Positions 1 to 28,254 of a stretch of DNA of 28,254 bases are shown here, piece by piece. Every line of letters starts with the position of its first letter. Position 1 is the first letter of the stretch. A program made the position numbers and the translations under genes. This stretch comes from a virus, in the IMG/VR virus record IMGVR_UViG_3300048928_000183, positions 1 through 28,254 of that record; one strand, 5' to 3'. Under the pieces are notes generated by a model. The model ran no database searches, was not told the DNA's origin, and saw nothing but the letters and a program-made list of their open reading frames with translations.

Positions 1-215
1 ATCGCGCTGTAACAGGCCGCCATGATTTGCAGGCGCAGCGCCGCATTCTGCGGGCGGTCAGTCAGTATCGATAGCAGTGAACCATAGTCACGGCGCATGA
101 CGCGGGAACCGACGGGCGTGCGCAGAATGTCGCTGACCGACTGCTGAATGTGCGCCAGGTCTTCGACGCTGCGCCCCGTGTCGCGAGCCAGACCGATGTA
201 TTTGGCGTTAGTCAT
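1..215 (-). CDS. W: Baseplate protein gpW, partial (3' end outside window)
   Basis: Translation from the ATG at 215 starts MTNAKYIGLARDTG and runs open to the left edge, so only about the first 71 residues are present. The stretch TPVGSRVMRRDYGSLL followed by LRLQIMAACY is the signature of the gpW/gp25-like baseplate wedge family. In P2, gpW sits in the baseplate and is needed for tail completion. The start overlaps the stop of the upstream small ORF by 8 nt (ATGACTAA), which suggests coupled translation. Gene order V-(small ORF)-W matches the P2 VWJI baseplate operon. Identification is by family memory and context. Confidence 0.93.
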   Translation of the reverse strand, partial: MTNAKYIGLARDTGRSVEDLAHIQQSVSDILRTPVGSRVMRRDYGSLLSILTDRPQNAALRLQIMAACYSA

Positions 216-327
216 GAGCGCAAAGGAAAATAAGGCCAAGAATGGCAACCAACCACCAGCCGCCCGCATCGTTCGCCAGCATTCCCCCTGAAACTGACGC
301 ACAAAAAACTGATAAGAAAACATTCAT
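208..327 (-). CDS. Small membrane protein between V and W (39 aa)
   Basis: A 39-codon ORF (MNVFLSVFCASVSGGM...) starts at 327, just after the gpV stop, with a good ribosome site (GAGGAG, about 6 nt before ATG), and ends inside the gpW start (8-nt overlap). The second half, GGWWLVAILGLIFLCAHD, is one likely transmembrane helix, and the N-terminus is also hydrophobic. P2 has no gene I recall here. The tight packing on both sides argues that it is translated. Function unknown; a small inner-membrane protein made with the baseplate genes is all that can be said. Confidence 0.62.
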   Translation of the reverse strand: MNVFLSVFCASVSGGMLANDAGGWWLVAILGLIFLCAHD

Positions 328-340
328 TGAAAACTCCTCG

Positions 341-985
341 TTATCTGGCAGGCGCGCCGGTGTTGCCGCCGCCCGTCTGGACGCCACTGTGTTTATGGGT
401 ATGAACAACCACGCCGTTTGACGTGAGGCTGCCGCCTGAGTGGGTGATGTTGCCGGTTAGGGTGCCGCCCTGTTTCACCTCCAGGCTGCCCGTGGTGAGC
501 TTCTTGGTGCAGACCACCTCCGGCGTGTCGAGCGTGATGCGCGTTTTCGCCGTGCAGGTGATATCCGGTGCAGTCACAGCGACTTTTTCCGACGCGTTTA
601 CCGTGGCGGACTTGATACCGGTTGCCAGCAGCGCGCCGGTGTCCGGTTCGTACTCGATCACCGCGCCGTCAGGAAACGTGACGTGTACGGCATCTGCTGA
701 CGCCGACGGCGCAGGAAATTCATCAGAGAAAATGCCAGGCATCACAAAGGCGGTATCCAGCTCACCGCCCAGGCAAAACAGCAAAACCTGCTCACCGGTA
801 GACGGTGCCCACCAGGAACGCGAGCGCCCTGCGCGGGAGGTCAGCCAGTGCAGCCAGTCGGTGACGTTGCCGCCGGTGTTCACGCGACAGGTGCCCGCAG
901 CTAAATCCACCTCGGCAACGGTGCCAATGCGGATCAGATTGCGCAGCAGGCGCGGAATGTCGTTGTTTGGGATCGATGTATTCAT
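341..985 (-). CDS. V: Baseplate spike protein gpV
   Basis: 214 aa, close to P2 gpV (about 211). The N-terminal half has the family blocks WLHWLTSRAGRSRSWWAPS, GEQVLLFCLGGELDTAFVMPG and FPDGAVIEYEPDTG (OB-fold plus start of the beta-helix). The glycine/threonine-rich beta-helix leads to a C-terminal HxHxH-like tip (H195, H197, H199), matching the iron-binding apex of the membrane-piercing P2/phi92 spikes. It forms the trimeric needle at the end of the tail tube. No clear Shine-Dalgarno precedes the ATG (TTTTATCC only), unlike its neighbours, and a 7-bp hairpin lies at 997-1016. It is the first gene of the V-W operon. Confidence 0.96.
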   Translation of the reverse strand: MNTSIPNNDIPRLLRNLIRIGTVAEVDLAAGTCRVNTGGNVTDWLHWLTSRAGRSRSWWAPSTGEQVLLFCLGGELDTAFVMPGIFSDEFPAPSASADAVHVTFPDGAVIEYEPDTGALLATGIKSATVNASEKVAVTAPDITCTAKTRITLDTPEVVCTKKLTTGSLEVKQGGTLTGNITHSGGSLTSNGVVVHTHKHSGVQTGGGNTGAPAR

Positions 986-996
986 GGATAAAAGAA

Positions 997-1016
997 TGCC
1001 GCCCTGTCAGGCGGCA
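997..1016 (-). other. Hairpin just upstream of gpV start
   Basis: TGCCGCC-CTGTCA-GGCGGCA, a perfect 7-bp GC-rich stem with a 6-nt loop. On the minus strand it is followed by ATTCTTTT and then the gpV ATG 12 nt downstream of the stem. It looks like a weak intrinsic terminator or a leader structure. It occupies the place where a ribosome site would be expected, so it may limit gpV expression. Confidence 0.5.
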
Positions 1017-1027
1017 TACAATTTGAG

Positions 1028-1053
1028 GCGGGTTGTCTGTCAAAGGCACAACG
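1028..1053 (-). promoter_or_regulatory. Putative Ogr-type late activator site upstream of V
   Basis: On the minus strand this 26-bp block contains GTTGT-N11-ACAAC and matches the block upstream of O (8220-8245) at 20 of 26 positions, sharing CGTTGTGCC at one end and CAACCCGC at the other. P2-type late promoters are activated by Ogr bound to a TGT/ACA dyad centred near -55. Here the block ends only 42 bp before the V start, against about 70 bp for O and FI, so the spacing is unusual. Confidence 0.55.
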
Positions 1054-1691
1054 CCCAACCCAAGCCTAAATAACTGGGTCTAAAGCCAGTTCGTTTTGTC
1101 CGTTCATGTTGGTTCGCAGAGAAACACCTGAGGATTTTCCTCAGTCGTTCCGCCACCTGTAATCCGGGAGTCTGTTAATTATGGAAGTTATCACTCCTAA
1201 TTATTTTTCATCGTCCGAATCTATAAAAGCTCGCCAGTGCAAAACATAAGCTGAATCGTCCATTCCTTTAAAAAAAATAAAGTAGATACATTGTCAGCAT
1301 GGTTAATTGAGGCTAACCCCCTAAAAAAAATGATGTCAACAACCCGCTAATTTCTCGCAAGAAATTAGTTATGTAACTATTTTAATTGGTTTTTTTATTT
1401 TCTTGCCAAGAACTTCCCGTCAAAGGTTCCTACATACTCATAAAGAGACGCTAAAGGAAATCTAATAAAACACATCAATTAATTAAGATTATTCCTATTG
1501 AAGCAACACAGAACTTGTTAACTTTTGATTTTAATCAGATTATCATGAAGTTAAATAGCTGTTAAAAGGGATAACAAAACTCAAGAATCCTATAAAACCC
1601 CGTTCCAGGATAGTTGGTAGCATTTGAAACGGTGCCAGCTTGGCCTCGTTGACACTTCGGCAGTAATAATCAGTAAGCAGTGAGAGAATGT

Positions 1692-2387
1692 ATGATTAAG
1701 TCGATACTCTATTTTTTAGGTATTTGCCGGTCACCAAAAGGAACTTATCGGAAGATCAATGGAATGGAATATGAAAGGGTTTTTATTGTCGGTGATATTC
1801 ACGGCAACTTCTACAAGCTTAATCAAGAACTATTAAATGTAAGCTTTAATAAAGAAAGGGACCTTCTTATTTCAGTCGGGAATTTAATAGACTATGGTTC
1901 TGAGAACATTAACTGCCTCGAACTGATCGGGCAAAGTTGGTTTATCGCTGTACGTGGTAATCATGAAGAAATGGCTCTTGATGCTATAGAGGGTAAGAAC
2001 GCCGCATATTGGAAATCACATGGGGGGAGTTGGTATTTTAACCTGGATTTAGAAGAGGCAAGAAAGGCTGACATTTTAATAAGGAAAATTCAAAGCTTAC
2101 CGTTCATTATTGAGGCAAATGTTAAGGATGGAAAGCATGTCATTTGTCATGCTGATTATCCAAGTAACCATTACAAATTCGGGAAAAGCGTTGATCTCTG
2201 GAAAGTTAGCTGGAGCCGTGAAAGACTGTTTAATGCTATGAACGGGAATGGTAGAAAAATCAAAGGGGCAAAGCAATTCATTTTTGGTCATAGCGCATTA
2301 ACTACCCCCTTCAGAGACGGAAATCAAGTATGGATTGATACTAGCTCTTACGTAGGCTATGAGATAAACATTATACAAATCCAATAA
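1692..2387 (+). CDS. Lambda-type serine/threonine protein phosphatase, with altered active-site motif
   Basis: 231 aa from ATG 1692, preceded by GAGAGA; an in-frame GTG at 1680 would add four residues. The metallophosphoesterase motifs are in order: GDIHG (D35, H37), GNLIDYGSEN (64-71), RGNHEE (N90, H91), CHADYP (H153) and FGHS (H200). The whole protein tracks lambda phosphatase (ninI product), including DLLISVG and FNLD. The second motif is normally GDxVDRGxEN. Here the bridging-metal Asp is Asn (N64) and the DRG Arg is Tyr (Y68), so activity may be lost or changed. It sits alone on the opposite strand to the late genes, in AT-rich DNA, at the S-V junction where P2 relatives carry cargo genes. 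A role in lysogenic conversion is inference. Confidence 0.9.
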   Translation: MIKSILYFLGICRSPKGTYRKINGMEYERVFIVGDIHGNFYKLNQELLNVSFNKERDLLISVGNLIDYGSENINCLELIGQSWFIAVRGNHEEMALDAIEGKNAAYWKSHGGSWYFNLDLEEARKADILIRKIQSLPFIIEANVKDGKHVICHADYPSNHYKFGKSVDLWKVSWSRERLFNAMNGNGRKIKGAKQFIFGHSALTTPFRDGNQVWIDTSSYVGYEINIIQIQ

Positions 2388-2525
2388 GCATAAGTAATTT
2401 ACGTACATGCAGTTTTTTATTTTATTATTATTTTTTGCATGAAAATGAATAAGCTATTTTTTCTTGGCTTTTGATTTAGATGTATTACTCTGTAAAGCAC
2501 AAGCATAACGAAGTTTTTCACGAGG

Positions 2526-2561
2526 AAAGCTATGGGGCAATTAATAAAACCCTATAGCTTT
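2526..2561. terminator. Hairpin after phosphatase gene and downstream of gpS
   Basis: AAAGCTATGGGG and CCCTATAGCTTT form a 12-bp stem (one G-U pair on the plus transcript) with a 12-nt loop. It lies between the convergent ends of the phosphatase gene (+) and gpS (-). No tight T-run follows on either strand; the plus side is AT-rich and the minus side is not. A bidirectional terminator or insulator is likely but not certain. Nearby, CATGCA and TGCATG (about 2405-2441) flank an extremely T-rich tract. Confidence 0.5.
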
Positions 2562-2596
2562 ACTCATTATAAGTTAAAATATTTTTTAGCGTAACA

Positions 2597-3055
2597 TCAG
2601 TCAATATTCTTACGTAATATATCTAAAAAAGTCTGCTCAATGATTTCAAGGTCATCACGAATGAGTCCCAACAACGGGCGCGCCGGATATTGCATTTCCT
2701 TTGCACGGACGGAAGGACGATCCCGCAGCCCGTACTGATGCACTTTTGCCATCCGTTGCACCTGTCCGGTGAATTCCACCACCGCGTCGTCTGCGGTACC
2801 TTTGGCCTTCATGTATTTTGCCGTGCGCAGTTTGGCGAACATTTCCCGCTTAATGCGGCCTTTCTTTGCCCGTAAAAGCTGCGGCCGTCGCGGCGTGAAC
2901 GGCTGCCCCTTCGGCGTGACCTGCTGTTTAATGCGCTGCTGCTGATGTTTGCGCAGACGCTTCGCAATGGTCGCCGCCATCGCCTTCCGGCTTTGCGGTG
3001 AGAGCGCGGCAATCAGCCCCGCCAGGCGGGCATCAAACGCTGACAGTTCACTCAT
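2597..3055 (-). CDS. S: Tail completion protein gpS
   Basis: 152 aa, nearly the length of P2 gpS (150). Family hallmarks are the basic N-terminal half (KRLRKHQQQRIKQQ, TPKGQPFTPR) and the blocks VHQYGLRDRP and YPARPLLG. It belongs to the virion morphogenesis protein family that acts with gpR to finish the tail before head joining. The start overlaps the gpR stop by 8 nt. It is the last late gene before the AT-rich cargo region, with a hairpin 36 bp downstream. Confidence 0.95.
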   Translation of the reverse strand: MSELSAFDARLAGLIAALSPQSRKAMAATIAKRLRKHQQQRIKQQVTPKGQPFTPRRPQLLRAKKGRIKREMFAKLRTAKYMKAKGTADDAVVEFTGQVQRMAKVHQYGLRDRPSVRAKEMQYPARPLLGLIRDDLEIIEQTFLDILRKNID

Positions 3056-3515
3056 GCCACTGACTCACTAACTCGCCGTGCAGATACAGTTCACGCGGCC
3101 TTTCTACTGGCTCAGGCAGGGGCGGTTCCGGAAAGTGCTCCACATACAGACCGGCATCAATTTGTTTCACGATCACACGCTCGGTGAGCTGCACATCAAT
3201 CGCGATATCGTAGGAACCATCATCGAGCATATCGGCCTTAAATTTAAAGCCGGTCTGCTGCTTTTCCGGCGTCGCCATGATGTCCGGCTGGTTCTCACGC
3301 AGCCACGCCAGAATAGGGACAATAATCAGATCGCAGTCCTGGGCAAAGTTGGTGATCAGCAGCTCGGTCTGATACTGGTATTCAAACGACAGCGAACTGG
3401 CTAACGTGGAAACAATACGCCCGTTATCCACAAACATCCGCAATGTGTCGGGGCTGGTTTGCAGCACCGGCACGGCGTCAGTTAACGCTTTTCTCAGCTG
3501 GGCGGGTTTTAACAC
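3048..3515 (-). CDS. R: Tail completion protein gpR
   Basis: 155 aa, same length as P2 gpR. It starts MLKPAQLRKAL and contains QYQTELLITNF and LAWLRENQPD, typical of the P2 phage tail completion R family. The start codon is GTG at 3515, chosen because AGGAGG lies 6 nt upstream and no better start is near. It overlaps the LysC end by 38 nt and gpS by 8 nt. Acts with gpS at the head-proximal end of the tail. Confidence 0.95.
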   Translation of the reverse strand: MLKPAQLRKALTDAVPVLQTSPDTLRMFVDNGRIVSTLASSLSFEYQYQTELLITNFAQDCDLIIVPILAWLRENQPDIMATPEKQQTGFKFKADMLDDGSYDIAIDVQLTERVIVKQIDAGLYVEHFPEPPLPEPVERPRELYLHGELVSQWHE

Positions 3516-3768
3516 GGTGTTCCTCCTGGCATTGTTTGACCGCTTCCACCTGGAGGCCGCAGGCGGTCAGCGCGGCCTCCAGGTTTCTGACGTCACTGCT
3601 TAAGTCGCCGTTAGTGACCGGTGAGCTTGCCGGTATCGGGCAGCTCGTCACCGCCGGACAGCCAACGTAAATAATCTGCGGCGCTGGCGAAGGCGGGACG
3701 GGCGTGCATCCGGCCAATGCCGTCAGGCAGGCGAGCGCTATACCAGTCGCGCATTTCCTGATTTTCAT
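3478..3768 (-). CDS. lysC: Rz1-like outer-membrane spanin lipoprotein LysC
   Basis: The 96-aa ORF starts MKIRKCATGIALACLTALAGC, a short signal peptide with lipobox LAGC at Cys21. The mature part begins with a proline-rich run (TPVPPSPAP) as in Rz1 proteins and has further cysteines. The first 158 nt overlap the end of lysB in a different frame, the nested Rz/Rz1 arrangement, and its 3' end overlaps gpR. It would anchor in the outer membrane and pair with LysB across the periplasm to disrupt the outer membrane at lysis. The ATG at 3768 was chosen because it gives the signal peptide. Confidence 0.88.
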   Translation of the reverse strand: MKIRKCATGIALACLTALAGCTPVPPSPAPQIIYVGCPAVTSCPIPASSPVTNGDLSSDVRNLEAALTACGLQVEAVKQCQEEHRVKTRPAEKSVN

Positions 3769-4036
3769 TGAGTAACCTTTGAATGTGAACTTCACGGACG
3801 CGTGCCTGCTCACCCGCCCGTGAGAGCTGGATGCGCAGGCGTTGTTCCTGGCGTTCCCGCGATACGGCCTCATCGTGCAGGCGATTAATGGCGTTGTCGC
3901 GGCTTTCAATACCAGCGGACAGCGTGCCGATAATGCGCTGCGCCTGTTCGGCTTCATCATGCAGGCCACCAATACGCCAGGTTTGCAGCCCCGCCAGCGC
4001 GCAGGCTGCCAGCAATAAAATAATCACAATGCGCAT
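3611..4036 (-). CDS. lysB: Rz-like inner-membrane spanin LysB
   Basis: 141 aa. A single N-terminal membrane segment (VIILLLAACALAGL, residues 3-16) is followed by a long charged coiled-coil stretch (about 25-100) with many Glu/Gln/Arg residues, the layout of P2 LysB and lambda Rz. The end, YLRWLSGGDELPDTG, is a common LysB tail. The start overlaps the endolysin stop (TGATG). It is the inner-membrane partner of LysC. In P2, LysB mutants change lysis timing. Confidence 0.92.
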   Translation of the reverse strand: MRIVIILLLAACALAGLQTWRIGGLHDEAEQAQRIIGTLSAGIESRDNAINRLHDEAVSRERQEQRLRIQLSRAGEQARVREVHIQRLLNENQEMRDWYSARLPDGIGRMHARPAFASAADYLRWLSGGDELPDTGKLTGH

Positions 4037-4545
4037 CAGACTCCCCGCAGGCAGTAAGCCAGCTCATTCACACGGCGGCGTTCCAGCCCGGTGATGCGTT
4101 CACCGTTCACAAACACCCAGCGCGGCAACTGCTCGCAGGCGTCACGCCATCGACCTTTGTTGATGAAAAAACCTAACGTTGATTTGCACGCCGCCGTCAC
4201 GCCGACGTTAAACGCAAACGACACCACGGCGTCGTACACCGGCTGCGGCATGGCAACCGGCATACAGCGCGCAATGCCTTTCTCCACCCGCATCACGTCT
4301 TCCACCAGGTTGACGGCGGCCTGCCGTTCGCTGATTTGCGTTTGCGGCTTCACGCCTGCGGTGTGCCCGATGCCGTTTGTCCAGACGCCCGCGCTGCACT
4401 GATAGGCGGACAGGCGGCACCCCTCAAAATCAGCAATCAATGCCAGACCGGCGGCGGACGTTTTCAACGTGGGCGTTTGCGGCAGCAGCGCGGCAATCGC
4501 CAGGACGGCGGCGACGGCGCAGCGCCTAACGATTGATGGCTGCAT
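4036..4545 (-). CDS. SAR endolysin (GH24 lysozyme, gpK position)
   Basis: 169 aa. The catalytic triad follows E-8aa-C-5aa-T: E41 (FEG), C50 (AYQC) and T56 (VWTNGIGHT), with FAFNVGVTA and RRVNELAYCL further on, which marks the glycoside hydrolase 24 phage lysozymes. The N-terminus is a weakly hydrophobic, alanine-rich segment (residues 9-35) after two Arg, like the signal-arrest-release endolysins of P1 and phage 21. The enzyme is probably exported by Sec, held inactive at the membrane and freed when the holin depolarises it. Cys50 in the active site fits P1-type cysteine control. Overlaps the holin end by 20 nt; ribosome site GAGGGG. Confidence 0.93.
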   Translation of the reverse strand: MQPSIVRRCAVAAVLAIAALLPQTPTLKTSAAGLALIADFEGCRLSAYQCSAGVWTNGIGHTAGVKPQTQISERQAAVNLVEDVMRVEKGIARCMPVAMPQPVYDAVVSFAFNVGVTAACKSTLGFFINKGRWRDACEQLPRWVFVNGERITGLERRRVNELAYCLRGV

Positions 4546-4741
4546 TAATTTCCCCTCTGATGCCCATTTCTTTCAGCAGGCGGTAAGTTTTACGCCGGTA
4601 GTACCAGTTCACCAGGAAGGTCGCCACGCCGACGGCCGCACCGACTAAAAAGGCAATATCCTGATAAGACATCCCACCCAGCCAGGCCAGAAACACGGCG
4701 ATGCAGTAACAAATAAACGAGGTGATACGCTCCATGGTCAT
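4526..4741 (-). CDS. Small class II holin (pinholin-like)
   Basis: 71 aa from the ATG at 4741, which overlaps the gpX stop (TGATG); an in-frame ATG three codons upstream at 4750 is less likely. Two hydrophobic segments (about 9-25 and 31-47) and a highly basic tail (WYYRRKTYRLLKEMG) give a two-helix holin, shorter than the three-helix P2 gpY (93 aa). Paired with a SAR endolysin downstream, it is probably a pinholin that depolarises the membrane rather than opening large holes. A second start at MERITS could give an inhibitor/effector pair as in phage 21; this is inference. Confidence 0.85.
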   Translation of the reverse strand: MTMERITSFICYCIAVFLAWLGGMSYQDIAFLVGAAVGVATFLVNWYYRRKTYRLLKEMGIRGEINAAINR

Positions 4742-4944
4742 CAGTCCCAAAGTGAGACGGTTTCACTGACTGCGGGCAGGCTTATGTCCGGCAGCTCCAC
4801 CGCGTAGCCATGGGGCAATATTGCCCCGGCATTAGCCAACCCAATGTTAGCCGCGTAAACCTGTTCAACGACCGATTCCGTGCGCCCGTAGTACCGCCAG
4901 CAGAGCGAGTCCACGGTGTCGCCCTGTTCGGCAATGACTTTCAT
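4741..4944 (-). CDS. X: Tail protein gpX (LysM-like)
   Basis: 67 aa, the same length as P2 gpX. The pattern GDTVDSLCWRYYGRTESVVEQVYAAN is the LysM-like fold of the phage tail protein X family, ending LPHGYAVELPD. It is needed for tail assembly, probably at the baseplate hub. Start overlaps the gpL stop (TGATG) and stop overlaps the holin start, so translation is tightly coupled through the cassette. Confidence 0.95.
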   Translation of the reverse strand: MKVIAEQGDTVDSLCWRYYGRTESVVEQVYAANIGLANAGAILPHGYAVELPDISLPAVSETVSLWD

Positions 4945-5414
4945 CAGAGCAGCCCGATGATGCAGTGAGACACACCGGCGACGTCGCTGATCGCGTTGCG
5001 CCCGTCACGCCATAAATCATCAACGGTGCTTTCCACGATTTCGGCCTTTTTGCTGCCCTTGTCGGTGGTGTCGTTATTCGGGTAACGCTCCGCCAGGAAG
5101 GCGGCCGCAATAGACGCCACGGCGCGCTGATAGGCGCAGACCTTCACGCTTTCATCGTCAATCTGATCGGCAGGAACATCCGCCAGGCGTGTAAAGCCCT
5201 GCGAAATCTGCGCATCGCGAAAGCTGAACAGCTCGGCGTTCACTTCGGTCATGGCAAACTTTGCGGCCGTTCTCAGCCGTTTCGCCGTGACGGTGCCCTC
5301 CAGGCGCAGCGTGTCGCGCAGCTCAACCGGATCCACATCAGGCCAAAAGTGGGTATTTTTAATCGCGGGTTCCGTCGCGGCGTCCGGTTTCGGTGCAGGT
5401 ACAACAAGAGACAT
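4944..5414 (-). CDS. L: Head completion/stabilisation protein gpL
   Basis: 156 aa, P2-like length (169). Typical blocks: FWPDVDPVELRDTLRLEGTVT, LRTAAKFAMTEVNAEL, and YQRAVASIAAAFLAERYPNNDTTDKG. This family (GPL) is added to filled heads to stabilise them and prepare the tail joint. Separated from gpM by a 95-bp gap holding a large inverted repeat, and followed directly by gpX. Confidence 0.96.
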   Translation of the reverse strand: MSLVVPAPKPDAATEPAIKNTHFWPDVDPVELRDTLRLEGTVTAKRLRTAAKFAMTEVNAELFSFRDAQISQGFTRLADVPADQIDDESVKVCAYQRAVASIAAAFLAERYPNNDTTDKGSKKAEIVESTVDDLWRDGRNAISDVAGVSHCIIGLL

Positions 5415-5431
5415 AATGACCTCTGAATGGG

Positions 5432-5490
5432 GGGCGGTGGACGCCAGCGTCGGCCAAGGTCAAAGACCGGTCTCGGCTGGCGTGCCGCCC
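5432..5490. repeat. Compound inverted repeat between gpM and gpL
   Basis: GGGCGG-tgg-ACGCCAGC (5432-5448) pairs with GCTGGCGT-g-CCGCCC (5476-5490): 14 base pairs broken only by a small bulge. Inside the loop there is a smaller GGTC-AAA-GACC hairpin. No T-run follows on the minus strand, so it is not an obvious terminator. It may stabilise or process the late mRNA between the terminase/capsid and head-completion genes. Confidence 0.55.
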
Positions 5491-5509
5491 TGCGCGGGGC
5501 GCATGCTTT

Positions 5510-6166
5510 TTAGCTGCCGGATGCCTTTTTGATGGCAGACTCCAGGCGCTCAATGTCTTTTTTTACGCCTGATTTGCCGTCGAGAATTAAGGCATTTTTC
5601 AGACGCTCCAGGGCTAACGTGTCCTTGCCGCCGTCGCGGTAGAGATAGCCGATAATTTTGTGCAACTGGGCACGGACTTTATCGGGCATATCCTCAGCGT
5701 CGGTCAGTTCCAGCACTTCCAACATCAGCTCGATGCTGACCGGCTCACCGGCGGTGCGGGCACGTACAGCCTGGTCGATCACTTCCTCCGTGAAGGCACA
5801 GCCCGCCGTGCGGGTGCCGAAAGGCATCGCGAGCCTATGTTTAAAGGCGTAGCGGGCAATGTTCAGCGCACCGGCGATATCACCGGCGTCAATACGCCAG
5901 ATCATCACGGTCATCAGGATGGCATCCTGCGCGCCGTTCCCTTCGGCGAGTACGCCCGACACCCACGGGGCGTATTCCGGCAACAGCTTGCGTTTTAGCG
6001 CAGCCTTGTCCTGGAAGGACTGGATCTTGTGCAGTGCCTGTTTATCTGCATTGAGCTTTTGCATTTGCAGTTCGTAGCCGGTGGCATGGGTCAACTGACC
6101 GGCGGCCTGCTGTGCGGCGATGATGGCGGACTGTCGCAACATGTGACGACGGCAAGGGCTAATCAT
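5510..6166 (-). CDS. M: Terminase endonuclease subunit gpM
   Basis: 218 aa. Blocks ILMTVMIWRIDAGDIAGALNIARYA, MPDKVRAQLHKIIGYLYRDGG and GVKKDIERLE are diagnostic of the P2 phage small terminase subunit family. P2 gpM (247 aa) cuts cos together with the ATPase gpP. This copy stops about 30 residues early and lacks the lysine/proline-rich C-terminal tail I recall in P2 gpM. The start lies 11 bp after the gpN stop. It should act on the cos site proposed near 12072-12104. Confidence 0.96.
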   Translation of the reverse strand: MISPCRRHMLRQSAIIAAQQAAGQLTHATGYELQMQKLNADKQALHKIQSFQDKAALKRKLLPEYAPWVSGVLAEGNGAQDAILMTVMIWRIDAGDIAGALNIARYAFKHRLAMPFGTRTAGCAFTEEVIDQAVRARTAGEPVSIELMLEVLELTDAEDMPDKVRAQLHKIIGYLYRDGGKDTLALERLKNALILDGKSGVKKDIERLESAIKKASGS

Positions 6167-6177
6167 GACGTCCCCCT

Positions 6178-7242
6178 TTATTCCGCTGATTCAGGCGCGG
6201 TGGTTTTGAAGGTGCCGAGCTGGATGTTTTCAACCAGGCAGCCGCCGCGATAGTCTTCCACCACGAAATCCTCATTAATGGATTCGTAGTTTTCGATGCG
6301 GTCACGCTTTGGCACTTCCTCAATGTGGCGGCGGTGTGAACCGTCCATCCAGTAAATGGACAGGTTATCCAGGCGGGTGATAAAGAAAGCATTGGCAGGG
6401 AAACCGGGCACGCGCACCGCCGGTAAATTACCGATGCGCTTCTGGCTGATAATCATATCCGCCGCCAGGCTTTCCGAGTTCTCCTGCGCCTTGTTCACCA
6501 GCGGGAAATACTTGTCTGCCAACAGTTGACGGCCGCAGATCACCACCAGGCCGGTATCGTCCTGATAAATCGGGTCAACCATGTTGTTGGTGGCATCCAT
6601 CACCAGCGCGTCCAGGTTTTCAAAGTCGCCCCCGGCACCGACGCGAACAGTCTCGGAAATCACGGCGTCATCATCACCAAGGATTTTGCTCATCACGCGC
6701 TCCGGCGCATTGTTACGGTACTTTTGCAGCCAGCCCACGTTCACGTCCTGCAACAGCGGGTTTTTGGTGCGGTTTGACGTTGCCGCACGCTCAACGCCGT
6801 TGAAGCCGATGGTGATGCGATCCAGCGCCTGGCGTTTCACGATGGCGTCACGTAAACGCGCCTGGAAATCCTGGTAACGCGCCCAGAGATCGAGCGTGGC
6901 GTAACGGAAATGGAAATCGTAGTTCGTCTGGCGGCACTCATAGCCCTCAGCGGTCAGGGTGTTGAAGTCAGCCGTCTGGCGTTCACCGGTGCCGCTGGTG
7001 TCCGCCGTGCTGGCAATGGAACCGGACACGCCGACGCCCACCTTTTCACCCTTCATTTCGTCCACGGGGATGATGTTAATCATCTGCAGGAAGGCGGAAG
7101 ATTCCTGCACGCGGGTCATCAGCGTCTGCGTCACCGACGGCTCCACGCTGAATTTTTTATCCAGGTCGCCGGTGTCCACAGAGTTCAGTTCGGCAATGCG
7201 GGACAGGTAGGCGTTAAATTGAAAACGGGTAGTTTGTTTCAT
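6178..7242 (-). CDS. N: Major capsid protein gpN
   Basis: 354 aa, P2 gpN is 357. Starts MKQTTRFQFNAYLSRIAELN and carries the family blocks FSVEPSVTQTLMTRVQESS, DFHFRYATLDLWARYQDF, RITIGFNGVERAATS and DVNVGWLQKYRNNAPERVM. It is the HK97-fold shell protein, whose N-terminus is trimmed after residue 31 in P2; a charged stretch near that position fits. Follows gpO after a 46-bp gap. Confidence 0.97.
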   Translation of the reverse strand: MKQTTRFQFNAYLSRIAELNSVDTGDLDKKFSVEPSVTQTLMTRVQESSAFLQMINIIPVDEMKGEKVGVGVSGSIASTADTSGTGERQTADFNTLTAEGYECRQTNYDFHFRYATLDLWARYQDFQARLRDAIVKRQALDRITIGFNGVERAATSNRTKNPLLQDVNVGWLQKYRNNAPERVMSKILGDDDAVISETVRVGAGGDFENLDALVMDATNNMVDPIYQDDTGLVVICGRQLLADKYFPLVNKAQENSESLAADMIISQKRIGNLPAVRVPGFPANAFFITRLDNLSIYWMDGSHRRHIEEVPKRDRIENYESINEDFVVEDYRGGCLVENIQLGTFKTTAPESAE

Positions 7243-7288
7243 GCGTTTTTATCCAAATTTGTTAAGGGGTTAATCGCGAGCGTTTTGA

Positions 7289-8146
7289 TTAGCAGTCGGT
7301 GAAATGGGCTGCATCACCCTTGCCGCCGCCGCTGGAAACGGGGCGCTGCGTGTAGGTCTGCGGGGCGGACTTCTCCAGCTTGCCTTTCAGCGTGCTGAAC
7401 TGTTCGCGGTCATCTTTCGCGGTTTGTTCCAGCGCGTTCAGGCGTTCCGTCAGTGAGGTTTGCAGCGCGGACAGCTTTTCATCGCTGGCTTTCAGGCCGG
7501 TTTCGACGTGTTCTACCACCACTTCCACGGCGTCATGCACATCTTTAAAACGGGCATCATCTGAGGCGGATTTGCTGGAAAGCAGTTGTTTCACGCGGGA
7601 GAACAGCGACGGCGCGGCCGGTTTCTCTTCCTCAAACTCGAATGCCGTTTCTTCGGCGGCGGTAAAGAGGTTGTCCGCACTTTGCTTACGGCTCGCCAGC
7701 GGGTTTTGCTGCGCCTTCGCGCTGAATTGCAGGTACTCGGTGCCGAGGCTGGCGGGGCTGTCGGTCACGGCCAGGCCGATCAGGTAGGCTTTGCCGGTAT
7801 CGGAAAACGAGGGGTTAACTTCGATGGAGGTGTAAACCTTCTGGCGGGCTTTCACCATCGACACTAAATCCGGGGTCGGGTCGATATCGGCATAAAGTGC
7901 CAGCTTGCCTTTCAGGGCACCGTCAGCCACTTCTTCGGCGTAGACGCCGGTGACATCGCCGTACATACGAAACGCACTGTCAGGGAAATAGCCCTTGATG
8001 TGCTCCATGTTGATGCGTGCGCCGTAAACCTTCGGGTCATAGGTCGCCGCCATCTGTTCAATCCACTCGCGGGTGATTTCGCGCCCGTCGGTGGTTGCCC
8101 CTTCGGTACAGATGCGAAAGCGCTTTGCTTTTGTTGCCATTGCCAT
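7289..8146 (-). CDS. O: Capsid scaffold and maturation protease gpO
   Basis: 285 aa from ATG 8146, chosen because GGAG lies about 8 nt upstream and the length equals P2 gpO (284). An upstream in-frame ATG at 8197 would place extra sequence before the conserved KRFRICTEG start. The N-terminal serine protease residues are present: D20 (TTDG), H49 (INMEH) and S107 (VYTSIE), equivalent to D19/H48/S107 of P2. The C-terminal half is a coiled-coil scaffold (about 185-265) ending with a Gly-rich tail. Transcribed divergently from P, with an Ogr-type element in the 143-bp gap. Confidence 0.96.
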   Translation of the reverse strand: MAMATKAKRFRICTEGATTDGREITREWIEQMAATYDPKVYGARINMEHIKGYFPDSAFRMYGDVTGVYAEEVADGALKGKLALYADIDPTPDLVSMVKARQKVYTSIEVNPSFSDTGKAYLIGLAVTDSPASLGTEYLQFSAKAQQNPLASRKQSADNLFTAAEETAFEFEEEKPAAPSLFSRVKQLLSSKSASDDARFKDVHDAVEVVVEHVETGLKASDEKLSALQTSLTERLNALEQTAKDDREQFSTLKGKLEKSAPQTYTQRPVSSGGGKGDAAHFTDC

Positions 8147-8219
8147 TTTCTGACTCCAGTCGGTGTGTGCTTCTGAGAAATCCAAGTTTCCAGACACACG
8201 CCCGACATCGCCAGCCGAT

Positions 8220-8245
8220 GCGGGTTGATGCTCGATGGCACAACG
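8220..8245. promoter_or_regulatory. Putative Ogr-type late activator site between O and P
   Basis: On the minus strand this block starts CGTTGTGCC and ends CAACCCGC, with a GTTG...CAAC dyad; it matches the block before V in 20 of 26 positions and shares GTTGTGCC with the one before FI. Its centre is about 87 bp from the gpO ATG. A start site 55 bp from the centre would leave a leader of about 30 nt with the ribosome site, as expected for P2-type late promoters. It may also serve P in the other direction, but the distance to the P start (about 45 bp) is too short for that rule. Confidence 0.58.
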
Positions 8246-8289
8246 TGGACAGCAGGAAAATCAGCAGGCCGCTCGTTAACGTGGCAGTC

Positions 8290-10056
8290 ATGAAAATGAC
8301 AAACTCAACCATCATCAGCGACCCACGGCGACAGGCGGCACTGCTTTACTGGCAGGGGTTTTCAGTGCGTCAGATTGCGGAGATGCTGAACCAAAAGTTA
8401 CCGACGGTGCAGAGCTGGAAAACGCGCAACGCCTGGGACAACGTCGCGCCCATTTCCCGCGTGGAATCCAGCCTGGAAGCGCGTCTGATCCAGCTCACCA
8501 CCAAAGACGTCAAAGGGAATGCCGATTACAAGGAAATGGAGGCGTTAGGACGGTTAATGGAACGCCTGGCAAGGGTGAACCGCTACGGTCAAAGCGGAAA
8601 TGAGGTGGATTTAAATCCTAACGTTGCCAACCGGAACAAAGGGGAGCGTAAGAAGCCGACTAAGAACTATTTCAGTGAAGAAGCGCTGGAGAAACTGGAG
8701 GATATTTTTCTGGCTCAGTGCTTCCAGTATCAGCGTGTGTGGTATGACGCGGGGCTTAAACACCGTATCCGCGACATCCTGAAATCCCGTCAGATTGGCG
8801 CAACGTTTTTCTTTGCACGGGAGGCGTTATTGCGCGCCCTGGCAACCGGCCACAACCAAATTTTCCTGTCAGCCAGTAAAACGCAGGCTTACGTGTTTCG
8901 TGAATACATCATTCAGTTTGCCCGCCAGGTTGATGTTGAGCTGACCGGCGACCCAATTGTGATCGGCAACAACGGCGCAAAGCTGATTTTCTTAGGCACC
9001 AACTCCAACACTGCCCAAAGCCACAACGGCGACCTGTACGTGGACGAAATCTTTTGGATCCCCAACTTCCAGAAACTGCGCAAAGTCGCCAGCGGCATGG
9101 CGTCGCAGGAACATCTGCGCACCACCTATTTCTCCACCCCGTCAGCACTGACGCACGGAGCTTATCCGTTCTGGTCAGGTGAGCTATTCAACAGGGGACG
9201 GGAAGATCGCAACGACAGGATTGAGCTGGATATCAGTCATCACGCCCTGGCGAAAGGCCAGCTTTGCGGCGACGGGCAATGGCGGCAAATCGTCACCATT
9301 GAGGATGCGCTGGCTGGTGGCTGCAACCTGTTCAACATCGACACGCTGAAACAGGAAAACAGCGCGGAGGATTTCCGCAACCTGTTCATGTGTGAGTTTG
9401 TAGACGATCAGGCGTCCGTTTTCCCGTTTGCCGAGCTGCAACGCTGCATGGTGGAAAGCGCGGAGGAATGGCAGGATTTCAGCCCGTTTGCCGTGCGTCC
9501 GTTTGGCTATCGCGCTGTCTGGATTGGTTACGACCCGTCGCACACCGGCGACAGCGCAGGCTGCGCCGTACTGGCTCCGCCGCTGGTAGACGGCGGAAAA
9601 TTCCGCGTACTGGAACGCCATCAGTGGAAAGGCATGGATTTTGCCGCCCAGGCGAAAAGCATTGAGGAATTAACAAAACGCTACTGCGTGGAATATATCG
9701 GCATTGATGCCACCGGCATCGGCCAGGGCGTTTTCCAGCTTGTCCGGCAGTTCTTCCCCGCCGCGATGGAAATCCGCTACAGCCCGGAAACCAAAACGAA
9801 AATGGTGCTGAAAGCGAAAGACACCATCACCTCCGGCCGCCTGGAGTACGACACCAACCATAAAGACATCACCTCGTCATTCATGGCAATTCGCAAAACC
9901 ATGACCGCCAGCGGCAGCCGCTCCACCTATGAGGCCAGCCGCAGCGAGGAAGCCAGCCACGCCGATGTCGCCTGGGCAATCATGCACGCCCTGCTTAACG
10001 AACCGCTGACCGCCGCGAACGGCGGCCAAAGCCCTAACATCCTGGAGTTTTACTAA
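8290..10056 (+). CDS. P: Terminase ATPase (large) subunit gpP
   Basis: 588 aa from ATG 8290 (a second ATG at 8296 is possible); P2 gpP is 590. It opens with DPRRQAALLYWQGFSVRQIAEML, a small HTH (about 11-45). Then come the degenerate Walker A KSRQIGAT (165-172), the Walker B region GDLYVDEI (248-255) and the nuclease-like C-terminal block VWIGYDPSHTGDSAG and YIGIDATGIGQG. It packages DNA from cos with gpM into the gpQ portal. The ribosome site is weak (GTGGCAG). The stop overlaps the next ORF as TAATG. Longer open frame upstream to 8095 covers the gpO start and is not coding. Confidence 0.97.
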   Translation: MKMTNSTIISDPRRQAALLYWQGFSVRQIAEMLNQKLPTVQSWKTRNAWDNVAPISRVESSLEARLIQLTTKDVKGNADYKEMEALGRLMERLARVNRYGQSGNEVDLNPNVANRNKGERKKPTKNYFSEEALEKLEDIFLAQCFQYQRVWYDAGLKHRIRDILKSRQIGATFFFAREALLRALATGHNQIFLSASKTQAYVFREYIIQFARQVDVELTGDPIVIGNNGAKLIFLGTNSNTAQSHNGDLYVDEIFWIPNFQKLRKVASGMASQEHLRTTYFSTPSALTHGAYPFWSGELFNRGREDRNDRIELDISHHALAKGQLCGDGQWRQIVTIEDALAGGCNLFNIDTLKQENSAEDFRNLFMCEFVDDQASVFPFAELQRCMVESAEEWQDFSPFAVRPFGYRAVWIGYDPSHTGDSAGCAVLAPPLVDGGKFRVLERHQWKGMDFAAQAKSIEELTKRYCVEYIGIDATGIGQGVFQLVRQFFPAAMEIRYSPETKTKMVLKAKDTITSGRLEYDTNHKDITSSFMAIRKTMTASGSRSTYEASRSEEASHADVAWAIMHALLNEPLTAANGGQSPNILEFY

Positions 10057-10235
10057 TGAAAACCACTCACAACAGCAGCCACGTCGCCCCACAAAAAAAC
10101 GTCTGGACAGGCAAGGATAATTCCAGCGAGCCGCATCGCCTGAAACATCAGCCGTCAGCGGATGAATTCTGCGCGCAATACCAGGGCAGCGCCCACACCA
10201 ACCACTCACACCCAAAAGGTGATCAACATGGCTAA
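10056..10235 (+). CDS. Small ORF coupled between P and Q (59 aa)
   Basis: ATG at 10056 overlaps the gpP stop (TAATG), and the ORF runs 59 codons to a stop at 10233-10235, 8 nt inside gpQ. It fills the whole P-Q gap without a stop. The product is hydrophilic, rich in His/Ser/Gln, with HRLKHQPSADEFCAQYQG in the middle; it has no membrane segment. No domain recognised. The coupling at both ends supports translation, perhaps only to carry ribosomes to the gpQ start, which also has its own site (AAGGTGA). Confidence 0.6.
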   Translation: MKTTHNSSHVAPQKNVWTGKDNSSEPHRLKHQPSADEFCAQYQGSAHTNHSHPKGDQHG

Positions 10236-11259
10236 GCGCAAATTCCGCAAGGCGGCACAAACCACGGTTACAGCAACGGCGCAGCAGACCGGAGGGGAGA
10301 TGACGTTCAGCTTTGGCGATCCGACACCGGTTTTAGACCGCCGTGAAATTCTCGATTACATCGAATGTATTGGTAACGGCCAGTGGTATGAGCCGCCGAT
10401 CAGCTTTGACGGACTGGCTCGCACGCTGCGGGCGGCGGTTCACCACAGTTCGTCGCTTTATGTTAAGCGCAATATTCTGGCTTCGACCTTTGTCCCGCAT
10501 CCGCTGCTATCACAGCAGGAGTTCAGCCGGTTTGCCCTGGATTATCTGGTGTTCGGGAATGCGTTTTTAGAAGTGATCCGCAACCAGCTCGGCGACGCGG
10601 TGGTGATGAAAACTGTGCCCGCCAAATATGCACGGCGCGGTGTGGAGCCGGATACTTACTGGTTTGTGCAGCAATGGAAAGAAGCGCACCAGTTTGAAAC
10701 GGGCAGCGTGTTTCATCTGATTGAACCTGATATTAATCAGGAGCTGTACGGCCTGCCGGAATATCTCAGCGCCCTGAATTCCGCCTGGCTGAATGAGGCA
10801 GCCACGTTGTTCCGCCGCAAGTACTACCAGAACGGCGCACACGCCGGATACATTTTGTATATGACGGATGCAGCAATGAGCAGCAGCGATGTTGATGCCA
10901 TGCGTAAGGCAATGGGTAGTACTAAAGGTCTGGGTAACTTCCGTAACGGGTTTATGTACGCGCCTAACGGCAAGCCTGACGGGCTAAAAATCATCCCTTT
11001 GAGTGAAGTCGCAACCAAAGACGATTTTTTTAATATCAAGAAAGCCAGCCAGAACGATTTGCTTTGCGCGCACCGCGTGCCACCTCAGATGATGGGCATT
11101 ATTCCGGAGAACAGCGGCGGGTTTGGTGATTCGGTGAAGGCGTCGCAGGTGTTTGTGCGTAACGAACTGACGCCGTTACAAGAACGTTTTAAAGAGTTAA
11201 ATGCGTGGTTTGGGGAGGATGTGATCAGATTTACCTCTTACGAACTTACGCCGGAGTAA
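10228..11259 (+). CDS. Q: Portal protein gpQ
   Basis: 343 aa from ATG 10228 (P2 gpQ 344), chosen for the AAGGTGA site 5-6 nt upstream. Family blocks: FSFGDPTPVLDRREILDYIE, YEPPISFDGLARTLRAAVHHSS, LYVKRNIL, SVFHLIEPDINQELYGLPEYLSALNS and AHRVPPQMMGIIPENSGGFGD. It forms the dodecameric portal vertex through which gpP/gpM package DNA. In P2 this gene is adjacent to the left cos end; here a lipoprotein gene separates the two. Confidence 0.97.
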   Translation: MAKRKFRKAAQTTVTATAQQTGGEMTFSFGDPTPVLDRREILDYIECIGNGQWYEPPISFDGLARTLRAAVHHSSSLYVKRNILASTFVPHPLLSQQEFSRFALDYLVFGNAFLEVIRNQLGDAVVMKTVPAKYARRGVEPDTYWFVQQWKEAHQFETGSVFHLIEPDINQELYGLPEYLSALNSAWLNEAATLFRRKYYQNGAHAGYILYMTDAAMSSSDVDAMRKAMGSTKGLGNFRNGFMYAPNGKPDGLKIIPLSEVATKDDFFNIKKASQNDLLCAHRVPPQMMGIIPENSGGFGDSVKASQVFVRNELTPLQERFKELNAWFGEDVIRFTSYELTPE

Positions 11260-11441
11260 GAAGCAAACATAACGCTAACAAATGGAGGCAATATAACCAA
11301 CAGTCGTTTTTTTAGGCTGCTATTCGTTATTGAGAAATATCCACTTTGGTAGTATGCATATTCCTCGATTCGATCAAGATCATACGCTAAAGTTTCACCT
11401 CCAATTTGACTATACACAGTTACCTTTTTAAAAGGATTATA
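11260..11441 (+). promoter_or_regulatory. AT-rich leader of the lipoprotein cargo gene
   Basis: 182 bp without a gene, sharply more AT-rich than gpQ. Possible promoters are TTGAGA near 11329 with a weak TATGCA 17 bp on, and TTGACT at 11406-11411, whose -10 (TAAAAG) would overlap the ribosome site. Neither is strong. A CGTTTTTTTAGG tract follows gpQ and could help end the P-Q transcript. The region probably lets the lipoprotein be expressed on its own in the lysogen. Confidence 0.4.
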
Positions 11442-12020
11442 ATGAAAACGCTGTTAAGAGCTTTTGCCGTTCTCGCCATTGCAGTAGGCCTCTCTGGGTG
11501 TGCTATTAGTTTACCGTTTAATAACCGCCTGGCTTACTCTTCTATTTCGGATATGAAATCAGTGCAAATCCAAGGGGAAAAACCTAAACTCTCAATTTCT
11601 TGGAACCCGGTTAACTTCCCTCAGCGCATCGATATTCAGGGTTCAGATGGCTTCGTAGGCGGTGGTTCCCGTACTCGCTTACCAACTGGTGTGGCCCTAT
11701 CCTCTCGCATTGAAGAAGCAATTTCTACTTATGCAGATATATCACCATCAGGTCAAAATCTGACAATTACAGTACTTGAAGCACGTTCCGGTTTTGAGTA
11801 TTCAGCGGGTATATTCAACATTACTCCTGCTATTGATGTCGGTACTGTTACATTCAATGCTGCGTTTAACTTGAATGGTAAAACGTGGAATCAACAATTC
11901 TCCTCACACAAGAAAGATCCAACTATCGGCGGTACTTCAGCTACAGGTATTCTTGAAAGTGCTTGGGATGACGTTGCAGTGCAAGTTGCAAAAAGCATAG
12001 CTGCGCATATCGAAAAATAA
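11442..12020 (+). CDS. Predicted outer-membrane lipoprotein cargo gene
   Basis: 192 aa from ATG 11442 with AAAGGA upstream; a longer frame from 11406 would bury the signal. The signal peptide MKTLLRAFAVLAIAVGLSGC ends in lipobox LSGC (Cys20), and the residues after Cys (AISL) do not include Asp at +2, so outer-membrane sorting is likely. The mature part has alternating strands and a C-terminal helix (ESAWDDVAVQVAKSIAAHI). This layout recalls YajG/PqiC-type auxiliary lipoproteins, but I do not recognise the family. It is AT-rich compared with gpQ and lies at the left chromosome end next to cos, a usual cargo site. A role in superinfection exclusion or host surface change is inference. Confidence 0.8.
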   Translation: MKTLLRAFAVLAIAVGLSGCAISLPFNNRLAYSSISDMKSVQIQGEKPKLSISWNPVNFPQRIDIQGSDGFVGGGSRTRLPTGVALSSRIEEAISTYADISPSGQNLTITVLEARSGFEYSAGIFNITPAIDVGTVTFNAAFNLNGKTWNQQFSSHKKDPTIGGTSATGILESAWDDVAVQVAKSIAAHIEK

Positions 12021-12071
12021 TCTAATTTCCCCATTGCATGGACGAATATTGCAATGGGGAGTAGTCCCGCA

Positions 12072-12104
12072 CCCCTGCGCGCGCAATGTTACCCGCCTGC
12101 CCGC
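12072..12104 (-). other. Probable cos (packaging) site
   Basis: On the minus strand the sequence reads GGGCAGGCGGGTAACATTGC and continues GCGCGCAGGGGTGCGGG. From memory, the left end of P2 begins with a 19-nt overhang GGCGAGGCGGGGAAAGCAC followed by TGCGCGC and a GGTGGTGC tract; the GC-rich order and the orientation toward Q match. The location between the Q side and the early-region end is exactly where P2 has cos. The exact nicks cannot be assigned. Downstream at about 12182-12198 a TGATCC-TTTCG-GGATCA hairpin may be part of the packaging region. Confidence 0.65.
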
Positions 12105-12259
12105 TTCTGACTTGACTCACCGTTTTTAATGCATTACTCAAAACGCCCCCAAGCCCAGCGAGAGGGGCGATCAGGCATTTTTTGATCCTTTCGGGATCAT
12201 GCAAAACCATGCGCATAATGCATGCATAGCTTTCGATTTTTTTATTCTGCAGAAAGATG

Positions 12260-12457
12260 TCAGCATTCATCATCATAAATGGCAACTGATGCAGATGATT
12301 GCGCTGATTCATCCTCATCTAATGCACGATCGGCAAATTCAGAAATCATCTCTAATACCATATGGAGTTCATCAGCTCTGCATTGCGCATCGCGAGAAAT
12401 ATCAGCCATAAGCCGGATTTTTATCAGCGCAATTCTAAGCTCATGCGAGGAATCCAT
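12260..12457 (-). CDS. SOS-controlled small protein at the tum position (65 aa)
   Basis: 65 aa, acidic, mostly helical (residues 4-50), then a Ser/Ala linker and an acidic end (YDDEC). ATG 12457 is preceded by CAGGAG with about 7 nt spacing. A LexA box ends 22 bp upstream of the start, so the gene should be induced by DNA damage. In phage 186 the LexA-controlled gene near the cos-proximal end of the early region is tum, the antirepressor of CI. This protein is less than half the size of Tum (146 aa) and I see no clear similarity to Tum or DinI. Function as an antirepressor is inference from position and control. Confidence 0.75.
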   Translation of the reverse strand: MDSSHELRIALIKIRLMADISRDAQCRADELHMVLEMISEFADRALDEDESAQSSASVAIYDDEC

Positions 12458-12478
12458 TGCTCACTCCTGAATCATAAC

Positions 12479-12498
12479 TACTGTTTATGTATACAGTA
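12479..12498. promoter_or_regulatory. LexA (SOS) box
   Basis: TACTGTTTATGTATACAGTA fits the enterobacterial LexA consensus TACTGT-N8-ACAGTA with both half-sites complete and an AT-rich centre. It lies in the 71-bp gap between the methyltransferase stop (12529) and the small gene start (12457), on whose promoter it would act. A TATACA hexamer inside the box could be the -10 on the minus strand; no strong -35 is visible. Confidence 0.9.
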
Positions 12499-12528
12499 CT
12501 ATAAGATTTTACCGAAATAATTTCCAGT

Positions 12529-13197
12529 CTAATCATGGACGGACAGCAAACTTGTCAGGATTGCTAAACGCTCGACGCTGCTTAAAGCTGAGTAGTTGGC
12601 TTTCCATCGCTCGGCTTTACGTTTAATCCTTTGTCGTTCCTGATAGTTGCTACCGACGAAAGTAGCGCAATATGCATCACCTTCCGTAAAATTCATCCAG
12701 AGCTGTTCCGTCCTTACACCTCCACGGGTCATTACCTGGAAACGGATGCTGCGCCAATCTGCCAAAAGGGAATCGTAAAGCTCAGACGGATAACCGGAAA
12801 TCATGACAGCAGCCGGTATTTTTTTTAGAGTTTTAATCAGTTCAATATGATTTTCGCGGGTGTATTCATGTCGGTAGCGCGCCGAACTGGTACGTGTTTC
12901 TGCCAGGTAAGGCGGATCCACGTATAACAACGGGGATTTGTACGGGGAAAAATCAAAGGTATCTAAAAAACTGAGGATGTCAGTGTTAACCAATTGGACA
13001 TCATCACCGAATTTTTCCGCAGCACACGCCAGGGTAATGGGATCAATATCGACACCAATATTCACCGGAGCTGCCGGTTTGCGTGCCATGACTGCGCCGC
13101 CGCCCAGGTGCGTTTCAATGTATAAATCATGCGGTGGCATTTGGCTGATAATTGCCTGATAGGCACCACTTGCGGCCTTGCTTCCTAAATATCCCAC
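12529..13197 (-). CDS. D12-class DNA adenine methyltransferase (222 aa)
   Basis: Motif IV DPPY is at 94-97 (LLYVDPPYLAETRTSSARY). The SAM-binding motif I region is ETHLGGGAVM (29-37), preceded by MGYLGSK. This fits the D12-class N6-adenine methylases that are shorter than Dam. The target site cannot be read from the sequence. It stands apart from the early operon: gene A ends 95 bp upstream and two 18-bp palindromes fill that gap, so it probably has its own regulated promoter. Its start lies 27 bp past the first palindrome. Possible roles: protection from restriction or regulation by methylation. It is distinct from the Dam-like enzyme at 15837-16703. Confidence 0.9.
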   Translation of the reverse strand: MGYLGSKAASGAYQAIISQMPPHDLYIETHLGGGAVMARKPAAPVNIGVDIDPITLACAAEKFGDDVQLVNTDILSFLDTFDFSPYKSPLLYVDPPYLAETRTSSARYRHEYTRENHIELIKTLKKIPAAVMISGYPSELYDSLLADWRSIRFQVMTRGGVRTEQLWMNFTEGDAYCATFVGSNYQERQRIKRKAERWKANYSALSSVERLAILTSLLSVHD

Positions 13198-13223
13198 AAT
13201 CCACTCCCAAAAATATCTGCAGT

Positions 13224-13279
13224 ACAGTCAGATTTGACTGTGTTACCAGGTGCTGGCCATAACAGTCAGATATGACTGT
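13224..13279. promoter_or_regulatory. Twin 18-bp palindromes (operator-like)
   Basis: ACAGTCAGATTTGACTGT (13224-13241) and ACAGTCAGATATGACTGT (13262-13279) are both perfect 7-bp inverted repeats around a 4-bp centre, differ at one base, and are 38 bp apart centre to centre. I find no third copy in the window. They lie between the end of gene A and the start of the methyltransferase. They look like paired binding sites for a dimeric regulator controlling the methyltransferase. Confidence 0.75.
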
Positions 13280-13291
13280 GCTCGATACGCA

Positions 13292-15535
13292 TCATTCAAA
13301 TTCAGCCCAGTCCGGCAGCGGTTCAAAACTCATCACCAGATCACCAAAGCTGACTTTCGCCCCACGGCTTAATGCTTCTAGCTCCCAACGCTCCGCAGTG
13401 ATGCTGTGTTTCATCAATTCGCGCTCAATTTCAGGCAGGCGCGCCCGTTCTTCTCTCGTCAATCTTGCCGACGGGGCAACATCACGCCCTTTTGTTGGGT
13501 CAAAACTTCGCTGTGCCTTGCTAACTCGCGGTGTTTCTTCCCGTATGCGTGCCACAATCGCTCTCACGGCGGCTGTGTCTGTCCAGTCAATAACCCGCAG
13601 GTTGTTGGAATTGGATGCTGTAAGGTCGCTCCCAGCCTGGCTATCACGCCTATTTGCAGCCGGTTTATTTCCACCTAACCCACAGTTATTGACAGGACTC
13701 CGAGGCGCGCCGGAGGCGCTTTTTAAGGTCAAAACCTCAACGTCAACAGCGGAAGAAACGATGCGCCATTGAGTTGTACGGGTTTCATAAACGCGGGAGT
13801 CGCCGAGGTGAGGCGCAAAAATACCCACAACCTTTTTCACTTCTTCATCGTAGGCATTCAACTCGTCAGCAACGCGGCGGGCTACGCGCACAGTCTGATC
13901 GTCGCGAGGCACATTTGCACCGCCCTGGGCTGACATGTACGCCATAAAGTTACCGGCATCAGCCGCAGCGCGAACGGCTTCCACTTCTTCGTCAAAGGTT
14001 TCAGACAGACTGATGGAGCGGATACGGCGACACTCACGGTATGAACCCATGGTAGGCAGGCCGATAGGGCGAAACTGAGGAATGCGCCAGGTAGCAGCCC
14101 AGGCCGTAACAGCGGCGGCGGAATCTGTTAGTAGCTCGCCGGTTTCGTGGTCGCGCTCGCCTTCCAGCGCGTAGCCGTCGATGTTTTTTGCGATGTATTT
14201 GGCAATATAGCCAGCCGCGCCGCCACGGTTCAGGTGCTTACAGTCAAAGCGATTTTTAGCAGCGCCGCGCTCGTCACCGTCTTCTTTCATAGCGTATTTA
14301 CGCATGATATCGATCACCGGCTGACGCATGGCGGGCTTAGTGAATAACATCATGTGCCAGTGCGGCGTCGCGTCATGGTGTGGTTCCACTACCCGCATAC
14401 CGTATACAGACAAATCATTATCTTTAAACGCGGTGCGCATTTTGCTCCAGATCCCGCACAGATAACGCTGCGCATCTTTCGGGGTAAAGGCTTCCTTGTC
14501 CCAGGAGTGATTCCGCTGAACGCGTTTTTTATCGCCCTTGCCGACCATGCGGGTCGGGTGATATTTGGAAGGGGTGGTGATGGTCAGGAACATCCCGACG
14601 TCGCCATTTGCGGCAGCATATTTTTCGGTGCCGGCGATCGTGCTCATTAACTCCATACGGCGGATTTCAGGGTTTGAAATGCTCGCCATCACTTTGTCGA
14701 TCAGACTGAAACGCTCGCCGGTTTCGATGTTCTCCAGGTCGCAGCTTTTCAGGTAGTCGAGATTCGACAGGCGGCGCGCACGTACTTCACGAATAGCCTG
14801 CTTACTGGCATATGGGGAGGCGTCGCGGTTTACCTTGCCGATGGCGATCAGCAAAGACTCACGCCAACGGGTGCGCTGGCCTTTCAACTGACTTAACCAC
14901 CAATCCGGATTAACCAGACGTGACATACCGGCGATTGCGGAAACCGCATCTAATTTACCTTTGCAGTATTTCTTCCAGTACATCGGCGTGACGTTGAAAG
15001 CGCGAGCCATTCCGGCGATTTCACCGTATAGGTGGCCTTGCGTGAAAGCTGAGAAAAGCGCTGTATTATCTCCGCCGTTTTCTTCCAGCAATTGATCGCA
15101 ATAGTCTTCATAGATTTCTTTCAGTTGTCCGGCGATATCCTGCGCGAACCGGCGCAGCGGTTTGTCGCTCATGCTCGGCAGGCCATGATAGGTGTCTGCC
15201 TCAGACATGAATTTTATGGAAGCATGAAGATTCATTTCATGCGCTGAATTGACTGCATCCACACGCGGCAGAATGCTGCGCCCAAGGGTATAAACCAGAT
15301 ATTTATTTGCGGCGTGGATGCCCTGGGTTTTCAGCAGATGCGCATAGCGGCCTGTGAAAATTTCTCGCAGGTCGGTAGAGAGGTTTTTTACTCTGATTAA
15401 AACAGCTTGCCCCTGATCGTATTCATCACGGGTAAGCGGTCTTTCCAGGCCAGAAACGGCCTGGCGTGGTTTGTTCCAGGAAAACGCCCAAGCTGCGGGC
15501 GTTTCAATTTGCGGAGTGAAGCGGCTGGTCTGCAT
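13292..15535 (-). CDS. A: Replication initiation endonuclease gpA
   Basis: 747 aa (P2 gpA 761). The rolling-circle HUH motif is PHWHMML (H392, H394), and the paired catalytic tyrosines are in GYIAKYIAKN (Y443, Y447), equivalent to Y450/Y454 of P2. The gpA family blocks continue through GLPTMGSYRECRRI. It nicks its own coding sequence at the origin (13689-13709) and joins to the 5' end to start rolling-circle replication using host Rep helicase. The start overlaps the stop of the DUF3850 gene (TAATG). Last gene of the leftward early operon before the palindromes. Confidence 0.96.
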   Translation of the reverse strand: MQTSRFTPQIETPAAWAFSWNKPRQAVSGLERPLTRDEYDQGQAVLIRVKNLSTDLREIFTGRYAHLLKTQGIHAANKYLVYTLGRSILPRVDAVNSAHEMNLHASIKFMSEADTYHGLPSMSDKPLRRFAQDIAGQLKEIYEDYCDQLLEENGGDNTALFSAFTQGHLYGEIAGMARAFNVTPMYWKKYCKGKLDAVSAIAGMSRLVNPDWWLSQLKGQRTRWRESLLIAIGKVNRDASPYASKQAIREVRARRLSNLDYLKSCDLENIETGERFSLIDKVMASISNPEIRRMELMSTIAGTEKYAAANGDVGMFLTITTPSKYHPTRMVGKGDKKRVQRNHSWDKEAFTPKDAQRYLCGIWSKMRTAFKDNDLSVYGMRVVEPHHDATPHWHMMLFTKPAMRQPVIDIMRKYAMKEDGDERGAAKNRFDCKHLNRGGAAGYIAKYIAKNIDGYALEGERDHETGELLTDSAAAVTAWAATWRIPQFRPIGLPTMGSYRECRRIRSISLSETFDEEVEAVRAAADAGNFMAYMSAQGGANVPRDDQTVRVARRVADELNAYDEEVKKVVGIFAPHLGDSRVYETRTTQWRIVSSAVDVEVLTLKSASGAPRSPVNNCGLGGNKPAANRRDSQAGSDLTASNSNNLRVIDWTDTAAVRAIVARIREETPRVSKAQRSFDPTKGRDVAPSARLTREERARLPEIERELMKHSITAERWELEALSRGAKVSFGDLVMSFEPLPDWAEFE
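13689..13709 (-). other. ori: P2-type replication origin (ori nick region)
   Basis: On the minus strand the 21 bp start CGCGCCTCGGAGTCCTGTCA and add one A. As far as I recall this is identical to the P2 origin where gpA nicks, and likewise lies inside the 3' part of gene A. It is flanked by a GC-rich inverted element (GCGCCTCCGGCGCG, about 13702-13718), which could form a hairpin. The codons here give SGAPRSPVNNC in a variable linker of gpA, so the DNA sequence rather than the protein seems to be conserved. Confidence 0.85.
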
Positions 15536-15837
15536 TACTTAGAAGACCCGCCAGGGCGTGCTACTGGGAAACACTTCAGAGATGGCAGATCAATACTCAG
15601 AAGCACATACCCAGGTGCATACTCAGTGACATTCGCAATATGCTGAATTATGACGACACAGGAGCGCCCCGTGTAACTACCCAAATTATCTTCACCGCGC
15701 ACCCATTCTTTCAAAATAATGGAATCACCCACCTGATAGTCATGGTCATTTTTTCGCAACTCCGCCTTTTTGACGCCACTACATACCGCACTGAAATATT
15801 CCGGTAGTATTTTTAATTCATGAGTCAAATAAGTCAT
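15535..15837 (-). CDS. DUF3850 (ASCH-like) protein
   Basis: 100 aa. LTHELKILPEYFSAVCSGVKKAELRKND, YQVGDSIILKEW and YTGRSCVVIIQHI form the DUF3850 pattern, an ASCH/PUA-like small fold thought to bind RNA or modified nucleotides. It starts on the Dam stop (TAATG) and its stop overlaps the gene A start (TAATG), so it is translationally coupled on both sides. Role unknown; a small regulator of early mRNA is one possibility. Confidence 0.85.
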   Translation of the reverse strand: MTYLTHELKILPEYFSAVCSGVKKAELRKNDHDYQVGDSIILKEWVRGEDNLGSYTGRSCVVIIQHIANVTEYAPGYVLLSIDLPSLKCFPVARPGGSSK

Positions 15838-16703
15838 TATTCAGCCCCTTCGGTTTCTTCTTCACGAACCAGAGGAAGGTATTGCGGATTTTCTGGTGTG
15901 AGTTTGGCGATGATTTCAGGGGCTGTTTTGATACTGCCAGCAGCAGCACCAACGGAGCGCGGAGCATCAAACGCAGTAATATCAAATTTACCGTAAAGGC
16001 CACGCGCTTCGCGGGTGTCTGAATTTGATGCGATCACTGGATAGCTGCGCTCAGCCAGTGCGAGCAAGTTCGCACTCAGTTGCTCATGTTCAAGCTTGCC
16101 AAAACAGGCGGGAGCATAGCCTGTGAAATTTGCGGAGGTAGACGCAGGCAGGTAAGGCGGATCACAATAAATAACGTCACCAGGCTGAACCATTGTCAGG
16201 GCTTCATCAAAAGAGCAGCAGATGAAAGTTGCCCGCTTCGCTTTTTCGGCGAACGCACGGATCTCGGCTTCGGGGAAATAGACTTTTTTATATTTCCCAT
16301 ATGGAGTATTAAAATCACCGCTAAGGTTATAACGACATAATCCGTTATAACAATGACGATTCAAATAAAGAAAAAGAACCGCGTGCGTAAAAAGGCAGGA
16401 TGGATTTAAATTAAAGGCATGCCGGACTTCATAATAAGTAGTTTCAATGTTAGCTACTTTGAAAAACTCCTTTGCACCAAATATAAATTCTTCTGGCTCT
16501 TTTTTAATAATGTTATACATGTTGATTAAATCAACATTAATATCTGAAATCAGATATTCGTCATAATCGGTATTCATCATTACAGCACAGGAACCCGCAA
16601 ACGGCTCAACCAACCGACGACCTACTGGCAGATGTTGTTTTAAAATATCCATGATGCGGACTTTAGAACCCGCCCATTTCAGCATAGTGCGCATTTGTTC
16701 CAT
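15837..16703 (-). CDS. dam: Dam-like DNA adenine methyltransferase
   Basis: 288 aa. D12-class N6-adenine methylase of Dam type: LKWAGSK (8-14) and EPFAGSCAVM (33-42, SAM binding), YLISDIN, FLYLNRHCYNGLCRYN, and DPPY at 181-184. Similarity to Dam suggests GATC methylation, which P2-family early regions often encode in this position. Preceded by TraR-like protein after a 79-bp gap. With the second methylase at 12529 the phage encodes two adenine methylases, presumably with different sites. More AT-rich around 16300-16600 than flanking genes. Confidence 0.93.
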   Translation of the reverse strand: MEQMRTMLKWAGSKVRIMDILKQHLPVGRRLVEPFAGSCAVMMNTDYDEYLISDINVDLINMYNIIKKEPEEFIFGAKEFFKVANIETTYYEVRHAFNLNPSCLFTHAVLFLYLNRHCYNGLCRYNLSGDFNTPYGKYKKVYFPEAEIRAFAEKAKRATFICCSFDEALTMVQPGDVIYCDPPYLPASTSANFTGYAPACFGKLEHEQLSANLLALAERSYPVIASNSDTREARGLYGKFDITAFDAPRSVGAAAGSIKTAPEIIAKLTPENPQYLPLVREEETEGAE

Positions 16704-16782
16704 TACATGCCGCCTTTAATATCTAAGAATAAAAAGCGGGCATTTATACCCGCGAGCGCGATCAGTACTACCGAGAAAATCA

Positions 16783-17007
16783 TCATTGGTTTTCTCGATA
16801 ATGTTTGGCATTGAGTTCAGCAAGTTCTTTGCAGTACACGCACAGCTCAACACCTGGCAGAGCTGCGCGGCGTTCTTCGGGAATAGGTCGGTCACAGTCC
16901 AGGCAGAACATGGCAGAAACACCCGCAACAGGGGCGCGGGCGGCTTGGATTTGTGCAGCCAGAATCAGGTCTGCGCGTTCCTGGGCGGTATCAATGACAT
17001 CAGCCAT
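16783..17007 (-). CDS. TraR/DksA-family zinc finger protein
   Basis: 74 aa. Four cysteines in C35-x2-C38 and C56-x2-C59 (FCLDC ... LCVYC) with an N-terminal helix starting MADVIDTAQERAD, the layout of short TraR/DksA proteins such as P2 orf82. These bind in the RNA polymerase secondary channel and change transcription in a DksA/ppGpp-like way. Start overlaps the upstream gene's stop by 8 nt. Confidence 0.93.
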   Translation of the reverse strand: MADVIDTAQERADLILAAQIQAARAPVAGVSAMFCLDCDRPIPEERRAALPGVELCVYCKELAELNAKHYRENQ

Positions 17008-17341
17008 GTGACACCTCCGGCTGTTGCAGTTTTACCAGGGCAGCAAATACCAGATCAGCAGCGCGGTTGTACTCATTGCGCATTGATGCCGCGCTGGTGA
17101 TTTTCTTAGCCCATATAGCGCGATCAACACAGCGATTGATGAATTCGGTAGCGAGGGAAAACCTCAACTGAAACACAGCCAGCGTGGAGCAATACTGTGT
17201 ACGGGTTTCTTTATCCGTCTTGATTTCAGCCAGAATCAGGTCGCCGTTCTTTTTAGGGATGATGGTGAACGCCAGATCGATATCAATGCGCTTTGCCATT
17301 GCTTCCGCCATTTCTGGCGTGGCTTCTTCATGTTTCATCAT
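17000..17341 (-). CDS. Early-region hypothetical protein (DUF5405-like)
   Basis: 113 aa, starts MMKHEEATPEMAEAMAKRID. The central block LAFTIIPKKNGDLILAEIKTDKET followed by helices recalls the DUF5405 family found in P2-like early operons, but the match is from memory and moderate. No membrane segment or cysteine motif. Start touches the stop of the DUF2732 gene and the end overlaps the TraR-like gene. Function unknown. Confidence 0.8.
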   Translation of the reverse strand: MMKHEEATPEMAEAMAKRIDIDLAFTIIPKKNGDLILAEIKTDKETRTQYCSTLAVFQLRFSLATEFINRCVDRAIWAKKITSAASMRNEYNRAADLVFAALVKLQQPEVSHG

Positions 17342-17619
17342 TAGTGCAGGTCTCCCGCTTCATTTTGAATGCGGATGGCTTCCTGGCGTAATGCTTCGGC
17401 AGCTTCGATTCCGGTCATTTCTTTTTGGATGATGAAACATGCGATAGCTTCCAGGCGGGAGGCAAACACCTGCGCACGATTGCCACGTTCTTCATTACGT
17501 GCAGCATTGAGCATTAAGGTCAGCTCACCGGTGTAATCACCCTCAGCCGAACCCATATCAAAACCGACAACAGGCAAACCAGCAAAGCCGATTCGGGATT
17601 TATTAATCATTTCTTTCAT
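17341..17619 (-). CDS. DUF2732-family early protein
   Basis: 92 aa. The segment ARNEERGNRAQVFASRLEAIA...EAAEALRQEA is the DUF2732 signature seen in P2/186 early genes. Likely all-helical in its second half. Good ribosome site (AGGAG, about 8 nt). A GGGCA-AAAAAA-TGCCC hairpin sits in the 67-bp gap upstream (17640-17655). Function unknown. Confidence 0.87.
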   Translation of the reverse strand: MKEMINKSRIGFAGLPVVGFDMGSAEGDYTGELTLMLNAARNEERGNRAQVFASRLEAIACFIIQKEMTGIEAAEALRQEAIRIQNEAGDLH

Positions 17620-17686
17620 GTATAAAACTCCTGTTTTTGGGCAAAAAAATGCCCGGCGGGTTTACGCCTATTAATTTGAATTCGGG

Positions 17687-17995
17687 TTAGTGCTTAATAT
17701 TTATTCTGCAATCATCTTCACTGATAAATTTCGGCAGGGTCTCAGTTAATCCCAGTAAAGAATTTAGCGCCGCAACCACTTGACGCCTTTCAGTCGGCGT
17801 TAATTCTGCAAACTTCATTTCAACATGGCGGCTTTTCAGGCCAGCATGAAAGCAGATTGTTTTACGCATATGCAGCGGCTGACTATCAAATGTTTCCTGC
17901 GCTACATTCTTTTTGTGTTCCAACATCTCTTTAATTTTAGAAAGATGCTTTTTGCCTATCTGAATATGTTCTTCATTTCCTAAAAACATAAACAC
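17687..17995 (-). CDS. Early-region hypothetical protein (102 aa)
   Basis: 102 aa starting MFMFLGNEEHIQIGK, with GAGGTG 3-4 nt before the ATG. Lysine-rich helix at 15-32, then MRKTICFHAGLKSRHVEMKF and a helix LTPTERRQVVAALNSLLGL. I do not recognise the family; by position it corresponds to the small genes after fil in phage 186 (CP78-CP79 region). Cytoplasmic and basic to neutral. Starts one base after the stop of the Fil-like ORF. Confidence 0.78.
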   Translation of the reverse strand: MFMFLGNEEHIQIGKKHLSKIKEMLEHKKNVAQETFDSQPLHMRKTICFHAGLKSRHVEMKFAELTPTERRQVVAALNSLLGLTETLPKFISEDDCRINIKH

Positions 17996-17996
17996 C

Positions 17997-18167
17997 TCAA
18001 CTAAACAGGCGCTTTAAAAGCGGCTTTGAATTTCTCACCGCCTGCGGGGCAGTGGCTTTTGATAATGAAGGACTCCAGCGCTTTCCACCTGGCAGCTCAA
18101 TGCAACCATGGCCGAAATGGCGTGAAGGGCTTTGCTGTTTTAGCAGCGGAGCAATTGAGATCACCAT
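17997..18167 (-). CDS. Fil-like small early protein (56 aa)
   Basis: 56 codons from ATG 18167, 2 bp after the CII stop, to a stop at 17997-17999, 1 bp before the next gene: it exactly fills the gap. The block LLKQQSPSRHFGHGCIELPGGKRW resembles the phage filamentation protein Fil family, and in phage 186 fil directly follows cII. The C-terminus is basic (KPLLKRLFS). Fil causes host filamentation and delays cell division when expressed in 186. Family call is from memory and position. Confidence 0.72.
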   Translation of the reverse strand: MVISIAPLLKQQSPSRHFGHGCIELPGGKRWSPSLSKATAPQAVRNSKPLLKRLFS

Positions 18168-18169
18168 GT

Positions 18170-18676
18170 TTAGACCATCCCGTTAGTGGCAACACTTGCG
18201 ACAGCACCAACAACAGAGGCCAGAGCGGGTGAAGCTTCTACGCGCCCCTGCATCGCTAAGCCGATTAGCGAAAGATGGCGAATGCCTGCATTCACACTTT
18301 CGATAATTGAGTTTTTAACCTGACGTGTCTGCCGTTCCGGCGATGCCGCACCCGCAGCAACTGAACCCAGGGCAGCAGTGGCGTGAAGTGTGTAGGTAGC
18401 AATATTGTCCTCGGCCAACTCATTTACCGGTACGGCAGGCATACATTTCATCTGTGCCAGCAGCCCATCGATCAGAGTTGGGTCTTCGGTGACATCCGTG
18501 ATCACGGCAATTTCAATGACGGTGAGCTGATGCACCTGATCGGGATTCAGCTTGTTACGCAGGGTCTGTTCTTTCATTCCAATAGTGCGAGCCAGTTTTG
18601 ACAGGTTGTGACGAACTGAAAAAGCGCGGCATGCGTTATCAAAATGCGGCTGGTTGGAAACCTGGAAATCAAACAT
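18170..18676 (-). CDS. Phage regulatory protein of the CII (CP76) family
   Basis: 168 aa with a strong ribosome site (AAGGAG). The N-terminal HTH-like part is FSVRHNLSKLARTIGMKEQTLRNKLNPDQ (about 19-47), followed by LTVIEIAVITDVTEDPTLIDGLLAQ; the hydrophobic Ala-rich C-terminus (ASPALASVVGAVASVAT) is typical of the CP76/186 CII group, which also holds similar P2 early proteins. In 186, CII establishes lysogeny by activating a promoter for cI; the same place in P2 holds replication gene B. Which role applies here is unresolved. Confidence 0.88.
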   Translation of the reverse strand: MFDFQVSNQPHFDNACRAFSVRHNLSKLARTIGMKEQTLRNKLNPDQVHQLTVIEIAVITDVTEDPTLIDGLLAQMKCMPAVPVNELAEDNIATYTLHATAALGSVAAGAASPERQTRQVKNSIIESVNAGIRHLSLIGLAMQGRVEASPALASVVGAVASVATNGMV

Positions 18677-18730
18677 GTTTACTCCTTAAAACTCACTTAA
18701 TGTGAATACATGTTGAAATTTGCAAACTGG

Positions 18731-18955
18731 TTACGCGCCAACGTATTTGCAATTAAGACCCTGCTGCAATAAACGAGCACGGAAGGCGACCATGTTGATA
18801 CGGGCGGCACCGCCTTCTTTTTGACGTGGTGCCAGAAGTAACTCACCGTCGGCCGCCATACGCTTCACGCTTGAAAGGCTATATCCATATTGAAAGGCAA
18901 ACTCCTCATAAGTCATCAGCTCTTTGCCTGACGGGATTGCAATTTGATTGTTCAT
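18731..18955 (-). CDS. Cox/Apl-like excisionase and early repressor
   Basis: 74 aa. LMTYEEFAFQYGYSLSSVKRMAADGELLLAPRQKEGGAARINMVAFRARLL has the winged-helix pattern of P2 Cox (PYQEFAKLIGKS... RAGEY... LPAW) and 186 Apl. It is the first gene of the leftward early operon, divergent from the CI repressor, as expected. Cox-type proteins repress the lysogenic promoter and direct excision at attP. No strong ribosome site is visible close to the ATG (GGAG about 11 nt upstream). Confidence 0.83.
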   Translation of the reverse strand: MNNQIAIPSGKELMTYEEFAFQYGYSLSSVKRMAADGELLLAPRQKEGGAARINMVAFRARLLQQGLNCKYVGA

Positions 18956-19019
18956 CTATCATGATCTCCGGTTAACAGTGTTTTTGGTGTCACCTCGTTC
19001 CACGCGAGATGATTTTGCT

Positions 19020-19048
19020 AATTTAGATCACTTTATGGGTTTTGTAAA
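19020..19048 (-). promoter_or_regulatory. Leftward early lytic promoter
   Basis: On the minus strand TTTACA (19048-19043), 17 bp, then TAAATT (19025-19020): five and four matches to the -35 and -10 consensus at ideal spacing, about 60 bp before the Cox/Apl-like start. The -35 lies inside the palindrome 19035-19054, as expected of a repressor-controlled lytic promoter. Confidence 0.65.
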
Positions 19049-19054
19049 ACTCAT
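19035..19054. promoter_or_regulatory. Operator-like palindrome in the immunity region
   Basis: ATG-g-GTTTT-gt-AAAAC-t-CAT: a 20-bp inverted repeat with 8 of 9 arm positions paired, overlapping the -35 of the leftward promoter and lying 23 bp before the CI start. Probably a CI or Cox binding site. A short GGTGTCACC palindrome is at about 18987-18995 in the same gap. Confidence 0.6.
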
Positions 19055-19077
19055 ATTTGTAATTCCATGGAGGCGTA

Positions 19078-19959
19078 ATGTCGCCAATTACTCATGATGC
19101 TAGGCAAGTTCTTGAAAGAATTCTGTTTTCATATGGCATAACAACACAAAAAGAGCTTAGCGAATTGCTTGGTTTACCCTCCAGCAACATTAGTAACTGG
19201 ATGCAACGCGGAAGTATTCCAGGAAATGTGATCATAAATTGCGCTTTGGCAACCGGTACCGACCTTCAATGGTTAGTCACGGGAGAGTTTGCAGATTCAA
19301 ATCAGAACTCTTCAGAAGAGCAAGCCGGTCTATCCAAATCCAATGTCAGCGGGAAAAAGCTATACGATCTGATTTTGGCTTCAGGTGGAAAGGAAGCGAT
19401 AAATAGAATTTTGAGAGCGCATGGTTTCTCGATGCAGAAAGAACTTGGCGAGCGTTATGGCTTATCACCCGGCACTATTAGCACCTGGATTAGACGCGAT
19501 TTTTTCCCCGCCGAGGTTGTGATTGCTACTGCATTAGATACCCAGGCGTCTCTGCGTTGGCTTGCAACCGGCACCGGTAAAATGCGCACCGGAACTGTTG
19601 CCAATACCAGCACTGATTCTGAGTGCGATGATATTCCGCAGATTAAAAGAATGTCACTTATAGATGGCACCCTTATTGATGCCGGTATTTGCAAAATGGA
19701 TCCGTTCTTTCTTGAAGGTGAAATTATTGAAGCCGTTCATTTGGTTAAGGGGTCAATGTCATGGTTAGTGGATTTTGGCAATCAAAACGGCGGTAATGGT
19801 CGATGGCTATTAAATATTGATGGGGAGCTAGATATATATGATGTTGCCCGTATCCCTGGAAATAAACTTAGCGTCAATGGCCTAACAATAAACTTTGAAT
19901 GCAATATCAATGATGTTGAATTTAGAGGCAAGGTTTTATCAACAACCATTAGAAATTAA
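19078..19959 (+). CDS. CI-type repressor with two tandem HTH domains
   Basis: 293 aa; the start has GGAGG 4 nt upstream. Residues 11-71 (VLERILFSYG...QWLVTGEF) and 107-167 (AINRILRAHG...RWLATGTG) are two copies of the CI-repressor N-terminal HTH domain, identical at about 26 of 61 positions without gaps. Residues 188-293 match the 186 CI C-terminal oligomerisation domain (IKRMSLIDGTLID, GRWLLNIDGELDIYDVARIPGNKLSV, INFECNINDVEFRGKV). 186 CI has one such HTH and 192 aa, so this protein has an extra DNA-binding unit of about 100 aa. It should maintain lysogeny by repressing the divergent early promoter. No Ala/Cys-Gly LexA-type cleavage site is evident, consistent with control by an antirepressor. 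Confidence 0.93.
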   Translation: MSPITHDARQVLERILFSYGITTQKELSELLGLPSSNISNWMQRGSIPGNVIINCALATGTDLQWLVTGEFADSNQNSSEEQAGLSKSNVSGKKLYDLILASGGKEAINRILRAHGFSMQKELGERYGLSPGTISTWIRRDFFPAEVVIATALDTQASLRWLATGTGKMRTGTVANTSTDSECDDIPQIKRMSLIDGTLIDAGICKMDPFFLEGEIIEAVHLVKGSMSWLVDFGNQNGGNGRWLLNIDGELDIYDVARIPGNKLSVNGLTINFECNINDVEFRGKVLSTTIRN

Positions 19960-19994
19960 AAATAATTCCTAAATTACAATCCACAGGAGCATTA

Positions 19995-20396
19995 ATGAAA
20001 AGGAAAGTAGCAGCATTACTGTTTTTCACAGCATTTACCGCATCAGCCGCACCATCTCATAACGTGGCTAAGTTGCAGAAATCGCTTAATTCGTGGCAGC
20101 CACTTTCAATAATTGAAGATAACAATGTTATTACAATTACCATGAAAGAAGCTCAAATCACCCCTGAATTTTACGACATGATTGCACCTAATGGAGTTTG
20201 TTCAGCACTATGGATGGATTCCCCAAAAAGCACCTTATTCCAAGGCATCAAAGAGATTCGCGTACTTAATAAATTCAATGCTTTTGGTTACGTCCTGGAA
20301 ACACCACGCGCTATATGCGACGAAGCTGGTAAAGCACAACCTAAAGAATCTAAAGTATTAATCCTATCTAAAACACGTTTGTTCATGGGTAAATAG
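19995..20396 (+). CDS. Secreted hypothetical protein, lysogenic cargo
   Basis: 133 aa. N-terminal signal peptide MKRKVAALLFFTAFTASAAP with a likely cleavage after ASA. The mature domain has two cysteines (GVCSAL and RAICDE), which may form a disulphide in the periplasm. Ribosome site CAGGAG, start 36 bp after the CI stop, so it is probably co-transcribed with the repressor and expressed in the lysogen. AT-rich. No family recognised. A hairpin GCCTCC-N10-GGAGGC follows at about 20405-20426. Confidence 0.82.
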   Translation: MKRKVAALLFFTAFTASAAPSHNVAKLQKSLNSWQPLSIIEDNNVITITMKEAQITPEFYDMIAPNGVCSALWMDSPKSTLFQGIKEIRVLNKFNAFGYVLETPRAICDEAGKAQPKESKVLILSKTRLFMGK

Positions 20397-20403
20397 TAAA
20401 GTT

Positions 20404-20427
20404 GGCCTCCGGTTACTGCTGGAGGCT
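20404..20427 (+). terminator. Possible weak terminator after the secreted-protein gene
   Basis: GGCCTCC-ggttactgct-GGAGGCTC forms a 6-7 bp GC-rich stem between the secreted-protein gene and int. It lacks a T-run, so at most it reduces read-through into int. Confidence 0.35.
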
Positions 20428-20496
20428 CATATCTCATAGTCATTAAGCCATTCTCATTTAGACATATATCAAATTGCTCACAGTGGTGAATATATA

Positions 20497-21528
20497 ATGG
20501 TCGTAAAAAAATTGCCTACCGGTGAATGGCAAACTGATTTCTATCCATCAGGGCGTGACGGTAAACGTATCCGCAAGGCGTTCCCGACGAAAGGTGAGGC
20601 CATTGCTTTTGAAAGCTTCACCATCAAAGAGGCAGAGGAAAAACCCTGGAAAGGTGAGAAAGCCGACACCCGCCGTTTAAGTGTCCTGGTCAAGCTATGG
20701 AATGATTTACACGGACAGTCACTTACTGCCTCAAAGTCGCGGCTTGCTAAGCTCAATATCATAGTGAACGGCCTGGGTGATCCTGTCGCGGCTCAAATAA
20801 CAACTAAAAGCTGGGCGCATTACCGCGAACAAAGGCTGAAAGGTAAGATCGATAACGGTTATCACAAAGACAAAGCGAAATGGAAGGCTAAGCCAATCAC
20901 GGTCAACCGTGAACATCAGTATCTCTATGCTGTGTTTAATGAGCTGAAACGCCTGGGGGAATGGAAGGGCGCGAACCCGTTAGACGGTATACGCATTTTT
21001 AAAGAAGAAGACAAGGAAATGAGCTGGCTGACAAAAACTCAGATCCGCCAGCTTTTGAATGCCTGCGAACGTTATGGGAAAGAGCATTTAACTCGCATTG
21101 TCAAGATTTGCCTGGCGACAGGTGCCCGCTGGACAGAAGCAAACAACCTTACACGCTCCCAACTTTCTCCCAATAAACTCACGTTTTATAAAACCAAGGG
21201 GAAGAAAAACCGAACCGTTCCGATCCCGCAATGGCTTTATGATGAGCTGGAACCGCTGTCCGGCCAGTTCTCAAAACCGTGTTATCAGGAGTTTAAGAAA
21301 GCATTGGCACTGACTGACATAGAACTTTCAGAAGGCCAAATGACACACGTTTTACGTCATACCTTTGGTGCACATTTTATGATTAATGGCGGCAATATTT
21401 TGGTGCTTCAGAAGGTATTAGGTCATGCAAATATCAGGGAAACTATGAGATATGCGCATTTTGCCCCTGACCACTTGGAGCAAGCCGTCACACTCAGCCC
21501 CTTATCAAATATCAAAGATTTCCAATGA
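20497..21528 (+). CDS. int: P2-type tyrosine integrase
   Basis: 343 aa (P2 Int 337). N-terminus MVVKKLPTGEWQTDFYPSGRDGKRIRKAF is the arm-binding domain, with a core-binding region about 60-165. The catalytic set is complete: R211 (TGARWTEA), K234 (KTKGKK), H284 and R287 (HVLRH), H310 (LGHANI) and nucleophile Y319 (MRYAHF). It integrates the phage at attB using attP, which starts at its own stop codon. No strong ribosome site precedes the ATG (GGTG 11-12 nt upstream), which may keep Int low. Confidence 0.97.
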   Translation: MVVKKLPTGEWQTDFYPSGRDGKRIRKAFPTKGEAIAFESFTIKEAEEKPWKGEKADTRRLSVLVKLWNDLHGQSLTASKSRLAKLNIIVNGLGDPVAAQITTKSWAHYREQRLKGKIDNGYHKDKAKWKAKPITVNREHQYLYAVFNELKRLGEWKGANPLDGIRIFKEEDKEMSWLTKTQIRQLLNACERYGKEHLTRIVKICLATGARWTEANNLTRSQLSPNKLTFYKTKGKKNRTVPIPQWLYDELEPLSGQFSKPCYQEFKKALALTDIELSEGQMTHVLRHTFGAHFMINGGNILVLQKVLGHANIRETMRYAHFAPDHLEQAVTLSPLSNIKDFQ

Positions 21529-21752
21529 CTACAAATTGACTACACAGCTTGTTTCAGGTGACATCAGGTGACACCAGAGAGAGGGATAACTAACTGAAAA
21601 ATAAAAAATATCCTTATTAATCAATGGGCTATATTAAGAGCGTCTTAACTAAGGTATCGCTAACGCGACATCTACTAGTTAATATAGAACAAGGGGTTAG
21701 CCATCGGCTAACCCCTTTTTTTACATCAGTGACTACAAAATGGCTACGCAGT
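21526..21752. other. attP: attP region with flanking Int arm repeats
   Basis: Two 23-bp direct repeats, starting TGACTACAAA and ending CTAC(A/G)CAG, lie at 21526-21548 and 21730-21752, with 19 of 23 identical; each has an internal 11-bp-spaced GACTACA/GGCTACG pair. CAGGTGACA is repeated at 21555-21563 and 21565-21573, one helical turn apart. A perfect 9-bp inverted repeat CTATATTAA/TTAATATAG (21629-21637, 21679-21687) brackets a central segment that probably holds the core. These fit the arm and core sites of a P2-type attP between int and ogr. The core itself cannot be fixed without attB. The left repeat begins on the int stop codon and the right one covers the ogr stop. Confidence 0.75.
21691..21722 (+). 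terminator. Strong intrinsic terminator after int
   Basis: AAGGGGTTAGCC-ATC-GGCTAACCCCTT: a perfect 12-bp stem with a 3-nt loop, running into a T-run ending at 21722. It ends the rightward cI-int transcript inside attP. On the minus strand the stem ends in TTGTTC, so termination of ogr read-through would be weaker. Confidence 0.92.
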
Positions 21753-21923
21753 GGCAGGTTGGCTACCCGGTTTTGAGATAACCCGGGCGACTGATTCATG
21801 CGTCGCAAAAGTACAACTGCATTTGATATTCTGGCACTGATGATAGCGTTCCTTGGTCGATTCACTCAGATAGCGGCTCGAACGCGTATGGGCTACTTTT
21901 CCGCAAAGTGGACAATGCATCAT
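21744..21923 (-). CDS. ogr: Late transcription activator Ogr/Delta
   Basis: 59 aa from ATG 21923 (GGAGG 5 nt upstream); P2 Ogr has 72. Zinc-binding cysteines C4, C7, C30 and C35 (HCPLC ... CQNIKC) and the block SRYLSESTKERYHQCQN are diagnostic. It binds late promoter dyads and recruits RNA polymerase through the alpha subunit. The C-terminus is about 13 residues shorter than in P2, and the stop codon lies inside the right attP arm repeat. Confidence 0.94.
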   Translation of the reverse strand: MMHCPLCGKVAHTRSSRYLSESTKERYHQCQNIKCSCTFATHESVARVISKPGSQPATA

Positions 21924-21969
21924 AAAAACCTCCGGCATAACAGGTAAGCGATGAGGTAATTATGAACTC

Positions 21970-21991
21970 ATAACTCGCAAAAGCAAGTTAT
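21970..21991. terminator. Hairpin at the D-ogr junction
   Basis: ATAACTCGC-AAAA-GCAAGTTAT, a 9-bp arm repeat with one mismatch covering the gpD stop codon. It may attenuate transcription from the tail operon into ogr. TTGCTT at 21983-21978 (minus) with TAATTA 18 bp on could be a separate weak ogr promoter; both readings are tentative. Confidence 0.4.
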
Positions 21992-23088
21992 AATTGCAAA
22001 ATTGAAGACTGATAAGTGATATCTGCAACATAAGGTTTCAGAATCAATTTAGTAGTAAAACCTTTCTCATTAATCTCATGCAGAGCGGAATCAATCACCC
22101 AGCGCTGACTGTCGATCACGTCTTTAAACCCTTGCACATTGACCGGAGATTGCGCACTCAAATCAGCACGTCCCAGGGCCAGCCGTATGCTGAATGTTGC
22201 GGCATCATTCTGAATCTGATTGAACACTGAATCCGCAGCCCGCTTAGCAGTCTCTTCGTCAGGAAATATTTTGCCCAGTTCAAGAACATTTGTCCCGGAT
22301 CCCGCGATGTAACTGGCAGGCTGGGCTTCTTTGCCTTCTGCGGGCGAACGCTTGAGAGCAACATTGCTGGTGGTCGCCGTTTTGAGATCATGCCACTGCG
22401 CCTTCACGCCATCGTATGCCTTCTTATCGACCATCTGATAGTTGTGGTTATCGCCGTCACTGCGGACAATGGTTTTCCAGGGGATTGCTTGTCCGGAAGA
22501 GGTTCGACCGGTGCCTGCTTTAAAAAATAAAATTGCGCCGTTTTTAACCGTTACCTGCGCACCGTAACGTTGTGCCAGCCGGGTGAGAAAGTAGCTGTCC
22601 GTTTCGCTGGTCTGGTCAATATGCGGGATCTTAACGCTATCAAGTTCCTGCGGGATTACTGGCAGATCTAATTTATTCCGGCTTGAAATGATTCTGACAA
22701 TCGCGCCGAGCGTGTAATCATCGTAAGACTGGCTGATTTTGTTATCAAAGGAACCGCGGAAATCTGCGCTGCGGGCAACCACACCTATTTTGTCCGGAGA
22801 GCCGGAATGAGTGACTGTATCGACCGTGAAATAGCCGCAGTCATAGAGCGCCTGTTTCGACCACCCCAGATGCAGATGTAAAACGGTGCCGCGAACGGGC
22901 ATTTGCAATTGCCCGTCGCTGTCATCGAAGGTTAAATTCAAGGTGTCTGCGGTAAAACCGCTGTTATCCGTGACAGATAAACTGATGATCCGAGCAGAGA
23001 TATTTTCTTCCAGCACCTTATTTTTTATCGTCAGCGTGAATGCGGGTGCGATGCGAGCCCCCACGGGTAACTGAAGATCAGTAAGCAT
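21988..23088 (-). CDS. D: Tail hub / late control protein gpD
   Basis: 366 aa (P2 gpD 387). Blocks: PAFTLTIKNK, LTFDDSDGQLQMPVRG, LGWSKQALYDCGYFTVDTV, DSYFLTRLAQRYGAQVTVKNG and AKRAADSVFNQIQNDAATFSIRLALGRADL. Member of the phage late control gene D / tail hub family (gp27-like) that joins tube and spike. Last gene of the FI-D tail operon, 2 bp after gpU. Confidence 0.96.
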   Translation of the reverse strand: MLTDLQLPVGARIAPAFTLTIKNKVLEENISARIISLSVTDNSGFTADTLNLTFDDSDGQLQMPVRGTVLHLHLGWSKQALYDCGYFTVDTVTHSGSPDKIGVVARSADFRGSFDNKISQSYDDYTLGAIVRIISSRNKLDLPVIPQELDSVKIPHIDQTSETDSYFLTRLAQRYGAQVTVKNGAILFFKAGTGRTSSGQAIPWKTIVRSDGDNHNYQMVDKKAYDGVKAQWHDLKTATTSNVALKRSPAEGKEAQPASYIAGSGTNVLELGKIFPDEETAKRAADSVFNQIQNDAATFSIRLALGRADLSAQSPVNVQGFKDVIDSQRWVIDSALHEINEKGFTTKLILKPYVADITYQSSILQL

Positions 23089-23090
23089 GA

Positions 23091-23561
23091 TCAGACTCCG
23101 CTGGCGAAATTGTTGAGTGCCGAACTGGCCTTGTTATATAAGCCCTCGGCCTGAGTCAGCAGATCGCCGAACATGGCGGCCTGCGATTCATCGACGCGCG
23201 TCAGATTGAGCGTGAAATTGATGCTTCGCGCCTGGCCGCTGGAAGTAAACTCGGCATTGTCATTGGCTATACTTTTGATAACGAACATGCCGTAAATCGT
23301 GCCACTGCCTTCAATGAGCGGCCATGCCCGCCCTGAATCGGCCATGCTCTGCAGTGCCTGCAAATAGCGCATGCCGCCGGTCATTTCAGGCAATAATTGC
23401 CCGGTGATTTTTATCGTTTCCTCACCCAGCCCGAGAAACTGCGAGACCGGACGCTGTCCGAAACGCGCGTTCGCCCCCCAGCCATAGTTCACCTGACGGT
23501 TCGTATTCTGATAGGGCAGCGTGCTCAACTTAAACACAAATAAACCCAGTGACATCATCAT
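23091..23561 (-). CDS. U: Tail terminator-like protein gpU
   Basis: 156 aa from ATG 23561, which overlaps the gpT stop (ATGA); an in-frame start at 23615 lies wholly within gpT and lacks a site. Starts MMMSLGLFVFKLSTLPYQ, with YGWGANARFGQRPVSQFLGLGEETI, GRAWPLIEGSGTIYGMFVI and INFTLNLTRVDES: P2 gpU family, needed for tail assembly. P2 gpU has 159 residues. Confidence 0.95.
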   Translation of the reverse strand: MMMSLGLFVFKLSTLPYQNTNRQVNYGWGANARFGQRPVSQFLGLGEETIKITGQLLPEMTGGMRYLQALQSMADSGRAWPLIEGSGTIYGMFVIKSIANDNAEFTSSGQARSINFTLNLTRVDESQAAMFGDLLTQAEGLYNKASSALNNFASGV

Positions 23562-25189
23562 GAGTAAATCCCTCCGTTGTTGTACTGGCTGAGGAGATTG
23601 TTGGTATTGTTCCATTCCCGCTGGTTAATGGAATCCTCGATCCAGGCTCTGACCTGGCTATGATCCGTCTCCGGGGTAGCTGTGAAACTTAAATTTACCG
23701 TCGTTGCCCGGTTATCCGTCAGGTTGTTGGCCACGCTGCTTTTAGCTGGCTGATACAGGTTCAGCGCACCGCCGGTTGGGGAGATGCCATCTAATGGCGG
23801 TGTTGAGATATCCGTGCGTTCAGCGGGTTCACTGTCACCAAAAATGGAGTCCCATCCTTTTTTCGCCCAGCTAAAGACTTCGCCGATTTGAGAGACGGCT
23901 TTATTCAGCGTGACGAAAATCTCTGCGATCGCTTCTCCGACCTCTTTGCCGATATCAGTGAAGCCGCTCAGGGTGTCCTGAGTGAAGTGGATTGGCTCAA
24001 ACAAATCCGTAATCCATCCCAGCGCGGTTCTGAACGGTGTAAACGCGCCACTTATTGGCCCCATTGCAGCAGTAAATCCGTCAATCACTCCGCCGACAAA
24101 GGCACTGATCGGTTCCCAAAGTTTCACTACGGCGATACCGATCCCGGCGATCAGTGCGATGACGGGCAGAAGTGGCAACCCGATGGCCGTGAACGCTGCG
24201 GCAATCATGCCACCGGTACCGGTAAAAATAGTCCCAAGCAAACCGGCTCCGGCCATCAGCATACTGATGCCGCTGAGCACTGGCGCGATGACCATGCCGA
24301 GCGCACCCATACCGCCGACAATGCCCGTGATGCCTAATGCCAGACCGAGCAGGGAATTCACCAGCATGGGATTATCGGTGATCCAGGTATTGGTCGTGCC
24401 CAGCCAGCTGGTAGCCGTTTGCGTCATTTCACGCAGGGCGGCACTTTGTCCGTCAAAAAGATTGATACGGATAGTGTCCCAGGTGGCAAATAACTTAGTG
24501 ATATCGCCATCCAGATTGTCGCCTTTCACGGTCACCGCCATCTGCGCAGCAGGCGTTGCGCCATTCAGTGCCGCCGGTGTTTGTTCCAGAACCTGATCGG
24601 CATTCATTCCGCCTTTCGCTAATGCCTGCTGTCTGGCGACAACCTCCGCCGGCGAATGGCCGGAAGCCGCCATCGAAAGACTTTGCTGACGCAGAGCGGC
24701 AATGTGCGGATCGTCATTTTTCAGTCCGAGGACCGACTGCACTTCAGCCAGCCCGGCCTCCAGATCTGCACCCGGTTTGAGAAAAGTTTGCGCCAGCGCC
24801 AGTTTCGGTTGTGCAAAGGAAAGGGCTGATGAGCTGATATTTTTTAACTGGCCAATTTTCAGTTCGCGATTTTTAAACTGTTGCCCGATCTCCAGCCCTT
24901 TCTGTTCCATTTGCATCGGGCGTTGCTGCCGCAACTTTTCTGCCGGCTGGCTGACCACCGCCTTTTTCAGGCCGGAAAATGCCTGCGTTTCGGTTTCGCT
25001 GTCCGGGGCGAAAAGCGACTTTTCAAACTGAAGGGAAGCATCAGTGATGTCTTCTGAGACGACGCTGAATAATGTCTTCCCGGGCAGCATCAGCAGATTT
25101 TCTCTGACCTTGTCGGTTTCGGCCCTGAAGGCGGCCAGATCCTGATTTATTTTTTCCAGCGTGTGAGGTAACTGTTCGAGATTACTCAT
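23558..25189 (-). CDS. T: Tail tape measure protein gpT (short)
   Basis: 543 aa. Helical N-terminus (EQLPHTLEKINQDLAAFRAE), a domain with QQSLSMAASGHSPAEVVARQQALAKGGM, then a long glycine-rich hydrophobic stretch (about 270-365, with ALGITGIVGGMGALGMVIAP and IGLPLLPVIALIAGIGIAVV), and a C-terminal WAKKGWDSIFGD. This is the layout of P2-family tape measures. P2 gpT is about 815 aa, so the ruler is roughly 270 residues shorter; the frame is unbroken from start to stop. Its start overlaps the E' stop by 8 nt. Confidence 0.94.
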   Translation of the reverse strand: MSNLEQLPHTLEKINQDLAAFRAETDKVRENLLMLPGKTLFSVVSEDITDASLQFEKSLFAPDSETETQAFSGLKKAVVSQPAEKLRQQRPMQMEQKGLEIGQQFKNRELKIGQLKNISSSALSFAQPKLALAQTFLKPGADLEAGLAEVQSVLGLKNDDPHIAALRQQSLSMAASGHSPAEVVARQQALAKGGMNADQVLEQTPAALNGATPAAQMAVTVKGDNLDGDITKLFATWDTIRINLFDGQSAALREMTQTATSWLGTTNTWITDNPMLVNSLLGLALGITGIVGGMGALGMVIAPVLSGISMLMAGAGLLGTIFTGTGGMIAAAFTAIGLPLLPVIALIAGIGIAVVKLWEPISAFVGGVIDGFTAAMGPISGAFTPFRTALGWITDLFEPIHFTQDTLSGFTDIGKEVGEAIAEIFVTLNKAVSQIGEVFSWAKKGWDSIFGDSEPAERTDISTPPLDGISPTGGALNLYQPAKSSVANNLTDNRATTVNLSFTATPETDHSQVRAWIEDSINQREWNNTNNLLSQYNNGGIYS

Positions 25190-25304
25190 CTGTTTTTACT
25201 CCGCTGCGTTGCAGTGCCTTATGTCGCCAGTTCAGCAGATCGGTGAGTGACATACCGTCCATCTCGGACGGCGGCCAGTGAAATATCACCGCGATATCTG
25301 CCAT
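25182..25304 (-). CDS. E': Tail assembly protein E' (GpE), small frame
   Basis: 40 codons from ATG 25304: MADIAVIFHWPPSEMDGMSL followed by TDLLNWRHKALQRSG, the P2 GpE/E' family signature. In P2 this sequence is made as a C-terminal extension of gpE through a -1 frameshift rather than mainly as a free protein. The frame is open upstream to the slippery site at 25358-25364. Ends 8 nt inside gpT. Confidence 0.93.
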   Translation of the reverse strand: MADIAVIFHWPPSEMDGMSLTDLLNWRHKALQRSGVKTDE

Positions 25305-25624
25305 CAGGTCATCCACGGTGAGGCGGGGCGCAATACTTACGCCACCGGTTTCGGCGATAAAAAACCTATCACCTTACCTGCCAGCGCGATCAGATCGGGA
25401 AGCTCCAGGCGCGAGCATTCTTCTTTGGTCAGATTCGGATACGTGATGCGCGGCAAAATAGTGATCAGCGCGTCCACATCGGCGTTCGCCAGCGCCGCGA
25501 GGCCGATACCCCGCAGGCTGCCGGCTGTGGGTTTAGTCACCTGAACTTCAGTGATTTCCATTTCACCGCGCTTTAGCGGAACATCCAAAATCACGGTGTT
25601 GTCGTTGATATCAGTGAGATTCAT
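25182..25624 (-). CDS. E+E' tail assembly chaperone by -1 frameshift
   Basis: Reading gpE from 25624 to codon 89, slipping back one base on the heptamer at 25364-25358, and continuing in the E' frame gives a 147-aa fusion (89 + 58) with no stop at the junction (..GFL-IAETGGVSIAPRL..). P2 E+E' has 142 aa. As with lambda gpG/gpGT, the long form is thought to bind the tape measure and tail tube during assembly. Coordinates are of the whole fusion. Confidence 0.88.
25337..25624 (-). CDS. E: Tail assembly protein gpE
   Basis: 95 aa. Starts MNLTDINDNTVILDVPLKRGEM, with ITEVQVTKPTAGSLRGIGL and LTKEECSRLELPDLIALAGKV: the phage tail assembly chaperone E / gp41-like family. P2 gpE is about 91 aa. The zero-frame product ends 7 codons after the slippery site (SPKPVA). 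Lies 59 bp after gpFII. Confidence 0.95.
   Translation of the reverse strand: MNLTDINDNTVILDVPLKRGEMEITEVQVTKPTAGSLRGIGLAALANADVDALITILPRITYPNLTKEECSRLELPDLIALAGKVIGFLSPKPVA
25358..25364 (-). other. Programmed -1 ribosomal frameshift site
   Basis: Minus-strand heptamer T TTT TTA in the gpE reading frame (GGT TTT TTA), the canonical X XXY YYZ slippery pattern. Downstream CGCC-N9-GGCG can pair close to it, though closer than usual for a stimulatory hairpin. The -1 frame is open to the E' stop at 25182. Confidence 0.9.
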
Positions 25625-25683
25625 ACGTTTTCCTGCTTAAATCGGAAATCAAGCCGGCAAAAGCTGCCGGCTCAGGGAAGGGA

Positions 25684-26193
25684 TTACAAGCCGAGCGCGG
25701 TGCGGTGTTCCGCCAGACGGTCAACGCCGTTGACGACTTCCACCATATTGACGGTGTCGATCTCAATCAGTTCTTTGCCGTCGATGGTCAGTTTGAAATA
25801 CGTACACTGGGTGGTGACTTTGGTTTCAGTATCTTCACCCTGTTTGTACTCGCCGAAATCAAACTCTTTGTGACGGCCGCGCATCATGACTTCGACTGCG
25901 GAGACATCACCGGTGTCGTCGCGCTGCAATGAACCGGCAAACCGCAGCGGAATATCTGATGTGCTGCCCCATTGCTGCAGAACCAGCTCATCCAGACCGC
26001 CGATGGACCATTCCAGCGTCAGCGCGTCGTCATCCAGCCCGAAGTCCACCGCGACCGAACCGCTCATGCCGCCGCCACGATAGTTTTGCAGCTTACGGGT
26101 GAGTTTCGGCAGCGTCAGTGAGGAGACCAGACCGAGGTAGCTGTTCCCGTCATTAAACAGGTTCAGGTATTTCAATTTCTTAGGAAGTGCCAT
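25684..26193 (-). CDS. FII: Tail tube protein gpFII
   Basis: 169 aa (P2 gpFII 172). MALPKKLKYLNLFNDGNSYLG, LTLPKLTRKLQNYRGGGM, VAVDFGLDDDALTLEWSIGG and RGRHKEFDFGEYKQGEDTE are family blocks. It polymerises as the inner tube of the contractile tail inside the gpFI sheath. AAGGAG about 10 nt before the ATG; 14 bp after the gpFI stop. Confidence 0.97.
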   Translation of the reverse strand: MALPKKLKYLNLFNDGNSYLGLVSSLTLPKLTRKLQNYRGGGMSGSVAVDFGLDDDALTLEWSIGGLDELVLQQWGSTSDIPLRFAGSLQRDDTGDVSAVEVMMRGRHKEFDFGEYKQGEDTETKVTTQCTYFKLTIDGKELIEIDTVNMVEVVNGVDRLAEHRTALGL

Positions 26194-26207
26194 GAGTTTT
26201 TGTCTCC

Positions 26208-27377
26208 TTAGCTGTTTACGGACGCGGCAAAGTTCACCAGGTAAGAGTCGGTGATACGCTGGCGCAGGGTCAGATCTTCCAGTGGAGGAACCGGAGTGTA
26301 GTCGTAATCGATATACAACTTACCGGCCTTCAGAGTTTCAGCGGTGTTCGCGGTTTCGTCATACCAGCAGTCGCCGTCAATGATGTAACCCGCTGATTTC
26401 ATTTCGCGCATTTTGGCTTTGATGCCGTCAATCATGTCGCGCACCAGTGTCGGGGTCATTGGTTTATCGACCGCCCACATGTGCGCTTCGGCCATGGTGT
26501 CGGCCAGAACCTGCGCTGTACGGGTGTAGTTTTCGAACAGGAACAGTGTGTCATCGCTGCAGGTCCGGTTGCCCCAGAAACGGAAACCGTCTTTGCGCAC
26601 CAGTGTTGTCACACAGGCTTCGTTCAGCAGATCCGCGTCGGTACCCGTTGCCTGCAAATCCCAGAAGACACTGGCGGACAGGCCGGTAACACCGTTAACG
26701 CCGACGTTGGATAAGGTTTTATGCCAGCCAGTGTCCTGGTCAATTTTGGCGCGTAAACCCAGAGCGCGGGCGGTGGCATAAGCGATATCAGACTGGCTGG
26801 TGGTGGTATTCCAGTTAACAAAGTCTGGCCAGATCAGCATCAGCTCGCGCTGGCTGAAGTTGTCGCGGTATTTGATCGCATCAGAAATGGTTTTTGCACC
26901 ATAAACGCTGACATAACCGAACGCACGCAGCTGCTGACAAACACCTGCCAGCGCGGTCGCGACAGCCTGGTTATCCAGACCAGGAACACCCAGAATACGA
27001 GGCTTCACGCCCAGCTCTGCCTGCGCAGAAAGCAGCGCTTTCATACCGGTGTAACGGCCATTGGCATCAGAACCGCCAATGATGTTGCTGGTGGTTGCGG
27101 CTTCATCTTCACCCGTGGCGACACGTACCACGACGGTGACCGGTTTACACTGGTCTGCAATTGCCAGAAGCGCGGCACGCAATGTTCCGCTGGTGCCCGC
27201 TTTACCGCTGGCCGCCAGAACGTCAGTGATCAGAACCGGGGTATTCAAAGGGAAAACAGTCGCATCCGCATCTTCTGCGGTACAAACCATGCCGATAATT
27301 GCTGTGGAAACGGTGGAAATAACGCGGGTGCCGTCGTTGATTTCGACAATACGCACGCCGTGATGATAATCAGCCAT
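26208..27377 (-). CDS. FI: Tail sheath protein gpFI
   Basis: 389 aa from ATG 27377 (MADYHHGVRIVEINDGTRVI); P2 gpFI is 396. The longer frame from 27470 would add sequence that covers the promoter region. Blocks: TVSTAIIGMVCTAEDADATVFPLN, LPVxxx-like TPVLITDVLAA, GKAGTSGTLRAALLAIADQ, FRFWGNRTCSDDTLFLFENY and PPLEDLTLRQRITDSYLVNF. It forms the contractile sheath. The ribosome site is weak (GAGAGAG about 8 nt upstream). Confidence 0.96.
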   Translation of the reverse strand: MADYHHGVRIVEINDGTRVISTVSTAIIGMVCTAEDADATVFPLNTPVLITDVLAASGKAGTSGTLRAALLAIADQCKPVTVVVRVATGEDEAATTSNIIGGSDANGRYTGMKALLSAQAELGVKPRILGVPGLDNQAVATALAGVCQQLRAFGYVSVYGAKTISDAIKYRDNFSQRELMLIWPDFVNWNTTTSQSDIAYATARALGLRAKIDQDTGWHKTLSNVGVNGVTGLSASVFWDLQATGTDADLLNEACVTTLVRKDGFRFWGNRTCSDDTLFLFENYTRTAQVLADTMAEAHMWAVDKPMTPTLVRDMIDGIKAKMREMKSAGYIIDGDCWYDETANTAETLKAGKLYIDYDYTPVPPLEDLTLRQRITDSYLVNFAASVNS

Positions 27378-27446
27378 CAGGGTGACTCTCTCTGTTGTGG
27401 GTGGTGAAGCAAGGATGCCGGTTCGCAACAGAAAGCGCATTTGATC

Positions 27447-27472
27447 AGGGGCGTGGGGGCGGTGGCACAACA
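27447..27472 (-). promoter_or_regulatory. Putative Ogr-type late activator site upstream of FI
   Basis: Minus strand TGTTGTGCC followed by a C-rich tract ending CACGCCCC. It shares GTTGTGCC and the spacing to the start codon (about 70 bp) with the element upstream of O, but the second half-site is degenerate (CACG in place of CAAC). It lies between the H terminator and gpFI, where P2 has its F promoter. Confidence 0.5.
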
Positions 27473-27482
27473 GAGGGGGAAT

Positions 27483-27512
27483 AAAAAAGGAGATAAGTTA
27501 TTTTATCTCCTT
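27483..27512 (-). terminator. Intrinsic terminator after tail fibre gene H
   Basis: On the minus strand AAGGAGATAA-AATAAC-TTATCTCCTT, a perfect 10-bp stem with a 6-nt loop, followed by TTTTATT. It ends the V-H operon and separates it from the FI promoter. A small TTCAGA-A-TCTGAA palindrome lies between it and H (27543-27555). Confidence 0.9.
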
Positions 27513-27568
27513 AAAAACATGACATTAATTGATATTTTTACTTTCAGAATCTGAAGGTAAGAAAAAGT

Positions 27569-28254
27569 TTAGGCTGCACGAACTATGTAATTGAACGCAA
27601 TGCTGCGTGGACGGTTTTCATTAGCAGTTGGGACAACTCGGGATGCGTCAAAATAGAAATCGTCGTTGCGATTAACTTTAGTGGCAGTTGTAGGTTCATT
27701 TGCGTCTTTGGCACCAGAATCATAAAAAGCACCACTGAAACTGTCAAATGACACGCCTGTTGTACCACTAACCATACCTGTAATATTTCGTATCGCATCA
27801 CCTTGATTGCTCAATATTGTTCGTCCCGCATCAACTCCCCTTCCATCGTCCCAGCCACGAATAAATTCGCCTCGTAAATCAGGCAACAAGCCCAGTGGGT
27901 AAACAGCGGCTAGTTTTGGATACTTTGCCTTATCAAATGCCGCGCCATTACATTTTAACCAACCGGCTGGCGGTGTTGCTGTCGGCCAGGGAAGGGGAAT
28001 ACCAACGGGTATTTCATATTGTGGATGAGGCGAAGCTGCCGCCAGGTGAGCAGCCATAAGACTGTCTGCATAGGCCTTAACCTCAATGACTTTATCATCG
28101 ACATATTTGCGTGTTGCCAGTACCACAGACGGATCAATTTTCAGCGTGACCGCGTCCGTGCTGTTTACCACTAAAATCATACGAACCGTCTGCGTCCGGC
28201 CACTGCCTTCCTGTAACTGGGGTTTATAGGTTTCAGGGCAGTTGGCGATAGCAA
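27569..28254 (-). CDS. H: Tail fibre protein gpH, C-terminal part (5' end outside window)
   Basis: Open from the right edge: 228 codons plus stop are visible. The part upstream of the ATG at 28180 is in frame and conserved in P2-type fibres (CPETYKPQLQEGSGRTQTVR then MILVVNSTDAVTLKIDPSVV), so that ATG is internal. The sequence continues with KYVDDKVIEVKAYAD (coiled coil) and a tail-collar domain (IPLPWPTATPPAGWLKCNGAAFDKAKYPKLA, LPDLRGEFIRGWDDGRG) ending ENRPRSIAFNYIVRAA. It binds the host receptor at the fibre tip. No gpG chaperone gene follows; a terminator and FI come next. Confidence 0.93.
   Translation of the reverse strand, partial: AIANCPETYKPQLQEGSGRTQTVRMILVVNSTDAVTLKIDPSVVLATRKYVDDKVIEVKAYADSLMAAHLAAASPHPQYEIPVGIPLPWPTATPPAGWLKCNGAAFDKAKYPKLAAVYPLGLLPDLRGEFIRGWDDGRGVDAGRTILSNQGDAIRNITGMVSGTTGVSFDSFSGAFYDSGAKDANEPTTATKVNRNDDFYFDASRVVPTANENRPRSIAFNYIVRAA

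Follow-up and report, generated by a model that had tools for sequence, protein, structure and literature searches.

A phage CI-type repressor with two helix-turn-helix domains per subunit and a possible division of operators between them

Results

The cI locus and its neighbourhood

The window, by which we mean the whole stretch of 28,254 nucleotides of viral DNA analysed here (IMG/VR record IMGVR_UViG_3300048928_000183), carries on its plus strand a cI repressor gene at 19078-19959, assigned to the transcriptional repressors of phrog_4, whose open reading frame starts with ATG, encodes 293 amino acids and contains zero internal stops. Divergent from it on the minus strand lie a gene for a cox/apl-like excisionase-regulator (18731-18955; phrog_575, E 6.1e-17) and cII (18170-18676; PF06892, Phage_CP76, 137 bits), and downstream of it follow a phrog_3807 open reading frame (19995-20396) and the integrase gene (20497-21528). 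The gene neighbours of cI match the P2-like switch. Elsewhere in the window, proteins matching D12-class adenine methyltransferases are encoded at 15837-16703 (strong match) and 12529-13197 (weak match), a DUF3850/ASCH protein (15535-15837) adjoins the methyltransferase, and a calcineurin-like phosphoesterase (1680-2387) is found in the structural-gene half.

Domain architecture of the repressor

The protein is built as HTH1, linker, HTH2, linker and C-terminal domain. HTH1 comprises residues 10-70 (19105-19287, plus strand) with the recognition helix PSSNISNW, and HTH2 residues 106-170 in whole-protein numbering (19393-19587, plus strand) with the helix SPGTISTW. Scanned alone, the two parts matched PF07022 (Phage_CI_repr) with 71.6 and 78.5 bits, respectively, and the whole protein reached 144.5 bits over two stretches (curated cut-off 22), while residues 188-286 (19639-19935, plus strand) matched PF16452 (Phage_CI_C) with 73.4 bits (cut-off 27). 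Both families that define a 186-type CI, the N-terminal PF07022 and the C-terminal PF16452, are thus present, but the protein departs from the 186 pattern in having two HTHs per subunit, not one. An earlier note, made from this DNA alone, had described two consecutive HTHs before one 186-type C-terminal domain, and this description was borne out, including the point that the second HTH is genuine. Its further particulars were also correct, namely the quoted recognition-helix segments of both copies, which agree with the translated frame, the identity of about 26 in 61 residues, and the length of 293 residues against 192 for 186 CI (coding sequence L211 1465-2043; here and below, L numbers designate the loci compared). 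The 26/61 identity was recovered by BLASTP at E 3e-17, and the likeness of HTH1 and HTH2 is therefore beyond chance.

An AlphaFold2 model calculated from a 19-sequence alignment (mean pLDDT 77.7, pTM 0.39) shows two separate multi-helix domains, whose helices fall within residues 8-68 and 92-164, and a beta-rich, mostly confident C-terminal domain; the linkers, at 73-90 and 168-184, are of low confidence. In the PDB the model is closest to 186 CI and a lambda-186 hybrid repressor, and the C-terminal domain was matched by Foldseek to 2fkd_A (E 1.1e-10). In the alignment used for the model the window CI is divergent, sharing 40-53% identity with the 18 other proteins.

Distribution and phylogeny of two-headed repressors

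A tblastn search of 50,697 phage records matched the window CI in 133 of them, and the best ten alignments, at 46-49% identity, span 95-97% of it. Two narrower searches returned nothing: an exact-pattern scan of genome contigs with the window protein alone as query gave zero relatives, and megablast of window positions 17000-22000 against phages gave zero matches. Pfam found two PF07022 stretches in each of the CIs of PSP3, RCIP0057, Midge, ST437-OXA245phi4.2 and 4LV2017, so that the fusion is indeed shared by other phages; our own HMM found two HTHs also in SI22, SEN1, 613R3 and the E. coli prophage protein WP_000041620.1. Across 225 loci plus the window, the same HMM detected two HTHs in 178 of 227 matching open reading frames, a set which was gathered with two-headed queries and holds duplicates, and whose ratio is not a frequency. 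The named genome records with two-headed proteins include those of Dickeya, Lonsdalea, Pectobacterium, Rahnella, Buttiauxella, Enterobacter, Citrobacter and Kosakonia. The view of the earlier note that no phage repressor of this form had been described is therefore not supported, since PSP3 CI and many P2-like prophages carry two HTHs; the architecture is not new and already stands in the PSP3 record. Within the open-licence literature we found no published description of the two-headed form or of the role of the duplication, nor a published account assigning heads to operators.

In the HTH-domain tree, the HTH1 sequences of 45 PSP3-type representatives, the window included, form a single clade with a support of 0.994. 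HTH2 and the HTH2-type domains of single-HTH proteins form a single group, with a support of only 0.496, and the HTH2 of the window falls inside it. By architecture and tree position, the window is assigned to the PSP3-type two-headed subfamily as defined here.

A second group of two-HTH proteins was seen in L004 (3037-3972), L005 (2926-3867) and L127, which are Klebsiella phages and a related genome; in this group both recognition helices are nearly alike, and it clusters with the Fels-2-type single-HTH proteins. In L126 (Lonsdalea iberica) the two-headed cI is split over two open frames by a break in HTH2, which represents either a decayed copy or a sequencing error.

The operator at the lytic promoter

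All operator comparisons were based on the 45 PSP3-type representatives (L004, L005 and L127 were left out), with cI start codons guessed by script. For the pR palindrome 42 were kept, L094 and L098 being excluded for a poor promoter anchor and L093 for its short stretch. In these 42 an ACTTTA-N17-TGTAAA-like element lies on the plus strand 23-44 bp before cI, and therefore reads as a promoter pointing away from cI. The corresponding predicted lytic promoter pR of the window occupies 19020-19048 on the minus strand, with the -35 element TTTACA at 19048-19043, a 17-nt spacer and the -10 element TAAATT at 19025-19020. Promoter scanning of the window gave 1 promoter against 1.1 expected by shuffle, which is weak taken alone; the element is, however, at the same place as in the anchored alignment of the subfamily.

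As in the subfamily, a palindrome is centred on the -35 element of the window, at 19035-19054. This putative pR operator, ATGGGTTTT-GT-AAAACTCAT, is the best palindrome (10 pairs) between -450 and +300 of cI; over 11 arm pairs it matches at 9, a value reached by a fraction of 0.0053 of arm shuffles. It emerged only from the anchored comparison, a short-repeat search of window positions 18900-19110 having given nothing at the settings used. Among the 42 representatives the arms vary between phages and match within each phage, with a mean of 7.14 of 11 pairs, against a mean of 5.74 (sd 0.21) when arms are swapped between phages; the own-phage mean was reached in 0 of 10000 permutations, which were as free as the data in giving each phage one of four centres. 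The strength of the palindrome is uneven, with 10/11 pairs in six representatives and at most 5/11, below the permuted mean, in 14 of the 42, among them the PSP3 cluster (L030, L053, L062, L101, L173). With a fixed centre, the symmetry of pR is modest (best z 3.9).

A GATC at window 19026-19029, beside the -10 element, recurs by eye in many two-headed and several single-HTH phages. As a candidate HTH2 half-site near the -10 of pR it was set aside, as single-HTH phages carry GATC too.

Sites flanking pR

A second type of site came from loci whose only HTH is of the HTH2 type, L111-L124 (Rahnella, Ewingella and relatives) and L217 (E. coli). In 15/15 of them the palindrome CTYG-N6-CRAG is located 53-54 bp before cI. 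In two-headed phages this strict motif was found near pR in 0/48, and the search was therefore turned to the flanks, by using a matrix built from the 15 single-HTH loci alone (10 distinct sequences; threshold 9 bits). Sites of at least 9 bits are present in 38/45 two-headed phages at a place inside cI, which we call FL (40 shuffles: mean 0.48, maximum 2), and in 24/45 at a place between cox and cII, called FR (40 shuffles: mean 1.38, maximum 3). At pR of the same phages the matrix reached 9 bits in 2/45, which is the chance level (shuffle mean 1.58, maximum 5), and among 28 other loci with one HTH (186, Fels-2, HP1 and similar) its matches numbered 0 at FL, 0 at FR and 1 at pR. A 9-bit FL is missing in 7/45 phages and a 9-bit FR in 21/45; several phages under this threshold have palindromes of shifted sequence, such as ATTCGAATAATCGAAT. 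In the Klebsiella-type group of 4LV2017 and ST437-OXA245phi4.2 the PSP3-type flanking motif was not found. In the cox region, from -340 to -150 of cI, the matrix matched in 6/45 phages (shuffle mean 1.5, maximum 5).

The FL-like sites lie about 194-227 bp inside cI and the FR-like sites about 370-530 bp upstream, before cII. These places resemble those of FL (+269 to +285 of cI) and FR (-409 to -393) in 186, which are annotated CI sites. When the FL codons were recoded synonymously into the same peptides (500 sets), 9 bits were reached in a mean of 6.6/45 phages and in 14/45 at most, against the 38/45 found, so that the DNA of FL itself seems constrained.

In the window, the putative inner flanking site is GTTTGCAGATTCAAAT (19287-19302), at +209 of cI, in the codons just past HTH1, an offset shared with many relatives. 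With the matrix from the other phages it ranks 11 of 28239 window positions; its score of 5.8 is under the family threshold of 9 and is reached by 4.4% of synonymous recodings. The loose pattern to which it conforms occurs 7 times in the window against 10.9 expected, and is thus not enriched there. The site has T:A at position 2, as have those of other phages with Pro or Thr at the corresponding helix residue. At the FR place, the window is without an HTH2-type site and has instead a 186-like palindrome: TTCACATTAAGTGAG (18692-18706, minus strand), between cox and cII and positioned as in relatives, is a candidate outer flanking site with 1 mismatch to the 186 FL sequence. It is the sole window match to 186 FL at up to 3 mismatches, a tolerance at which 0.72 are expected.

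Covariation of heads and sites

The covariation between sites and recognition helices was analysed by partial Mantel tests in 41 representatives, with the other HTH residues and the C-terminal domain as controls. The window was also left out of this set and of the residue comparison below, since its FR is not HTH2-type; in both, the FR of L016 was taken by eye, those of L068 and L090 from matrix matches, and for the FL of L196 the +217 match was used and not the higher-scoring one at +243. With full controls pR followed HTH1 (0.328, p 0.0002) but showed no association with HTH2 (0.013, p 0.36), whereas FL followed HTH2 (0.316, p 0.0002) without association with HTH1 (0.028, p 0.29), and so did FR (0.208, p 0.004 for HTH2; -0.026, p 0.69 for HTH1). 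The two flanking sites correlate (FR with FL, 0.237, p 0.0006), and neither does so with pR (-0.029 and -0.023, respectively). Seen from the codons of HTH2, FR is more distant than HTH1 and pR, so that linkage alone would predict the reverse of the association found. Without controls every pair of site and head is correlated, an outcome expected from shared ancestry, and some cross terms persist when fewer controls are applied (pR with HTH2 given HTH1, 0.127, p 0.0055; FL with HTH1 given HTH2, 0.217, p 0.0005); the tests remove shared ancestry only in part.

A single residue of HTH2 accompanies a single base pair of its sites. In the 29 phages with Ser as residue 2 of the HTH2 helix, C:G occupies position 2 of the half-site in a mean of 2.52 of 4, against 0.08 of 4 in the 12 phages with Thr, Ala or Pro, a difference reached in 0 of 20000 permutations. 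The direction is the same in 4/4 HTH1 classes occurring with both HTH2 classes, and such pairings, for example L100 against L065, L200 and L210, amount to natural domain swaps. In L032 and L194, the two phages with MSA-type helices, half-site position 5 is A in 3/4 arms each.

The rule was upheld in a hold-out of 36 unique proteins, less than 90% identical to the earlier ones and fetched with queries selected on HTH2 class, whose sites were called after masking matrix positions 1 and 2 in both halves and thus blind to position 2. FL was called in 35/36 and FR in 32/35, and C:G was found in 0/66 half-sites of Thr phages and 43/68 of Ser phages; the training set of this calling gave C:G at 0/36 half-sites for Pro and 0/58 for Thr. 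One low-scoring sequence, GTTTGGAAACGCGATA, accounts for eight of the FR calls of the hold-out and is probably not the FR site; leaving these out, the counts become 0/56 and 43/62. The exceptions, which combine SSGTISTW with T:A sites, are L050 and L072 in the training set and L294, L295, L298 and L307 in the hold-out. In the latter, 16 of the 25 Ser misses come from five phages of the HTH1 class PSNNVSAW, the class of L050 and L072. The suggestion of the earlier note that the two heads may read different sequences is thus supported by comparison in the relatives, through the covariation and through the residue and base rule.

Discussion

Taken as a whole, the explanation that we regard as probable is that the window CI serves a P2-like phage of the 186/PSP3 type as immunity repressor and that each of its subunits has two different heads for reading DNA. 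It would be a bifunctional repressor, quite likely with HTH1 on pR and HTH2 on the flanking sites, and probably bridging them. HTH1 would bind the operator over the lytic promoter and set the specificity of immunity, and HTH2 would bind the palindromes flanking pR, the FL-like one inside cI and the FR-like one just before cII. One complex could then hold pR and a flanking site together, which may lead to stronger repression and possibly to an effect on cII expression. Such bridging appears likely, given that the two heads share a chain with flexible linkers and an oligomerising 186-type tail, and the bridging of operators that the earlier note had proposed becomes plausible since the predicted sites of the heads lie at different operators. 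The note had supposed that this might happen without the large oligomer of 186 CI; the window CI keeps a C-terminal domain of the 186 type. Binding, bridges or loops and an effect on regulation are inferred here from sequence comparison, as is the likeness of the window to its relatives in these respects.

The loci L111-L124 and L217, whose proteins are nested in the HTH2 group, have the flanking motif in the pR region; they look as if HTH1 had been lost and the motif had moved to pR. The presence of the HTH2 motif at pR of these Rahnella-type proteins without HTH1 fits the same logic of divided labour.

One alternative, which we judge unlikely, is a single long pR operator on which the two heads take adjacent half-sites, four per dimer. 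Outer matching arms do occur at some pR, such as CTATAGAT-N33-ATCTATAG in the PSP3 relatives L030 and L101 (paired by eye), and at one centre the outer pairs show a small excess of own over cross matches (3.62 against 3.13, z 2.4); at the best inner centre, however, this excess is absent (3.31 against 3.25). The two-domain repressor of a mycobacteriophage provides a precedent, reading one contiguous asymmetric site (PMC9283540). Nevertheless, the HTH2-type motif, though enriched at the flanks, is no commoner at pR than expected by chance, and the fully controlled correlation of pR with HTH2 falls to 0.013, even though it is 0.127 (p 0.0055) with fewer controls.

A little less probable still is that the flanking motif is bound by CII or Cox/Apl and that HTH2 has a role other than DNA binding, such as protein contacts or the binding of an antirepressor. 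The FR place does adjoin the start of cII, and the conservation of HTH2, whose recognition helices differ by a pairwise mean of 0.22 against 0.50 for HTH1, would also suit a structural role. Against this, in all the 15 loci whose only HTH is HTH2-type the palindrome in front of cI is this very motif, it covaries with the recognition residues of HTH2, and both flanking places are annotated in 186 as CI sites. Finally, a neutral duplication, with one head binding and the other decaying or merely adding avidity, is very improbable: one head can suffice, as the single-HTH prophage repressors (L111-L124, L217) indicate, but both heads have full PF07022 scores, HTH1 is an old clade of its own and each head covaries with its own DNA site.

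If the heads of this repressor are divided between pR and the flanks, the division would explain why the duplicated head lasted in many enterobacterial prophages. We lean slightly towards a further step, in which one head evolves freely for immunity at pR while the second keeps the conserved flanking operators, so that immunity specificity and long-range contact would be independent of each other and could be swapped by recombination; such exchange is suggested by the way in which HTH1 and HTH2 classes are combined in nature. Immunity could then diverge without rebuilding the long-range contacts, and the phages would provide a natural switch, made of separable parts, in which the contribution of looping could be tested. 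The residue and base rule makes part of an operator predictable from the protein sequence.

Comparison with known systems

CI of phage 186, reportedly studied by Dodd and Egan, by Pinkett and by Wang, has the same HTH and C-terminal families as the window CI, and 186 has an annotated CI operator at pR with flanking FL and FR. In contrast with the window CI, it has one HTH in 192 residues, and its single head must read pR as well as FL and FR. PMC8053113 describes 186 CI as using distal sites in vivo and forming loops in vitro, with a wheel-like 14-mer as its oligomer, and an in vivo loopometer assay of looping from FL to pR as inconclusive.

The CIs of the Klebsiella phages 4LV2017 and ST437-OXA245phi4.2 (313 and 311 residues) have two PF07022 domains and PF16452 like the window CI, with which they share 27-29% identity; their HTHs group with the Fels-2-type singles, which points to a separate origin. 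Outside the repressors, lambda integrase has two DNA-binding domains of arm-type and core-type specificity and bridges separate sites, but it is a recombinase with folds unrelated to those of the window CI. The nearest published two-domain phage repressor that we found in the open-licence literature is the immunity repressor of the mycobacteriophage TipsytheTRex, which, according to PMC9283540, has two independent DNA-binding domains like the window CI but is a monomer, with an HTH and a stoperator domain on one asymmetric site.

Closest among known phages is PSP3, a Salmonella phage of the genus Eganvirus, whose CI (AAN08403.1, 286 residues) is annotated only as immunity repressor. It consists of two PF07022 domains and PF16452 like the window CI, to which it is 46% identical (alignment A1), and the gene order is the same: cII, a small divergent regulator gene, cI, a small open reading frame and integrase. 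The two proteins differ in the recognition helix of HTH1 and in the sequence of pR, and in HTH2 PSP3 has SSGTISTW where the window has SPGTISTW.
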